Shown: one piece after another, positions 1 to 49,254 of the stretch
Layout: each line of letters begins with the position of its first letter
Position numbering within the stretch: position 1 is the stretch's first letter
IMG/VR virus record: IMGVR_UViG_3300017527_000125
Span: 1 to 49,254 of that record
DNA: 49,254 bases
Origin: a virus
Reading direction: 5' to 3' (one strand)
Translations under genes and position numbers: made by a program
Notes under the pieces: generated by a model
Told to the model about the DNA's origin: nothing
Seen by the model: only the letters and a program-made list of their open reading frames with translations
Databases searched by the model: none

Positions 1-90
1 CCAATAGACTCCAATGAACCCCAATAGACTCCAATGAGCAGCAAAAAGGTGGACAGTTGTGGTTAGTTGTGTATACTTGTAGCTAGGTGT
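1..90. repeat. Two blocks of 10-bp-period repeats
   Basis: Positions 1-40 are four 10-bp units that each begin CCAAT (alternating AGACT with GAACC or GAGCA). Positions 51-90 are four more 10-bp units that end in TTGT or GTGT. The period equals one helical turn. An AT-rich inverted repeat (CTGTTTT, loop AAA, AAAACAG, 103-119) follows. The array touches the window edge and may continue upstream. Iteron-like spacing next to AT-rich DNA and replication genes suggests an origin or a genome end; this is inference. Confidence 0.7.
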
Positions 91-125
91 TGATCTTCCC
101 TCCTGTTTTAAAAAAACAGCACCTT

Positions 126-163
126 AAGGCTTCTGGAGCTGATCCCCTCCAGAGGCCTTTTTT
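126..163 (+). terminator. Rho-independent terminator
   Basis: A 13-bp stem (126-138 with 147-159, one G-T pair) closes an 8-nt loop and is followed by a run of T. It would end transcription entering from upstream and insulate the promoter at 178. Confidence 0.85.
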
Positions 164-177
164 CATGTAAATAATAT

Positions 178-205
178 TTGACAAACGTAGTACATTTGCT
201 ATAGT
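178..205 (+). promoter_or_regulatory. Sigma70-like promoter P1
   Basis: TTGACA, 16-nt spacer, TATAGT. First of fifteen promoters with the shared core TTGACAAAC. It faces the gene at 251. Confidence 0.85.
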
Positions 206-236
206 TATTGTAAGTTACATATTTATTCCATCACAA

Positions 237-245
237 GCTAGGAGC
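237..245 (+). promoter_or_regulatory. GCTAGGAGC leader element
   Basis: The Shine-Dalgarno lies inside GCTAGGAGC. As RNA this can fold GC-UAGGA-GC with AGGA in the loop. Seven copies occur in the window; this one serves the start at 251. Confidence 0.6.
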
Positions 246-250
246 AGACG

Positions 251-385
251 ATGCCTAACATGATTCTGACAATCCCAAATGACAAGATTGGTGATGTTAT
301 TGCCCAATTAGTAATGAAGGGCCTGACATTTACAGCCACGACCAATGAAGATACCACCACTATTGAATTGACCGGTGGTTACTAG
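251..385 (+). CDS. Small phage protein (44 aa)
   Basis: A 44-residue reading frame starts ATG at 251, six bases after the AGGAG of a leader directly behind promoter P1. The protein begins MPNMILTIPNDKIGDVIAQL and ends in a Thr-rich stretch. No known domain or membrane segment is recognised. Promoter, leader and spacing match those of other genes here, which supports it as real. Being first behind P1, it is probably expressed early; the function is unknown. Confidence 0.7.
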   Translation: MPNMILTIPNDKIGDVIAQLVMKGLTFTATTNEDTTTIELTGGY

Positions 386-393
386 GATCAAAA

Positions 394-402
394 GCTAGGA
401 GC
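394..402 (+). promoter_or_regulatory. GCTAGGAGC leader element
   Basis: Second copy of the GCTAGGAGC Shine-Dalgarno element. It is followed by ATGATG at 405/408. By analogy with the copy at 237, where AGGAG lies 6 nt from the start, 408 is the likelier start. Confidence 0.6.
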
Positions 403-407
403 AGATG

Positions 408-1103
408 ATGACTACACATAACGCACAATTAGTTGAAGAGTTTGTAACGATGATCCCTTCGATGCCTGGAAAGAATCAGGGCTTTGCAAAGTCCATGGCA
501 GACCAGTTCAAGAAGAAGGGCTCACTGTCTGAAAAGCAGTGGTATTGGGTAGAGAAGCTGTTGAGAGAAGTGATCTCTCCGCCTGCCCCACCAGAGGCCG
601 TACAGGTTGGAAAATTCTCCAAGGTGTACGAGTTGATGCACAAGGCCAAAGAAAATCTGAAATGGCCTAAGATGCGCCTGCAGATTGCAGACCCCAGTTA
701 CACCCCGTTGTTTGAAGACTCAGAGCCTGAGTACCTGCCGGTAGTGTTTGGTATGAGTGGCAAGAACTCCAAGCGTCCTGGTACCATCCATATGACAGAT
801 GGTGGACCCTTTGGCGACAACAGGTTTTTTGGTTGGATCGGTGAAGATGGTAGTTGGACCCAACCACAGAACATGGATGACAAGGTAGCTGCTGGCCTAC
901 GGAGCCTGCTACACGCTTTAGCAGAAGATCCTATGAAGACCCTCAGCGAGTATGGTTCCATCACTGGAAACTGCAGCTGCTGCGGATCAGGCCTTACCTC
1001 TGACAATTCAGTAGCCATGGGGATCGGCCCGGTATGTGCCAAAAATTACGGTCTACATGAGCAGTGGAAGAAAGCTGCCAAGACCATGGGCCTGAAAGTT
1101 TAG
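408..1103 (+). CDS. Phage protein with C-terminal Cys-rich DUF6011-like motif
   Basis: A 231-residue protein. The N-terminal third is helical and charged. The C-terminus carries a four-Cys cluster: CSCCGSGLT, then GIGPVCAKNYG about 15 residues later. That pattern (CxxC, then GIGPVC) is typical of the small DUF6011 domain found in many phage and plasmid proteins and probably binds zinc. I chose ATG 408 over 405 because the leader-to-start spacing then equals that of the preceding gene. It lies just before the primase module, so a replication or DNA-associated role is possible but not shown. Confidence 0.8.
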   Translation: MTTHNAQLVEEFVTMIPSMPGKNQGFAKSMADQFKKKGSLSEKQWYWVEKLLREVISPPAPPEAVQVGKFSKVYELMHKAKENLKWPKMRLQIADPSYTPLFEDSEPEYLPVVFGMSGKNSKRPGTIHMTDGGPFGDNRFFGWIGEDGSWTQPQNMDDKVAAGLRSLLHALAEDPMKTLSEYGSITGNCSCCGSGLTSDNSVAMGIGPVCAKNYGLHEQWKKAAKTMGLKV

Positions 1104-1107
1104 TTAT

Positions 1108-1121
1108 TGCACTTGAGTGCA
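1108..1121. repeat. GCACTTAAGTGC-family palindrome (variant TTGA centre)
   Basis: TGCACTTGAGTGCA lies between the stop at 1103 and the AGGAGG Shine-Dalgarno of the gene at 1131. The GCAC/GTGC arms match the family; the centre is TTGA instead of TTAA. Confidence 0.8.
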
Positions 1122-1130
1122 GGAGGGGAT

Positions 1131-1334
1131 ATGAATGCTTGGAGGAGTAGGTCAACGGGGCAATGGTTGACGGTGGATCAGACCAGGACCCATGTTAAAA
1201 CGCAGGACTCTTATCGTATGGTGGATGATATACATCAGGCTTATGTGGGGCGTATTCCGAACAGGGTTATGTCTGCCTACAATTTGATACCGGTGCTGGT
1301 GACTGTCACCCGCGCTGTTAAAATCATGGATTAA
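1131..1334 (+). CDS. Small hypothetical protein (67 aa)
   Basis: Starts at ATG 1131 behind a strong AGGAGGGG. Longer starts further upstream would begin inside the palindrome and lack a ribosome site. The protein is basic at the N-terminus and has a C-terminal hydrophobic stretch (LIPVLVTVTRAVKIM) that is too short and polar to call a membrane helix with certainty. No family is recognised. It sits between the DUF6011-like gene and the gene at 1350. Confidence 0.6.
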   Translation: MNAWRSRSTGQWLTVDQTRTHVKTQDSYRMVDDIHQAYVGRIPNRVMSAYNLIPVLVTVTRAVKIMD

Positions 1335-1349
1335 TCCCAGGAGAAAGAA

Positions 1350-1829
1350 ATGGCTGTAACGATTATTAAGAAAGAAACCACAGAGCAGAAGAATGTTACT
1401 CACTCTGTAAAAGATGCGCTTATGCATGACCTGCAGGCAATGGTTCCAGACCTAGTGTTTGCACTGGATAAGGTGGCGCTGTCCAAGGCTAATCTGAAGG
1501 TTCTGAATGCGAATCTGAAGAAGTTGGAGACCCCATTCCAGGAGCATGTAGCTGCGCTTGATATGGAACCAGAACAGACTCTGGTAGTTGATAGCGATGA
1601 AACAAGTAGCTCTATTGAAGTGGGCAAGATACCCAAGAAGCGCACTGTAGAAGACAACGTAGCCATCTTTAAACTGCTGAACGGTATCCAACCAGACTTA
1701 GCTTTTGAATTGATGGCGTTCAAGCTTACTGATTTGGACAAGTATTTGAACCCGAATCAGCTGGAGCTGGTATTGAATACCACGTATGTAGGTAAGCGTC
1801 CATTGAAGGCCCTGGATAAGAATGGATAA
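1350..1829 (+). CDS. Hypothetical replication-module protein (159 aa)
   Basis: A 159-residue acidic/helical protein with a good AGGAGA site before ATG 1350. The N-terminal half is rich in Leu and Lys and could form coiled helices; the C-terminal half (from about residue 100) is another helical block. No catalytic motif is seen. Its last 8 bases overlap the start of the primase gene, so the two are likely translationally coupled. The position suggests a primase or helicase accessory role, which is inference only. Confidence 0.75.
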   Translation: MAVTIIKKETTEQKNVTHSVKDALMHDLQAMVPDLVFALDKVALSKANLKVLNANLKKLETPFQEHVAALDMEPEQTLVVDSDETSSSIEVGKIPKKRTVEDNVAIFKLLNGIQPDLAFELMAFKLTDLDKYLNPNQLELVLNTTYVGKRPLKALDKNG

Positions 1830-2763
1830 ACAAAAGATCCAGCTGTTGTTGGGGGCGTTGAGGATAAAGGGGAGTCAGGTAGGTGACTGGATGCAAGCCA
1901 GCTGCCCGTTTGCCCCGTTCCGGCACAACAATGGGACAGATAATCATCCCAGCTGGGCCGTAAGTATTGCCGAGAACGGGGAAAGCCACCATGCCTGTTA
2001 CAGCTGCCGGTCTCATGGGTCTATGTTTGAGTTGGTTATGGACCTTCGCAGGCTGTACAAGAAAAACGAAGTCCCGGCCGATGCAGATTGGAAGGCGGCG
2101 GTGGAGTTGTCTTTGGAAGACGGGGAGGATGCCTTAGTTGATGACTTTGATGATATGGAGACCAAGAAACCCACCCTTACCCTATTCCCAGAAGTATGGG
2201 TAAAAAGCTTCCTACCCGGCCACATGCATCCGTATCTGAAAGAACGTGGGATTCCACAGGGTATAGCACATGAATTGGAGTTTAGGTATGACTCTGATAA
2301 GCAGAGGATCTGTCTGCCGTCCAGGGACAGGTGCGGCCGGTTGGTTGGGTTTTACGGTAGGGATGTAACTGGGCTGTCTGACTTAAGGTATCTGACGTAC
2401 AAGTACCAAGGGGGTTGGAACCCTCACCATTGGATTGGGGAAGACAAGGTGTCCTGGGACGACCCTGTGATTCTGACAGAAGGACCTATGGACTATGCCC
2501 GTGGGTATCTGACCACCAAGCAGATGTTGGCTTCAAACACCTCAGCTGTGACGTACAAGAAACTTGATAGGCTGAAAGATGCCCCTATGCTGATCACCAT
2601 GTACGATCTGGGTACCGGTGGAGACAATGCCAGAAAGGAAATTACCAAGTGGTCCATGAAAAACAAGGTGCCGCTGCTGAACCTGATTCCAGACACTGTG
2701 TACGGGGATTTGGGGGCGACCCCGCCAGAAAGATTCGCTGAGATGTTGGACTTAAATATTTGA
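1822..2763 (+). CDS. DNA primase (CHC2 zinc finger plus Toprim)
   Basis: A 313-residue primase of the DnaG superfamily that would make RNA primers for phage replication. The zinc-binding module shows Cys28, His35 (CPFAPFRH), then Cys59 and Cys62 (CYSC). The Toprim core follows: VILTEGPMD with Glu220 and Asp224, and YDLGTGGD with Asp262 and Asp268, the expected metal ligands. No DnaB-type helicase domain is fused. It overlaps the preceding gene by 8 bases. Its TGA stop lies inside the -35 box of promoter P2, so the next transcription unit begins within this gene's end. Confidence in the family is high; exact primer specificity is unknown. Confidence 0.92.
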   Translation: MDKQKIQLLLGALRIKGSQVGDWMQASCPFAPFRHNNGTDNHPSWAVSIAENGESHHACYSCRSHGSMFELVMDLRRLYKKNEVPADADWKAAVELSLEDGEDALVDDFDDMETKKPTLTLFPEVWVKSFLPGHMHPYLKERGIPQGIAHELEFRYDSDKQRICLPSRDRCGRLVGFYGRDVTGLSDLRYLTYKYQGGWNPHHWIGEDKVSWDDPVILTEGPMDYARGYLTTKQMLASNTSAVTYKKLDRLKDAPMLITMYDLGTGGDNARKEITKWSMKNKVPLLNLIPDTVYGDLGATPPERFAEMLDLNI

Positions 2764-2788
2764 CAAACGTCTATACATTTGTTAAAGT
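2760..2788 (+). promoter_or_regulatory. Sigma70-like promoter P2
   Basis: TTGACA overlaps the primase stop codon; 17-nt spacer, TAAAGT. It drives the ssDNA-binding protein gene at 2834. Confidence 0.8.
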
Positions 2789-2833
2789 ATTAATGTCCAG
2801 ATGGACAAATAATGTATTCTCTAGGAGATACCA

Positions 2834-3547
2834 ATGGCTGTAAACAAGACGAAAAAAGATAAACCCTCATGGATGAAAACTGGCAAGTCTGCCAAAGATA
2901 CGATGCACAAGGAAGACGCAGCAGAACAGAAGCGGAAAGAAGAGCAGGGCAAGTTGTGGCGGTTCTGGATGCCAGAAGGCAATCAGACTTCAATCACTTT
3001 TCTTGATGGGCATTTGGACGATGATGGTGTCCTGGATATGCTCATGTACTACGAGCACCAAGTCTTCATGAATGGCCGGTGGACCAACTGGTTTGTGTGC
3101 ACTGCGGAAGAAGAGCCCTGTCCTATTTGTGAGGGAGGCAATAATCGTTCTCTGGTAGGGGCGTTGACTGTAATCGACCATACGGAATTTACCACGAATA
3201 GTGGTGAGCATAAGAAGGACGTGCGTAGATTGTTTGTTCCTAAGCGTCAGACCATTAAGCAGTTGCAGATGATTGCTGCCAAACGTGGAGGGCTGGCAGG
3301 GGCCACCTTTGATGTGATGCGTACCGGGGATAAGTCTCCTGGGTGCGGTAGCGTTTTTGATTTCACGGAGAAGAGAAGCTTTGCTGAACTCAAAAAGCTG
3401 TACCCTGAGGCCAAAGACGGTATCGCAAACTATGGGGAGGAGATCACGTACATGCCTGCCGATAAGTTGCGGGAACTGGGCTTTGGCTCTACTCCTGTTG
3501 GTGGTGAAGAAGCCAGTGATTCAGCCTCTTATGACGAGGATTTGTAA
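2834..3547 (+). CDS. Single-stranded DNA-binding protein, phage type
   Basis: A 237-residue protein resembling phage SSBs of the gp32-like zinc-containing kind. It has a Lys-rich N-terminus, a central OB-fold-like region beginning WRFWMPEGNQTSITFLDG, a Cys cluster (CTAEEEPCPIC, near residues 93-103) likely to bind zinc, and a very acidic C-terminal tail ending SYDEDL, as SSBs use to recruit partners. It has its own promoter P2 and a TAGGAG ribosome site, as expected for a protein needed in quantity. It sits between primase and helicase genes. The OB fold is inferred from pattern, not computed. Confidence 0.8.
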   Translation: MAVNKTKKDKPSWMKTGKSAKDTMHKEDAAEQKRKEEQGKLWRFWMPEGNQTSITFLDGHLDDDGVLDMLMYYEHQVFMNGRWTNWFVCTAEEEPCPICEGGNNRSLVGALTVIDHTEFTTNSGEHKKDVRRLFVPKRQTIKQLQMIAAKRGGLAGATFDVMRTGDKSPGCGSVFDFTEKRSFAELKKLYPEAKDGIANYGEEITYMPADKLRELGFGSTPVGGEEASDSASYDEDL

Positions 3548-3560
3548 GGCCTAACCGTGT

Positions 3561-3578
3561 GCCCCCTGTTATGGGGGC
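3561..3578 (+). other. GC-rich hairpin
   Basis: GCCCCC, loop TGTTAT, GGGGGC lies in the gap after the SSB gene and is followed at once by a GCACTTAAGTGC palindrome. There is no T tract, so it is not a standard terminator. It may stabilise or pause the transcript. Confidence 0.55.
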
Positions 3579-3590
3579 GCACTTAAGTGC
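3579..3590. repeat. GCACTTAAGTGC palindrome
   Basis: Perfect 12-bp copy, 11 bases upstream of the helicase start codon and abutting its AAGGGA ribosome site. Confidence 0.85.
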
Positions 3591-3601
3591 AAGGGATCAG
3601 A

Positions 3602-4915
3602 ATGCTGCGAAAATATAATGAAATTCCTGTTATGACTCATGCAGGTGCAGTGTATGAGTACAATGAGCAACTGGCAAAGAAGTTTACAGTGTTGTCCACT
3701 TATGATGATGAAGTGGAACTGTTTAAGATACATAAGACAGTTGGTGGCAAATCCTGGATTTGGTTACCTAGAGCCTGCTGCCCTTTGGGAGAAGATCGTA
3801 GGAATCTTGGTACGATAGTTGATTTTAAACTACATTTCAAACCCAGGAATAAGGAGCAAGCCAGGGTAGTAGCAGAAGCTTCGGATCTTTTGGCAGCAGA
3901 AGAAAGTTTTATAATCAGAGCACCAACCGGTTTTGGTAAGACGGCTATAACCATGCCTTTGATTGCTGCTGTGAGCCGTAAGACTCTGATAGTGGTTACT
4001 AAGGAAGATGTGAAGGTTCAGTGGAGAAGGGCTCTGAAACAGTTTTTGGGACTGTCTGACAATGATATTGGGTACATCCAAGGTGATGTGTGTAGTGTTG
4101 CTGGTAAAAAGGTTGTTATCGCTATGATTCAATCTGTTTGTAAGCCTGGACGATATCCCAAAGGAACCTTTGATGCTTTTGGGCTTGTGATTCCAGATGA
4201 AGTACATAGGTTGGGAGCAGATAAATTTAGTCAGGTAGCATGGCAAGTACCGGCGCTGTTACGGTTGGGGTTGTCTGCTACCCCCAAGCGGCAAGATGGT
4301 AAGGATATAGTATTCAGGAGTCACATTGGTCCTGTGCGGGTAAAGACAGACTTGGTGCCTATGGTACCAAAGGTAATAGTGGTTAAGAGTAATTGGAAGC
4401 CACCTTATAAGATAAAGATTTCAGCTGGTAGGACCATGCATGTAAATAAGATGCTGGCACGGTGTAGGGACAGAAACAATATGATGGCTAATTTTATCCA
4501 GCAGGCTTATGAGAAGGGGCGTAACATCGTTTTCTTTTCAGATCTGCGGGACGGGCATTTGTTACCTATGCAAGATCTGTTATTAATGCGAGGGATACCC
4601 GGTAAGGATATTGGGTTTTATGTGGGGGGATTAACGGAGCACCAGCAGGACGTAGCTAAGGCTAAAAGAGTAGTGTTGACGACTTATAAGATGTGTTCGG
4701 AGGCAACCGATGCTCCATGGTGGGACACAGGTGTTTTTGGAACACCTAAGTCAGACGTAACACAGATTGTAGGGCGGGTTATCAGGGAATACCCAGATAA
4801 GCCAACCCCGATCATATTTGATGTGGAGGATGTATCACTTCCACTGTTTAAGGCCTACGCTAAAAAACGATTAGGTTTCTATCATAAGCTGGGAGCTGAG
4901 GTTGTCTTTCGCTAG
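3602..4915 (+). CDS. Superfamily 2 DNA helicase
   Basis: A 437-residue DEAD/DEAH-type helicase, most like UvsW or type III restriction-type phage helicases that remodel recombination and replication forks. Visible motifs: Walker A APTGFGKT (107-114), Walker B DEVH (199-202), motif III SATPKR (225-230) and motif VI QIVGRVIRE (388-396). I start it at ATG 3602, behind AAGGGATC. A longer GTG start at 3587 would begin within the palindrome and has no ribosome site. It lies between the SSB and RecA genes, which fits recombination-dependent replication. A helicase from a restriction system is unlikely, as no methylase or nuclease partner is adjacent. Confidence 0.9.
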   Translation: MLRKYNEIPVMTHAGAVYEYNEQLAKKFTVLSTYDDEVELFKIHKTVGGKSWIWLPRACCPLGEDRRNLGTIVDFKLHFKPRNKEQARVVAEASDLLAAEESFIIRAPTGFGKTAITMPLIAAVSRKTLIVVTKEDVKVQWRRALKQFLGLSDNDIGYIQGDVCSVAGKKVVIAMIQSVCKPGRYPKGTFDAFGLVIPDEVHRLGADKFSQVAWQVPALLRLGLSATPKRQDGKDIVFRSHIGPVRVKTDLVPMVPKVIVVKSNWKPPYKIKISAGRTMHVNKMLARCRDRNNMMANFIQQAYEKGRNIVFFSDLRDGHLLPMQDLLLMRGIPGKDIGFYVGGLTEHQQDVAKAKRVVLTTYKMCSEATDAPWWDTGVFGTPKSDVTQIVGRVIREYPDKPTPIIFDVEDVSLPLFKAYAKKRLGFYHKLGAEVVFR

Positions 4916-4924
4916 GAGTAATTT

Positions 4925-5380
4925 ATGGGTAGAAAGAAACAATACGATGACGGTCTTACGCCATATCAGAGATGGTATGCCAGGAACAAAAAGGCACATA
5001 ACAAAAAGCGTAGGGATAAGTATCAGGAAGATACTGACTATCGTGAAAAGAAGATTCAGGAGGCCAGGGACTACCGTAGTAGTGTTCGTATGCCAGAACA
5101 CCATCTACAGATACAGACGGAAGAGGGTGTTCGGTTTGTTTATCAGATACAGGTGGCGGCTGATTGGGCTGAATGTACGGTAGAGGAATTAGACTACTGG
5201 AGGAAGAAAGGGTTGTTGGGGGCTCCTCTGTATTACGGTAAGGAAAAGGTGTATTTGAAGAGGCATATGCTGGTCATACATAGACTGGTTGCTTTGTTAA
5301 GTCAGGGGTCTATGGATAAAGAATCTAGGACTAAATGGAAGTCTTACCTTTCAGAGGTGTGGGATGCCCGTGCCAGATAA
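4925..5380 (+). CDS. Putative DNA-binding protein, MerR-like helix-turn-helix
   Basis: A 151-residue protein with a highly basic N-terminus (residues 1-50, many Lys and Arg). It then has a segment (YQIQVAADWAECTVEELDYW followed by RKKGLLG) that resembles the winged helix of MerR/excisionase-type regulators, where an Ala-rich helix, a turn and a W-x-x-x-G-L-L end are usual. Likely a phage regulator or a loader with DNA affinity. It follows the helicase by 9 bases with a TAGGAG site and overlaps the next start. The fold is inferred by pattern only. Confidence 0.65.
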   Translation: MGRKKQYDDGLTPYQRWYARNKKAHNKKRRDKYQEDTDYREKKIQEARDYRSSVRMPEHHLQIQTEEGVRFVYQIQVAADWAECTVEELDYWRKKGLLGAPLYYGKEKVYLKRHMLVIHRLVALLSQGSMDKESRTKWKSYLSEVWDARAR

Positions 5381-5678
5381 TATAACCATCCAGGTAGGGA
5401 AGGCCACCATTAGTAAGGTTTTTAAATCAGGAGGGCAAGTCGTGTCTGAAACAGAAAGTAATGAAGAGGTAGGTGAATCTCAATTGTACAATCAGCCTAC
5501 GTGTAATGTTGGTGTGTCTGTTGGAGTCACCAAGAACACGGGTAACTTCAATAGCCTTAAGATCCAGGTGTCGTTGCATATGCCTTGTTACGTGGAGGAG
5601 ATAGATCCGGTATATGAGTACACCAAGGAGTGGGTTGATAACAAGATGGATGCCATTGTAGCCGAGATAGAGGAGTAA
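5364..5678 (+). CDS. Conserved phage protein (104 aa)
   Basis: A 104-residue protein with a beta-rich middle (YNQPTCNVGVSVGVTKNTGN, then FNSLKIQVSLHMPC) and an acidic helical C-terminus. Proteins with this Asn/Gly-rich pattern occur beside recombinases in many phages, but I know of no assigned function. The ATG at 5364 lies inside the end of the preceding gene (17-base overlap), with AGAGG upstream. The recA gene starts two bases after its stop, so expression is probably coupled to RecA; a recombination mediator is possible. Confidence 0.65.
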   Translation: MPVPDNITIQVGKATISKVFKSGGQVVSETESNEEVGESQLYNQPTCNVGVSVGVTKNTGNFNSLKIQVSLHMPCYVEEIDPVYEYTKEWVDNKMDAIVAEIEE

Positions 5679-5680
5679 CC

Positions 5681-6748
5681 ATGTCTAAAGCTGCTGACGT
5701 AGCCTCAGAGCTACAAAAAAAGTTGGGTGAGACCGTTGTCACCACTGGTGAGTATTTGGTGGATGTAGAACGCATACCTACAGGGGTGTTCCCTTTTGAC
5801 TTATCTTGTGGGGGTGGTTTTCCAAGGGGTAAGGTTTCCATAGTTTATGGCCCTGAATCGTCAGGTAAGACCAACTTGTTTTTGTTGTCCATTGCTTTGG
5901 AACAGAAGTTGAACCCACACATGGAAAACGTGTTTGTGGATGTGGAGAACAGCTTTGATCCCTCCTGGGCCAAGAAGATGGGGGTGGATGTAGACAAGTT
6001 GCTGGTGTTGCATCCAGATCATGCAGAGCAGGCTGTTGATATGGTGGATGCCATGTTGCAGGCTGAGGATGTGTCGTTGATAGTGGTGGATTCACTGGCA
6101 GCAATGATCCCGCTTAATGAGCAGGATAGTACGGCTGCAAAGGCGCAGGTTGGTGGGGCCAGTGCGTTGATAGGAAAGTTGATCCGTAAGGGTGTAAGTC
6201 AGCAGTCTAAAGAGAAGCGCAAGGGACATTACCCTACACTGCTATTGGTGAATCAGATCCGTATGAAGATCGGGGTCATGTTTGGTAGCCCTGAGACCAT
6301 GCCTGGAGGTAACGCTATAAAGTTTGCCTCAGGCCTTACTGCCAGGATATACGGTAAGAATGAGATGTTGGAGAGCATATCTAAGACCATGCCTGTATTG
6401 AAGGAGACTCAGGTTGTTATCCAGAAATGGAAGGTGCCTATTGTAGCGGTGAACAGTAAGTACAAGATGTGCATGATTCCACACAATGGAATGGTGCCTG
6501 GAGATGTGAGAGATAGGGGGACAGTGGAGACGTACCTCAGGGATATGGGTCAGATCGTAAAGCAGGGGGCCAAGTGGTTTTTCTTTGGCACGGAGTATAA
6601 GACCCTGACGGCTGGGTTGGATGCCCTGTACGCAGATGAAGAGGCCCTGACCTACGCTAAGCAGATGATTATAGATGGTATGGTTAGCAAGATTCATGGA
6701 TTACCCACGGAGTTTGATGATGTGGAAGAGAAAAACAACAAAAAATAA
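5681..6748 (+). CDS. recA: RecA/UvsX recombinase
   Basis: A 355-residue RecA-family strand-exchange protein. Walker A is GPESSGKT (57-64), identical in form to bacterial RecA. Walker B is LIVVDS (near 133-138), followed by the RecA-like ALIPLNE-type segment, here AAMIPLNEQD. A NQIRMKIGVMFGSPE stretch corresponds to loop L2/ATP-sensing regions and the GG-A-KF (GGNAIKFASG) motif is present. The length equals bacterial RecA. The C-terminus is charged. It lies in a helicase-RecA-resolvase-RuvC block that should carry out homologous recombination and recombination-primed replication. Confidence 0.95.
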   Translation: MSKAADVASELQKKLGETVVTTGEYLVDVERIPTGVFPFDLSCGGGFPRGKVSIVYGPESSGKTNLFLLSIALEQKLNPHMENVFVDVENSFDPSWAKKMGVDVDKLLVLHPDHAEQAVDMVDAMLQAEDVSLIVVDSLAAMIPLNEQDSTAAKAQVGGASALIGKLIRKGVSQQSKEKRKGHYPTLLLVNQIRMKIGVMFGSPETMPGGNAIKFASGLTARIYGKNEMLESISKTMPVLKETQVVIQKWKVPIVAVNSKYKMCMIPHNGMVPGDVRDRGTVETYLRDMGQIVKQGAKWFFFGTEYKTLTAGLDALYADEEALTYAKQMIIDGMVSKIHGLPTEFDDVEEKNNKK

Positions 6749-7127
6749 GAACCCCTTTGTCCCCGGCAATGATTCGGACCATGGTGGGAACTCAGAGGTA
6801 CGGGTTGCGGAAAGTTTAGGTGCAGAGACGACTATGGCTAGTGGTGCAATGCCGGGGGATAAAGGTGATTTTGACTTGGAGGCCGGGGAGCATTATTCCT
6901 TTAAAGGTGAGTGTAAAGCCACCAGGAATGAAAGCATGTCCCTTAAGTTGTCTTGGCTACATAAGATAAGATTGGAGGCCTTGGAAGTTAATAAACTACC
7001 TTGCCTTACAGTGTCGTTTGTAACCCCAACTGGGGAGGCGAAAGACAATGGAGATTGGGTGCTCGTACCGGCTAGAGTATTCAAAGAAGTGTTTACTAAT
7101 AATGGAGATAATGATGACTGCGATTAA
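6720..7127 (+). CDS. PD-(D/E)XK nuclease, Holliday-junction-resolvase-like
   Basis: A 135-residue protein starting at ATG 6720 (ATG 6717 is also possible), overlapping the recA end. The core GDKGDFDL, then FKGECKAT about 15 residues later, matches the PD-(D/E)XK active site (Asp, Glu-x-Lys), and the WLHKIRLEALEVNKLPCLTV segment matches the helix and strand that follow in Hjc-like and RusA-unrelated phage nucleases. A role in cutting branched DNA made by RecA fits its place. The longer start at 6675 lies deep inside recA and lacks a ribosome site. Confidence 0.7.
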   Translation: MWKRKTTKNKNPFVPGNDSDHGGNSEVRVAESLGAETTMASGAMPGDKGDFDLEAGEHYSFKGECKATRNESMSLKLSWLHKIRLEALEVNKLPCLTVSFVTPTGEAKDNGDWVLVPARVFKEVFTNNGDNDDCD

Positions 7128-7407
7128 AAAGCTACAGGTGTACCAGACCTCTGATGGGTCTGTTTATGAAGATGAGAACGAGGCTCTACGACATCAGGCC
7201 ATGTTGGACTCAGGGGCTAGGGTGGACGATTACCTGAACGGGTTGAAGATCAGTGAGCAGGCCAAGGCTAGACGCAAGACCACCATTCTGGAGTGGGTTG
7301 CCTATGAAGCCGGGTTGCCTGTGGATGTTGGGGAAGAGGATACGCCTAAGAAAGAGTCCCCGGGTGCTGCCAAGAAAGAGGATGCTAAAAAGAAAGCTGC
7401 TGAGTAA
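7114..7407 (+). CDS. Hypothetical protein in recombination operon (97 aa)
   Basis: Starts at ATG 7114 (or the adjacent ATG 7111), with GGAG at 7104. The protein begins MTAIKKLQVYQTSDGSVYED, a short beta-hairpin-like opening seen in small phage proteins that carry a YqaJ- or DUF-like charged helix. The C-terminal 30 residues are Lys/Glu/Ala-rich and low-complexity. It overlaps the nuclease gene upstream and the Cas4-like gene downstream (TAATG). It has no recognised catalytic motif. Confidence 0.65.
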   Translation: MTAIKKLQVYQTSDGSVYEDENEALRHQAMLDSGARVDDYLNGLKISEQAKARRKTTILEWVAYEAGLPVDVGEEDTPKKESPGAAKKEDAKKKAAE

Positions 7408-8345
7408 TGAAATTTGCTAAGAAGCTGTCGGAGCATATGCCCAAGGAAGGGCTTAAGCTCCATATACATCGGTTGCTGGCTGGGTGGGACAAGCCTAGAC
7501 CAGTAACGCATATTCATGCCAGTGATTTGACCAAGATGGATAAGAACACGGAGTATTGTCCCCGGGAGTTTGCACTTCTCCAACTCACAGGGTACAAGGC
7601 CAAGGACAGGTTCATAGGTACCAGTTTACAATACACTTTTGATATGGGCAGGCTATTAGAGCACCAGATGCAAAATGTGTATGCCAAAGATATAGCCATA
7701 GGTGAATGGTTATGTTTCCACTGCAGTAAGAAGACTTCTTTTGGGAGCCATCCCGGTACTTGTACGGTGTGTAACCGTAAGGATTGGAACTATATTGAGC
7801 CCAGATTTATGTCCCAATATTGTGGTGCGAGTGGCGGTATAGATTTGTTGGTAAAACTAAAGGGGGAGAAAAAGTTACGGTTGGTAGAAGTGAAGAGCAT
7901 AGACAAGGATATGTATAAGCAGTTGGTAGCTCCATTAGCTGAACATACGCTAAGAACCAATCTGTACCTGCGGCTGGTAGAGGAGAGTAACTCCCCGTTC
8001 AAAGATATGGTGAACACCAAGGAAGGAATGGTGTTTTACATGTGTAAAGGTTTTGGGACTCAAGATAATAGTCTGACTGATTTTGCTGTAACAGATGCTG
8101 GGTTCAGCCCGTTTAAGGAGTTCTTTGTTGGGCGCAATGATTCGGACACAGATGCGTTGGTAGAGCTGTCCCGGCAGTTGTTTGCCTGGAGAAATAAAGC
8201 GGCCGGTGTACCGCCCCCGATATGCTCCCATGGTATGTGTCCCCGGGCTAAAAAGTGCAAGGTAGCTAAGGTGTGTTGGTCTGGAGAATATCCTCCAGGG
8301 GCCAAAATATATCTGGAGGATAAAAATGAAAGTACTGGGGCTTGA
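7407..8345 (+). CDS. Cas4/RecB-like PD-(D/E)XK exonuclease with Cys cluster
   Basis: A 312-residue nuclease. The catalytic core is GGIDLL (Asp146) with LVEVKS (Glu161, Lys163). Four cysteines arranged as in iron-sulphur Cas4/AddB proteins are seen: Cys51 (YCPREF) and a C-terminal group within Cys273, 278, 284 and 290 (CSHGMCP, KKCKVAKVC). In addition a zinc-ribbon-like CFHC (103-106) and CTVC (119-122) is inserted before the core. It is probably an end-processing exonuclease for recombination. No cas1/cas2 gene or CRISPR array is near, so a CRISPR adaptation role is not supported. The start shares bases with the preceding stop (TAATG). Confidence 0.8.
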   Translation: MKFAKKLSEHMPKEGLKLHIHRLLAGWDKPRPVTHIHASDLTKMDKNTEYCPREFALLQLTGYKAKDRFIGTSLQYTFDMGRLLEHQMQNVYAKDIAIGEWLCFHCSKKTSFGSHPGTCTVCNRKDWNYIEPRFMSQYCGASGGIDLLVKLKGEKKLRLVEVKSIDKDMYKQLVAPLAEHTLRTNLYLRLVEESNSPFKDMVNTKEGMVFYMCKGFGTQDNSLTDFAVTDAGFSPFKEFFVGRNDSDTDALVELSRQLFAWRNKAAGVPPPICSHGMCPRAKKCKVAKVCWSGEYPPGAKIYLEDKNESTGA

Positions 8346-8877
8346 TACCTCCACCAAAACTGGGGCAGTAGTTGTTGATTTCTTTGGGCATGATGGCCCT
8401 ATAACAAATGGGTTTAAAATCTTGTTTGCTGAGGAGTTGGAGCATAAGAAGCTAAAGGATTTGGAACGCTGCGCTGCTTTAGCTGGGGATGTGATTGAGA
8501 TTATGGAAACGCATACCCCTGATCTGGCTGTGATTGAAGGCTACGGGTATGGGAACGCAAATACGCTGGTTACCTTGGTGGAGATAGGTACTATCATCAG
8601 GTACTTTCTGAAACAGTACCAGCTGCCCTATGTAGTGGTGGCCCCAACCACACTAAAGAAGTTTGTGACGGGTAAGGGTAATGCCACTAAAGATCAGATG
8701 ATGCTGCAGGTTTACAAGCGTTGGAGGTACGAGGCAGACACCAACAATATTGCAGATGCAGTGGGCCTTGCTATGACAGGAGGTGCGTTGTATGGGCACT
8801 TAGACATGCCCAAGCAGAACATGGAGGCTTTAAAACCACTGCGTAGAGAACTACCTTCACTATCCCTCAGCACTTAA
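8326..8877 (+). CDS. ruvC: RuvC-type Holliday junction resolvase
   Basis: A 183-residue RuvC-family nuclease that would resolve four-way junctions and trim branched DNA before packaging. Visible acidic residues: Asp7 in VLGLDTST, Glu71 in AVIEGYG, and Asp144 in NNIADAVGLAM, as in RuvC. The length is close to bacterial RuvC (about 170). It overlaps the nuclease gene by 20 bases. Its last codons and stop (AGC ACT TAA) are formed by the palindrome at 8870, so the gene ends Ser-Thr-stop. Confidence 0.88.
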   Translation: MKVLGLDTSTKTGAVVVDFFGHDGPITNGFKILFAEELEHKKLKDLERCAALAGDVIEIMETHTPDLAVIEGYGYGNANTLVTLVEIGTIIRYFLKQYQLPYVVVAPTTLKKFVTGKGNATKDQMMLQVYKRWRYEADTNNIADAVGLAMTGGALYGHLDMPKQNMEALKPLRRELPSLSLST

Positions 8878-8881
8878 GTGC
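8870..8881. repeat. GCACTTAAGTGC palindrome containing the ruvC stop
   Basis: Perfect copy. The TAA stop of ruvC (8875-8877) is part of the palindrome. A second, imperfect copy follows at 8894 within a 24-bp-offset duplication of ACTTAAGTGCAAAACTA. Confidence 0.85.
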
Positions 8882-8893
8882 AAAACTAATTAA

Positions 8894-8905
8894 GAACTTA
8901 AGTGC
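8894..8905. repeat. Imperfect palindrome GAACTTAAGTGC
   Basis: One mismatch from the consensus. It is the second unit of the tandem duplication and lies 8 bases before the -35 box of promoter P3. Confidence 0.7.
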
Positions 8906-8913
8906 AAAACTAT

Positions 8914-8942
8914 TTGACAAACGCAGTTAGCTATGTCATAGT
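8914..8942 (+). promoter_or_regulatory. Sigma70-like promoter P3
   Basis: TTGACA, 17-nt spacer, CATAGT. Two palindromes lie just upstream, a position from which a bound protein could affect it. It drives the gene at 8992. Confidence 0.8.
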
Positions 8943-8991
8943 TAAGACACGGTTAACAACTTTTACACGTAACGTAAGTAAGGAGAATATG

Positions 8992-9858
8992 ATGGCTGAG
9001 TCACCCACAATGAAAGTCCTGACTAAAGGACAGAAGGACGGGAATAAAGCAACTGCAAAGACCACCAAGGCCCCCGCTAAGAAGGCTGTGAAAACCACCA
9101 AGTCCAAGGTCAAGACCGGTGAGGTGGTGGGTAAAGATCTGATTCTGGACACAGTACAAGAGTTGGAGAACATGAACCAAGCGGCCACCCTTAAAGGTGT
9201 CAGGGCTTGTTTGGAAACAGCTGGTTATAGTAATTTCCAGTTGGGTGGGCTATTGCAGCGCATCCAGGAAGAAGGCTGGTGGGATAACGGAGAGCATGAA
9301 TCCTTCAAGGACTTTATTCAGGCGGAGTATGGTTTGGGCCTGCGTAAAGCTGCTTACCTCATGGCGATATATACCGGGCTGGTTGAATCCGGTGTCAAGT
9401 GGGAGCAGGTTCAGGCTCTGGGTTGGACCAAGCTGCGTGAACTGGTCTCTATGCTGACTGTAGATAATGTTGATGAATGGGTGGAGAAGGCCAAGGAGAT
9501 GACCACTCTGCAGTTGATCGAATACATCAAGGCAGAGAAGGCACAGGGTAAGGGTGATAAAGATGCACCTACCAAGGAAGAGGCACAGAAGATCAAGACC
9601 AAGACCTTCAAGCTCCATGCTGACCAGCTGGAGACCGTAGACACAGCACTTGAACGGGCTCGGGAAGAGGGTGAGACGGAGTATGACACGGTAGCACTTG
9701 ATTACATCTGCATGCGGTACCTCAGTAATGATGCAGGTAAGGCCAAGACGACTAAGCCGCCTACTTTGGAGAAGCAGTTCAAAGAAGCCGGTGTTGATAA
9801 GGTGCTGGAAGCCTTTGAAGAGGCGTTTCCAGAGTGCAACATCACGGTAGCTATGTAA
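8992..9858 (+). CDS. Conserved phage protein with Lys/Ala-rich N-terminus (288 aa)
   Basis: A 288-residue protein. The first 50 residues are Lys/Thr/Ala-rich, resembling histone-like tails. The middle (about 75-180) has a recurring helical pattern including LLQRIQEEGWWDNGEHESF and a WTKLREL segment found in phage proteins of unknown function next to recombination genes. The C-terminal part is helical and acidic. ATG 8992 gives the usual 6-base gap to AGGAG; ATG 8989 is also possible. Its own promoter P3 implies substantial expression. A DNA-binding or condensing role is a guess from the basic tail. Confidence 0.7.
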   Translation: MAESPTMKVLTKGQKDGNKATAKTTKAPAKKAVKTTKSKVKTGEVVGKDLILDTVQELENMNQAATLKGVRACLETAGYSNFQLGGLLQRIQEEGWWDNGEHESFKDFIQAEYGLGLRKAAYLMAIYTGLVESGVKWEQVQALGWTKLRELVSMLTVDNVDEWVEKAKEMTTLQLIEYIKAEKAQGKGDKDAPTKEEAQKIKTKTFKLHADQLETVDTALERAREEGETEYDTVALDYICMRYLSNDAGKAKTTKPPTLEKQFKEAGVDKVLEAFEEAFPECNITVAM

Positions 9859-9866
9859 TTACCGGT

Positions 9867-9886
9867 GGGGGGCAAGAATGCCCCCC
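9867..9886 (+). other. GC-rich hairpin
   Basis: GGGGGGC, loop AAGAAT, GCCCCCC lies between genes and is not followed by T residues. It may be a 3' stabiliser or a weak terminator. Confidence 0.55.
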
Positions 9887-9908
9887 TATAGGATCAAGGA
9901 GAATAGAT

Positions 9909-10097
9909 ATGTTGTTTCTTAATCAGGTATATGTTCCAGGGATTCTGTATGAACACATCAGGGTTTTCCATATCGTAACAGGACTGCTGTTGACGGCGGT
10001 CACTGGTTGGTGGGCCTTCATTCTAGTTGTACAGGTGTTCTATGCTATTTGGGTTGCCTTTGAGAGGAATGATCTGCGTAAGGGCAGCACCATTTAG
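9909..10097 (+). CDS. Small membrane protein (62 aa)
   Basis: Starts at ATG 9909 behind AAGGAG. Residues about 15-50 form a long hydrophobic stretch (VFHIVTGLLLTAVTGWWAFI continuing into LVVQVFYAIWVAF) that can make one long or two short membrane helices, followed by a charged tail RNDLRKGSTI. It could be an inner-membrane accessory protein; nothing identifies it as a holin, and no endolysin is beside it. Confidence 0.65.
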   Translation: MLFLNQVYVPGILYEHIRVFHIVTGLLLTAVTGWWAFILVVQVFYAIWVAFERNDLRKGSTI

Positions 10098-10110
10098 TAA
10101 GGAGGGGATC

Positions 10111-10515
10111 GTGAAGGTTATATGTCCGTATTGCGATAATCCGGCAGAGCTGGTGGATGGAACAACGGTTTACCCACACAGGCCCGATCTAGGGCACTTG
10201 AAGTTTTGGAATTGTGCCCCTTGTAATGCCTACGTAGGAACACATAAGAATAGTCGTAGACATAAGCCATTAGGAAGATTAGCCAATGCAGAACTTAGAA
10301 ACTGGAAAGGTTTTGCCCACGGTGCTTTCGATCCCTTATGGGAGACCATGGTAATACGGGATAACATTAAGGCAGTAAAGGCCAGAGGTAGAGCCTACAA
10401 GTGGTTGGCTGCACAACTGGAGATAGATATTAAGGATTGTCATATTGGGATGTTTGATGTGGCTATGTGTAAAAGAGTGGTAGGTCTTTGTCATAGAACG
10501 CGGGTCATTATGTAA
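10111..10515 (+). CDS. Zinc-finger protein, DUF3268-like (134 aa)
   Basis: A GTG start at 10111 follows a strong AAGGAGGGG. The N-terminus has the pattern CPYCDNPAELVDG ... NCAPCNAYVGTH, with two CxxC pairs and a conserved AYVGTH. This matches the zinc-binding domain called DUF3268, common in phages and mobile elements. The C-terminal 60 residues are helical with a small Cys/His group. It probably binds nucleic acid or protein; the exact role is unknown. The longer frame upstream overlaps the membrane gene and has no ribosome site. Confidence 0.75.
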   Translation: MKVICPYCDNPAELVDGTTVYPHRPDLGHLKFWNCAPCNAYVGTHKNSRRHKPLGRLANAELRNWKGFAHGAFDPLWETMVIRDNIKAVKARGRAYKWLAAQLEIDIKDCHIGMFDVAMCKRVVGLCHRTRVIM

Positions 10516-10536
10516 CGTAAATTATCAGGAGGGATC

Positions 10537-10713
10537 ATGCCATATTTCAGGGTAACGTGGGAGATGTATTTTGAAACAGACACACCACAGGAAGCAGCAG
10601 AGGAGGCTTTGAGGGTACAGCGAGATCCAGCCTCAGAAGCTACCTGCTTTGTTGTAGTCAACATGGGTACTGGGGATCAGATGTATGTTGACATAGATAT
10701 AGTAGATCCATAG
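10537..10713 (+). CDS. Small hypothetical protein (58 aa)
   Basis: ATG 10537 follows AGGAGGGATC, a good ribosome site. The 58-residue product begins MPYFRVTWEMYFETDTPQEA and is acidic with a beta-alpha pattern typical of small phage proteins (RVxWEMxxxTDTPxEAAxEA). The next gene begins 10 bases after its stop with GGGAG. Spacing and site support a real gene despite its size. Confidence 0.65.
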   Translation: MPYFRVTWEMYFETDTPQEAAEEALRVQRDPASEATCFVVVNMGTGDQMYVDIDIVDP

Positions 10714-10723
10714 GGAGATTATC

Positions 10724-11041
10724 ATGGGTAAGATTGCACAATTAGAAGAAAGCCTGACAATTGTCACTAATGAGTTGGAGAAGGCTAAGATTGAGTGTAG
10801 AGGTTTTGAACGCTCAGTAAAAGAACAGCAACGTATGCGGCAGGAGGCGGAGTCTGAGCTTACCTGCCTTAGGACACAGTTGGGTGACATACAGAAGGCT
10901 ATCCAGTTAGTAACTGCCATAACGTATCCAGAAGCAGAACTGTACTCTGCGGAAGTATATATGCCTGCAGGTGGGCTAAAAGCTAAGGCAGAAGACGAGG
11001 AGCTGAGATTCCTTAGGTACATTTATAAGTTGTGCCGGTAA
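10724..11041 (+). CDS. Coiled-coil hypothetical protein (105 aa)
   Basis: A 105-residue protein whose first 60 residues show a heptad-like Leu/Ile/Val pattern rich in Glu, Lys and Gln (IAQLEESLTIVTNELEKAKI), predicting a coiled coil. The last 40 residues are mixed. GGGAG precedes the ATG. No catalytic motif is seen. Its stop at 11041 lies 7 bases before the -35 of promoter P4, so it closes this small operon. Confidence 0.65.
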   Translation: MGKIAQLEESLTIVTNELEKAKIECRGFERSVKEQQRMRQEAESELTCLRTQLGDIQKAIQLVTAITYPEAELYSAEVYMPAGGLKAKAEDEELRFLRYIYKLCR

Positions 11042-11047
11042 TACTAT

Positions 11048-11076
11048 TTGACAAACGTCCCTCTAATTAGTACAGT
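11048..11076 (+). promoter_or_regulatory. Sigma70-like promoter P4
   Basis: TTGACA, 17-nt spacer, TACAGT. It serves the gene at 11106. Confidence 0.78.
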
Positions 11077-11105
11077 ATTAGGACAATAACACCCTAGGAG
11101 GGCTT

Positions 11106-11288
11106 ATGCCTAACCAACTTTTGCGTCTCCCCAGTGGCCATATTTTTATCCCGCTACATGATGATGAGCTAGATAAATACCACACCATTTATCATTTTAG
11201 TTACCGTGGTGCTGTAGGTTTGCTTGGAAAATTAGCCCCAACCAGCCTAAATGGGTGGGAAGTGGTAGCTGTATATATAGAGGAGTAG
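11106..11288 (+). CDS. Small hypothetical protein (60 aa)
   Basis: A single small gene between promoters P4 and P5, with CTAGGAGGG before its ATG. The 60-residue product (beginning MPNQLLRLPSGHIFIPLHDD) shows alternating hydrophobic residues suggesting a beta-rich fold and ends in VVAVYIEE. Having a private promoter suggests an early effector-type role, but no homology is recognised. Confidence 0.65.
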   Translation: MPNQLLRLPSGHIFIPLHDDELDKYHTIYHFSYRGAVGLLGKLAPTSLNGWEVVAVYIEE

Positions 11289-11302
11289 GAAGTTATTATT
11301 GT

Positions 11303-11331
11303 TTGACAAACGTACAACTATACAGCATAGT
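11303..11331 (+). promoter_or_regulatory. Sigma70-like promoter P5
   Basis: TTGACA, 17-nt spacer, CATAGT (a TATAGT also occurs five bases on but gives too long a spacer). It serves the SWIM-domain gene. It is the last consensus promoter before 22.8 kb. Confidence 0.8.
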
Positions 11332-11352
11332 ATAGTTAGGGTACACATAAAA

Positions 11353-11361
11353 GCTAGGAGC
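11353..11361 (+). promoter_or_regulatory. GCTAGGAGC leader element
   Basis: Best-folding copy of the leader: AGC, loop TAGGA, GCT gives a 3-bp stem with AGGA in the loop, 4 bases before ATG 11366. Confidence 0.6.
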
Positions 11362-11365
11362 TAAA

Positions 11366-12526
11366 ATGAAGCAGCTAGTAATATCAATGACAGATCCAAG
11401 TAAGAAGTATGAGGTGGACCTGGAGAAGGAAACCTGTAATTGTCCAGCCTATGCTAAGGGTAAGACTCGCCCCTGTAAGCATCTGGTTGAGCTGGGAGTT
11501 AAGCCAAAAAAGAAGAAGGTAGTCACCAGCTATGTGAAGTCAGCTATCCAGAAGGCCTACCGTAGGAATGATCAGCCATTGTTAATCTGGAGCTTTAACT
11601 GGCTCTGGAAGAATGAGCGTAACTGGATCTGGTGGAGATACATGGTGCTACCAGCAGAAGACCACTGGAAGGGTGTGGTGGAGATGGGCAGGGCTCATGA
11701 TGAAGCTAAGATGGTCTATAAGCATGATCCTGTGGGGGCCAAGCATTTATTGCTATGTGGGTTGTTGAACACGATGGCTCAGAAGAAGAGTCAGGATTCT
11801 AACGGGATTCGCCAGTTAGCTGATGTAGTCAGATCTACTAGCCAGGTTAAGACCCCGCACTTGATGGGGGCCATTATTAAGAAAGTAGATGTATCCCAGA
11901 TGTTGTTCTTTGAGTTTTACCGCAGTATTTCTGACCCAGTAGCCGTTGATGCTAAGGGTCTGATATCCCCCATTGTTTGGGAGACTATCTGGCATAAGGT
12001 AGCTGAACTGAAAGAGTCGGGTATTAGTCTGGGGAAGTACGTAGATCTGTGTGATGGGATCAAGGCTATGCAGTACCGCGCAGCCATGGGGGGAGGCCCA
12101 GGATACACCACTCTGTTTCTGGCAGTAATTGCCCTCCAACTCTACTACACAGAGCTGGGACGATCTATTACAGGGGAGCCTAGTGATGAGGTTCTGTCTT
12201 CTGGGGAATGGATTACCCCGCATGTAACCCCGCCGTGGTGCTGCTTGGATATGCATACAGGGCCTGGGAAGAGAGTGTTGGGCTACATCACCAAGATTGT
12301 CAGTAACACGCATATGGATGGTGCCGAATGTAAGGCAGCAGTAGAAGAGATTTGGTTCATAAATGAAACCGCGCTGGTGAACGAAACCGATGAAGACAGT
12401 GTTTGGTGGAAGCTGGGATGTAACGCCTATCTGATCCAGCACGGAGTAAAGCCAAAAGAGATGAAGAAACTTTGGGACGAGAAGTTGAGAGATATCGTCC
12501 GTAAGAAGATCATATTGTGGAGCTAG
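11366..12526 (+). CDS. SWIM zinc-finger protein with helical domain resembling the RarA C-terminus
   Basis: A 386-residue protein. Residues 20-41 form a SWIM-type finger: Cys24-x-Cys26 then Cys37-x-His39 (CNCPAYA ... PCKH). A Lys-rich linker follows. From about residue 57 the pattern AIQKAYRRNDQPLLIWSFNW and RRYMVLPAEDHW-like spacing recalls the collar/C-terminal helical domain of RarA/MgsA clamp-loader ATPases, where K-S-x-R-x-S-D ... A-x-E-D-I-G occurs. No AAA+ ATPase domain is present. Family knowledge: SWIM fingers bind DNA or protein. I infer a replication-fork or loader accessory protein. The RarA likeness is by eye and needs a profile search. Confidence 0.65.
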   Translation: MKQLVISMTDPSKKYEVDLEKETCNCPAYAKGKTRPCKHLVELGVKPKKKKVVTSYVKSAIQKAYRRNDQPLLIWSFNWLWKNERNWIWWRYMVLPAEDHWKGVVEMGRAHDEAKMVYKHDPVGAKHLLLCGLLNTMAQKKSQDSNGIRQLADVVRSTSQVKTPHLMGAIIKKVDVSQMLFFEFYRSISDPVAVDAKGLISPIVWETIWHKVAELKESGISLGKYVDLCDGIKAMQYRAAMGGGPGYTTLFLAVIALQLYYTELGRSITGEPSDEVLSSGEWITPHVTPPWCCLDMHTGPGKRVLGYITKIVSNTHMDGAECKAAVEEIWFINETALVNETDEDSVWWKLGCNAYLIQHGVKPKEMKKLWDEKLRDIVRKKIILWS

Positions 12527-12527
12527 T

Positions 12528-12539
12528 GCACTCAAGTGC
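12528..12539. repeat. GCACTTAAGTGC-family palindrome (variant TCAA centre)
   Basis: GCACTCAAGTGC follows the TAG stop of the SWIM gene directly and overlaps the leader of the gene at 12553. Confidence 0.8.
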
Positions 12540-12552
12540 AGAGGATCAGAAG

Positions 12553-12741
12553 ATGGATAGAAACGAGCTGATAGAACGCATAGTAGCGGTGATGGACGAT
12601 TGGGACCGGGATACCTTACTAGCGTGGGCCAAGACAGAGAGGCGGGAGGATCTTGATAGGTTGGAGGATGAAGACATCAGGAACATCGCTGACACTGTAC
12701 TTGGGGACTGGGAGCAGGAAGAGTACGACAACGAGGGTTAG
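12553..12741 (+). CDS. Small acidic protein (62 aa)
   Basis: Starts at ATG 12553, with GAGG in the palindrome-adjacent leader. The product is strongly acidic (many Asp and Glu) and helical, beginning MDRNELIERIVAVMDDWDRD. Small acidic phage proteins can be DNA mimics, but this one is simply unidentified. A longer frame begins inside the SWIM gene and is disfavoured. Confidence 0.6.
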   Translation: MDRNELIERIVAVMDDWDRDTLLAWAKTERREDLDRLEDEDIRNIADTVLGDWEQEEYDNEG

Positions 12742-12746
12742 AACCA

Positions 12747-13181
12747 ATGGAATTTCCGATAACAGTAGAAAGCATAAAGGTCATCAACAAGGCCTACGAG
12801 CCCAGTAATTTTATGGCGGGGGCTGAGGTGGGAGACTTTGTATCTATCAGACCCTGCGCGGAGGAGTATGAGAATAAGACTTTCCTGGGTATATACATAG
12901 GGGAGATAAGTGTTGGGACCGCACACTTCTTTGAAGCATCGGATGATGAGTACCTTAAGGGGGTGTTGGAGCTAATGCATAACACCAACCCAGCTATCTT
13001 TGTACCCAACCTGAACAAGGTGATCTTTGGATGCGAGAGTTGGTGGGGTGTGATTAAGGATGAGTCCCACCTAAAGCAGATCACGGACGAGGACATAGAA
13101 AACGTCTGGTATGTAAAAGCCCTGAAAGCCATAGCAGAGACGCGGGAGAAAAAGGAGAACAGTAATGGCGATAAGCTTTGA
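12747..13181 (+). CDS. Conserved phage protein (144 aa)
   Basis: A 144-residue protein beginning MEFPITVESIKVINKAYEPS. The segment GDFVSIRPCAEEYENKTFLG followed by IYIGEIS is a recurrent beta-rich motif in phage proteins of unknown function. The C-terminus is a charged helix. It overlaps the next gene by 17 bases, suggesting coupled translation. Confidence 0.65.
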   Translation: MEFPITVESIKVINKAYEPSNFMAGAEVGDFVSIRPCAEEYENKTFLGIYIGEISVGTAHFFEASDDEYLKGVLELMHNTNPAIFVPNLNKVIFGCESWWGVIKDESHLKQITDEDIENVWYVKALKAIAETREKKENSNGDKL

Positions 13182-13377
13182 GGTTTCTAAACACGTTGAT
13201 GGGCAGTTATGTATACAGATGAAGTCCACATACCCAGATGATTGCTTCAAGATGGGGAGGGTATATGCAGACATTATCACTCTTGGTGGCGGCGAGATAT
13301 CGGATATTGTTCAGGGTGATTGGGGACAGGGTAAGTTCATACGCATACCGCTTGCTGGTAAAGCCAAAGAAGATTAA
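13165..13377 (+). CDS. Small hypothetical protein (70 aa)
   Basis: Begins at ATG 13165 inside the preceding gene, with AAGGAG about 8 bases upstream. The 70-residue product is beta-rich with a Gly-rich middle (ITLGGGEISDIVQGDWGQGK). No family is recognised. It is the last gene before the structured 187-base gap that leads into the sugar cassette. Confidence 0.6.
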   Translation: MAISFEVSKHVDGQLCIQMKSTYPDDCFKMGRVYADIITLGGGEISDIVQGDWGQGKFIRIPLAGKAKED

Positions 13378-13383
13378 GACATA

Positions 13384-13564
13384 CCATACTGACATAGGTA
13401 GACACCTAAGGTAGTTCCCTATAGTATGGCTATTGTCTTGAGACAAAGCTTGAGACAAAAAACCGGTACCAGCATTGAAAGGTGAAACCCCACCAGTATA
13501 GGGCCAAATCGGTGGGTTGGTGTTTTGGGATCGGGAGACTAATACTAATAACTGCGAGGGGTCT
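13384..13564 (+). promoter_or_regulatory. Structured leader before the sugar cassette
   Basis: This gap holds an inverted repeat CCATACT/AGTATGG (13384-13390 with 13423-13429), two direct repeats CTTGAGACAAA (13437 and 13449, period 12), and a hairpin CCCACC/GGTGGG (13489-13494 with 13511-13516). No TTGACAAAC promoter is present and I see no convincing -10/-35 pair. It may hold the control region of the cassette. Confidence 0.45.
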
Positions 13565-14710
13565 ATGAATATTGATTTGTGGGACAGAGTAGTACCGTAC
13601 TTCAAGCCGTATGTAACGCCAGAGATGGGGGAGGCAGTAGCTAAGACAGTAGCCAGTGGTTGGCTGACCACCGGTAAGAAGGTAAAGGAACTGGAAAGTG
13701 AGTTCCAGAAGATGTTTCCTTCCAAGCAGGTACTGATGACGAACTCAGCTACAGCCGCCTCCCTTATCGCATTTGACGCCCTAGATCTGAGATGGTCTGA
13801 AGTAATCACCACACCGTACACGTTCAGCTCACCAGCTATGATGCTCCACCATTTGGGCGCTAAGCTTGTCATGGTTGACATTGATCCCAACACATTCAAT
13901 ATCGACCCCCACAAGGTACTGGACGCTGTAAACCCTAATACGAAAGCCATACTGCTCACCCACTTCGGTGGACGGGCCTGTGACTTGACAAGTATTTATG
14001 AGATAGCCAGTCAGTGTAACCTCAAGGTGATAGAAGACTGTGCTCATGCATTGCCTGCACGGTACAAGGGCAGAACAGTGGGAGACATGGAGGCAGACGC
14101 TTCCTTTTTCAGCTTCTATGCCAACAAGACCATGACCACGGGCGAGGGGGGCATGCTGCTTTTGAAGGATGGAGCTGTAGCTGAGCATGCACGTAAGTTG
14201 TTGCTGCATGGATTTTCCACAGATGCCTATGACCGGTACACGAACTCAGGTGCGTCCTGGTTCTATGATGTTGGAGTCGCCGGGTGGAAGGCCAATATGA
14301 CAGATGTGGCTGCTACGCTGGGCTTGGAGCAGTTACGGTATTTGTACAGCATGTCAGATGATAGAACCCGAGTTGCAGAGATGTACACGTTGGCCCTGAA
14401 ATCCTTGGAGTTGCACTGCCCGAGATTCACTTACGATTCAGCATGGCATGTATACCCGATCCTGGTGGATGCTGCCTACCGTGATGCCTTTATTGAGAGC
14501 ATGAAGGAGAAAGGCGTTCACTGTTCAGTGCACTTCCGGCCGATAAACCAGCATTCCTTTTGGAAGGAAGTATTGCCTAGACACAGTACCCCAGTATCTG
14601 ACAGTGTTGGAGCCCGAGTAGTGTCCCTGCCTATCTATCCGAACATGCCTATGGATAACGTGACGTATGTAGTACGGGCTGTAACCGCTACGTTGAAAGA
14701 ATTTGTATGA
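13565..14710 (+). CDS. PLP-dependent sugar aminotransferase (DegT/DnrJ/EryC1/StrS family)
   Basis: A 381-residue enzyme of the sugar aminotransferase family, which adds an amino group to a nucleotide-linked 4-keto (or 3-keto) sugar using glutamate. The Schiff-base lysine is Lys188 in SFYANKTMTTGEGG, and EDCAHALPARYKG (Asp158 contacting the cofactor nitrogen) is typical. TPYTFSSPA near residue 83 is the family's substrate-loop signature. Start ATG 13565 follows GAGGGG. Next to a CapD-like dehydratase, its likely substrate is a UDP-4-keto-6-deoxy-HexNAc. It opens a six-gene cassette with overlapping starts (ATGA at 14707). Confidence 0.92.
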   Translation: MNIDLWDRVVPYFKPYVTPEMGEAVAKTVASGWLTTGKKVKELESEFQKMFPSKQVLMTNSATAASLIAFDALDLRWSEVITTPYTFSSPAMMLHHLGAKLVMVDIDPNTFNIDPHKVLDAVNPNTKAILLTHFGGRACDLTSIYEIASQCNLKVIEDCAHALPARYKGRTVGDMEADASFFSFYANKTMTTGEGGMLLLKDGAVAEHARKLLLHGFSTDAYDRYTNSGASWFYDVGVAGWKANMTDVAATLGLEQLRYLYSMSDDRTRVAEMYTLALKSLELHCPRFTYDSAWHVYPILVDAAYRDAFIESMKEKGVHCSVHFRPINQHSFWKEVLPRHSTPVSDSVGARVVSLPIYPNMPMDNVTYVVRAVTATLKEFV

Positions 14711-15330
14711 CTCCGCAAGAATACGTCAGCAAGGTCATAACTTTTTCAGATAGGGCCTCATGGGAGATGGAAGTGCTCAGTGTTTTAGACTGGGCCAATG
14801 TCTGTGGGGTCTATGCTTTGGACTATGGTAGTGGTTCTGGAAAGCTATGCTCTATCCTGAAGCGGCACTATGACTTTCAGTATGTTTGTGGTGTTGACAT
14901 AAACACTGGGTTGTTGGCATATGCCAGGAAGACATACCCAGCCTTTACGTTTACGAACCCCATAGCCTTGCTTAGCAGCCCAATGACCTATGATATGGTG
15001 ACCATGTTTCATGTGTTGGGGCGTGTACCTAATCCAATAACCACTTTGCAGATGATCAGGAATGTTTTGGTCGATAGGGGTAGGTTGTTGATAGTGATTC
15101 CCAATAAGGTGTATGACACCCTGATGGTACCGTACAATACGGTTACGGGTTATAAGGGTGATCCTACTATTTGTCACAGCTGGACACGAAGAGAAGCCAT
15201 GAAGCTATTGCGAGCTTGTGGGTTTATTGACCTGGAGTACACCTATTTTGGTGAGCCAGTTAAGGGGTTTCCAGATATCCCCTGTCTTAGGTCACGCATA
15301 GCTATTCATGGGGTTGTGGATGAGCGTTGA
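14707..15330 (+). CDS. SAM-dependent methyltransferase, class I
   Basis: A 207-residue methyltransferase. Motif I is ALDYGSGSGKL (39-46 core) and the acidic residue ending strand 2 is in CGVDINTG (Asp64). MVTMFHVLGRVPNP corresponds to motif IV and VDRGRLLIVIPN to the following strand, as in UbiE/type 11 methyltransferases. Between two sugar enzymes it most likely methylates the nucleotide sugar or the finished glycan (O- or N-methyl). Start overlaps the aminotransferase stop (ATGA). Confidence 0.82.
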   Translation: MTPQEYVSKVITFSDRASWEMEVLSVLDWANVCGVYALDYGSGSGKLCSILKRHYDFQYVCGVDINTGLLAYARKTYPAFTFTNPIALLSSPMTYDMVTMFHVLGRVPNPITTLQMIRNVLVDRGRLLIVIPNKVYDTLMVPYNTVTGYKGDPTICHSWTRREAMKLLRACGFIDLEYTYFGEPVKGFPDIPCLRSRIAIHGVVDER

Positions 15331-16348
15331 AGGTAAGGTAGTGTTAGTCACAGGGGCAGGTGGGTCTATAGGAACCCGTCTGGTTAATGAGCTGTTGAAT
15401 AACCCTAAGCCAAAGAGCCTTATACTTGTAGACCTGTGTGAGTACAATTTGTATCAGGTACAGCGAGTAGTCGAAGAATCCGGCGTAGCACTTAAGTGCA
15501 AGTACCTGTTGGCAGACATCCGGCACCGACATCTGATGGACTGTGTGTTTAGAGCAGAGGCCCCAGATGTGGTGTTTCACGCGGCAGCTCTGAAGCATGT
15601 TCCAATGTTGGAGACTCCGCATAATACGTTGGAGGCCATACGTACAAATATCCTGGGGACTAAGAATGTGCTGGACATGTCTGTGAGGTATGGAGCAGAA
15701 CAGTTCCTACTGATATCGACAGATAAGGCCGTGAACCCTGTGTCCATGATGGGGGCCACCAAGACCTTTGCTGAGGGCTATGTGCGGGAGGCAGCTACAT
15801 CAGTCAGCCTGAATGTGTCCATAGTGCGCTTCGGTAATGTTCTTGGTAGTTCCGGGTCAGTAGTGCCTCTGTTTGCTCGTCAGGTTGCTGAGGGCGGGCC
15901 TGTAACCGTAACGCATCCAGATATCATTAGGTATTTCATGTCTATAGATGATGCTGTGCGTTTAGTAGTTGAATCCGCACACCTGACGATAGCTTCGCAT
16001 AAGACCTCATGCACTTACGTGCTGAACATGGGAGATCCTGTGAAGATAGATGACTTGGCTAAGAAAATGATCTGGGAGTCGGGTAAGGATATAGCCATAA
16101 AGTACATAGGGCTCAGAGCCGGTGAGAAGATGGAGGAGGAGCTGCATTATGCTAATGAGTTCCTGGTACCGACAAGTCGTAAGAATATCAATATAGTACG
16201 GCAGAGCGACCACCTTAGAAGGGGGTTTGTTCGCGTAGCCAATGAGCTTGTTACCTTGTGTGATGAACGTGAGTTGCCTGATGCCTTTGTTGCCATTAAA
16301 GAAAAAGTTCCGTATCAAGGAGATACGATATTATGCGAGAGTTTGTAG
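15320..16348 (+). CDS. Nucleotide-sugar 4,6-dehydratase, CapD/PglF-type SDR
   Basis: A 342-residue extended short-chain dehydrogenase. The NAD(P) site is TGAGGSIG (11-18). The active-site region is STDKAVNPVSMMGATK (133-148): Asp-Lys followed by MGATK, with Met in place of the usual Tyr of the YxxxK pair, as in CapD, WbpM and PglF UDP-GlcNAc 4,6-dehydratases. It lacks the membrane part of those long enzymes. Predicted product: a UDP-4-keto-6-deoxy-HexNAc, the right substrate for the aminotransferase at 13565. The start at 15320 overlaps the methyltransferase end; 15308 is an alternative. Two palindrome-family sites (15488, 16011) fall in the gene. Confidence 0.88.
   Translation: MSVEGKVVLVTGAGGSIGTRLVNELLNNPKPKSLILVDLCEYNLYQVQRVVEESGVALKCKYLLADIRHRHLMDCVFRAEAPDVVFHAAALKHVPMLETPHNTLEAIRTNILGTKNVLDMSVRYGAEQFLLISTDKAVNPVSMMGATKTFAEGYVREAATSVSLNVSIVRFGNVLGSSGSVVPLFARQVAEGGPVTVTHPDIIRYFMSIDDAVRLVVESAHLTIASHKTSCTYVLNMGDPVKIDDLAKKMIWESGKDIAIKYIGLRAGEKMEEELHYANEFLVPTSRKNINIVRQSDHLRRGFVRVANELVTLCDERELPDAFVAIKEKVPYQGDTILCESL
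15488..15499. repeat. GCACTTAAGTGC palindrome inside a gene
   Basis: Perfect copy within the dehydratase gene, read as Ala-Leu-Lys-Cys in frame. Confidence 0.8.
16011..16022. repeat. Imperfect palindrome GCACTTACGTGC
   Basis: One mismatch from the consensus, inside the dehydratase gene. It could be chance. Confidence 0.45.
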
Positions 16349-17004
16349 TAACACATCACCAGCCTAGTTTCCTGCCTTGGGTTGGGTATTGGAACAAGAT
16401 GGCAGTATGTACGCATTGGTCTTATTTGGTTGGTGTGGGCTTTGCAAAGAGGGATTACCAGAATAGGGTCGCCCTTAATGGTAGTTGGCTTACCGTTCCT
16501 GTAAGAGCTGGATTGAACGAAAAAATACAAGATGTTTGTATTGCCGGTAAGTACAAGCACAAGATTGCGACCACGATCAAGCAGAACCTCATGAACAAGA
16601 AGATGCCCTACGGTCACAGGCTGGAAGAGCTGGTGCATATCTTGGAGACAATAGAGCCTAAGTACTTGTATGAGCTATGCATGTCCATGGACGCTATGAT
16701 TGTCGCTAGTTTGGGACTTGAGAAAACGTACAGTTTGAGTGGTGCAGGTAATGTAGCTGGGGACACAAAGACCAAGGGTTTGTCCAGACGGTTAGCCAGT
16801 GAGTTCCCCCCGAATGTTGACACGTACCTGTTGGGGGCAGGAACCTCCTCGTATTTCGTAAAGGAGGAGTTCCAGTACGACTGTAAGTTGATGGTCCAGA
16901 AGATTGCTGGTTGGGCGGAGAAGGACACAATTCTGAAAGTCCTGGCTACTGTTAACGACCCGTTGTCCTATGTGATGGAAGCTGCTACGTGGGAGGAGCT
17001 ATGA
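16333..17004 (+). CDS. WbqC-like family protein
   Basis: A 223-residue protein beginning HHQPSFLPWVGYWNKMA after residue 7, the hallmark of the WbqC-like family (HQPxxxPWxGYxxK), found in O-antigen and other glycan gene clusters. The rest keeps the family pattern, including a later G-A-G-x-x-x-Y (LGAGTSSYFVKEEFQYD). The biochemical activity of this family is not settled in what I know; it co-occurs with amino-sugar enzymes, as here. It overlaps the dehydratase gene by 16 bases and the deacetylase gene by 4. Confidence 0.85.
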   Translation: MREFVVTHHQPSFLPWVGYWNKMAVCTHWSYLVGVGFAKRDYQNRVALNGSWLTVPVRAGLNEKIQDVCIAGKYKHKIATTIKQNLMNKKMPYGHRLEELVHILETIEPKYLYELCMSMDAMIVASLGLEKTYSLSGAGNVAGDTKTKGLSRRLASEFPPNVDTYLLGAGTSSYFVKEEFQYDCKLMVQKIAGWAEKDTILKVLATVNDPLSYVMEAATWEEL

Positions 17005-17669
17005 AGAGCATATTGGTAATAGCACCGCATCCTGATGATGCAGAGTATGGTGTTGGTGGATACATAGCTAAGTGTGCGGGCGTAGCTAATGTGACCATAG
17101 CTACCATGTATGCTGGAGATTATCCCACGTATACTACGCACGTATTGGGGGAGGACCGTAAGAGCGAATCCCTTCAGGCAGCTAAAGTGCTGCACACCAG
17201 GATAATACATCTTGATGTGTGCAAGGATAATGACTACATGAACTACCTGGGGGAGCTTTGTCTAGCTGTAGATATGATGCTGGACAAGATAAGACCCGAT
17301 GTCCTGTTTATTCCACTGCCCTCGTATAACCAGGATCATCAGGCGGTATACACAGCATGTATGGCTGCTACAAGGCCGGTAAAGGAGATACTGCCTCAGA
17401 AGATATATGCCTACGAGTACCCTATGCAGAATTGGGGGGCTGGAGCGGAGCAGCATGCCATCATGGGACGGACGTACATTCCGTTGAGTAACCATGACAT
17501 GGACAAGAAGTTAGAAGCCCTGAGGTGTTACAAGTCCCAGTTAAGAAAAGATGAAGTGAACTTAAGTGCACTGGGCGGAGTAACTGCCTTGGCTCGCCTA
17601 AGAGGAGCAGAGTGTAGACAGGTGTACGCTGAGTTGGTGTACCTCATAAAGAACAAGACGGAGATCTGA
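17001..17669 (+). CDS. PIG-L/LmbE-type N-deacetylase
   Basis: A 222-residue zinc hydrolase. The N-terminal motif APHPDDAEYGVGG is diagnostic of PIG-L/LmbE enzymes, which remove N-acetyl groups from GlcNAc-containing molecules. The later NQDHQAV supplies the third metal ligand. ATG 17001 sits behind GGAGGAG. In this cassette it may deacetylate the amino sugar before or after transfer. The glycosyltransferase starts directly after its stop. A palindrome half-match occurs at 17558. Confidence 0.88.
   Translation: MKSILVIAPHPDDAEYGVGGYIAKCAGVANVTIATMYAGDYPTYTTHVLGEDRKSESLQAAKVLHTRIIHLDVCKDNDYMNYLGELCLAVDMMLDKIRPDVLFIPLPSYNQDHQAVYTACMAATRPVKEILPQKIYAYEYPMQNWGAGAEQHAIMGRTYIPLSNHDMDKKLEALRCYKSQLRKDEVNLSALGGVTALARLRGAECRQVYAELVYLIKNKTEI
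17558..17569. repeat. Imperfect palindrome GAACTTAAGTGC
   Basis: One mismatch from the consensus, inside the deacetylase gene. Confidence 0.5.
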
Positions 17670-19163
17670 ATGTCCACTAAGATTTTGATTGATTCGATAT
17701 ACTCAGCAAGGCCCAGTCACTGCGCCTCGGCCGTTAAGATGTGGCGGTTCGTAGATTACGTACTGAATACGCAAGGTAGAACGGATGTATTTTTTTATTG
17801 GCTAATCCCAGAATGGTTGGAGGAGGAAGACCTAGCCTTCTACCCGGAACACGACAACGTAGTTTACCTTCAGTTTCCGTATCACCGGGGAGACAGGACC
17901 CGAGCGTATCTGGCATTCCCGGCAGAGTTGGATAGGCTGTTGGCCTTCAATGGGGTGGCCTGGGATTTCGATATTGTAATGACGAACCGAACAACTCAAG
18001 TACCCTTGATGAAGATGGTGATGTCCAGTCCAAGAGAGCCAACGAAGACATGGATGAAGAACGTCTTCCTGTTTGAGGAAATGCCCCTCATGGCCTTTAA
18101 GTCCACAGTAGCCATATCGAATGTGCCGGTAACGGAGCGCATGACCATAGCGGGGCATCTAGCCGCAGACAGGACCGCTATAACGATCTCTCACGAAAGG
18201 GATGGTCTGATATCGGGGGCCAAGAGATATGTGCCTCCGTCCTCGGTCATGGAGCTGAGGGACAAGATTAAGGTAACAAGCCCGTCTTTGCTGGAAGATT
18301 TTGAGGAGAAAGATAAGAAGTACCGGTTTACCAAGGGGGAAGAGAAGTTTTGCCTAGCCTTCGTAGGTAGGGTGTCTGCTACAGATCATATCAGGGAAGT
18401 GTATGACACCATGGTTAAGCATTGGATCACGAAGGGAGATGACCGTATCAAATTGATAGTCTCCACTGTAACCCCCGTGTATAAGATTGAGCCGCCTGAA
18501 ATGGTGGAGTACATAAACTTGCCCAGAGATGAATTTTGGGAGGCGCTGAAAACAGAGATGCACTGCATTATGTACTTGGCTGAGGAGGCTGGGTTTGGCA
18601 TGTCCCTAATGGAGCCCCTGATGTTTGGGGTACCAGTAGTGTTGATCAGAGCCCCGTGGTCAGAGGCTTTGGTAGGCAAGGATTACCCGCTGTTCATAGA
18701 CACGGAGTCAAAGGCCTATGGGATGGTGAAGGCTATCCATGATGACTACGAGGAGTATTACCGGCAGTTTATCCAGTGGCAACATGATGTACTGCAGCCT
18801 ATGTTTCAGGAAGGTGGGCAGTATTCGCAGTCATTCTATGACTATATGTACAAGGGCCTGTTGGAGTTTGAAGAGATGTTGCCTGCCAGATATGCAGCAG
18901 AGCAGGCCAGTAAGCAGAATAACAACATAGTCCAGGCACTGCTAGACGGAGACCCTGAAGAGTTTGTTTTGTTTGATCGTATACGGGAGCTGGGTAAGAA
19001 AGGAGATCTCAAGTCCTTGCAGTCCAAGACCCGAGAGGGGGACAGGGACCGTAGGGGCCTAGTATGGTCAACGCCATGGAACGATATACGGATAGCCCTG
19101 AAGACATTCTTTGGGTATGAGGACGCCAGTGTAACTGTTGGACATTTGAGGAAGGTAAAATGA
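17670..19163 (+). CDS. GT-B fold glycosyltransferase (GT4-like)
   Basis: A 497-residue glycosyltransferase that would place the cassette's sugar on an acceptor. The C-terminal donor-binding domain shows FVGRVSATDHIREV (231-244), the start of the GT4-type second domain, and EEAGFGMSLMEPLMFGVPVV (305-324), matching the E-x7-E motif of retaining GT4 enzymes. No membrane segments are seen, so it acts in the cytoplasm. About 100 residues follow the catalytic part as a helical tail ending in basic residues. Its last 4 bases overlap the ParB-like gene. The acceptor (protein, DNA or host glycan) is not revealed. Confidence 0.8.
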   Translation: MSTKILIDSIYSARPSHCASAVKMWRFVDYVLNTQGRTDVFFYWLIPEWLEEEDLAFYPEHDNVVYLQFPYHRGDRTRAYLAFPAELDRLLAFNGVAWDFDIVMTNRTTQVPLMKMVMSSPREPTKTWMKNVFLFEEMPLMAFKSTVAISNVPVTERMTIAGHLAADRTAITISHERDGLISGAKRYVPPSSVMELRDKIKVTSPSLLEDFEEKDKKYRFTKGEEKFCLAFVGRVSATDHIREVYDTMVKHWITKGDDRIKLIVSTVTPVYKIEPPEMVEYINLPRDEFWEALKTEMHCIMYLAEEAGFGMSLMEPLMFGVPVVLIRAPWSEALVGKDYPLFIDTESKAYGMVKAIHDDYEEYYRQFIQWQHDVLQPMFQEGGQYSQSFYDYMYKGLLEFEEMLPARYAAEQASKQNNNIVQALLDGDPEEFVLFDRIRELGKKGDLKSLQSKTREGDRDRRGLVWSTPWNDIRIALKTFFGYEDASVTVGHLRKVK

Positions 19164-19999
19164 GCACTGCGTATGATAAGACCAAGAATCATGAACGTAT
19201 CTGGTTGCCGATACACCAGTTGGAGCCTAACCCAGATAACCCGAACAAGATGAGCCCCCGGGCCTTTGACTTGTTGGTAGACAACATAGAAAGCAAGGGC
19301 ATGACTGAGGACATTGAGGTGCGGCGTATTGGTAAGGACCAGTACCGCATCATTGGTGGTCATCATAGGTGGGGAGCCTGCGAGTACTTGGGCTGGAAGG
19401 AAGTACCCTGTATTGTAAATACTGACCCAGATATGACTGACGAAGTGGAGAATTTCCAGGTAGTCAGGATGAACATGATCCATGGTAAGTTGGACCCAAC
19501 CAAGTTCATGGCTATGTATCAGAAGGTGTCAGAAAAGTACTCTGATGAGATACTGGCTGAGTCCTTTGGTTTTGCTGACGAAGCGGAGTTTGCTAAGTTG
19601 ATCAAGCAGACAGCCAACACGCTTCCCCCAGAGTTGAAGTCAAAGTTTAAGGAGGCAGCTGCGGAGATAAAGACAGTAGAAGATTTAGCCACAGTGCTGA
19701 ATGAATTGTTGTTCACGTATGGAAACACTGTAGCCTATGGATACATGATCTTTGATTTCAACGGTAAGGAGTCTGTGTGGGTCAGGATGAACCCCAAGGA
19801 TAAGGTTGCTGCTATGAAAGTAGGAGACCTGTGTAGGGCTAACTCCAGGATGATGGACTCAGTAGTGTCTGCTCTGTTTCAGCTAACCCAGGAGGAGGGT
19901 GATTTGGGGGATTCAGTACGAGCCCATTTGTTAGATGTAACCCACCCAGAAGAAATTGATTTGTCTGCTACATGGCCGACACAGGATCAGTTGAATTGA
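19160..19999 (+). CDS. ParB-like N-terminal-domain protein
   Basis: A 279-residue protein. Residues 14-85 form a ParB/sulfiredoxin-type domain: IHQLEPNPDNPNKM, then an x-GMTEDIEVR strand, and IIGGHHRWGACEYLG (GGHHR, 66-70), the conserved phosphate-binding box. In ParB proteins this box binds CTP; in relatives it serves as ATPase, kinase or nuclease. There is no clear ParB helix-turn-helix after it; the rest is helical. It lies between the glycosyltransferase and terminase genes with overlapping ends, so a role in packaging-site recognition or DNA marking is conceivable but unproven. Confidence 0.82.
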   Translation: MSTAYDKTKNHERIWLPIHQLEPNPDNPNKMSPRAFDLLVDNIESKGMTEDIEVRRIGKDQYRIIGGHHRWGACEYLGWKEVPCIVNTDPDMTDEVENFQVVRMNMIHGKLDPTKFMAMYQKVSEKYSDEILAESFGFADEAEFAKLIKQTANTLPPELKSKFKEAAAEIKTVEDLATVLNELLFTYGNTVAYGYMIFDFNGKESVWVRMNPKDKVAAMKVGDLCRANSRMMDSVVSALFQLTQEEGDLGDSVRAHLLDVTHPEEIDLSATWPTQDQLN

Positions 20000-20697
20000 A
20001 AGTAACGAAGGCCAATAAGTATGCTCCTATACGTAGCATGGGGGCAGATAAAGTAGACCGCATGGAGGTGATGCTGGTGCAAGGTATGTCTTGCCCCAAG
20101 GTAGCTAAGAAGATTCAAGACGAATGGAAACTACTGCAGGACATAAAGACAGGCACGTTGACCAAACAGATACTACGCTATAAGAAAGAAGTGCTGGATT
20201 CTAAGCTACATAGCAAGTTATTGATCAAGACAACGGAGGACAATAAAGATACGAAGGGTACAGATGTAAAGCAGTACAAGACTGTAATCAAAACGACCAC
20301 CAAGCTTGATGTGATAGACGCACTGGAGGATTTGATACTGCTGCAGAACCATAGGGTAGCTAAGGTGTTCACCATGGAGGAGAGTTTGCCTACGTTGATG
20401 GGCACTCTACGCTATGAATTGAAAGAGCTGCGAGACATGATAAAGCAGTTATCAGACTTAAAATTTGACTTAGGACTGGTAAAAAGACAACCTAAGAAGA
20501 TTGTTGGATCTATAGACTTGCATTCACCAGAAGTTTTAGAGGATGAAGATGTACTTTCCAAGATGCTCGCAGATAAGGGGGCCATGGATGATGCAACCAC
20601 GGAAGTGTTTGCAGCCTTAGAAGCTATGGTGAAAGAAGCCGGGGAGATTGAGGATGGAGAGTTTACTGACTGCGTACCCACTGACGGGGACAGTTGA
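19972..20697 (+). CDS. Probable terminase small subunit
   Basis: A 241-residue protein immediately upstream of, and overlapping, the large terminase gene. Residues about 28-50 (RMEVMLVQGMSCPKVAKKIQ) fit a helix-turn-helix, the usual DNA-recognition element of small terminases. A central helical region with regular Leu spacing (LEDLILLQNHRVAKVF onward) could give the oligomerisation coiled coil, and the C-terminus is acidic. The assignment rests mainly on position and architecture; a transcriptional regulator is the alternative. Confidence 0.65.
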   Translation: MADTGSVELKVTKANKYAPIRSMGADKVDRMEVMLVQGMSCPKVAKKIQDEWKLLQDIKTGTLTKQILRYKKEVLDSKLHSKLLIKTTEDNKDTKGTDVKQYKTVIKTTTKLDVIDALEDLILLQNHRVAKVFTMEESLPTLMGTLRYELKELRDMIKQLSDLKFDLGLVKRQPKKIVGSIDLHSPEVLEDEDVLSKMLADKGAMDDATTEVFAALEAMVKEAGEIEDGEFTDCVPTDGDS

Positions 20698-22600
20698 GCA
20701 GCAAAGATTTATATTTTACGCCCGCAAATGTATAGCCCAGTTTTATGGTATGCGGGCTGAGAGGATCATAGATAAGGTCGAGGTTATCCAGGTGCTGGAG
20801 ACCAAGATCAAGTTTTATCTCAAAGTAGTAACCGACATCAAGAACAAGAGTTTCGCCTTTGCAGACTCCGAGCTTAAGAAGAAGGATATGTATGAGGTGC
20901 CCCCGGTGCCCATCCGGGATTTCCTGTTACGCCCGTTCTACCTGAACCTTGAAGGGCAGATATACCCCGAAGTAATGACTGCCATGGAAGACCTGAATGG
21001 TGGTGGGTATGTAGAGGCAGTACTGACCGGTGCTATTGGTACTGCCAAGACCACTATCGCAGTATGGACCATGGCGTATCAGTTGTACCTTCTGTCCTGC
21101 ATGGAGAACCCCCAGAAGACCTTTGGACTGGAACGGGCCTCGGAGATTCTGCTGATATTCCAGTCGATAACCAAGGAGTTGGCTAAGGGGGTTGATTATG
21201 CTCGCTTCAAGGCCCTGCTGGAGAACAGCCCGTACTTCCAGAGGCACTTCGCCTACGATAAGAACATAGAGTCGGAGCTTAGATTTCCGAACCGTATCAT
21301 TGTTAAGCCTGTGTCGGGATCAGACACTGCTGCCATTGGTCAGAACGTGATGGGCGGTATCATTGATGAGCTGAACTACATGGCTGTAGTGGAGAACTCC
21401 AAGGCCAGTGTGGATGGGGGGGAGTACGATCAGGCAATCGCGGTGTACAACTCCATAGCTCGTAGACGTAAGTCCAGGTTTATGCAGCAGGGGGCACTGC
21501 CAGGAATCCTGTGCCTTGTCTCGTCCAAGCGGTACCCGGGCCAGTTCACTGACCTTAAGCAGGAAGAGGCCAAGAATGATCCTACGATCTACGTGTATGA
21601 CAAGCGAGTATGGGACATTAAGCCAGATGCCTTTTCTAACGTGTGGTTCCAGGTGTTTGCAGGGGATGAGTCCAGGCACCCACGTATTATTGAAGAAGAT
21701 GAGATTGTTGATGTCTCCGACAGGGATTTGATTATAGATATTCCTGAAGAGTACAGGATGGAGTTTGATCAGGATATCATCAATGCCCTGCGTGAAATCG
21801 CAGGTATGTCTACGCTGGCAAGACATCCGTTTATCATGAACACCGATTCCATTGCTGCCTGTATGACTAATGATCGTCCGATAGTGAACAAGCACTGGGT
21901 AGACTTCAGATTTGAAAAGCTGGGGATTTACCAAGGTAGGTTTGCGGATCTGAATCGTCCACGATGGGCTCATGTCGATCTGGGGCTCACAGCTGACTCG
22001 GCCGGTATATGCATAGGGTATGTCAAGGGGTTCAAGAAAGTAGACCGGGGAGACCACTACGAAGTACTGCCGGAGATAGTAGTAGATGCCTTGCTTGAAG
22101 TGAGGCCCCCTAAAGGTGGGGAGATCCAGTTCCATAAGATCAGAAGCCTGTTCTATAAGCTGATAAGTATGGGGTACCCGTTGAAGTGGGTGAGTTATGA
22201 CAGCTATCAGTCTACGGACTCCATGCAGATGCTGCGTAGTAAAGGTCTGGTGTCTGGGCATGTCTCCATGGACATCACCCGGGACCCGTATGAGATCACC
22301 AAGACAGCACTGTACGATCACAGGTTGTCGATACCGTTTCATGCAAAGCTACGTAAAGAACTAGCCTCGCTTGAGGACGACCCCAAGACCGGAGATATAG
22401 ATCACCCGCCCAACGGGTCTAAGGATGTGGCCGATGCCCTTGCAGGTGTAGTGTCGGGCCTCACAACCAGAAGAGAGATCTGGGTGCAGCACAAGATACC
22501 GACAGGGCAGATACCGACTTGGCTGACGACACCCAAGAAGGACAATATGAAAGCAGCACACGCCAAGGATATAGGTGACGATATTTCCGAAGTGATGTAA
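20654..22600 (+). CDS. terL: Terminase large subunit
   Basis: A 648-residue packaging motor. The ATPase part shows a Walker A-like TGAIGTAKT (125-133) and Walker B GGIIDE (234-239). The RNase H-like nuclease part shows Asp442 in HVDLGLTADSAG, Asp516 in VSYDSYQS and Asp591/594 in GSKDVADALAG, the expected metal ligands. ATG 20654 lies inside the end of the small-subunit gene; an in-frame TTG at 20648 is less likely. Unusually, the portal gene is not next to it but about 21 kb downstream. Confidence 0.92.
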   Translation: MESLLTAYPLTGTVEQQRFIFYARKCIAQFYGMRAERIIDKVEVIQVLETKIKFYLKVVTDIKNKSFAFADSELKKKDMYEVPPVPIRDFLLRPFYLNLEGQIYPEVMTAMEDLNGGGYVEAVLTGAIGTAKTTIAVWTMAYQLYLLSCMENPQKTFGLERASEILLIFQSITKELAKGVDYARFKALLENSPYFQRHFAYDKNIESELRFPNRIIVKPVSGSDTAAIGQNVMGGIIDELNYMAVVENSKASVDGGEYDQAIAVYNSIARRRKSRFMQQGALPGILCLVSSKRYPGQFTDLKQEEAKNDPTIYVYDKRVWDIKPDAFSNVWFQVFAGDESRHPRIIEEDEIVDVSDRDLIIDIPEEYRMEFDQDIINALREIAGMSTLARHPFIMNTDSIAACMTNDRPIVNKHWVDFRFEKLGIYQGRFADLNRPRWAHVDLGLTADSAGICIGYVKGFKKVDRGDHYEVLPEIVVDALLEVRPPKGGEIQFHKIRSLFYKLISMGYPLKWVSYDSYQSTDSMQMLRSKGLVSGHVSMDITRDPYEITKTALYDHRLSIPFHAKLRKELASLEDDPKTGDIDHPPNGSKDVADALAGVVSGLTTRREIWVQHKIPTGQIPTWLTTPKKDNMKAAHAKDIGDDISEVM

Positions 22601-22601
22601 T

Positions 22602-22613
22602 GCACTCAAGTGC
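22602..22613. repeat. GCACTTAAGTGC-family palindrome (variant TCAA centre)
   Basis: GCACTCAAGTGC begins two bases after the terL stop and sits 11 bases upstream of the next start. Confidence 0.8.
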
Positions 22614-22624
22614 AGAGGTGGACC

Positions 22625-22810
22625 ATGGGTTGGTACAGTGTAGATCTGATCATGATATGTGGTGGCATGTTGTCTGTGTACTATCTGAGAACAGCCCGTA
22701 AGGATATGTGGTACCCAGAAAGGATGCTGTATTCCTGCGGTATAGTGGTAGGCGTCATTGGGCTGATATCCTTGATAACCAGGGTGTCGATATATGTAAA
22801 TAACATTTGA
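22625..22810 (+). CDS. Small two-helix membrane protein (61 aa)
   Basis: Starts at ATG 22625 behind AGAGG. Two hydrophobic stretches (VDLIMICGGMLSVYYL and YSCGIVVGVIGLISLI) separated by a charged loop RTARKDMWYPER predict two membrane helices. The size and topology would suit a class II holin or another small membrane protein, but no lysis partner is near. The stop TGA is part of the -35 box of promoter P6. Confidence 0.65.
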   Translation: MGWYSVDLIMICGGMLSVYYLRTARKDMWYPERMLYSCGIVVGVIGLISLITRVSIYVNNI

Positions 22811-22835
22811 CAAACCTAGGCTATAGATATATAGT
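22807..22835 (+). promoter_or_regulatory. Sigma70-like promoter P6
   Basis: TTGACA (overlapping the preceding stop), 17-nt spacer, TATAGT. It stands in tandem with P7, 73 bases on, with no gene between them. Confidence 0.8.
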
Positions 22836-22879
22836 TAAGAAACATTTGAAGAAGGCCTCGTAACTAAAGTAAATATAGT

Positions 22880-22908
22880 TTGACAAACGCTCCTATCTAG
22901 GGTACGAT
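22880..22908 (+). promoter_or_regulatory. Sigma70-like promoter P7
   Basis: TTGACA, 17-nt spacer, TACGAT. It serves the gene at 22949. Confidence 0.75.
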
Positions 22909-22932
22909 TAAGACAGTAATTAATCAACCCAA

Positions 22933-22941
22933 GCTAGGAGC
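22933..22941 (+). promoter_or_regulatory. GCTAGGAGC leader element
   Basis: Shine-Dalgarno mini-hairpin element for the gene at 22949, followed by a run of T. Confidence 0.6.
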
Positions 22942-22948
22942 GTTTTTT

Positions 22949-23176
22949 ATGGCTAGATACTATTGTTTCCGCAAGTTTGTAAGACCAGTGCACTATCCGG
23001 CTGGCACTAAGTTTCCAGTCCACAAGCCCCTCGGCCATATTGATGTAGCCAGTGGCTTGTCCCCTTCCAAGTTGAAAGCAGAGGCGGAGAAGGTCTTTGG
23101 CCCTTCTATTGTACTGGACGATGAGGGTAATGAATGGCAGCTGACCATGGGATACACAGGTGAAGTCAATGATTAA
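22949..23176 (+). CDS. Small hypothetical protein (75 aa)
   Basis: A 75-residue protein, first behind the tandem promoters P6/P7 and a GCTAGGAGC leader. It begins MARYYCFRKFVRPVHYPAGT and has a basic N-terminus and an acidic C-terminus. No known domain is seen. Two promoters in front suggest high or early expression, as for host-takeover proteins, but no function can be read from sequence. Confidence 0.65.
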   Translation: MARYYCFRKFVRPVHYPAGTKFPVHKPLGHIDVASGLSPSKLKAEAEKVFGPSIVLDDEGNEWQLTMGYTGEVND

Positions 23177-23417
23177 AAAGAGATTGAAGAAAGTCAAGCT
23201 GACCAAGGCCGATAGCCCCCTGGATTATGTGATAGCCAACGACATTTATGCCCAGGACCTGGATGCATTGGTGCATGATGTAGCTACAAGGGAGGCCACA
23301 AGAACGAACAATCAGGGTGTTGTGTCTCAGCTCCGGTACCTACAGGGAAAGTTGGGACCGGGAGGGTTGAAGAAAGCCCTTAAAGAGATTCATGAGGGGA
23401 ACACCACGGCGGTATGA
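23169..23417 (+). CDS. Small hypothetical protein (82 aa)
   Basis: ATG 23169 overlaps the previous gene's end, with AGGTGA upstream; a GTG at 23160 is an alternative start. The product has a Lys-rich N-terminus (MIKKRLKKVKLTKADS) and a mostly helical remainder. It is translationally linked to the gene at 22949. No family is recognised. Confidence 0.6.
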   Translation: MIKKRLKKVKLTKADSPLDYVIANDIYAQDLDALVHDVATREATRTNNQGVVSQLRYLQGKLGPGGLKKALKEIHEGNTTAV

Positions 23418-23430
23418 TTAGAAATAATAT

Positions 23431-23459
23431 TTGACAAACGCATCTAACTGTGTTACGAT
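23431..23459 (+). promoter_or_regulatory. Sigma70-like promoter P8
   Basis: TTGACA, 17-nt spacer, TACGAT. Transcription should start near 23466, at the base of the hairpin at 23467. Confidence 0.8.
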
Positions 23460-23466
23460 AAGATAA

Positions 23467-23502
23467 TACCAAAATAATTTTTTGGTAGATCGCTCTTTAA
23501 CA
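23467..23502 (+). promoter_or_regulatory. 5' hairpin plus boxA-like antitermination site
   Basis: TACCAAAA and TTTTTGGTA (23467-23474, 23479-23487) form a hairpin at the expected mRNA 5' end. CGCTCTTTAACA follows at 23491-23502; this matches the boxA core CGCTCTTTA and differs at one base from the E. coli rrn boxA (TGCTCTTTAACA). Hairpin-then-boxA is the rrn order. A terminator lies 360 bases downstream. Confidence 0.6.
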
Positions 23503-23523
23503 ACACGCATGGAGGTAAATGAT

Positions 23524-23850
23524 ATGACTACGTTTGTAGCTTTAGATATGAATGGTTGGGGCAAGGCTAGTAATCATCACGCTGCTGTATCTAACTTGTT
23601 AGTATCCAATAATCATGATTTGCAAGGGAAGATCCTTACAGTCCTGGAATTGAAAACTGAGATGAACATGGTTAGTGTAACTGGTATGGGTACAGTGAAT
23701 TATCCTGAGGGGACTTTGGTGGCAACACATACATACCCTATCACTAATAAGTTAGTGCGGGGTCTGCACAAAGTAGATGAGAAGCATGGGGATTATATTA
23801 TTGCTCTGGAAGATGTAGTTGAGGGTATAATTGAAAAGACAACCGGATAG
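23524..23850 (+). CDS. Hypothetical protein behind the boxA leader (108 aa)
   Basis: ATG 23524 follows GGAGG. The 108-residue product begins MTTFVALDMNGWGKASNHHA and alternates beta strands with short turns; it ends in an acidic helix. It is the only gene between promoter P8 with its boxA leader and the intrinsic terminator at 23864, so it is expressed whether or not antitermination occurs. No homology is recognised. Confidence 0.65.
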   Translation: MTTFVALDMNGWGKASNHHAAVSNLLVSNNHDLQGKILTVLELKTEMNMVSVTGMGTVNYPEGTLVATHTYPITNKLVRGLHKVDEKHGDYIIALEDVVEGIIEKTTG

Positions 23851-23863
23851 TGTGTAGTACTTT

Positions 23864-23890
23864 GGCGGGGATCTCCCCCCGCCTTTTTTT
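23864..23890 (+). terminator. Rho-independent terminator
   Basis: GGCGGGG, six-base loop, CCCCGCC, then seven T. It ends the P8 transcript unless the boxA-like site allows read-through to the genes beyond. Confidence 0.9.
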
Positions 23891-23900
23891 GGAGGAGGTT

Positions 23901-24095
23901 ATGGATTTAGCAACGAAAGTATTTTTAGTGAACCTGCTTTTGATCTTTGTGGTAGCAGGTATAGACCGGGTTGCTTTCAAAGGTACGTTGGAATATCTGC
24001 CCGGGTTCAGCCTTTTGCTGAACGGTTGGATTATGGCGACTATAGTAAGTATCCCGGTGTTGGCAGGATACCTTCTGATACAAGTATTGCCTTAG
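23901..24095 (+). CDS. Small two-helix membrane protein (64 aa)
   Basis: ATG 23901 stands behind GGAGGAGG, directly after the terminator. Residues 8-24 and 40-62 are strongly hydrophobic (KVFLVNLLLIFVVAGI; WIMATIVSIPVLAGYLLI), giving two predicted membrane helices with a short polar loop. There is no promoter between it and the terminator, so it depends on read-through from P8. A lysis or membrane-remodelling role is possible but not shown. Confidence 0.65.
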   Translation: MDLATKVFLVNLLLIFVVAGIDRVAFKGTLEYLPGFSLLLNGWIMATIVSIPVLAGYLLIQVLP

Positions 24096-24103
24096 GAGGC
24101 AGC

Positions 24104-24262
24104 ATGATTGAGCAGACAGTAGAAGAGGTAGCCGAAAGCATGAAGGAGGACCCTGAGGAGTGGGCCAAGTTATACCTGGAGTCTGTGGCGCTGACGAATA
24201 GGCTGTTGCAGCAGCTGGAAAGATACAGTGTGCAGGCTACCAAGGGCGTGACGATTAATTGA
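24104..24262 (+). CDS. Small acidic helical protein (52 aa)
   Basis: ATG 24104 follows TAGGAGGC. The 52-residue product (MIEQTVEEVAESMKEDPEEW and so on) is acidic and helical with Leu spacing suited to a short coiled coil. Upstream in-frame codons overlap the membrane gene and lack a ribosome site. Unidentified. Confidence 0.6.
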   Translation: MIEQTVEEVAESMKEDPEEWAKLYLESVALTNRLLQQLERYSVQATKGVTIN

Positions 24263-24271
24263 AAATACCAT

Positions 24272-24300
24272 TTGACAAACCCCACCCATATTGGTATAGT
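24272..24300 (+). promoter_or_regulatory. Sigma70-like promoter P9
   Basis: TTGACA, 17-nt spacer, TATAGT. It serves the gene at 24346. Confidence 0.82.
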
Positions 24301-24329
24301 TAAAGGGTAGGGTAAATCCACCCTATGTA

Positions 24330-24338
24330 GCTAGGAGC
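24330..24338 (+). promoter_or_regulatory. GCTAGGAGC leader element
   Basis: Shine-Dalgarno mini-hairpin element before ATG 24346. Confidence 0.6.
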
Positions 24339-24345
24339 AAAAAAT

Positions 24346-24546
24346 ATGACTAAACACACTACGGGAAATGGAGTAGCTGTTTTTGAAGCTCATTTGGAAT
24401 ATCTGGATGATCTCAGAGAGAGTGGTGAGATCAATATGTTTGGGGCAGTTCCATATTTGGAAGATAGGTTTAGGCTGTCCCCTGATGTAGCCAGAGATAT
24501 CCTGGGATATTGGATGCAGACCTTCTCAAAGCGTCACCCGGGATAA
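24346..24546 (+). CDS. Small conserved-looking protein (66 aa)
   Basis: A 66-residue helical protein (MTKHTTGNGVAVFEAHLEYL ... ) with a FRLSPDVARDILGYWM segment that looks like the recognition half of a helix-turn-helix. It has a private promoter P9 and a GCTAGGAGC leader. A small DNA-binding regulator is possible; I would not assign it further. Confidence 0.65.
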   Translation: MTKHTTGNGVAVFEAHLEYLDDLRESGEINMFGAVPYLEDRFRLSPDVARDILGYWMQTFSKRHPG

Positions 24547-24587
24547 GGTAGGCTAAGTCACCCTGGACCTTGGAGGGGGTCCGGGGG

Positions 24588-24611
24588 TAGTAAGTATAGG
24601 AGCCTCCCATG
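24588..24611 (+). promoter_or_regulatory. Leader hairpin with GGA in the loop at a start codon
   Basis: GGGGG (24583-24587) can pair with CCTCC just before ATG 24609, leaving TAAGTATAGGAG in the loop. A related sequence occurs at 36290. Such GGA loops are the shape read by CsrA proteins. Confidence 0.45.
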
Positions 24612-24782
24612 TATAAGCATAGCACTAGAGTAATCTTATCAGGTCCCTTCAGCGCAGGTAGGGTGTATGCCCCTAATGGAGACAACTGGCGAGCTGTATG
24701 TTCGGACGGGAATGTACCGGCTGACGATGCCGTTTCACTGATCGGATCTGATAAGGTTATTTGGATGGTAGAAAGCACTTAA
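24609..24782 (+). CDS. Small hypothetical protein (57 aa)
   Basis: ATG 24609 lies 5 bases after GGAG. The 57-residue product begins MYKHSTRVILSGPFSAGRVY and ends VIWMVEST. Its last codons and TAA stop are formed by the palindrome at 24775, exactly as in ruvC. No family is recognised. The reading frame and leader support it as real. Confidence 0.6.
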   Translation: MYKHSTRVILSGPFSAGRVYAPNGDNWRAVCSDGNVPADDAVSLIGSDKVIWMVEST

Positions 24783-24786
24783 GTGC
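24775..24786. repeat. GCACTTAAGTGC palindrome containing a stop codon
   Basis: Perfect copy. It contains the TAA stop (24780-24782) of the gene at 24609 and abuts the GGAGG ribosome site of the gene at 24800. Confidence 0.85.
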
Positions 24787-24799
24787 GGAGGGTATTGTT

Positions 24800-25222
24800 G
24801 TGGATCAAGAGAACTCAGTAACATTGGATGTAGATGAGAATGGCGGGAAAATGAAGGTATTCATGTCAACTGAACAGTCGTTCCTTTTGCGGGACACTGT
24901 TGAGGCCCACCCAGAAATAGTTACCAGTATGTGTTGTAAGGATGCGGTGGAGCACCTGGAAGAGCTTCTTGGCTTCCATGTAACAACCGGTAAGTTGCAG
25001 AGTGTGGTGAAATACTTGGAGTTGGAGTTCAAAACCAGTCCCCCTAAGAAGTACAAATCTGATAAGTCCATGGCCTTGGTGGTAGTTATGGCTAAGACCA
25101 TACGCCAGATGTACATTGATCTGCATGGTGTGGTGCCGCCGCATCTGAACAAGATCATAGCCAGGGAATCAGTATCGAAGGTTGAAGCATCATTCAAGGA
25201 ATGGATGACTTGCAACAAGTAA
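24800..25222 (+). CDS. Hypothetical protein (140 aa)
   Basis: A GTG start at 24800 follows GGAGG by 8 bases. The product begins with an acidic beta-like stretch, then is helical with a Cys pair (MCCKD) near residue 46. The C-terminal half is basic. The longer frame would begin in the palindrome with a TTG and has no ribosome site. No domain is recognised. Confidence 0.6.
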   Translation: MDQENSVTLDVDENGGKMKVFMSTEQSFLLRDTVEAHPEIVTSMCCKDAVEHLEELLGFHVTTGKLQSVVKYLELEFKTSPPKKYKSDKSMALVVVMAKTIRQMYIDLHGVVPPHLNKIIARESVSKVEASFKEWMTCNK

Positions 25223-25228
25223 CGGTAA

Positions 25229-25294
25229 GGTCCTGGGAGCCCCCTGAGGAACGCCCTAAGTACGCAGAAGGGTGGGCTTGCGTCCCTTCCCCCA
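25229..25294 (+). other. Potential structured RNA element
   Basis: GTCCTGGG and CCCAGGAC form an 8-bp outer stem across this gap, with AGCCC/GGGCT and CCCT/AGGG stems possible inside. There is no T tract. It could be a processing or regulatory element ahead of the gene at 25334. Confidence 0.4.
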
Positions 25295-25333
25295 GGACTT
25301 TACCCCTGGAACCGCTGGTTATGAGGAAACATC

Positions 25334-25549
25334 ATGAAACCGCACGGATTTATTTGCAGCCCACGAATCTATGAGTTTGAAGGCTGGATATTTGAATATC
25401 ATCAAACCAGCGTTTGGCCACTGAAAAAAGATATGGAACCAAGAGCAAGGGCGGGCCGCAAGTTCTACGAGATGCTGGGCCGGTTCCTTGAATTGGACGA
25501 GGATAAACGGAAGGAATGCAGGATTGGCGGTGGGTGCGTTTCCTTTTAA
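25334..25549 (+). CDS. Conserved small phage protein (71 aa)
   Basis: A 71-residue protein beginning MKPHGFICSPRIYEFEGWIF, with PLKKD, RAGRKFYEML and a C-terminal GGGCVSF. I recognise this pattern (HGFxCxPRxYEFxGWxFE ... GGGCV) as a recurrent small protein of proteobacterial phages, of unknown function. Its ATG follows GAGGAAACATC. It is followed by the first of three copies of a roughly 22-bp junction repeat. Confidence 0.7.
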   Translation: MKPHGFICSPRIYEFEGWIFEYHQTSVWPLKKDMEPRARAGRKFYEMLGRFLELDEDKRKECRIGGGCVSF

Positions 25550-25572
25550 CGTAAGAGGTAAGCCGTGATGAC
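25547..25572. repeat. Junction repeat, copy 1
   Basis: GTAAGAGGTAAGCCGTGATG matches copies at 25821 and 26037. Each carries the ribosome site AAGAGGTAAG and ends at an ATG. Confidence 0.7.
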
Positions 25573-25648
25573 TTGGAATGATAATACTGCATCCGCCTTA
25601 ATTTTCTTGTTATGTGTTGGAGCTATTAATGCCACATTTATCATATGA
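25568..25648 (+). CDS. Tiny membrane peptide (26 aa)
   Basis: ATG 25568 ends junction repeat copy 1, with AAGAGG well spaced. The 26-residue product MTWNDNTASALIFLLCVGAI plus six residues is one hydrophobic helix after a polar start. It overlaps the next gene by 20 bases. Such peptides can be toxins, holin-like or translational couplers; the leader repeat is the main evidence. Confidence 0.5.
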   Translation: MTWNDNTASALIFLLCVGAINATFII

Positions 25649-25838
25649 GCAACTTAGGCGAATGCAAAACGAGCAGGAAATAAAGAGGTTGCGCTCTATT
25701 ATTATTAATGGAGCTGCTCGACTGGCAACTATGCTACACGATGATCGCATCGAGGATGGATATGCAAATCAAATCATGGAAGATGTCGTGTTACGAATGC
25801 GGGATGATTTAGACACTGGCGCAAGAGGTAAGCAGTGA
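25629..25838 (+). CDS. Small helical protein (69 aa)
   Basis: ATG 25629 lies 9 bases after TTGGAG. The product begins MPHLSYEQLRRMQNEQEIKR and is helical and charged throughout, with Arg-rich stretches. It overlaps the tiny membrane peptide upstream and shares TGATG with the next gene. AT-rich codon use differs somewhat from neighbours. Unidentified. Confidence 0.6.
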   Translation: MPHLSYEQLRRMQNEQEIKRLRSIIINGAARLATMLHDDRIEDGYANQIMEDVVLRMRDDLDTGARGKQ

Positions 25839-25842
25839 TGAC
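25821..25842. repeat. Junction repeat, copy 2
   Basis: GCAAGAGGTAAGCAGTGATG, with the stop of one gene and the start of the next overlapping (TGATG). Confidence 0.7.
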
Positions 25843-26038
25843 AATTGAATTTGGGTGGTGGATTTTGCCGCTGGCAGTAACAATAACGGCATTTGTAATT
25901 GCCTACAGAGCTAGTCCAGAGACACGGCCAAGTAACTATCTACCGGATGTAGTTAGCCCAATGATTGGCTTTGGCATGACGCTGGTTGCTGCTATTGTCT
26001 CGCTGGTTGCGTGGCTGGTATGGGCCTTAGCAACTTAA
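25838..26038 (+). CDS. Small two-helix membrane protein (66 aa)
   Basis: ATG 25838 shares a base with the preceding stop. Residues 6-24 (GWWILPLAVTITAFVIAY) and 44-65 (IGFGMTLVAAIVSLVAWLVW) are membrane helices joined by a polar Arg/Pro-rich loop. It is the last complete gene of the block bounded by the three junction repeats. Membrane role unknown. Confidence 0.6.
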   Translation: MTIEFGWWILPLAVTITAFVIAYRASPETRPSNYLPDVVSPMIGFGMTLVAAIVSLVAWLVWALAT

Positions 26039-26060
26039 CGCAAGAAGTAAGCAGTGATGG
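26037..26060. repeat. Junction repeat, copy 3
   Basis: AACGCAAGAAGTAAGCAGTGATG, ending at the ATG of the frame-broken gene at 26057. Confidence 0.7.
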
Positions 26061-26309
26061 ATAAGAAAGAAAGTAAAGAAGGCTGTTAAGCATGTAGATC
26101 CCCCTAAGGGTTCAGGTTGGGGAACCACGTTTGATATGAAAGAGGCTATGGCTAAGGGGTATATCGGGGAGGTAGTCGTGATGCCCAGGAAAATAGTGAA
26201 TGTCTACCGTACCTTACGAGGACGAAAGACTATTGGTCCGGCGACCATGTTTTACTACGGGGAGATAGATGACTATCTCAGGGACAAGTTTCAGATAGTG
26301 AGCACTTAA
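26057..26309 (+). pseudogene. Frame-broken small gene (extra AAAG unit)
   Basis: From ATG 26057 the frame stops after 10 codons (26087-26089). Removing one of the two AAAG units at 26066-26073 restores an open frame of 82 residues: MDKKVKKAVKHVDPPKGSGW and on, through MKEAMAKGYIGEVVVMP, to QIVST at the TAA (26307-26309), which lies in the palindrome at 26302. The restored product is basic then mixed, like a true small phage protein. It may be a slippage mutation, a sequencing error, or a programmed shift. Without the shift, ATG 26135 could give a 57-residue product. Confidence 0.5.
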
Positions 26310-26313
26310 GTGC
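26302..26313. repeat. GCACTTAAGTGC palindrome containing a stop codon
   Basis: Perfect copy. It contains the TAA of the frame-broken gene (Ser-Thr-stop again) and lies 11 bases before the start at 26324. Confidence 0.85.
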
Positions 26314-26323
26314 AGTGGGGATC

Positions 26324-26611
26324 ATGACTAAGTTAATGAAGATAATTGTAGCGGCCAAGGCGAACAAGCCAGCCATGGGGGAGGAGTGCAACCACTGTGG
26401 TTGGTGTTGTATGTCAGAGGTATGTTACTTGGGGCAGGAGGCTACCGGGTCAGAGACCATTCCCTGCGAACTCCTGGAGATGAAGGAAGGCAAGTATTAC
26501 TGCTCTCTTGCAGACACAGATGAGGCGAAGGAACGGCTTGGTATAGGTAAAGGTTGTTGCGCCAAGACCCAGGAAGAAGCCATGGCTGAGTTCTATGATT
26601 GCAGCGAATGA
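26324..26611 (+). CDS. Cysteine-rich protein, YkgJ-like cluster (95 aa)
   Basis: ATG 26324 follows GTGGGG. The 95-residue product has CNHCGWCC near residue 23 and further cysteines (EVCYLG, IPCELL, YYCSL, GKGCCAK). The CxxCxxCC signature is shared with the YkgJ-type zinc/iron-binding family. It probably binds a metal or metal cluster. Partners are unknown. Confidence 0.7.
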   Translation: MTKLMKIIVAAKANKPAMGEECNHCGWCCMSEVCYLGQEATGSETIPCELLEMKEGKYYCSLADTDEAKERLGIGKGCCAKTQEEAMAEFYDCSE

Positions 26612-26620
26612 AAATAACAT

Positions 26621-26648
26621 TTGACAAACCCAGTACATTTGCTATAGT
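26621..26648 (+). promoter_or_regulatory. Sigma70-like promoter P10
   Basis: TTGACA, 16-nt spacer, TATAGT. It serves the gene at 26690. Confidence 0.82.
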
Positions 26649-26675
26649 TAAGTCATAGATTAATAAAACATCCAA

Positions 26676-26684
26676 GCTAGGAGC
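26676..26684 (+). promoter_or_regulatory. GCTAGGAGC leader element
   Basis: Shine-Dalgarno mini-hairpin element before ATG 26690. Confidence 0.6.
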
Positions 26685-26689
26685 ATAAG

Positions 26690-26899
26690 ATGGCTAAGCA
26701 GAATTGGTTCCCCACATTGAACGAAGCCCTTGAGTCGGAAGATCTGATGGATTCCTGGGACTGCTACAACCCGCCCATCCATTATGGTGAGACCTGCGAT
26801 TACAGACATGATGACGGCACTAAGTATGGTCGGCATGTTTCCATTTATCGAAATGAGCGCGGCATGTATGAGCGGCCTGTTCATTACAGCTGCAACTAG
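26690..26899 (+). CDS. Small hypothetical protein (69 aa)
   Basis: A 69-residue protein behind promoter P10 and a GCTAGGAGC leader. It begins MAKQNWFPTLNEALESEDLM and is rich in Tyr, His and Asp (DSWDCYNPPIHYGETCDYRH), with three Cys. A small metal-binding fold is possible. No family is recognised. Confidence 0.65.
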   Translation: MAKQNWFPTLNEALESEDLMDSWDCYNPPIHYGETCDYRHDDGTKYGRHVSIYRNERGMYERPVHYSCN

Positions 26900-26908
26900 G
26901 AGAATATC

Positions 26909-27181
26909 ATGAGCCCACAGAAGACAATGCACACCGCCTCTTTCATAGACCTGTTGGGTGTCTACTCGTCAGGTGCTACCAATGTAGATCTGGCCCAACG
27001 GCTTGTTTCCTTAGGGGATGTCCCTAAATTGCTTGACTATCTTGGCACGGTTGCTGGGATCAGATCAGCAGAGGTGTACAAGCACTTTGGTTTGGACGTT
27101 GAGATGTCGGTGCTGATAACCATACTGGGCCAGGAGAACTGGTGGAAGCGTCTTACAGGTGCAACTAGGGGTGGAGCATGA
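26909..27181 (+). CDS. Hypothetical protein (90 aa)
   Basis: ATG 26909 follows CTAGGAGAATATC. The 90-residue product is helical with a pattern (NVDLAQRLVSLGDVPKLLDY ... GIRSAEVYKHFGL) that may contain a helix-turn-helix-like element. It lies 10 bases after the preceding stop, in the P10 operon. Unidentified. Confidence 0.6.
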   Translation: MSPQKTMHTASFIDLLGVYSSGATNVDLAQRLVSLGDVPKLLDYLGTVAGIRSAEVYKHFGLDVEMSVLITILGQENWWKRLTGATRGGA

Positions 27182-27202
27182 AAGTTATGAGGAGAAGGTG
27201 TA

Positions 27203-27361
27203 ATGGAAGAAGAAGTTCAAAAGTTGATAGATATAGCTGGGTATTGGGCGGAACACCCGGACTACTCCGTAGACGACTGGCAGTATGAGGTTGCCAACGG
27301 GGACACCAGACAAGGTTACTGGTGGTGGGTAGCGGCCCAGTTGGGCGTAATTGAACTGTAA
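27203..27361 (+). CDS. Small hypothetical protein (52 aa)
   Basis: ATG 27203 follows GAGGAGAAGG. The 52-residue acidic product has a striking aromatic run (GYWWWVAAQLGVIEL) at its C-terminus. The clear ribosome site and fit between neighbours support it. Unidentified. Confidence 0.6.
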   Translation: MEEEVQKLIDIAGYWAEHPDYSVDDWQYEVANGDTRQGYWWWVAAQLGVIEL

Positions 27362-27370
27362 GCTAGGAGC
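27362..27370 (+). promoter_or_regulatory. GCTAGGAGC leader element
   Basis: Starts next to the previous stop codon and serves ATG 27377. No promoter directly precedes this copy. Confidence 0.6.
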
Positions 27371-27376
27371 GGGATC

Positions 27377-27706
27377 ATGTGTAAATTTAAGTTTGACAGA
27401 GAGACCAGAAGTGGGACCTATGATATGGATCTCCAGGTTTCATGTCTGATTGATGATGAAGGTATGTATGAAGATGTACCTGCCAAGAATGTTGCAATCA
27501 CATTAGAGTTTGACTTTGTGATCGGAAGGCCTGCCAAGACAGATGGACCACCTGAGAGGTGCTACCCTGCTGAGGACTTTGAGTTGACGATCACGGATGT
27601 TACGTGTGCAGAGACCATGCATCAGGAATTGGCAGATGCCATGATTGAATCCCAGCGCGACAAGCTGGAGGAGTATCTGTCAGAAAAAGTACAGGAGAAT
27701 TACTGA
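27377..27706 (+). CDS. Hypothetical protein (109 aa)
   Basis: A 109-residue, beta-rich acidic protein beginning MCKFKFDRETRSGTYDMDLQ. It has two long strands (NVAITLEFDFVIG; EDFELTITDV) and a C-terminal charged helix. Preceded by a GCTAGGAGC leader. Its stop overlaps the next start. No known family. Confidence 0.65.
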   Translation: MCKFKFDRETRSGTYDMDLQVSCLIDDEGMYEDVPAKNVAITLEFDFVIGRPAKTDGPPERCYPAEDFELTITDVTCAETMHQELADAMIESQRDKLEEYLSEKVQENY

Positions 27707-27891
27707 TGGGCGTACCGACAGAAAAGATCAGGAACAGGTTGGCAGACATAGAGTATGCCCTCAGGTACCTGGAGACCTCAGCCAACACGTATGTACTGAC
27801 AGAGGAGCAGTTTGAGTATATGGAGGCCTTGGGCAATCGTATACATGCAGTAGTGCGACAGGTACGGGCATCCAGGGGGGGCCATGATTAG
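27706..27891 (+). CDS. Small helical protein (61 aa)
   Basis: Overlaps the preceding stop by one base (TGATG). The 61-residue product is helical (IRNRLADIEYALRYLETSAN), probably a short coiled coil. Translation is likely coupled to the gene at 27377. Unidentified. Confidence 0.6.
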   Translation: MGVPTEKIRNRLADIEYALRYLETSANTYVLTEEQFEYMEALGNRIHAVVRQVRASRGGHD

Positions 27892-28054
27892 GAACTGGGT
27901 AGCGTCCATCTACAGGGGTGGGTTCTCATACAGGAGACCCCTGAGGAACATGACATATGACTACGCCTGTAGTGTGATGCGGTGCTGCCCCCCTGGATAC
28001 ATCTGGATAATAGTACCGGAGGAAGAAGATGAGCGAAGAAACCATAGAACTTGA
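27884..28054 (+). CDS. Small basic protein (56 aa)
   Basis: ATG 27884 overlaps the preceding gene's last codons with GGGGGG upstream. The 56-residue product begins MIRNWVASIYRGGFSYRRPL and holds MRCCPPGYIWIIV, with three Cys in all. Its end overlaps the next gene by 26 bases. The small size and overlaps make it plausible but not certain. Confidence 0.5.
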   Translation: MIRNWVASIYRGGFSYRRPLRNMTYDYACSVMRCCPPGYIWIIVPEEEDERRNHRT

Positions 28055-28235
28055 TTTGGAGTATGTGAACCAGACAGATGAGGCGTATCTGGTAAAAGAC
28101 GCTGACGATAAAAAGCATTGGTTGCCTAAGTCCGTGGTTGAGGTGGAGGATGCCATAAACATGGATCTGGACAAGGGAGAGGGCTACATGTTTCTGATGC
28201 CCGGGTGGTTGGCCTGGAAAGAAGGGTTGATATGA
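28029..28235 (+). CDS. Small acidic protein (68 aa)
   Basis: A 68-residue acidic protein, ATG after GAGGAAGAAG. It begins MSEETIELDLEYVNQTDEAY and includes DDKKHWLPKSVVEVED, a pattern of small phage proteins that pair a beta hairpin with W-L-P-K-S. Overlaps both neighbours. Function unknown. Confidence 0.65.
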   Translation: MSEETIELDLEYVNQTDEAYLVKDADDKKHWLPKSVVEVEDAINMDLDKGEGYMFLMPGWLAWKEGLI

Positions 28236-28441
28236 GCACTAAAGGTGACAGCCATCAGCTTGACGACTACACATCTTTTTTGATGCCCATAATGGTTAAG
28301 GAAGGACGCATGCATATGTGGCACAGCATCTGTAGTATACATAGAAGCCATGTTGATACCTGCCCTGTATGCAAGACCGGATTCTGGGCCGAGATAGTGT
28401 ACCCAGAAGAAAAAACAAGTGTTGGTGAACATGAACCCTGA
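28232..28441 (+). CDS. Small zinc-finger-like protein (69 aa)
   Basis: ATG 28232 overlaps the preceding stop (ATGA). The 69-residue product has His/Cys positions (HMWHSICSIHRSHVDTCPVC) that could form one zinc site. Followed by another zinc-ribbon gene, suggesting a small family of metal-binding proteins here. Unidentified. Confidence 0.6.
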   Translation: MSTKGDSHQLDDYTSFLMPIMVKEGRMHMWHSICSIHRSHVDTCPVCKTGFWAEIVYPEEKTSVGEHEP

Positions 28442-28715
28442 AAAGTTACTGCGGGTCTGTGCCTCATGTGAATGGGTGTTTAAGACAGGCTCGGTGGAGT
28501 GCCCCATGTGTGGGTTCGGATCGTATGGTGCCCACTATGTATATGGGCGCAAGGCTTATAAGTATGCCCACACTCAGAAACCTTGGCGCGACAATAAGAT
28601 GTTTAAATACAGCATGCACTTAAGTGCAGAGATAAGGAGAGCGTTAGATGAGCAAAAAACGAAAGAAAGAACCGCCAGTGCAGGAGTACAAGGAGCGGTA
28701 CATTTGTCGTTGTAA
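28431..28715 (+). CDS. Zinc-ribbon protein (94 aa)
   Basis: ATG 28431 overlaps the end of the preceding gene. The product has CASCEWVFKTGSVECPMCGF (residues 10-29), a rubredoxin/zinc-ribbon-like CxxC...CxxC. The rest is basic and polar. Its 3' part overlaps the palindrome at 28616 and the start of the next gene by 68 bases, so its exact role there is partly regulatory DNA. Confidence 0.6.
   Translation: MNPEKLLRVCASCEWVFKTGSVECPMCGFGSYGAHYVYGRKAYKYAHTQKPWRDNKMFKYSMHLSAEIRRALDEQKTKERTASAGVQGAVHLSL
28616..28627. repeat. GCACTTAAGTGC palindrome
   Basis: Perfect copy inside the end of the zinc-ribbon gene, 20 bases upstream of the start at 28648. Confidence 0.85.
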
Positions 28716-28872
28716 CAAGGTGTATCGGGTGAAGCTTAAGCCAACAGATTATTATGCGATCCACCATGGAAGTTTTACGTCAGTACAGGATGCCAAAGAT
28801 TTTGTGGATGAGCGGCAACGCCAGCTGTCCATGAGTAAGGCAGAGGCTAATCGGTTGAGGGTCATACAATGA
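28648..28872 (+). CDS. Small basic protein (74 aa)
   Basis: A 74-residue protein with a Lys-rich N-terminus (MSKKRKKEPPVQEYKERYIC) and one CRC motif. ATG 28648 follows AGGAGAGCGTTAG. Overlaps its neighbours at both ends. It may bind nucleic acid. Unidentified. Confidence 0.6.
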   Translation: MSKKRKKEPPVQEYKERYICRCNKVYRVKLKPTDYYAIHHGSFTSVQDAKDFVDERQRQLSMSKAEANRLRVIQ

Positions 28873-29237
28873 TTGAAGTAAAAGATAATGCCCAAGTTGT
28901 AAAGTTAACGGTCATGATGACCAACCTGCAACGCAGGGTAAGTAATATAGAGAAGGTGTTGTCTCAGCCGGGACCAGGACCAAAGCTTGACCCGATACCC
29001 ATGATTACGCCCCTGTCCAGCACCGCAGCCCTTATGAAGGAAGTCACCCTATACAAAGAGGCTCTGATTACCATACGTGGGCTAGGGAGTGTGTGTAAGG
29101 AGTTTGCTACCTGTAAGCATGAGCCCTGTAAGGACTCGGCAGCAGCTTGTCTAGTAGCTACAGAAGCTCTGGAGCAGGGGGAGCGGGTAGATCCTTTCAT
29201 GTCTGATATATCCAATGTATTTATAGGAGGAGAGTGA
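28869..29237 (+). CDS. Hypothetical protein with coiled-coil start (122 aa)
   Basis: A 122-residue protein. The first 35 residues look like a coiled coil (VVKLTVMMTNLQRRVSNIEK), followed by a Pro/Gly linker and a helical part with Cys pairs (SVCKEFATCKHEPCKD). The stop-start overlap ATGA joins it to the gene before. Function unknown. Confidence 0.6.
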   Translation: MIEVKDNAQVVKLTVMMTNLQRRVSNIEKVLSQPGPGPKLDPIPMITPLSSTAALMKEVTLYKEALITIRGLGSVCKEFATCKHEPCKDSAAACLVATEALEQGERVDPFMSDISNVFIGGE

Positions 29238-29238
29238 T

Positions 29239-29730
29239 ATGTCAACTAATGATGTGCCGGGGGCAAACCCCATACATAACGATGTTCTGGCTATGGGTTG
29301 CTGGGCGGAACATGATGATGGTTCCTTGATATATGTTCAGTCTGCTGAGGGTGGGCGGATCGTATATCAAATGTTCGATCTGTCAGAAGATCCTATTGTT
29401 GAGTATAGAGATGCTATGCCGGAGCAAGGCTTTAAGAAAACCTTTTCCTGGGATGCTTCTGATCCTGATTCTGAGAAATGGACTTGGCATGACAAGACTC
29501 CGTTTCCATGGGGTAGGGTTATTCAGCATGGAGCCAAAGACGGTGTGCACCATGCGTCTGCCCATGACCTGCTCAGTGCTGCTGCCCGGGTAGCCACTTC
29601 TCTTAAGACTAAGGGTCGTGAGTACAAGAAGGGGATAGACGATCACATGATGGACATTAAAGCCAAGGGACCAGTGAGGAATCGGATCATTGACAAGGTA
29701 CAGAGCGCGATAGACAGAATGAGGGCTTAG
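29239..29730 (+). CDS. Hypothetical protein (163 aa)
   Basis: A 163-residue protein with GGAGG before its ATG. The N-terminal 90 residues are beta-rich (DDGSLIYVQSAEGGRIVYQM and WTWHDKTPFPWGRV), a pattern of phage proteins with a small beta-barrel. The C-terminal 70 residues are basic helices. No catalytic motif is seen. Confidence 0.65.
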   Translation: MSTNDVPGANPIHNDVLAMGCWAEHDDGSLIYVQSAEGGRIVYQMFDLSEDPIVEYRDAMPEQGFKKTFSWDASDPDSEKWTWHDKTPFPWGRVIQHGAKDGVHHASAHDLLSAAARVATSLKTKGREYKKGIDDHMMDIKAKGPVRNRIIDKVQSAIDRMRA

Positions 29731-29731
29731 T

Positions 29732-30055
29732 ATGTCTGAGGTTATTGAACGGGAATGTGATAGGTATGCTGGTAGGGTGCGTACTGATATGCATTGTCAT
29801 GATTGCAGTAAAGATTTTATTGGGGTGATTGACTTTGATGTTAATGGCAATCATGAATTGATCTGTCCTCATTGTGGTCATGTACATTGCAGGGTAGTTA
29901 CTGATGGAAGAATAACCGGCGAGCGGTGGGATTCCAGGCACGGTAATAAAGAGATCTGCCGTACAGAAAGGATATGGACTCATAACACTGTTAGGGCTCA
30001 GACCAGTTCAGCTGCTCATTTTCTTAGAGACCGTTGGCTAAATAGGAGTGATTGA
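29732..30055 (+). CDS. Zinc-ribbon protein (107 aa)
   Basis: A 107-residue protein with CHDCSKDFIGVIDFDVNGNH, then ICPHCGHVHC: two CxxC pairs about 25 residues apart form a classical zinc ribbon. The C-terminal half is basic and aromatic. Starts one base after the preceding stop; ends overlapping the next start. It may bind nucleic acid. Confidence 0.7.
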   Translation: MSEVIERECDRYAGRVRTDMHCHDCSKDFIGVIDFDVNGNHELICPHCGHVHCRVVTDGRITGERWDSRHGNKEICRTERIWTHNTVRAQTSSAAHFLRDRWLNRSD

Positions 30056-30678
30056 TGGCAGCTTGGACTGATCAATATTTTACTGATACAGGTGGTACAT
30101 CTACTTATGAAACTGTGTATGTAACCACTAGCAGTACTGGAACGGCAACAGCTTCGACTACATTTCCAGATACAGCTCCGGTTAGGGTGGTTAGAAGTGT
30201 TGAGTATCAGGAAGTACCAGTAAAGGCTGGAAGGCGTAAGGTAGAGAGGGGGACTACTTTGGAACTGCCTGATGGATCTGTATTGCATGTAGACCACAGC
30301 GGTAACTTTGAGGTGTTGGGCCACAATGCCAAGATAACATACAAGGGCAATCAGATACGTGAATTTAATAAGTATATCAATGCCAGCGATCTGCTTGAAG
30401 CCTTCATTGATGATCTTGGGCAGGCTGGGGTAAAGCAGGGAGAAGTATTGGCAGTACCCATAGAGATGTTCATCAATTGGTTGATACATAAGGCAGCTGA
30501 ACAGGATGGAGATCCGGTACCCAGAGGGGTGCCCTTGTTGGAGGCAGATGCCCATAAGAAGCAGCATCCAAGGTGTAAGTGTTGCGGCCGGTTCATAAAA
30601 AAAGTCCTGGCTAACGATGGGATGATGTTTTGTAATGGCGAGCATTATCAGCAACAGTTAGCAAAGGTAGGTGCGTAA
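30055..30678 (+). CDS. Hypothetical protein with C-terminal Cys motif (207 aa)
   Basis: A 207-residue protein. The first 50 residues are Thr/Ser-rich (VTTSSTGTATASTTFPDTAP), as in structural or surface-exposed proteins. The middle is beta/alpha (LELPDGSVLHVDHSGNFEVL), and the C-terminus has CKCCGRFIKK ... MFCNGEH, a likely zinc site. ATG 30055 is preferred to the upstream TTG. Its stop shares bases with the next start (TAATG). Confidence 0.6.
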   Translation: MAAWTDQYFTDTGGTSTYETVYVTTSSTGTATASTTFPDTAPVRVVRSVEYQEVPVKAGRRKVERGTTLELPDGSVLHVDHSGNFEVLGHNAKITYKGNQIREFNKYINASDLLEAFIDDLGQAGVKQGEVLAVPIEMFINWLIHKAAEQDGDPVPRGVPLLEADAHKKQHPRCKCCGRFIKKVLANDGMMFCNGEHYQQQLAKVGA

Positions 30679-31046
30679 TGCGATGGGTACTGTTTATAGT
30701 ATTGATGTCGGTTTCTTCATGGGCGTGGGCAGGGCATAAGCATACGGAAGATTGGTATGTACAAAAGTGGTGTCCTAAGAAGGGTGGAGTTATAGAGTAT
30801 CGACTGCCTAATAGTACAAGGGTAGATTGTCTTACAGAACATAATGCCATTGAGTTCGATTTTGTAAGAAAGTTTTATGAAGCTGTGGGGCAGTCTTTGT
30901 TCTATGCCATGTTTACCGGTAGGAGGGCCATGATTGCTTTGATAATAGAAGATGATGAAAAGGACCTGAAGTATTACCGCAGGGCTTGGGCCTTGATTGA
31001 TCACTATGGTTTACCGATAGATGTTTGGCCTGTACGTGAAGAATAA
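30678..31046 (+). CDS. Exported PD-(D/E)XK-like protein (122 aa)
   Basis: A 122-residue protein with a clear signal peptide (hydrophobic residues 4-17, AWAG cleavage near 18-19). The mature part matches a nuclease-fold family known from phages and plasmids: RVDCLTEHNAIEFDF (Asp50, Glu59, Asp61), then AVGQSLFYAMFTGRRAM and a final YYGLPIDVW-like strand (here HYGLPIDVW). Family knowledge: these are restriction-endonuclease-fold domains. Export would place it in the periplasm, where it might act on incoming foreign DNA. Whether it is catalytically active is uncertain. Confidence 0.7.
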   Translation: MRWVLFIVLMSVSSWAWAGHKHTEDWYVQKWCPKKGGVIEYRLPNSTRVDCLTEHNAIEFDFVRKFYEAVGQSLFYAMFTGRRAMIALIIEDDEKDLKYYRRAWALIDHYGLPIDVWPVREE

Positions 31047-31067
31047 CATTAATAACGGGGTAGTAGT

Positions 31068-31253
31068 ATGTATAGCGCGAGGAGGCTAGAGCAGAACCGG
31101 GATAGGTTCTACAGATATATAGAGCGGTTGTTGGATTTGGCTAGGGCAGGTGATCCAGAAGCACAAGAAAGATTGGGGCTACCGGTAGAGCTTAGGCACT
31201 ATTCAGATTTGTATGTACCAAATGGGAAGGTGGTAGATGATGCTGGAGAATAG
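31068..31253 (+). CDS. Small helical protein (61 aa)
   Basis: A 61-residue protein beginning MYSARRLEQNRDRFYRYIER, charged and helical in the first 35 residues (RLLDLARAGDPEAQERLGLP), then a short Pro/Tyr segment. It closes the operon; an AT-rich hairpin and promoter P11 follow. Unidentified. Confidence 0.6.
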   Translation: MYSARRLEQNRDRFYRYIERLLDLARAGDPEAQERLGLPVELRHYSDLYVPNGKVVDDAGE

Positions 31254-31270
31254 AATAGGAAGGTTTCCTG

Positions 31271-31293
31271 ACATTATTTCAGGGAAATAATGT
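31271..31293 (+). other. Perfect AT-rich hairpin
   Basis: ACATTATTTC and GAAATAATGT pair perfectly (10 bp) around an AGG loop, 10 bases before the -35 box of P11. It may be a 3'-end stabiliser or a protein-binding site. Confidence 0.6.
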
Positions 31294-31302
31294 AAATACT
31301 AT

Positions 31303-31331
31303 TTGACAAACGTAGTTACAATTGTTATAGT
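31303..31331 (+). promoter_or_regulatory. Sigma70-like promoter P11
   Basis: TTGACA, 17-nt spacer, TATAGT. It serves the gene at 31376. Confidence 0.83.
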
Positions 31332-31375
31332 TATAGTAAGTTAAATATTTATCCAAGACCCATGAGGGGCACACC

Positions 31376-31546
31376 ATGTTAGAAATTATCTTAGCTGCAA
31401 TTACCATCCTAGTGGCACCTGTGGCGATTGCAGCCATTATACAGTTTGAGATGAATATGAGTGATGTGGTTTATTTGGACCCAGAAACAGATGTGGAGAC
31501 TCGTAGCACTAGAGTCTTTGGTATTGAGTTGGAAGTTAAGCAATAG
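31376..31546 (+). CDS. Small membrane-anchored protein (56 aa)
   Basis: ATG 31376 stands behind GAGGGG under promoter P11. Residues 3-23 (EIILAAITILVAPVAIAAII) form one membrane helix at the very N-terminus, followed by a polar, acidic tail. It could be a signal-anchored protein facing the periplasm. No family is recognised. Confidence 0.65.
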   Translation: MLEIILAAITILVAPVAIAAIIQFEMNMSDVVYLDPETDVETRSTRVFGIELEVKQ

Positions 31547-31554
31547 GAGGCGGG

Positions 31555-31743
31555 ATGAGCAAGTTAGGATTGGTAGTTGTAATCATGTACGGAACCCTGC
31601 TTCTGTTGGGTTTGGGAGTTTTGATATTGGATCTTAGAGGTATGGGCGTAGTGTGTGGCCTATTAGGTGGCTGGGGTAGTACCATGCTAGTTACTTACCT
31701 GTACCTGCGGCGCTATTCAGTCAGGAGAAATCCGTATTTTTAA
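31555..31743 (+). CDS. Small two-helix membrane protein (62 aa)
   Basis: Follows the previous gene by 8 bases with AGGAGG. Two membrane helices: residues 4-26 (LGLVVVIMYGTLLLLGLGVL) and 31-50 (GVVCGLLGGWGSTMLVTYLY), then a basic tail RRYSVRRNPYF. Paired with the membrane-anchored gene upstream, it may form a small membrane complex. Confidence 0.65.
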   Translation: MSKLGLVVVIMYGTLLLLGLGVLILDLRGMGVVCGLLGGWGSTMLVTYLYLRRYSVRRNPYF

Positions 31744-31758
31744 TCCAGGAGGGGCAAG

Positions 31759-32187
31759 ATGGGATCAGCAAGTAACAAATCATATGTAACAGTAGAACAG
31801 CATATCTGCCCAGTCTGTGGGGTGGAGCATGACTCGGGAGCAATACTGATGGACCGTAGGATGCGAGATAGGTTTGAGCACACCACACTTACGGGCTATT
31901 CGCTGTGCGATGTACATCAGAAGCAGAATGACGAAGGCTATGTATTCCTGATAGGCGCAATTCCTAAGGGTGTGCACAGTGACAGAAAGTCCAATTTCAA
32001 AGAAGATGATGTGACCCGCACCGGGGAGTTGGTGTCCATCAAAAGGCATGTTGCTGAGCAGCTGTTTAATTGTGAGGTAGCACCTATGATGTACGTTGAA
32101 CCGGCAGCAGTTAAGAAGATTCAAGAAATCTGTACCGCACACGGCATAGATCCAAACCTGGAGGGTGATGATGGCAACGAAACGTAA
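31759..32187 (+). CDS. Zinc-ribbon hypothetical protein (142 aa)
   Basis: A 142-residue protein with AGGAGG before ATG. HICPVCGVEH, with GYSLCDVHQ about 30 residues on, makes a likely zinc site. The middle is beta-rich (DEGYVFLIGAIPKG), the C-terminus helical. This pattern (CPVCG near the start, LCxxH later) occurs in phage proteins of unknown function. It overlaps the next gene by 17 bases. Confidence 0.65.
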   Translation: MGSASNKSYVTVEQHICPVCGVEHDSGAILMDRRMRDRFEHTTLTGYSLCDVHQKQNDEGYVFLIGAIPKGVHSDRKSNFKEDDVTRTGELVSIKRHVAEQLFNCEVAPMMYVEPAAVKKIQEICTAHGIDPNLEGDDGNET

Positions 32188-32419
32188 GATCAGAAAACGC
32201 AGTAGGGTGAAAAAGAGGAAGGAGGCATGGCAGATAGCCTTCGATAAGGTGCTTGATGCTTTGTGGGAGAGAGATTATGAGATAGCCTACATAGCAGAGC
32301 AAGCTGGGGTAGCCCCCAGTACTCTACGTAACTGGATGATAGGTGCAACGTATGCTCCACGTCTGGTCACCATAGGTAAGGTGCTGCCGGTGCTTGGCCT
32401 GACCATCAGTGTTGAGTAG
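32171..32419 (+). CDS. XRE-like helix-turn-helix protein (82 aa)
   Basis: ATG 32171 is chosen from a GTG-ATG-ATG run because GGAGGG then stands 5 bases away. A basic N-terminus (MATKRKIRKRSRVKKRKEAW) precedes a helix-turn-helix of the Cro/CI type: IAYIAEQAGVAPSTLRNW, then IGATYAPRL and a final leucine-rich helix. It is probably a DNA-binding regulator and a candidate reader of a repeated operator such as GCACTTAAGTGC. Confidence 0.75.
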   Translation: MATKRKIRKRSRVKKRKEAWQIAFDKVLDALWERDYEIAYIAEQAGVAPSTLRNWMIGATYAPRLVTIGKVLPVLGLTISVE

Positions 32420-32422
32420 GCT

Positions 32423-32620
32423 ATGGCAGTCACCATTGTGCGGGGCCTCCCCGCAGTAGAACAAAATGAGGAGGTTATGGTGTTGGTGTGCAAGGCCTGG
32501 GATAAGAATGTAGACTTCAGTTCTTACGCCCGGGGCCTTGCTCTCTTGTCACTTACGACTACAGAAAAACAAGAGTTGCTTTGGTTAGCCAAGGTGTGGA
32601 GTTACAAGTTCTGTTTGTAG
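32423..32620 (+). CDS. Small hypothetical protein (65 aa)
   Basis: A 65-residue helical protein beginning MAVTIVRGLPAVEQNEEVMV, three bases after the regulator's stop. No Shine-Dalgarno stands out, so it may be coupled. Its last codons precede the palindrome at 32628. Unidentified. Confidence 0.55.
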   Translation: MAVTIVRGLPAVEQNEEVMVLVCKAWDKNVDFSSYARGLALLSLTTTEKQELLWLAKVWSYKFCL

Positions 32621-32627
32621 AAAGTAT

Positions 32628-32639
32628 GCACTTAAGTGC
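32628..32639. repeat. GCACTTAAGTGC palindrome
   Basis: Perfect copy, 11 bases before ATG 32651 and abutting the GAGGAGAAGG ribosome site. Confidence 0.85.
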
Positions 32640-32650
32640 GAGGAGAAGGA

Positions 32651-33040
32651 ATGAAGCGGCCTCATCGTCTGGACAATACGACCTATAAGATTCGCCCACC
32701 TGTTATTGATGAGTCGGTATACATTACTGTATGCGACTATCATGGCAGACCGGTGGAACTATTCATCAACAGCAAGAACATGCAGTCCTTCCACTGGATC
32801 AGCTACCTGACCCGTTCTGTGAGCCATCGCCTGCAGGAAGGTGAATGTGTAGACAAGATCATCCAGGAAATGAGGGATACCTATGATACCAAAGGTGGGT
32901 ATATAATCCCTAAGTCCAAGGGTATCAGGGCCAACAGCGTGGTAGATCATATAGGTCATGTGCTGGCGCTGCACATGGTAAGACTGGCAAGAAAGAAGGA
33001 GTCCAAGCGTGTCGAAACTGATGTACAGCGAGAGCCATAG
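32651..33040 (+). CDS. TSCPD-domain protein (ribonucleotide-reductase C-terminal-like)
   Basis: A 129-residue protein matching the TSCPD domain pattern: TVCDYHGRPVELFINSKN, then FHWISYLTRSVSHRLQEG and GGYIIPKSKGIRANSVVDHI. Known members are either the tail domain of class II (B12) ribonucleotide reductases or stand-alone proteins in bacteria and phages. Here it stands alone; no reductase gene is in this window. It may modulate a host or phage reductase. Start ATG 32651 follows AGGAGAAGG. Confidence 0.75.
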   Translation: MKRPHRLDNTTYKIRPPVIDESVYITVCDYHGRPVELFINSKNMQSFHWISYLTRSVSHRLQEGECVDKIIQEMRDTYDTKGGYIIPKSKGIRANSVVDHIGHVLALHMVRLARKKESKRVETDVQREP

Positions 33041-33218
33041 TCTTCTTTGTAGGGTTGACACGGATGGCGCATACCGTGTCATCAACGGGGGTTGGGAGGG
33101 CAAGAGGGATGGGGATCGGTTTGTTATACAGCATACGAAAAAGGTGCTGACGATAACTGATTGGGTCGAGTATTCAAGATCACAGTTTAAGAAGAAGTAC
33201 CCGGCTTTCGGGTACTAG
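33009..33218 (+). CDS. Small hypothetical protein (69 aa)
   Basis: A GTG start at 33009 within the end of the previous gene, with GGAG upstream. The 69-residue product has a beta-rich middle (GAYRVINGGWEGKRDGDRFV) and a basic C-terminus. A short beta-barrel domain is likely; the function is unknown. Confidence 0.6.
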   Translation: MSKLMYSESHSLLCRVDTDGAYRVINGGWEGKRDGDRFVIQHTKKVLTITDWVEYSRSQFKKKYPAFGY

Positions 33219-33229
33219 GAGGAACAAGC

Positions 33230-33826
33230 ATGAAGAACCAACAGTATGTAGAGGCGTCAGCCAGAACAGAACCTGCCATGCCTGAGGGCATGCATATAGA
33301 GGCTCAGACTGCCAGAATATCCCATGCCATTCTGGGCATTGTGGGTGAGGCCGGTGAGGTACTGGATTGGTTGCGGGACGGGCCGATCAACATGTCCGTG
33401 GATGTAATACTGGAACTCAAAGAGGAGATGGGCGACATATATTGGTATCTGGCGGTGTATAGTCGGGTCAGGTGTAAGCCCTTGGATGCTCTGGTGGATT
33501 GTGGTGAGTGTATCTATGATGAAGAAACAGCTACGGAAGCCAGTGTGGGCCTGATGTTGAAAGCTACCAATATCATGGACTACTGGAAGAAGTGTCTGTT
33601 TTACGGGAAGGAGAAGGACTTTGTGTTGCTGGACTGTATGTTTGGTGAGTACATTCGGGCATTACGCAGAGTAATGACCTGTTGTGGTTTCATAGAAGAG
33701 CAGATCCTGCAGATGAACTACGACAAGTTGAAGGCCCGGTACCCAGATGGGTTCTCAGAGGATAACGCCATCAACCGGGATAAGGGGGCTGAAAAGGAGG
33801 CCATGGCAGAGAGTACAGTATCATGA
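33230..33826 (+). CDS. MazG-like nucleotide pyrophosphohydrolase
   Basis: A 198-residue protein. The N-terminal half has GIVGEAGEVLDWL and, about 30 residues on, ILELKEEMGDIYWYLAV. Together they form the E-x-x-E and E-x-x-D metal sites of the all-alpha NTP pyrophosphohydrolase (MazG/dUTPase-2) fold. Such phage enzymes hydrolyse (d)NTPs or ppGpp-related nucleotides and alter host metabolism. The C-terminal half is helical with extra Cys. It follows the TSCPD gene, consistent with nucleotide metabolism. Confidence 0.8.
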   Translation: MKNQQYVEASARTEPAMPEGMHIEAQTARISHAILGIVGEAGEVLDWLRDGPINMSVDVILELKEEMGDIYWYLAVYSRVRCKPLDALVDCGECIYDEETATEASVGLMLKATNIMDYWKKCLFYGKEKDFVLLDCMFGEYIRALRRVMTCCGFIEEQILQMNYDKLKARYPDGFSEDNAINRDKGAEKEAMAESTVS

Positions 33827-34074
33827 GTGACATGCTCAAAGTCAGGATGTTTGACCAGCCCAGTGATGCCCCCACCTACAGGCCCCCGGAGTATGAGGCT
33901 GTCACGTTGAAGTCAGTCAATGTTGTGGGGAACGGGACGACAGATGGGAACCCCACTGTAGATCTGATCTTGATAGATGATAGAGGTCAGAAGTATGTGG
34001 CCTTGGTAAAGGGCTCGTTCATTGAGGCCGTGGGTGGGGCGGTATCTGGTAAACGCAAGAAGAGTAAGCACTAA
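33823..34074 (+). CDS. Small hypothetical protein (83 aa)
   Basis: Overlaps the MazG-like gene's end (ATGA). The 83-residue product is beta-rich (VTLKSVNVVGNGTTDGNPTV; LILIDDRGQKYVALVKG) with a basic tail KRKKSKH. Unidentified. Promoter P12 starts 8 bases after its stop. Confidence 0.6.
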   Translation: MSDMLKVRMFDQPSDAPTYRPPEYEAVTLKSVNVVGNGTTDGNPTVDLILIDDRGQKYVALVKGSFIEAVGGAVSGKRKKSKH

Positions 34075-34081
34075 ATAACAT

Positions 34082-34109
34082 TTGACAAACCCAGTATATC
34101 TGGTATAGT
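34082..34109 (+). promoter_or_regulatory. Sigma70-like promoter P12
   Basis: TTGACA, 16-nt spacer, TATAGT, preceded by AAATAACA as at P6, P10, P13 and P14. It drives the PPDK-like gene. Confidence 0.83.
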
Positions 34110-34144
34110 TATTGTATAGTTTATGAAATCTCAAGGAGGGACAC

Positions 34145-36265
34145 ATGTTAGAAGTATCCGCATTTGGAGCCATTGGTGATTCTGCCACGGTCTGCCAGAA
34201 AGAATTGGTAGGGGGCAAGGGTGCAGCACTAGCTGAGATGGCTTCTCTAGGGTTGCCAGTACCACCGGGTTTCACCCTGACCACAGAGCTTTGTAATCTC
34301 TACCGCTGGCTACATCAATATGGCCGAAAGGCAGAGGACAAAGATGCTGTCATTGAAGACATCATGGAGCTGATAGTAACGCCCATGTTGGAACGGTTGG
34401 AGAGCCATTTTGGATACATGCCTTTGTTAAGTGTTCGTTCCGGTGCTCGGGTGTCGATGCCTGGAATGATGGACACAGTTTTAAATGTTGGGCTAGTTGA
34501 ATCCAACCTTGTGGAATGGGCAGATCGTATAGGTGGACGGGCTACATTAGATAGCTACCGTAGACTTATTCAGATGTATGGTTCGGTAGTCCTCAATGTT
34601 GAAGATAGACATTTTGAAGGAATACTCCAAAGTGTTAAGGATCGTGCCGGAGTGGAGGACGATGCAGGGCTTGAAAATGAGCATTTGTTTGGTTTGAACG
34701 AGAAGTACCTGCAGCTGTTGGACAGCATCAATGAGCCGCTTCCTCAGACCTTGGAAGAGCAGCTGGCTGGAGCTATTCGGGCAGTATTTGATAGTTGGGA
34801 TAATGACAGGGCTAAGCACTATCGTAAGATGCATGGGTACCCAGATGATTGGGGTACAGCTGTAGTCGTTCAGGCCATGGTGTTTGGCAATATGAATGAG
34901 CAGTCCTGTTCCGGCGTGTTGTTCACCAGAGACCCAGCCACTGGGCAACCTGGAGTTGTTGGTGAGTTCCTTCCCAATGCTCAAGGCGAAGATGTAGTTG
35001 CCGGAGTCAGAACCCCGCAACCTCTTATTGATATGTTTGATTGGAATGAGTCGGCACATATAGAGTTGTTTGAATTGGCTCATAAGATGGAATTGCATTA
35101 TCGTGATATGCAGGACATGGAGTTCACAGTTCAGGATGGGAAGTTGTATATCCTGCAAACCAGAGATGGTAAGCGTACTGCCAAAGCAGCCTTTAGGATT
35201 GCCCACAATATGTATACGGAAGAGATGATATCCAAGGAGGATATGAGAAAGCGGCTGACTGGTAAGATGTATGATGCACTCAAGTGCACCAAGATTGACC
35301 CAGAGCATTATGTTGAGCCCTGCCACAAGGGGATTCCAGCGGGGGGTAATGTAGTTTCGGGAGTAATCGCTACCTCAAGTTCCATGGCGGTAGCCTTGGC
35401 AGGCAAAGCCAACGTAATCCTGGTAACGAATGAGACGACCCCTAACGACATCAAGGGTATGGAGGCTAGTGTAGGTATCCTGACACGTACAGGAGGAGCT
35501 ACTAGCCACGCTGCAGTGGTTGCTAGGGGCCTAAACAAGGCCTGTGTGGTGGGGTGTCAGGACCTGGACCTTGATACTGTGGCAGATAATACGCATGTAA
35601 CCATAGACGGTGCCACTGGGGAGGTCTGGTTGAAAGACATGCCCCTGGTGGGGGGTGGTAGTGATTCCTATGCTGAGACAGTGCTTGAAATTCTGAGAGG
35701 CGCTAAGGAGAAAGCGCCAGCATATGTTTTTAGCGGCACCCTGCAGGAAGGAGAGCCTGTCTGGATAGATACAGCCCACATGTCCGTGTCTAATATGGTG
35801 GATGTTATTGCTGCCCTGACGTATCACCCGCTGGTAGTCATAGAGTTGTCGGATTGGTTCAGTAACGGTGATGGCCTGGATGATAATTTTTTCAAGACCA
35901 TGATAACTCCGCAGTACATTAAGGAGGCTAGGTTGGAAGGTCTAAAGACTAAGGTACTGGCCTTAGAAGCAATAGCAGTAACCAAGCATCCGGTGGTGTT
36001 CGTAAAGCTGCCAGATATTGCCCCAGCCGCTTATAAGAAGTCACTGGAGAAGGCAGGATACACGGTACTGGGATCGGTGAACACAGTAGCTGATTTGTTG
36101 AAGGGCGGGGTGGTAGACCCCTCAACTGACTTTATCAAGAAGGTCATGGGTGGGAAGACGGCGTACAACAAAATGATAGCGATGTTGAAGAAGAACGGTG
36201 TGGAGTTTATGGACATGCCGAAACCAGTATACAAAGAAATGGAAGTATACGAATTGCTGGGTTAG
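34145..36265 (+). CDS. PPDK-like phosphotransferase lacking the PEP/pyruvate TIM barrel
   Basis: A 706-residue protein. Residues 1-345 match the ATP-grasp half of pyruvate phosphate dikinase (GGKGAALAEM, SVRSGARVSMPGMMDT at 96-111, DMQDMEFTVQDGKLYILQTR at 321-340). Residues 400-500 match the swivelling phosphohistidine domain, with TGGATSHAAVVARG and His455 in the catalytic place. PPDK is normally about 870 residues, with a C-terminal barrel; here only about 200 residues follow, with no barrel motifs (no CRTEHMF, no CGEHGG). The protein should transfer phosphate from ATP through His455 to an unknown acceptor, as rifampin phosphotransferase does. It has its own promoter P12. Confidence 0.88.
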   Translation: MLEVSAFGAIGDSATVCQKELVGGKGAALAEMASLGLPVPPGFTLTTELCNLYRWLHQYGRKAEDKDAVIEDIMELIVTPMLERLESHFGYMPLLSVRSGARVSMPGMMDTVLNVGLVESNLVEWADRIGGRATLDSYRRLIQMYGSVVLNVEDRHFEGILQSVKDRAGVEDDAGLENEHLFGLNEKYLQLLDSINEPLPQTLEEQLAGAIRAVFDSWDNDRAKHYRKMHGYPDDWGTAVVVQAMVFGNMNEQSCSGVLFTRDPATGQPGVVGEFLPNAQGEDVVAGVRTPQPLIDMFDWNESAHIELFELAHKMELHYRDMQDMEFTVQDGKLYILQTRDGKRTAKAAFRIAHNMYTEEMISKEDMRKRLTGKMYDALKCTKIDPEHYVEPCHKGIPAGGNVVSGVIATSSSMAVALAGKANVILVTNETTPNDIKGMEASVGILTRTGGATSHAAVVARGLNKACVVGCQDLDLDTVADNTHVTIDGATGEVWLKDMPLVGGGSDSYAETVLEILRGAKEKAPAYVFSGTLQEGEPVWIDTAHMSVSNMVDVIAALTYHPLVVIELSDWFSNGDGLDDNFFKTMITPQYIKEARLEGLKTKVLALEAIAVTKHPVVFVKLPDIAPAAYKKSLEKAGYTVLGSVNTVADLLKGGVVDPSTDFIKKVMGGKTAYNKMIAMLKKNGVEFMDMPKPVYKEMEVYELLG
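35276..35287. repeat. GCACTTAAGTGC-family palindrome in a gene (variant TCAA centre)
   Basis: GCACTCAAGTGC lies in the PPDK-like gene, between the codons for its ATP-grasp and phosphohistidine parts. Confidence 0.75.
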
Positions 36266-36281
36266 GGGTAAGACGGTACAC

Positions 36282-36314
36282 TACGGGAGTCCCTAAGTAT
36301 GGAACCTCCGTATG
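36282..36314 (+). promoter_or_regulatory. Leader hairpin with GGA in the loop at a start codon
   Basis: ACGG(G)AG pairs with CTCCGT, which runs into the ATG at 36312. The loop holds CTAAGTATGGAAC. It shares TAAGTATnGGAnCCTCC with the leader at 24588. It precedes the two-gene unit that encodes the CsrA-like protein. Confidence 0.5.
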
Positions 36315-36725
36315 ACAATAAAGACAAGGCATAGGTGCCCCAAGTGTACAGGGGCGGCATGGTTGGAAATAGAAGACAGAGAGGTGGTGATTCGATGCCT
36401 CTGTGGGTTTCTAAAGATAGTGGAAGAAATTCGGGACGGTATGGTAATCACCCGGACTGAACATCCCACACTCCATTCCCTGCCAAGGACCGGAACAAAG
36501 CTCTCAAAGTGCCTTGGAGCCCTGTATGTTTACTCTCCTCAAAGCACTGGAGAGTTGGCTGTAAAACTAGACCAGACGAACAATGAAACAGCAGTTCAGT
36601 TGACCGTACTGCAGACCAAAGGATTGGCAGTTAAGGTGACGCAGGGGAAAGGAATCCCCGGTGGTAGTGTTTGGGATATGAGTAGCATTGGTAATCGTCT
36701 ATTGGATGGAGGAAGAAATGAGTAA
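36312..36725 (+). CDS. Zinc-ribbon plus winged-helix-like protein (137 aa)
   Basis: A 137-residue protein. The N-terminus has CPKCTGAAWLEIEDREVVIR ending in CLCG, a zinc ribbon. The C-terminal half looks like a winged helix: STGELAVKLDQTNNETAVQL, then LQTKGLAVKVTQGKGIPGGS and a final W strand. It is probably a DNA- or RNA-binding regulator. It precedes, and overlaps by 8 bases, the CsrA-like gene; its leader may fold over the start codon. Confidence 0.65.
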   Translation: MTIKTRHRCPKCTGAAWLEIEDREVVIRCLCGFLKIVEEIRDGMVITRTEHPTLHSLPRTGTKLSKCLGALYVYSPQSTGELAVKLDQTNNETAVQLTVLQTKGLAVKVTQGKGIPGGSVWDMSSIGNRLLDGGRNE

Positions 36726-37062
36726 GTTGACCACATTAGTACTAGGGATCAAAGAAGATAAGAGTTTTTATCTGAACGACATTAGGGTGACAGTTACAGG
36801 AGTGCCTACAGACCGCAGTTTCGTAGTGTCTGTCGGTGGGGAAAACATACCTGTAGTTGGTAGCCAACCGATACCCTTAGGCATGACACCAGAAGTATTT
36901 CTTATGGTGGGGCCGGGGACACACAGGACTTCCATGCATCGTAAAGGCACAGCAAAGGTGGTGATTCAAGCCCCTAAGGAAGTGACTATCCTGCGGGAAG
37001 ACCTCTATTTGAAGGGTTTTGATGAGCGTAACCATAGTAAGGAAGTCCCAGGTACAGCCTAA
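36718..37062 (+). CDS. CsrA/RsmA-like RNA-binding protein with insertion
   Basis: A 114-residue protein. Residues 5-29 (TTLVLGIKEDKSFYLNDIRV and TVTGV) match the first half of CsrA (about LxLTRxxGExxxIxDxIxVTVLGV). Residues 78-100 (TAKVVIQAPKEVTILREDLY) match its second half, including the APKEVxxxREE/D signature and Arg93, equivalent to RNA-contacting Arg44. Between them lie about 48 extra residues, whereas CsrA is only about 61 long. Known CsrA proteins bind GGA motifs at ribosome sites and repress or stabilise mRNAs. ATG 36718 follows GGAGGA. The GGA-loop leaders in this genome are candidate targets. Confidence 0.75.
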   Translation: MSKLTTLVLGIKEDKSFYLNDIRVTVTGVPTDRSFVVSVGGENIPVVGSQPIPLGMTPEVFLMVGPGTHRTSMHRKGTAKVVIQAPKEVTILREDLYLKGFDERNHSKEVPGTA

Positions 37063-37504
37063 TCTGGTGCTGCAAGGATTTGAAATAACCCCAGAGGCCT
37101 TGGATGATTATTATCACATGTTCCCCGGTGGGTCGGAGGAGCACCTGGATGGTTTGCTCCGAAAGATGGTCAAAGTAAAGGTGAAGGGCGGAACGCATGC
37201 AGTTGGAGAGGCCCTGTTTCAAGTGAATAAAGCCAGGGTGTTTGGGATCGGTTTCTTAGCAGGAATGGGAGCCAAGCCAGGACCCCTCAGTTGCCCAGTG
37301 TGTGGTGGGCGGGGAAGTCTGGTCTTTTATGATGAATGCCCTTTGTGCCATGGAAGTGGATGCCCGTCATGTTCTGATGGGATGGTTAAGGTAGAGAAGC
37401 CATGTACGCATGGCACTTGTATAGTAAAAGCGAGAGGGAAGGGAAATGCTAGGAAAAAGACTCAGCGGAAGCATCATTTTCAACAACGGCATCGTAGACG
37501 GTAG
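37022..37504 (+). CDS. DnaJ-type zinc-motif protein (160 aa)
   Basis: A 160-residue protein with CPVCGGRGS, CPLCHGSG, then CPSCSDG: CxxCxGxG repeats like the DnaJ cysteine-rich region or Zn-binding TRAP-regulator (anti-TRAP) proteins. No J domain is present. The C-terminus is very basic (KARGKGNARKKTQRKHHF and on), suggesting nucleic-acid binding. The start at 37022 overlaps the CsrA-like gene and its end overlaps the phosphatase gene by 59 bases. Confidence 0.65.
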   Translation: MSVTIVRKSQVQPNLVLQGFEITPEALDDYYHMFPGGSEEHLDGLLRKMVKVKVKGGTHAVGEALFQVNKARVFGIGFLAGMGAKPGPLSCPVCGGRGSLVFYDECPLCHGSGCPSCSDGMVKVEKPCTHGTCIVKARGKGNARKKTQRKHHFQQRHRRR

Positions 37505-37994
37505 GATCTACGGCGGATCATATCTCGACAGGCCAAGACAGCTGCCAGGAGTAAAGATGGCCGTAGAGATTCCTTTGACCTGCGATGTCAGCATACCTAC
37601 GAAAGATTTCAGTGTCCCGCCTGCAAAGGTGATGGAGCGGGGTATGATACATGCCTATGTACTGTTACAGAAGCACGGCATGATCTATGTCGGCTGCATG
37701 GGTGGGGTTGGTAGGACCGGGTTGTTCATGGCCCTCATGGTCCGGTGGATGAATGAGACTATGGCCCGGTACTCTAAGAGGACAAGGATTGGCCCCCAAA
37801 CAAAGGTACGACACCTTTTGCGCGGTCCCGGGTCTGGATGGGGTAAGGAAGCTATTGGGGACTGTGAATATGTCCCGCCTATTGCTTATGTACGGAAGGC
37901 ATATTCGCCTCATGCCGTGGAGACAGAACAGCAGAAGAAGTACGTTACTGACTTCGACATGACTAGACTGAATGCCTTGGTGGGGTGGCTGTAA
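37446..37994 (+). CDS. CX5R phosphatase (dual-specificity/PTP-like), copy 1
   Basis: A 182-residue protein with the phosphatase P-loop VGCMGGVGRTG: Cys84 nucleophile and Arg90, followed by Thr-Gly as usual. Asp54 (PTKDFSVPP), 30 residues before, is a good general acid. The His that normally precedes the Cys is Gly here, as in the second copy. The C-terminal IAYVRKAYSPHAVETEQQ is shared with the 39117 gene. Likely substrates: phosphoprotein, phospho-nucleotide or phosphorylated small molecule. ATG 37446 follows GAAGGG. Confidence 0.8.
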   Translation: MLGKRLSGSIIFNNGIVDGRIYGGSYLDRPRQLPGVKMAVEIPLTCDVSIPTKDFSVPPAKVMERGMIHAYVLLQKHGMIYVGCMGGVGRTGLFMALMVRWMNETMARYSKRTRIGPQTKVRHLLRGPGSGWGKEAIGDCEYVPPIAYVRKAYSPHAVETEQQKKYVTDFDMTRLNALVGWL

Positions 37995-38001
37995 ATAACA
38001 T

Positions 38002-38030
38002 TTGACAAACCTACCTGACTATGACATAGT
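38002..38030 (+). promoter_or_regulatory. Sigma70-like promoter P13
   Basis: TTGACA, 17-nt spacer, CATAGT. It serves the gene at 38061. Confidence 0.83.
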
Positions 38031-38060
38031 TATGGTATAAATAAACACAAGGACGGGATC

Positions 38061-39107
38061 ATGGAAACAGTAGCACAGCCTCTTGCGCTCCAAAAGAATA
38101 GGCCATTGGTATCAAAGATAAAGCTGGGTAACCTGCCTCTTATAGGTACGGCATACCAGATGAGAAAGGCTCTGCCCAAGCTGGGCGATGGGGCGACCCC
38201 AGACTCTGAAGCCATCAAGTTCTATTTGCATAATCATGCTTACATGCTGGTACAGCAAAGAAAATCAGAGTACGAACCCCTAGGAAAGTATCAGCCTGTT
38301 GTAGAGGCTTACTTCTCAGTAGGCACCGAGGTTTTTCAGCGTTTGTTTTATTACCTGCTTGTCATATGCACTAGGGAAGCAAGGCATGTGCATAACAGCA
38401 ACAACATTTTTAATAAGGTGGAGCAAAAGTTTGGGATTATGTTGGCAGAGTACCTGCAGAAACTTAAAGCGTCCGGTGGTGACGGTGCAATAGACCTTAT
38501 TAAGGATACCACGATGGATATCAGCTTGGGGCAGTACACCACGTTCCTAGAGTTCGTGTTTGACATGGGTGGTTTTAGTGGTGGTTACGGTGGTCAGCCT
38601 TGGGTAGATGTAGCTGGGTGCCTTAATAGATTTGTGCATGGTAAGACCAGCGGGGAGACTATGGTAGACACCGGGTTTACGTTGGCCCACAACAATGGTC
38701 CCATATTTAATAAGCCGCTGTTGTATAGCAAGTATTCTGCGAATTTTGGACCCCTGCTGGATGTTCAGCGTGGGGGCATGATTCCACAGTTGGTCTGGGA
38801 AGCCCGTAAGGGCTGCACCTATATGAAGGCAGCAACGAACTCCCCGGCGATACAGGGTATGCATAAGCACCTGGAGGCCATTGTAGGGAACGAGTTCTCT
38901 GGTAGGGTTGATTGGGATCAGGTTAAGAACCTCGGGGCGGAGTACCCGGTGGATACGTTCAAACAGAAGGCTCTGATGCATTATGGTACAGCACCTAAGG
39001 TAGTAGCTGTAGACCTTGCTAAGGATGAGAAACAGGATGTGTACTTTGTGACTCCAAGTCAGACTGTACCTAAATTGACACGTAAGCAATTAGTATTGGG
39101 ATCATAG
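38061..39107 (+). CDS. Hypothetical protein between the two phosphatases (348 aa)
   Basis: A 348-residue protein behind promoter P13 and GGACGGGATC. The first 120 residues are helical; the middle has GGFSGGYGGQPWVDVAG and DTGFTLAHNNGPIFNK, conspicuous Gly/His/Asn-rich segments that could form an active or binding site. The C-terminus ends in a basic tail. No nucleotide-binding or catalytic motif is recognised with confidence. Its place between two phosphatase genes suggests a linked function (substrate or partner). Confidence 0.65.
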   Translation: METVAQPLALQKNRPLVSKIKLGNLPLIGTAYQMRKALPKLGDGATPDSEAIKFYLHNHAYMLVQQRKSEYEPLGKYQPVVEAYFSVGTEVFQRLFYYLLVICTREARHVHNSNNIFNKVEQKFGIMLAEYLQKLKASGGDGAIDLIKDTTMDISLGQYTTFLEFVFDMGGFSGGYGGQPWVDVAGCLNRFVHGKTSGETMVDTGFTLAHNNGPIFNKPLLYSKYSANFGPLLDVQRGGMIPQLVWEARKGCTYMKAATNSPAIQGMHKHLEAIVGNEFSGRVDWDQVKNLGAEYPVDTFKQKALMHYGTAPKVVAVDLAKDEKQDVYFVTPSQTVPKLTRKQLVLGS

Positions 39108-39116
39108 GAGCAAGAC

Positions 39117-39917
39117 ATGAAAAAGATAGGATTCGTACCAGAGGTGTCCACTACGGAAGACATGTATGATGACCTGCCGTCTGGAGGTAGTCCCGGTGGT
39201 GTCTGGGACAATGACCTGGAGCAGTATAACCAGCAGGATTTCTTCTCCAAGGGAAGTAGTAAGTCCAAGGGGGGTAAGGGTGGGTTTAAGCGGTGTTGGG
39301 AGACGCATCCACCCCTGCCTATTGTAGTAGAAGGCAAGACGTACTTTGTACGTGGCGGAAGCTGCCACTATGAGCCTAAGGAGACGGATATTTTTCTGGG
39401 CTTTGATTATGGCATGTCCAGAAGTAGTTCTTTGGCGTACCCATGGGTGAAAGGTGAGGCGTTCCTGTATGAGATTATGGATATGCATGCCCCTAGTGAC
39501 CCAAAGAGTTTCAAGCAGCTGATTGGCTATCTGGCTAAGAGCATCCTGGCAGGTAAGCGGGTGTATATGGGCTGCATAGGTGGGCATGGTAGAACCGGGC
39601 TAGTACTTGCTGCACTGGTTACGTACATGACCGGGGAGCTGGACAGCATAGCCTATGTGAGGAAGCACTACTGCAAGAAGGCGGTGGAGGCCAAGTGTCA
39701 GGTGACGTTCCTGAACAAGCATTTTGGGATCACGAAAGCAGAGCCGACTAAAACCTACGGAGACTTTGGTGATGCTTGGGGGACGAACTCCAAGAAGAAA
39801 AGGAACGCGGCCTATGATTCTCGTAAGAAAGCTTCGGAGCCCAAGGACAAGACCTCGTACATCAGGCCGGTGAAGACGCATATGTGCATCCATGGAAAGA
39901 AAGCACATCTGAAATAA
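39117..39917 (+). CDS. CX5R phosphatase (PTP-like), copy 2
   Basis: A 266-residue protein with the P-loop MGCIGGHGRTG (Cys153, Arg159). The N-terminal 60 residues are Gly/Ser/Lys-rich and low-complexity. A possible general acid is Asp122 or Asp128 (MDMHAPSDPK). The C-terminal part shares SIAYVRKHYCKKAVEAKCQ with copy 1, so the two are diverged paralogues. A basic tail follows. Starts 9 bases after the 348-aa gene with TAGGAGC. Confidence 0.8.
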   Translation: MKKIGFVPEVSTTEDMYDDLPSGGSPGGVWDNDLEQYNQQDFFSKGSSKSKGGKGGFKRCWETHPPLPIVVEGKTYFVRGGSCHYEPKETDIFLGFDYGMSRSSSLAYPWVKGEAFLYEIMDMHAPSDPKSFKQLIGYLAKSILAGKRVYMGCIGGHGRTGLVLAALVTYMTGELDSIAYVRKHYCKKAVEAKCQVTFLNKHFGITKAEPTKTYGDFGDAWGTNSKKKRNAAYDSRKKASEPKDKTSYIRPVKTHMCIHGKKAHLK

Positions 39918-39920
39918 CAT

Positions 39921-39949
39921 TTGACAAACGTAGCCACCCATGGCATAGT
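39921..39949 (+). promoter_or_regulatory. Sigma70-like promoter P14
   Basis: TTGACA, 17-nt spacer, CATAGT. It serves the gene at 39985 and is the last consensus promoter before 46.99 kb. Confidence 0.83.
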
Positions 39950-39984
39950 TATATTATAGAGAGGGCAAACTCATGGAGGGAAAG

Positions 39985-40857
39985 ATGGCCGTAAATATAG
40001 ACAGCAAGAGCGTATTCAAAAAGCTCGGAATATCCGGCAGTTACGAAGAAGCATTAGCCAATGATATAACGGTGGATACAGTGTTGGCCGGTATCACGCT
40101 CACTAACAAGCATCAGTTTAAGAATTACATCCCGTTTGGAGAGGGTGTGATTGGCATGTTGATGAAAGACACCCTTGGGCAGTACAGCAAGTCTCATCTG
40201 TCTCATCTGGTAAAGGTTGCTGTAGATAAGTTGGTGACCCAGACGGTAGAGCAGGCAGACCCTGGTGGTAAAACTTCAGAGTGGCCTAATTGGAGCGATG
40301 AGATTGAGACTAAGGGCACTGTTACTGTAGATGGTAAGAAGGTAGGTGATGTCACCAATGTATCTATCAAGGTAGGAGACCCGGATGTATTGGCGGGGGA
40401 TGATGCGGTTGTCTTGAATGCCCTGGACACCTTCGTTGCCAACAAGAAAAAGAAACCAAAAGGTGTGCCTCTCAAGAAGACAGCCACTAAGAAGGGACCA
40501 AATCTTGATGCCCCATCGGTGTCATTGAAGAAGGCTAATTATTTGTATCAGCCGGTAACTGGTACCAGTGATCATAGTAGGTACTTCCTGATAGCCAAAG
40601 CAAAGAATGTTCGTGTTGCTGCCAGGATCAAGGGGCATAAGTTAAGCCTCAGGGTAGAAAGCCCTAATTTGGAAAAGTACACTGCCCAGTTGTCAGGAGC
40701 AGGGTTGGATTTGATGGGTACGCATGCATCCATACATCTGGGTGTTGGTAATCTTAAGATGGCTAAGCGTACTGTTGGAGCCCTCCTGTTGGATATGGGT
40801 TTTGATTGGGATACCAAGATGCCTGATATTAAGCAGATTTACGGGAAGGGGGTGTAG
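39985..40857 (+). CDS. Hypothetical protein (290 aa)
   Basis: A 290-residue protein. ATG 39985 follows GGAGGG; ATG 39973 is an alternative. It has an N-terminal mixed region, a central Lys-rich linker (NKKKKPKGVPLKKTATKKG, near residues 155-175), and a C-terminal alpha/beta part (YLLIAKAKNVRV-like strand pattern). No family is recognised. With its own promoter and position after the phosphatase genes it may belong to that group. Confidence 0.65.
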   Translation: MAVNIDSKSVFKKLGISGSYEEALANDITVDTVLAGITLTNKHQFKNYIPFGEGVIGMLMKDTLGQYSKSHLSHLVKVAVDKLVTQTVEQADPGGKTSEWPNWSDEIETKGTVTVDGKKVGDVTNVSIKVGDPDVLAGDDAVVLNALDTFVANKKKKPKGVPLKKTATKKGPNLDAPSVSLKKANYLYQPVTGTSDHSRYFLIAKAKNVRVAARIKGHKLSLRVESPNLEKYTAQLSGAGLDLMGTHASIHLGVGNLKMAKRTVGALLLDMGFDWDTKMPDIKQIYGKGV

Positions 40858-40858
40858 G

Positions 40859-41083
40859 ATGTTAACGCAAGAACAGTTTGACAGCCTAGAGATTGGGGAG
40901 GTCATAGAAGCCGGGGTTCTGTTTGGCAGCATGACCAATGAACCTATCTGCTGGTCGATCCTGGGTAAGAGCGAGGCCACGATGCACTTAAGTGCTCACT
41001 GGGAGGGGGTGCTCATGGGGGAGTACACCTATAAGTTGAATAAGACCTCGTTAGGGTATCTGTTACGGAGGGTGGAGTTATGA
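40859..41083 (+). CDS. Small hypothetical protein (74 aa)
   Basis: ATG 40859 follows GGGGGTGTAGG, just after the preceding stop. The product begins MLTQEQFDSLEIGEVIEAGV, a beta-barrel-like small domain pattern found in phages, and ends in a basic helix. A palindrome copy (40984) falls within it. Overlaps the next start (ATGA). Confidence 0.65.
   Translation: MLTQEQFDSLEIGEVIEAGVLFGSMTNEPICWSILGKSEATMHLSAHWEGVLMGEYTYKLNKTSLGYLLRRVEL
40984..40995. repeat. GCACTTAAGTGC palindrome inside a gene
   Basis: Perfect copy in the gene at 40859, about 85 bases upstream of the start at 41080. Confidence 0.8.
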
Positions 41084-41502
41084 AATACTGGGCAAAGCTA
41101 TATCACATGGCTAGTAAGATTTCTGATGTGATGCACATGGGGATACATCTTAGGGCGCAAGCGGGTAAGTATCCCATAGTGGATGGCTCCATGAGTTTTA
41201 GGGTGGAAGGAATGACCGGTATGGAGCTGACTGCAAAGATCATAGGGTACAATTACTATGAGAAGGATGAGGCCCTGGATGTTCTGGTTTCAGTATCTGG
41301 TAACCTCGCTTTGTTGATACATGCCACAGAAGACGACTTGCATGTTTGGGTCATGGATATGAGTCGATTCACTGAGAAGTTTGTAAACGGAGTGAAGGCC
41401 AGTATGCTAAGTAGGAAAAGTCACGACACCATGATTACTTTGTTGAAGAAGGGCAGGGTTAATATGTATGCCTATAAGCAGGGGGAGTGGGCCGCATGCT
41501 AA
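41080..41502 (+). CDS. Hypothetical protein upstream of the polymerase (140 aa)
   Basis: A 140-residue alpha/beta protein with no recognised family. A run of strands in the middle (EALDVLVSVSGNLALLIHAT, then DLHVWVMDMSRF) is followed by basic helices. Overlaps both neighbours; its TAA stop lies inside the polymerase gene start. It may be a polymerase accessory factor, judged from position alone. Confidence 0.6.
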   Translation: MKYWAKLYHMASKISDVMHMGIHLRAQAGKYPIVDGSMSFRVEGMTGMELTAKIIGYNYYEKDEALDVLVSVSGNLALLIHATEDDLHVWVMDMSRFTEKFVNGVKASMLSRKSHDTMITLLKKGRVNMYAYKQGEWAAC

Positions 41503-43817
41503 GGATATGGACCTCCTCCAAGCCGGGGGACATCAAGAAGGCGGTTCTAAGCGTCCTACAGGAGCAAAAGTACCCGACCCCACATAAGATACACAGTTTG
41601 AAAACCAACGAGCCTCCATCCCTTTCCAAGGGCGAGGTTTGTTTGTCGTTAGGGGCCAAGGCTTTAGCTAAGTTGCAGGATTTGGGGCTATGTCCGAAAG
41701 GTAGGACGATCACCTCCATGCGTGGAAAGGAGATCCCGTATTCAGGTGGGGTGATCCTTGTAACCTATGACCCCGGTATTGGGATGATAGATTACAGTAA
41801 GTACACGGATATGCAGATAGACGTAGCCATGGCTAACCGCAGGGTTATGACTGGCACGTTGGAGCCTGAGGTGGGGAACTACCGGTGGGTAAAGGACTTC
41901 AATGACCTAGTTATGCAGGTGAAGGTCAGGTACGCAGAGAAAGGCAGGCCAGTACCGTTGACCTATGACCTGGAGACCGTTGGGCTGATTGAGTACAACG
42001 AAGAAGCCTGGATCGTCAGTATCAGTTTTACGATTGATGATGGTATGGCCGATGTCATATATTTTGAAGGCCTGCATGACCAGCCAACAAGTGGTCTGTT
42101 GGAACAGATAGACTGGTTACTGAACACCAAAGAGGTGATTACCAGAGGGGCCAATGCCAAGTTTGACCGTAGGTGGATCAAGTATAAGTGGGGCCTGGAG
42201 AACGACAATTACAAGATGGACACCACGCTGGTTGGGTCTCTGCTAGATGAGAACAGATCCAATAGTCTGAATACGCATGCCAAGGTGTACACGTCCATGG
42301 GGGGCTATGATGATGCCTTCAATGCCAAGTTTGATAAGTCCCAGATGCATAAGGTGCCAAAGAAGGATCTGCTCCCTTATGCCGGGGGGGATACTGATGC
42401 AGACTACCGTGTAGCCAATGTTATGCGTAGTAAGTTGTTGCAGGACAGTAAGTTAGCCAACTTTTATGTGAAGTTGTTGCACCCAGCCAGTATTACGATC
42501 CAGCACATGGAGGAGGTGGGTATATTGCTTGACGTTCCGTACTACATGGAACTCCAGCAGAAATGGACAGCAGAGCTTGCTCGAGTGGAGAAGATGGCGA
42601 TAAGTCTGATGTCCAGACGGTTGCAGATAAAGCACCGGGGCAATCTGAAACTCACCAGAGCTGCTTTGTTGAAGGATCACATGTTCAGTAGGCAGGGCCT
42701 GCATCTGAAACCGTACAAGGTAACGGAAAAGACTGGGCAACCCAGCACGGCAAAAGATCATCTGATAATGTTTGCTGACAAGCCAGAAGTGGCGGCATTC
42801 TTAGAGCTGTACCAGGAGTACACCACACTATCAAAGACTCTGAATACCTACGTCACAGGGTTCTTAAAGCACCTCAGGAGTGATGGGAGGTTTCACCCCA
42901 CAGGATTGCTGCACCGGGGAGACTACATGGGGTCTGGGGAATCTGGGACTGTGACCGGCCGCTTGGCCTTTAAAGATCCAGCAGCACAGACGATTCCCAA
43001 GCACACGAAGTATGCCAAGCCCCTGCGTAAGGGGTACATAGCTCCACCGGGGTTTGTTGTAGTCAACTTCGATTACAGTCAGGGGGAGTTGAAAGTAACG
43101 GCCTGTGTTGCCAATGAGCCCACCATGATACGACTGTACAAGGAGGGTATTGACCTGCATATGGTTACTGGGGGGCAGCTGAATGGCTATACCCAGGAAG
43201 ATATGTTGGAGATGAAGACGAAAGATTCTGCGTTGTTCAAGGTGATTAGGCAGGGAGGCAAGGCAGGTAATTTTGGGCTGATTTATGGTATGAGTGCAGG
43301 CGGGTATCAGACCTATGCAAAGGATACGTTTTTTGTAACGCTCAATCAGGCAGAAGCCAACTATCAGAGAGAGGAGTTTTTCAGGATGTATCCAGGGCTG
43401 GTTGAATGGCATAGGCAATACAAGGCAGGAGCCCACAGGTGGGGGTATATTAGGTCACCGCTTGGTAGAATACGGCACCTGCCGTTGATAAACAGCCCTG
43501 ATCAGGCCTCTTCGTCAAAGGCTGAGAGACAATCCATCAATAGTCCTGTACAGTCTACGTTATCGGATCTAACGCAGTATGCTCTGGTGTTGTTTAATGC
43601 CAGATACGGTAGGCCGCATGGTTGCCAGTTCTTTATGACGACACATGATTCATTGGCAGCTTATATCCTGGAGGATGAGGTAGATGCTTGGGTACCAAGA
43701 ATGACGGATATCATGGAGAATCTGCCTCTGGAAGAAACCTTTGGGTGGGAGGCCCAGCTACAGTTCACCACTGATGCTGAGATGGGACCGAACCTAGCAG
43801 AGATGGAAGAACTTTAA
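41496..43817 (+). CDS. polA: DNA polymerase I (family A) with 3'-5' exonuclease and UDG-like N-terminus
   Basis: A 773-residue replicative polymerase. Residues 1-100 (SLGAKALAKLQDLGLCPKGR and TITSMRG) resemble the uracil-DNA-glycosylase-like domain fused to some phage polymerases. Exonuclease: DLET (158-161), NAKFD (Asp224), Y295-x3-D299. Polymerase: motif A FDYSQGELK (Asp526; QGE where QIE is usual), motif B R585-x3-K589-x3-F593-x3-Y597 (IRQGGKAGNFGLIYG), motif C THDSL (His717, Asp718, Ser719 instead of Glu). Phe593 at the 762 position favours discrimination against dideoxynucleotides. ATG 41496 follows GGGGGAG. It lies directly before the portal gene, far from the primase. Confidence 0.92.
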   Translation: MLRIWTSSKPGDIKKAVLSVLQEQKYPTPHKIHSLKTNEPPSLSKGEVCLSLGAKALAKLQDLGLCPKGRTITSMRGKEIPYSGGVILVTYDPGIGMIDYSKYTDMQIDVAMANRRVMTGTLEPEVGNYRWVKDFNDLVMQVKVRYAEKGRPVPLTYDLETVGLIEYNEEAWIVSISFTIDDGMADVIYFEGLHDQPTSGLLEQIDWLLNTKEVITRGANAKFDRRWIKYKWGLENDNYKMDTTLVGSLLDENRSNSLNTHAKVYTSMGGYDDAFNAKFDKSQMHKVPKKDLLPYAGGDTDADYRVANVMRSKLLQDSKLANFYVKLLHPASITIQHMEEVGILLDVPYYMELQQKWTAELARVEKMAISLMSRRLQIKHRGNLKLTRAALLKDHMFSRQGLHLKPYKVTEKTGQPSTAKDHLIMFADKPEVAAFLELYQEYTTLSKTLNTYVTGFLKHLRSDGRFHPTGLLHRGDYMGSGESGTVTGRLAFKDPAAQTIPKHTKYAKPLRKGYIAPPGFVVVNFDYSQGELKVTACVANEPTMIRLYKEGIDLHMVTGGQLNGYTQEDMLEMKTKDSALFKVIRQGGKAGNFGLIYGMSAGGYQTYAKDTFFVTLNQAEANYQREEFFRMYPGLVEWHRQYKAGAHRWGYIRSPLGRIRHLPLINSPDQASSSKAERQSINSPVQSTLSDLTQYALVLFNARYGRPHGCQFFMTTHDSLAAYILEDEVDAWVPRMTDIMENLPLEETFGWEAQLQFTTDAEMGPNLAEMEEL

Positions 43818-43865
43818 TAGAAGTCGTAGAATCAGAAGATACCCCATAAATGGTTGGAGATAGCT

Positions 43866-45668
43866 ATGTCGGAAGATAGGTCTGAAGAAGTCAAAAGTGA
43901 AACTTCTTTGACGGTCATTAAGGCAGTAGACCCTGTGAGTTCTGCTGGTGTTCTAACTTCTAATGCTTTGCGGGAAGAAGACGACTTTTCTGAAATGTAC
44001 TTCTCAGCAGCCTCTGGGGAGGGTAATGTTATACAGCCCCCGTATGATCCAGGTACTTTGTTACGGATGGGGACTGAGAACAATACCTTGTCCCAGTGCA
44101 TTACCGCCTATGAAGTGAACATAGATGGCACCGGATTTGAGTTAGAAAACAAAGACTTGGAAGCGGAGGATGCCGAGGAAGAAAAGGATTCTGATGGCAT
44201 TAAGGATTTCTTTAATGAGTGTTGGCCTAGAGAGTCCTTTGGCACTCATAGGCGCAGGCTCCGCAGGGATGTAGAGGGCAGTGGTAACGGGTACCTGGAA
44301 GTAATACGCAACGCAGCAAGTCAGTTGGTCTTTACTAGGCAGGTAGCTACTCAGACCATGAGGATATGTAAGTTGACTGCTCCGGTGCCAGTAAAGAAAA
44401 AGATTACCCGGGCAGGTAAGGAGTTAGAAGTCACTGTAATGGTCAGGGATCGTGCCTTTGTACAGAAGGTAGCGGATAAGACAGTGTATTTTAAGGAATA
44501 TGGGGCCTCCAGAGATATCAATAAAGATACTGGGGAGTGGTCTGCTCCAGGGGCAAGATTGCCAGCTGCCTTGCGAGGAACTGAGATCCTGCACTTTACT
44601 GCTTTGAAGGATGTGGATACCCCGTATGGTGTTCCACGCTGGATCAATCAGGTTCCCTCGGTATTGGGGTCTCGTAAGGCAGAAGAGCTGAACCTGGACT
44701 TCTTTGATTATGGAGGTATCCCACCAGTTCTGCTTATGATTCAGGGTGGTCAGATGGATGAGGCCTCCAAGAAGCAGCTGGAACGGATCATGAATAAGGG
44801 GCCGAAAGCCCAGCTACGTGCTGCCATATTGGAGGTGCATTCTACCACAGGTACCCTGGATAGTAATTCTGCTGCCAAGATTGACGTTGAGAAGTTTGGG
44901 GATGAGCAGCAGAAAGATTCCATGTATGAGACCTATGATGATAGGTGTGAGCGCAGGGTGCGGTCCAGTTTCAGACTCCCGCCGCTGTTCCTGGGTAAGG
45001 CTGAGGACTACAACTATGCCACAGCCTTTGCCAGTTATACCGTGACGGAGACACAGGTGTTTCAGCCGGAGAGGGTAGAGTTTGATGAGATCGTGAACAA
45101 TACTATCATGAAGGAGTTTGGGGACCATGATCTTGTATATCGGTCTTCGCCACTGGCAGTAAATGATGCAACCATGCAGTTAGATGGGTTGGAGCACGTT
45201 AAAGAGAGCATTTCTGGTGAAGATCTGGTGGATGCCGTGAATGAGATTACCAATCAGAACTTGAAGTTTGATCAGGAAGCTGAGACTGAGCGTAAGGGTA
45301 AGGAAGAGGAAGATCGGGCTCTGGAGCATGAAGTGAAGAGAAGTATCATAGCTCCACAGGCAGGCCCCGGAACCCCGAAAGCAGCACCGGCCCCTGGTAA
45401 AGGGTCGCCAACTCCGGTAAAGAAATCAGACCATATGGAGTTGATGAAGCTGGCTTCTGAGTGGGCGGATCTGGTGGCTTCTCCAGTACAGGACAATGGG
45501 GCGTTGACTCTGACCACGCATAGGGTGTCTCTGCTGAGCAAAGAAGAGCGGGATATCCTGGATAGTATGCTGTCTATTAAGCTGTATAGTCACCCTGACA
45601 GGGATTGGGACGGAGCCATGGATGTGTGTGGCTGTGCTGCTGACCTTTTGTCTAGGGGCAAGAAGTAA
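43866..45668 (+). CDS. Portal protein, PBSX-type
   Basis: A 600-residue portal: the dodecameric ring at the capsid vertex through which DNA enters. The pattern NTLSQCITAYEVNIDGTGFE, RRRLRRDVEGSGNGYLEVIR (near 137-155), and PLFLGKAEDYNYATAFAS (near 370-390) is that of the PBSX/HK97-like portal family, with a G-GN-GYLEV core. The C-terminal 100 residues include a Pro/Ala/Lys linker and extra domain. Start ATG 43866 follows TTGGAGA; a TTG at 43854 is an alternative. The MuF-type gene follows after 2 bases. Confidence 0.9.
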   Translation: MSEDRSEEVKSETSLTVIKAVDPVSSAGVLTSNALREEDDFSEMYFSAASGEGNVIQPPYDPGTLLRMGTENNTLSQCITAYEVNIDGTGFELENKDLEAEDAEEEKDSDGIKDFFNECWPRESFGTHRRRLRRDVEGSGNGYLEVIRNAASQLVFTRQVATQTMRICKLTAPVPVKKKITRAGKELEVTVMVRDRAFVQKVADKTVYFKEYGASRDINKDTGEWSAPGARLPAALRGTEILHFTALKDVDTPYGVPRWINQVPSVLGSRKAEELNLDFFDYGGIPPVLLMIQGGQMDEASKKQLERIMNKGPKAQLRAAILEVHSTTGTLDSNSAAKIDVEKFGDEQQKDSMYETYDDRCERRVRSSFRLPPLFLGKAEDYNYATAFASYTVTETQVFQPERVEFDEIVNNTIMKEFGDHDLVYRSSPLAVNDATMQLDGLEHVKESISGEDLVDAVNEITNQNLKFDQEAETERKGKEEEDRALEHEVKRSIIAPQAGPGTPKAAPAPGKGSPTPVKKSDHMELMKLASEWADLVASPVQDNGALTLTTHRVSLLSKEERDILDSMLSIKLYSHPDRDWDGAMDVCGCAADLLSRGKK

Positions 45669-45670
45669 TA

Positions 45671-46981
45671 ATGGCTAAGCCAGAGCTGCTGCTATCTCTG
45701 GAGGGAGCCCTTAACGACAAGCTTGAGGGTAAGTGGGACAAGGTCGCTCGTAGATTGGCTACGCGGCTGGTAAAAGCCCTGGAAGAAGACGATCTGGCTA
45801 AGGTAGATAAGCTGATCAATGAGGCTAGGACAGCCAATCTGCATAAGGGGGAGCACAAGTACATCCGGTATATAGGCCTGTCTTCCATGCTGTTCGGGGC
45901 CTCCTTAGTATCCGGTACTGCCAAGAAGTCCTCTATTGCCAAGGCTAAGAAGCCGCCACAGATTCTAGTTCCAGCTGTTAAGCAGATGAAAGTTATGCTG
46001 GAAGAGGGGGACAAGACCCTTAGAAAAGAACTGGGGAGGATGGTCCAGAAAGCTATCGAAGTGCGGGACTCTAATCAGGTACAGAAAGCTGCCAAGGTTA
46101 GAACCATGGAAGAGATAGTCAAGATGGGTACAGGTAGGGTAGGTAAAGGCATTATCAACATAGCTGCAAGCCTGCATACTTCCAGATTGTCAGCTTATGG
46201 GTTCTGTGTAGAAGCGCAGGTTACCGGCATTACCCGCTACGGTATTAATGAGCAGTTGGACAACCGTATTTGTCCTGTATGTCGTGAGATGCACGGTAAG
46301 ACATTTGAGGTTCAGCAGGCGTATACCCGCCTGGATAGTCTGTTACGGGTAGAGAACACAGAGGATTTAAAGCAGCTGGCCCCTTGGCCCAAGCAGGATA
46401 AGAACAGCCTGGAAAGGTTCAAGCGCATGAATGAAAGTGATCTTGTATCCGCAGGTTGGAGTATTCCGCCATTTCATCCTGGGTGTCGTGGGTTATTGTC
46501 CAAGACTATGGATGTCCCAGCATTGCCTGCTGCAGCTGCAGATGTGCCTGTATCTACGGATATAGCTGGCGTAGACCTTGGTACCCCAACAGGAATCGTA
46601 TCCTCCGGGGTTATAGATTTAGCTGTAGAGGGCGCGACCAAGACCTTTAGTATGCCTAAGAGGGCGATAACTTCTGGTGACAAGCTGGTACTGGTGGATA
46701 CTTTAGAGCTGGATAAGATCTGGAAGAAGGACAAGGATTATTACATTGGTGTGGGCGGAGAAGGGGGCATCAGTGGTAGGTACGCAAGGTTTGAGAAGTA
46801 CCTGGATGAGCATGACGATATCCTGGTTTCAGAACTTGGGATCAATGAATATGGCATGTCGTTTACCAATGGAAGACATAGAGCCGCTGTCCTGAGAGAC
46901 AAGGGGATGATATACCTGCCGGTAGCTATGGATGATGAAAGTATCCAGTGGGCCAAGAGTCTGAAACTAATTGAAGATTAA
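45671..46981 (+). CDS. MuF-type minor head protein with C-terminal ParB/Srx-like domain
   Basis: A 436-residue protein. The middle is the MuF head-morphogenesis domain: LDNRICPVCREMHGKTF (Cys201, Cys204, His208) and IPPFHPGCRG (His269, Cys272), which form its metal site. After a Pro/Ala/Val linker (281-330) comes a second domain: KLVLVDTLELDKIW, GRYARFEKYLDEH, and FTNGRHRAAVLRDKGM (398-413), resembling the ParB/sulfiredoxin fold GRHR box. MuF proteins with C-terminal effector domains are known as phage-borne polymorphic toxins delivered with DNA; that role here is inferred. Portal is upstream; the large noncoding RNA is downstream. Confidence 0.85.
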   Translation: MAKPELLLSLEGALNDKLEGKWDKVARRLATRLVKALEEDDLAKVDKLINEARTANLHKGEHKYIRYIGLSSMLFGASLVSGTAKKSSIAKAKKPPQILVPAVKQMKVMLEEGDKTLRKELGRMVQKAIEVRDSNQVQKAAKVRTMEEIVKMGTGRVGKGIINIAASLHTSRLSAYGFCVEAQVTGITRYGINEQLDNRICPVCREMHGKTFEVQQAYTRLDSLLRVENTEDLKQLAPWPKQDKNSLERFKRMNESDLVSAGWSIPPFHPGCRGLLSKTMDVPALPAAAADVPVSTDIAGVDLGTPTGIVSSGVIDLAVEGATKTFSMPKRAITSGDKLVLVDTLELDKIWKKDKDYYIGVGGEGGISGRYARFEKYLDEHDDILVSELGINEYGMSFTNGRHRAAVLRDKGMIYLPVAMDDESIQWAKSLKLIED

Positions 46982-46993
46982 TGAAATAAACCT

Positions 46994-47021
46994 TTGACAT
47001 ACGTTACTCCCCCAGTATAAT
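46994..47021 (+). promoter_or_regulatory. Strong sigma70 promoter P15 for the large RNA
   Basis: TTGACA, 16-nt spacer, TATAAT: both boxes are perfect consensus. Its core reads TTGACATACG, a variant of the TTGACAAACG family. The transcript should start near 47028. Confidence 0.88.
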
Positions 47022-47424
47022 ACGTCCCATCGCTTAGGAACATATTGTCAGGTAACTGGCAGAAAGGGGTGAAGGCAACGCAGCCCCGGGTGTTTCGACA
47101 TCCTATCCAAGCAAGCCGAGGTGGTGGGGCAAGCCCCATAATTCGATGCACTATCGGAGATATCTGACGAGTAATTAGGCAGAAGTAGCCCATAATAACC
47201 AAAGGGGCCGCTGTGAAGTGATCTGCTAAAAGCAAGTCGGGGACACCAAAGGGTAGTCATATAGTCTGAGTCGGTAGATAAGGGCATATGGTAGTTGAGG
47301 CGAACAGGGCGAAGGTTCAATGTTCGTTGAAAACAGACAATTAGCAGACATGTGAAAGTCATTAGGTGTGTGGTATTTTGGCCCCGAAAGGGATTGAAGC
47401 CACTGACAGACCCACATCTTGGTT

Positions 47425-47498
47425 GTATTATGTAGCTCATCTGGTAGAGCTACGGCCTTTGAAGCCGTTGGTAACTGGTTCGATCCCAGTCGTAAACA
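47425..47498 (+). tRNA. tRNA-Gln(UUG) embedded in the large RNA
   Basis: A full cloverleaf: D stem GCTC/GAGC, anticodon stem ACGGC/GCCGT with loop CTTTGAA (anticodon TTG), five-base variable loop, T stem ACTGG/CCAGT with TTCGATC loop. The acceptor stem pairs GTATTATG with CGTAAAC if A47427 is bulged. CCA is not encoded. It would have to be cut from the flanking 12-bp helix to act as a tRNA; the bulge raises the possibility that it is purely structural. Confidence 0.8.
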
Positions 47499-47822
47499 AG
47501 TGAAAGAGGTCTGTCGGTGTTGGATTAAAGTGGCTTAATGCTGTACCACCTCGGTGGAATACAGTGCCATGACACCTCACAAGGTAGATTGGTTTGGCTA
47601 GAGGTAGCACTTTGGGAGCGGCCACTCTCGGGGGTATACTGAAAGTTGAGTGATTCAACAGTATGAAGGTACCGCCACCTTCTAAAAAAAGGCAGTCATG
47701 CTAGGTACACCTCTGCACTTCGGTGGGGGGTGTGGATAACTGAAGAACTCCAGGTTGGTAGCCTGTAGGTAATGTCAGTAAAGTTTAGTACGAGAGGTTG
47801 TAGTCTCAGACCGATCAAATCG

Positions 47823-47857
47823 AAACCCTGATCTCACAAGGATCGGGGTTTTATTTT
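47823..47857 (+). terminator. Rho-independent terminator of the large RNA
   Basis: AACCCTGATC and GATCGGGGTT (10 bp, one G-T pair) around a 7-nt loop, followed by TTATTTT. Confidence 0.88.
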
Positions 47858-47863
47858 GCCTAT

Positions 47864-47875
47864 GCACTTAAGTGC
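47864..47875. repeat. GCACTTAAGTGC palindrome
   Basis: Perfect copy just after the RNA terminator. With the copy at 47936 it forms a pair followed in each case by CTTGCATT. Confidence 0.85.
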
Positions 47876-47935
47876 GTCTCCTTGCATTTCGGAGCACTCA
47901 CAACCCCCCAACCCTAAAACATAAGCCCACAAGCA

Positions 47936-47947
47936 GCACTTAAGTGC
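47936..47947. repeat. GCACTTAAGTGC palindrome
   Basis: Perfect copy 10 bases upstream of the -35 box of the putative prohead protease promoter. Confidence 0.85.
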
Positions 47948-47957
47948 GTAGAAAGTC

Positions 47958-47986
47958 TTGCATTCGTTGGTTAGAGGTCATATTCT
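47958..47986 (+). promoter_or_regulatory. Candidate promoter for the head genes
   Basis: TTGCAT, 17-nt spacer, TATTCT. The -10 box ends 6 bases before ATG 47993, so transcription could begin at or beside the start codon (leaderless). Confidence 0.45.
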
Positions 47987-47992
47987 CACCTC

Positions 47993-48568
47993 ATGCGGGT
48001 ACTTAAATACGATGACGAGAAACAGATTGTCTACGGGGAAGTTTATGCCCCGGGGGTACCCGATGCCCATGGAGATTTCATGACTGAAGACTCCATCCTG
48101 GATATGGCCCATAATTTTCTAGCCAATAACCGTGTTGAGAAGATTGATAGAAATCACGATCATAATCAGATCGATGCCGTTGTTGTGGAATCGTTTATTG
48201 CAAGACCGGGAGATCCTGACTTCATTGTTGGAAGTTGGGTAGCTGCGGTTAAAGTACACGATCCTGAAACTTGGGGGCAGATCAAAAAGGGGGACCTGAA
48301 TGGGTTCTCTTTGGATGGTGCAGCTAAAGGTTCAATAACGGAACTAGAGGTTGAAATCCCTGACTTTGTGGAAGGACGCACTACCAAAGCAGAAGATGAC
48401 CATGACCACACTTTTAAAGTCGCATTTGATGACGAAGGTAATTTTGTGGGTGGTGAGACTGACGAGGTGGCCGGACATATCCATGCCATAGTTAAGGGCA
48501 CTGTAACCGAAGAAGCGGGTGGGCACAACCATAGATTCTCATACATAGAGGCACTGATTGATGGCTAG
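47993..48568 (+). CDS. Prohead protease, XkdF-type
   Basis: A 191-residue protein matching the XkdF-type putative phage serine protease: IVYGEVYAPGVPDAHGDFMT (12-31), KIDRNHDHN with His55, VVESFIARPGDPDFIVGSWV (64-83), and LNGFSLDGA (Ser106) at the end of the conserved core. It should cut scaffold and head proteins during maturation. The C-terminal 70 residues include His-rich DDHDHTF and GGHNHRF segments. No good ribosome site lies close to the ATG; AGAGG at 47972-47976 is 16 bases away. Overlaps the next gene by 8 bases. Confidence 0.85.
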   Translation: MRVLKYDDEKQIVYGEVYAPGVPDAHGDFMTEDSILDMAHNFLANNRVEKIDRNHDHNQIDAVVVESFIARPGDPDFIVGSWVAAVKVHDPETWGQIKKGDLNGFSLDGAAKGSITELEVEIPDFVEGRTTKAEDDHDHTFKVAFDDEGNFVGGETDEVAGHIHAIVKGTVTEEAGGHNHRFSYIEALIDG

Positions 48569-49254
48569 ACGTAAAATCAAGATATTTGCCAAGCAGTTGG
48601 AAGATGTGGATGTGCAGTATTTGTCTCTGGTAACCAGAGCTGCCAGCCGTATTCCATTCCGATTTACGAAATCTGCAGGAGACGATGACATGAGTATTGA
48701 TCTAAGCGCTATTTTTTCTCTGCGTAAGAAAGAGACTATCCCCACTGTTGCTTTTGTGGCTCTGTCAGCCGATGCTGACGTTGAAGCCTACACTGCGCTG
48801 TTGAAAAGTGAGGGGTTTGAAAATGTTGTATTGGAGGAGCAGGATTCAGGACGTATTCTGAAGACCGATGATTCCCCGACTGACGACATCACTATCCTTA
48901 AGGTAAACGAAGCTGTAGCTGTTGGCGTGGCTAATATTGCCAAGGCCCTGCAAGGCTTCCCCGATAGCAATATGTTCATGGAGAATGTCCAGAAAGCTGG
49001 CTTTGCCCCAAGTGTTCGTATGGCTACCGATATCATGATGGATACCCTTGGCAACATTATGTATGCCGATGGTGACCGCACTGGTGTTGTTGAGAATTTG
49101 ACCAAGTGCCTGGAAGACTACAAGGGATATGTGGTTAAAATGGCTGAGGCCATCCCAGAGAATGCCTTTAAGTTGGAAGATGCCATTGTAAAGAAGGGCA
49201 TGCTCCTGGCAGGTACTGGTGGTGCTGAGGAAACCACTGAGGAAACCACTGAGG
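48561..49254 (+). CDS. Head/scaffold-associated protein, cut by the window end
   Basis: Opens at ATG 48561, within the end of the protease gene, and stays open for 231 codons to the window edge. It begins MARRKIKIFAKQLEDVDVQY and has LVTRAASRIPFRF, a pattern found downstream of XkdF-type proteases. It then contains a beta/alpha part and a helical part, and ends here in a Glu/Thr repeat (EETTEETTE) that is still running. By position it is a scaffold or capsid-associated protein; the major capsid gene should follow. Confidence 0.7.
   Translation, partial: MARRKIKIFAKQLEDVDVQYLSLVTRAASRIPFRFTKSAGDDDMSIDLSAIFSLRKKETIPTVAFVALSADADVEAYTALLKSEGFENVVLEEQDSGRILKTDDSPTDDITILKVNEAVAVGVANIAKALQGFPDSNMFMENVQKAGFAPSVRMATDIMMDTLGNIMYADGDRTGVVENLTKCLEDYKGYVVKMAEAIPENAFKLEDAIVKKGMLLAGTGGAEETTEETTE

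What the first reader, a model, noticed from the sequence alone, without database searches (positions are those of the whole stretch)
47028..47857. Large ornate noncoding RNA with a tRNA-Gln spliced into one of its helices
A near-perfect promoter and an intrinsic terminator bracket about 830 nt without reading frames but with many stable hairpins. A complete tRNA-Gln lies inside, closed by a 12-bp helix that is separate from its own acceptor stem, so the tRNA is a module of the larger RNA. Giant phage RNAs of the GOLLD type are known to lie beside or contain tRNAs, so this may be a divergent GOLLD/ROOL relative or a new class. Its place between head genes is notable, since such RNAs have been discussed as capsid-stage or cage-forming RNAs.
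Basis: partly seen in the sequence, partly recalled or inferred. Interest (0 to 1): 0.9.

Follow-up and report, generated by a model that had tools for sequence, protein, structure and literature searches.

The report
Phage cage RNA with tRNA mimic
A phage makes a very large non-coding RNA of the GOLLD family, one member of which is known to form hollow RNA cages, and its inner loop carries a tRNA-shaped domain that seems locked in place and unable to work as a tRNA, which gives a concrete, testable lead to what these RNAs do.

Summary
The RNA is well supported by sequence: a perfect promoter (46994-47021), about 830 nt, an intrinsic terminator (47822-47852). It is a divergent GOLLD RNA: whole-model match, 127.7 bits, E 4e-35, but below Rfam's cut-off of 150. 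It aligns nearly end to end with a phage RNA that passes the cut-off.

What looks new is the nature of that tRNA. The 12-bp helix is a conserved helix of these RNAs (8 of 10 aligned pairs change on both sides). The acceptor stem keeps 5 of 7 pairs, encodes no CCA, and is predicted to merge into a linker helix. Of 38 distinct embedded tRNAs from other phages, 2 keep all seven acceptor pairs, against 184 of 271 free tRNAs in the same contigs. The cloverleaf is kept by compensatory changes while the anticodon turns over almost independently of the RNA's tree. phiCbK's and Magneto's copies differ at 5 of 7 loop bases and 4 of 933 others.

Best reading: a GOLLD RNA with a built-in, non-released tRNA mimic. 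That it is bait is inference.

The parts
46994..47021 (+). Perfect sigma-70-type promoter TTGACA-N16-TATAAT; start of transcription expected near 47028
   Evidence: 12 of 12; unique in the window. Activity not tested.
47028..47857 (+). GOLLD-type non-coding RNA, about 830 nt
   Evidence: Promoter and terminator; fold z -5.4; GOLLD match; nearly end-to-end nhmmer match to L138 (E 3e-26) and L172 (E 8e-26); identical in the sister contig L002
47028..47362 (+). 5' domain (variable half of GOLLD; not in the matched Rfam stretch)
   Evidence: Included in whole-RNA alignments with L138 (RNA positions 46-784) and L172 (23-785); on its own only weak matches (E 0.01 blastn, 0.3-0.5 nhmmer)
47363..47812 (+). 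3' domain matching Rfam GOLLD positions 1-416
   Evidence: 127.7 bits, E 4.1e-35; same score in G000 and in the 92-kb sister contig
47401..47412 (+). 5' strand of the 12-bp linker-closing helix (partner 47508-47519)
   Evidence: Sequence; homologous helix covaries at 8 of 10 aligned pairs in 36 sequences (helix 3)
47508..47519 (+). 3' strand of the 12-bp linker-closing helix
   Evidence: as above
47423..47426 (+). UUGU: helix that extends the tRNA acceptor stem (pairs with ACAA 47496-47499; A47427 bulged)
   Evidence: Lowest-energy fold; z of these single-sequence folds only -0.6 to -1.4, so a prediction
47426..47498 (+). tRNA-like domain (tRNA-Gln-like, anticodon UUG at 47459-47461; acceptor pairs 3-7 only, no CCA)
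   Evidence: leave-one-out model R1 gives 71.5 bits, E 3e-14, against at most 52.2 bits for matches outside GOLLD linkers in 121 loci searched
47822..47852 (+). Intrinsic terminator, 13-pair stem with T-rich tail
45671..46981 (+). Upstream neighbour: ParB-like / minor-head-like protein gene
   Evidence: Best PHROG match of unknown function, weaker ones to minor head proteins; relatives annotated 'ParB-like nuclease domain protein'
47993..48568 (+). Downstream neighbour: head maturation protease gene
   Evidence: phrog_15223 protease E 1.5e-70, phrog_3017 E 9.7e-33

Best explanation
This is a divergent GOLLD RNA with its own promoter and terminator, between head genes of a phage whose head proteins resemble those of Stenotrophomonas DLP5 and Vibrio SIO-2-type phages. 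Its linker, which in the one solved GOLLD lies inside a 14-mer RNA cage, holds a tRNA-like domain instead of a disordered loop. The domain is an integral part: a conserved helix closes the linker, the tRNA elbow and arms are kept, and the acceptor end is broken and predicted to be tied into the linker helix, so no mature chargeable tRNA is released. Shown here: GOLLD homology, helix covariation, loss of acceptor pairs, CCA and G1 across the class, and fast turnover of the anticodon. Inferred: each RNA of the cage displays a tRNA mimic to the cage interior and so captures a tRNA-recognising factor. The turnover of the anticodon points to a partner that reads the anticodon loop, most simply a host tRNA-cutting nuclease, alternatively the ribosome. 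My odds: GOLLD 0.95; tRNA-like domain not used for decoding and not a processing signal (fossil included) 0.8; bait function 0.3.
For: GOLLD; 11 of 11 named isolates searched (of 24 records with a similar RNA) pass the GOLLD cut-off. Integral domain: 41 named pairs, 97.4% of cells paired against 79.7% in shuffles, 32 pairs changed on both sides against 17.4; closing helix 8 of 10, D stem 4 of 4, anticodon stem 4 of 5, T stem 3 of 5. Leave-one-out model finds the window at 71.5 bits, above every match outside GOLLD linkers in 121 loci (52.2 at most). Not a working tRNA (38 distinct embedded against 271 free): all seven acceptor pairs 2 v 184; pair 2-71 7 v 236; CCA 2 v 168; G1 2 v 161; canonical anticodon loop 23 v 231; all criteria together 1 v 187. 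Seven carry Leu or Ser anticodons but a short variable loop. The domain is the only tRNA match in the 92-kb sister contig, so there is no tRNA island to explain it. Anticodon turnover: at least 24 changes on a 43-tip tree, shuffled labels mean 26.5, minimum 22; triplet 34-36 is the fastest 3-column window, 0 of 388 others as fast; phiCbK against Magneto 5 of 7 loop bases differ, 4 of 933 elsewhere.
Against: The window's own anticodon loop (CUUUGAA) is canonical and occurs in 2 of 221 free phage tRNAs; 16 of 38 embedded domains have a loop that some free tRNA also has. Some embedded domains look nearly intact (L172 and L137 pair all seven acceptor positions, L130 and L172 encode CCA). The anticodon stem changes nearly as fast as the triplet (41 and 40 steps against 43), so the whole arm turns over, not the triplet alone. 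U33 is no more conserved than an average column on the tree (4 steps, mean 5.3) and is lost in phiCbK and BL57. phiCbK and the more distant BL57 differ at only 1 loop base but 41 other sites (p 0.27), so the loop does not change everywhere. The extended acceptor helix of the window rests on single-sequence folding with weak z; the UUCGC/GCGAA version in relatives is individually no better than chance (1 of 38 at p up to 0.05). No transcript, cage or binding partner has been shown for this phage. Recombination could inflate the count of anticodon changes.
Confidence: 0.6

Rival explanations
1. A working phage tRNA gene that happens to sit inside the GOLLD transcript and is cut out by RNase P and RNase Z, GOLLD serving as its precursor.
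For: Rfam tRNA score 50.6 over cut-off 29; canonical anticodon loop in the window; records of isolates annotate embedded copies as tRNA-Lys, -Gly, -Leu or -Arg.
Against: Acceptor pairs 1-72 and 2-71 broken, no CCA, A73; across the class 1 of 38 passes all decoding criteria against 187 of 271 free tRNAs. phiCbK-type loops have G or A at position 33. 7 of 38 have Leu/Ser anticodons without a long variable arm.
Confidence: 0.12
2. A decaying insertion: a tRNA gene that landed in a tolerant linker and is drifting to nothing.
For: Eroded forms exist: L006/L022 lack the T arm (my reading), L114 has a 6-nt T loop, DSS3P8 keeps only remnants (32 bits). Most GOLLDs found by the 3' motif alone have no T loop in the linker: of 109 long enough, hits at the linker in L002 (the window's own phage), L032 and L079, plus L114 found by model R1. 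A pseudo-tRNA in mycobacterial GOLLD was reported (PMC6582537, passages read).
Against: Stems are kept by many compensatory changes and GG is kept in the D loop of 38 of 38; drift would break stems.
Confidence: 0.2
3. A passive structural spacer: the tRNA fold is a compact plug that stiffens or fills the cage, with no partner.
For: Fold kept, working end lost, sequence of the loop free to vary.
Against: Does not explain the contiguous 5-base change of the loop among phiCbK relatives, the repeated return of the anticodons CUU and UCU (at least 9 and 6 changes on the tree), or why most GOLLDs found by the 3' motif do without it.
Confidence: 0.25
4. A processing signal: RNase P recognises the tRNA-like domain and cuts the RNA between its 5' cap domain and its 3' ring domain, as in MALAT1 (recalled).
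For: Good T arm and elbow; sits between the 5' domain and most of the 3' domain.
Against: The features RNase P favours at its cut site (G1, pairs 1-72 and 2-71, CCA; recalled) are the ones lost.
Confidence: 0.08

Closest known systems
GOLLD RNA (Rfam RF02032; env-38 structure, Kretsch et al. 2025, PMC12286853)
   Same: Whole-model 3' domain, about 800 nt, phage-borne, 5' variable and 3' conserved halves, linker at the corresponding place; tRNAs in the linker are mentioned there as sometimes present.
   Different: Score 127.7, under the cut-off of 150; linker holds a tRNA-like domain rather than a disordered loop; no tRNA island found nearby; sits between head genes. Cage formation is known for env-38, not for this RNA.
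Mycobacterial GOLLD with a pseudo-tRNA gene (PMC6582537, passages read)
   Same: A tRNA-like sequence inside GOLLD with no detected expression of its own.
   Different: There one case in a 32-tRNA cluster; here a class with conserved closing helix, kept cloverleaf and changing anticodon. Sequences were not compared.
phiCbK-group Caulobacter phages (tRNA-Gly / tRNA-Lys genes, e.g. D865_gt024)
   Same: Their annotated tRNA lies in the linker of a GOLLD RNA that passes the cut-off (165-171 bits in 6 records) and matches model R1 at 112-118 bits.
   Different: Other anticodon loops (CGUCCUA, CAUCCUA, CUCUUAA); [quoted passage not shown]
Phage tRNAs with altered anticodon loops that resist host anticodon nucleases (PMC10264068, passages read)
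   Same: Changed anticodon loops in phage tRNAs.
   Different: Those are phage tRNAs proposed to replace cut host tRNAs; this one lacks what a tRNA needs to be released and charged.
ROOL RNA
   Same: Large phage RNA that forms a cage (PMC12286853).
   Different: No ROOL match was listed at E up to 10.

Membership tests
GOLLD | Matches the RF02032 covariance model over its length | tested here: met
   Positions 1-416 of 416, E 4.1e-35
GOLLD | Reaches Rfam's curated cut-off of 150 bits | tested here: not met
   127.7 bits. The cut-off is a curators' score line, not a biological feature; of 50 other tRNA-linker loci searched 49 pass, the lowest at 150.8, and one truncated contig has 142.4.
GOLLD | Homologous along its length to accepted members | tested here: met
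   nhmmer of the whole RNA: L138, RNA positions 46-784 of 830, E 3e-26; the L138 record G067 scores 164.7 bits
GOLLD | Conserved 3' domain plus variable 5' domain, about 800 nt | tested here: met
   830 nt between promoter and terminator; 5' domain alone hardly matches
GOLLD | Often near a tRNA island (usual, not defining) | tested here: not met
   Only one tRNA match in the 92-kb sister contig, the embedded one; the contig may be incomplete
GOLLD | Assembles into a 14-mer cage | not testable with these tools
   Known for env-38 (PMC12286853, section 7 read)
ROOL | Match to the ROOL covariance model | tested here: not met
   Not among matches at E up to 10; that Rfam 15 holds a ROOL family is recalled
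Functional tRNA-Gln | 7-bp acceptor stem | tested here: not met
   Pairs 3-7 only; 1-72 U-C and 2-71 A-A
Functional tRNA-Gln | Canonical anticodon loop with UUG | tested here: met
   CUUUGAA, seen in 2 of 221 free tRNAs
Functional tRNA-Gln | Processed and charged in cells | not testable with these tools
   Needs RNA from infected cells
GOLLD-embedded tRNA-like domain (class described here) | Found by a model built from other phages only, above matches outside GOLLD linkers | tested here: met
   R1 built without the window: 71.5 bits; best match outside a GOLLD linker 52.2 in 121 loci
GOLLD-embedded tRNA-like domain (class described here) | Closing helix and cloverleaf covary | tested here: met
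GOLLD-embedded tRNA-like domain (class described here) | UUCGC/GCGAA-type helix outside the acceptor (28 of 38 relatives) | tested here: inconclusive
   Seen in 28 of 38 but not significant per sequence; the window has UUGU/ACAA instead

The most novel reading that the evidence does not exclude
GOLLD cages of this class are molecular traps: up to 14 tRNA mimics face the cage interior and capture an anticodon-reading host factor (a tRNA-cutting defence nuclease, or the ribosome). Phages keep changing the displayed anticodon loop to match the factor met in each host. This would be a phage counter-defence made only of RNA, with interchangeable bait, and the first function for GOLLD.
Probability: 0.2. 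Interest if true: 0.95.

Novelty: new variant of a known kind. Interest (0 to 1): 0.68.

Why it matters
GOLLD is described as of unknown function (PMC12286853). A linker domain that keeps a tRNA fold but loses what a tRNA needs to be released and charged, while its anticodon keeps changing, says that something outside the RNA may read that loop. It occurs in laboratory phages such as phiCbK, where it is annotated as an ordinary tRNA gene, so the question can be tested directly. It also warns that some phage 'tRNA genes' counted in codon-usage studies may not be tRNAs.

Tried and rejected
Rejected: a new RNA class (GOLLD match); ROOL; a known coding gene on the minus strand (no PHROG match); a capsid-stage role from gene order alone (DLP5, VH2_2019 and RHph_TM16 gave no GOLLD match; that search rang in none of its 14 control genomes, though the same search finds GOLLD in 11 of 11 other named phages).

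Led nowhere or weak: blastn of the RNA in named phages found no place covering 80% of it, and the 20 rows listed of 309 lie on the tRNA; the protein-based search for relatives found only one near-identical contig; one exact-pattern scan of bacterial genomes found nothing; the UUCGC/GCGAA helix did not come out significant in single sequences; single-sequence folds of the linker are only slightly better than shuffles. The foundational GOLLD paper (Weinberg 2009, named from memory) and Morgado 2020 are not held, so what they say on tRNAs is not checked; supplementary tables were not open to me. Searches for print on this point were made; in their listings and in the passages I read I saw no description of loss of the acceptor end or changing anticodons in GOLLD, but the library is partial and I read no paper whole.

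One search covered 50 of those 118 with Rfam, and searched 50 of the 51 loci (L172 left out). One search parsed 50 of 51 loci (L150 is truncated), 38 distinct. The pattern requires a canonical T loop, so eroded domains are under-counted, and it does not match the window itself (C at position 60). In one search two T-loop-like hits far upstream (L049, L119) were set aside by position only. One search dropped L150 and near-identical rows, 35 kept of 39 distinct. Model R1 was run on 121 of the loci. One search covered 11 of the 24 records; 14 of 18 Caulobacter records were read. One search dropped domains whose loop is not 7 nt and duplicates, leaving 43 of 60. One search was a useless test alignment.

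Full report
WHAT IS THERE. The window is a 49,254-base virus record. At 46994-47021 lies a perfect TTGACA-16-TATAAT promoter, the only perfect one (spacing 15-19) on either strand. At 47822-47852 lies a 13-pair terminator. The roughly 830 nt between fold far better than shuffles on the sense strand (z -5.4, 0 of 20 as good) and less so on the other (z -2.5, also 0 of 20). There is no sense ORF of 60 aa or more; four antisense ORFs overlap and match no PHROG. Upstream is a ParB-like/minor-head-like gene, downstream a head maturation protease. A 92-kb contig that differs at 1 of 4,262 aligned bases has the identical RNA.

WHAT IT IS. Rfam at its curated cut-off lists only a tRNA. With the cut-off lifted, GOLLD (RF02032) matches 47363-47812 over all 416 positions with 127.7 bits, E 4.1e-35, against a cut-off of 150. 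The whole RNA aligns by nhmmer with L138 (RNA positions 46-784, E 3e-26) and L172 (23-785, E 8e-26); the L138 record scores 164.7 bits. I file it as a divergent GOLLD on homology, and note that the automatic score line is not reached.

THE tRNA IN THE LINKER. In the solved GOLLD (env-38) the linker is disordered and lies inside a 14-mer cage, and tRNAs are said to be sometimes present in the linker (PMC12286853, section 7 and passages read). So the bare observation is known. I searched viral contigs for a T loop followed by GOLLD motifs and got 51 loci; 49 of 50 searched pass the GOLLD cut-off. In contrast, among 118 loci (a capped list) found by GOLLD's 3' motifs alone, 50 of 50 searched pass, but among 109 sequences long enough (the window's own phage L002 included) a T-loop-like motif at the linker was seen only in L002, L032 and L079 (permuted); L049 and L119 have one farther upstream, not followed. 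L114 was missed by that search but found by model R1.

THE CLOSING HELIX IS REAL. Overall 97.4% of cells pair against 79.7% shuffled, and slid controls give 37-45%. RNAalifold, unaided, predicts the same closing helix and three arms. A model built from the 35 without the window scores the window 71.5 bits, E 3e-14; the best match outside a GOLLD linker in 121 loci searched reaches 52.2.

IT IS NOT A NORMAL tRNA. I parsed cloverleaves anchored at the T loop and judged by D and anticodon stems (and, for the controls, T stem and D loop), so that the acceptor stem played no part in selection. Embedded (38 distinct) against free tRNAs in the same contigs (271 distinct): all seven acceptor pairs 2 v 184 (p 4e-14); pair 2-71 7 v 236 (p 8e-18); pair 1-72 19 v 219 (p 1e-4); pair 3-70 27 v 238 (p 0.01); pairs 4-7 all kept 34 v 211 (p 0.13, no loss); CCA 2 v 168; G1 2 v 161; canonical loop 23 v 231; all criteria 1 v 187. 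So the loss is focused on the outer end of the acceptor stem, where processing and charging happen. Seven of the 38 have Leu or Ser anticodons but a variable loop of 4-5 nt, whereas bacterial Leu and Ser tRNAs have a long variable arm (recalled). Six of 38 have loops of 8 or 9 nt. Against this, 16 of 38 have a loop that also occurs in some free tRNA, and L172, L137 and L130 look nearly intact. In the window, pairs 1-72 and 2-71 are broken and the best fold runs UUGU-(A)-UUAUG against CGUAA-ACAA, leaving no free 3' end. In relatives UUCGC/GCGAA stands at about the same place in 28 of 38, with variants such as UUUGCA/UGCAAA in L124 (my reading), but a per-sequence test does not make it significant. 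The window's phage has no other tRNA match in the 92-kb contig, so supply of tRNAs is an unlikely purpose here.

THE ANTICODON TURNS OVER. Among pairs of linkers that differ by at most 12% elsewhere (26 pairs, 18 sequences), the triplet differs at 0.44 per site against 0.08, and U33 not at all. On a tree of 43 sequences the triplet needs 43 steps, more than any of 388 other 3-column windows; the anticodon stem comes close with 41 and 40, and U33 with 4 steps is near the average column (5.3). The anticodon as a label needs at least 24 changes among 43 tips with 14 anticodons, against 26.5 on average (minimum 22) for shuffled labels, so it is nearly independent of the RNA's tree; CUU alone needs at least 9 changes. 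Recombination may contribute. Named isolates carry the class: 11 of 11 searched records (of 24 found) pass the GOLLD cut-off, and 10 of 11 give R1 scores of 91 or more, DSS3P8 only 32. In 14 Caulobacter phage records (of 18) with 7 haplotypes outside the loop, the loop reads CGUCCUA in 8 (annotated tRNA-Gly), CAUCCUA in 1 (annotated tRNA-Gly) and CUCUUAA in 5 (annotated tRNA-Lys). phiCbK and Magneto differ at 5 contiguous loop bases and at 4 of 933 other sites (p 4e-10, though this may be one event); phiCbK and BL57, by contrast, at 1 loop base and 41 other sites (p 0.27). [quoted passage not shown]

HOW IT MAY WORK. Shown: homology, conserved helices, loss of the tRNA's working end, changing loop. 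Inferred: the domain stays in the RNA and, by analogy with env-38, faces the cage interior. A fold that is kept, an end that is lost and a loop that keeps changing suggest bait for something that reads anticodon loops. Host anticodon nucleases are one such reader; phage tRNAs have been proposed to evade them by loop mutations (PMC10264068, passages read), and PARIS cuts tRNA-Lys (PMC11455837, passages read). Ribosomes were reported to bind GOLLD in pull-downs (cited in PMC12286853). I give the bait idea 0.3, a passive spacer 0.25, a fossil 0.2, a working tRNA 0.12, a processing signal 0.08.

VERDICT. The object is a divergent member of a known RNA family with a known kind of insert; the properties of that insert, as a class, appear undescribed in what I could search.

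Noticed in passing
L079, GOLLD on the minus strand near 13247-13327 (linker upstream of it): The linker seems to hold a circularly permuted tRNA: 3' half with CCA first, then a hairpin, then the 5' half; the two halves form a 7-bp acceptor stem. Single case.
   Followed up: partly
L006 about 5070-5170 (+) and L022 (identical linker): Linker with a D-like arm and an anticodon-like arm (loop CUCUUAA) but no T arm.
   Followed up: partly
L114 2509-2626 (-): tRNA-like linker domain with a 6-nt T loop; scores 82.4 bits with model R1 although not used to build it.
   Followed up: partly
L100 640-1460: Close relative of the window's RNA by nhmmer (E 1e-26) with a plain hairpin instead of a tRNA in the linker.
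   Followed up: partly
L186 (Roseobacter phage DSS3P8) 781-869: GOLLD passes the cut-off (150.7 bits) but the tRNA-like domain is eroded (32 bits), unlike in DSS3_MAL1.
   Followed up: partly
L035's record (G034) 19736-20149 and 36280-36673: Two full GOLLD RNAs in one 59-kb virus contig.
   Followed up: no
L183 (phage DSS3_MAL1) 784-1680: GOLLD with embedded tRNA-like domain directly followed by a tmRNA gene.
   Followed up: no
L032 6733-6849 (minus strand): Embedded domain with anticodon CUA, which would read the UAG stop codon.
   Followed up: no
L131, L134, L155 contigs (358-382 kb): GOLLD with tRNA-like linker in jumbo-phage-sized contigs.
   Followed up: no
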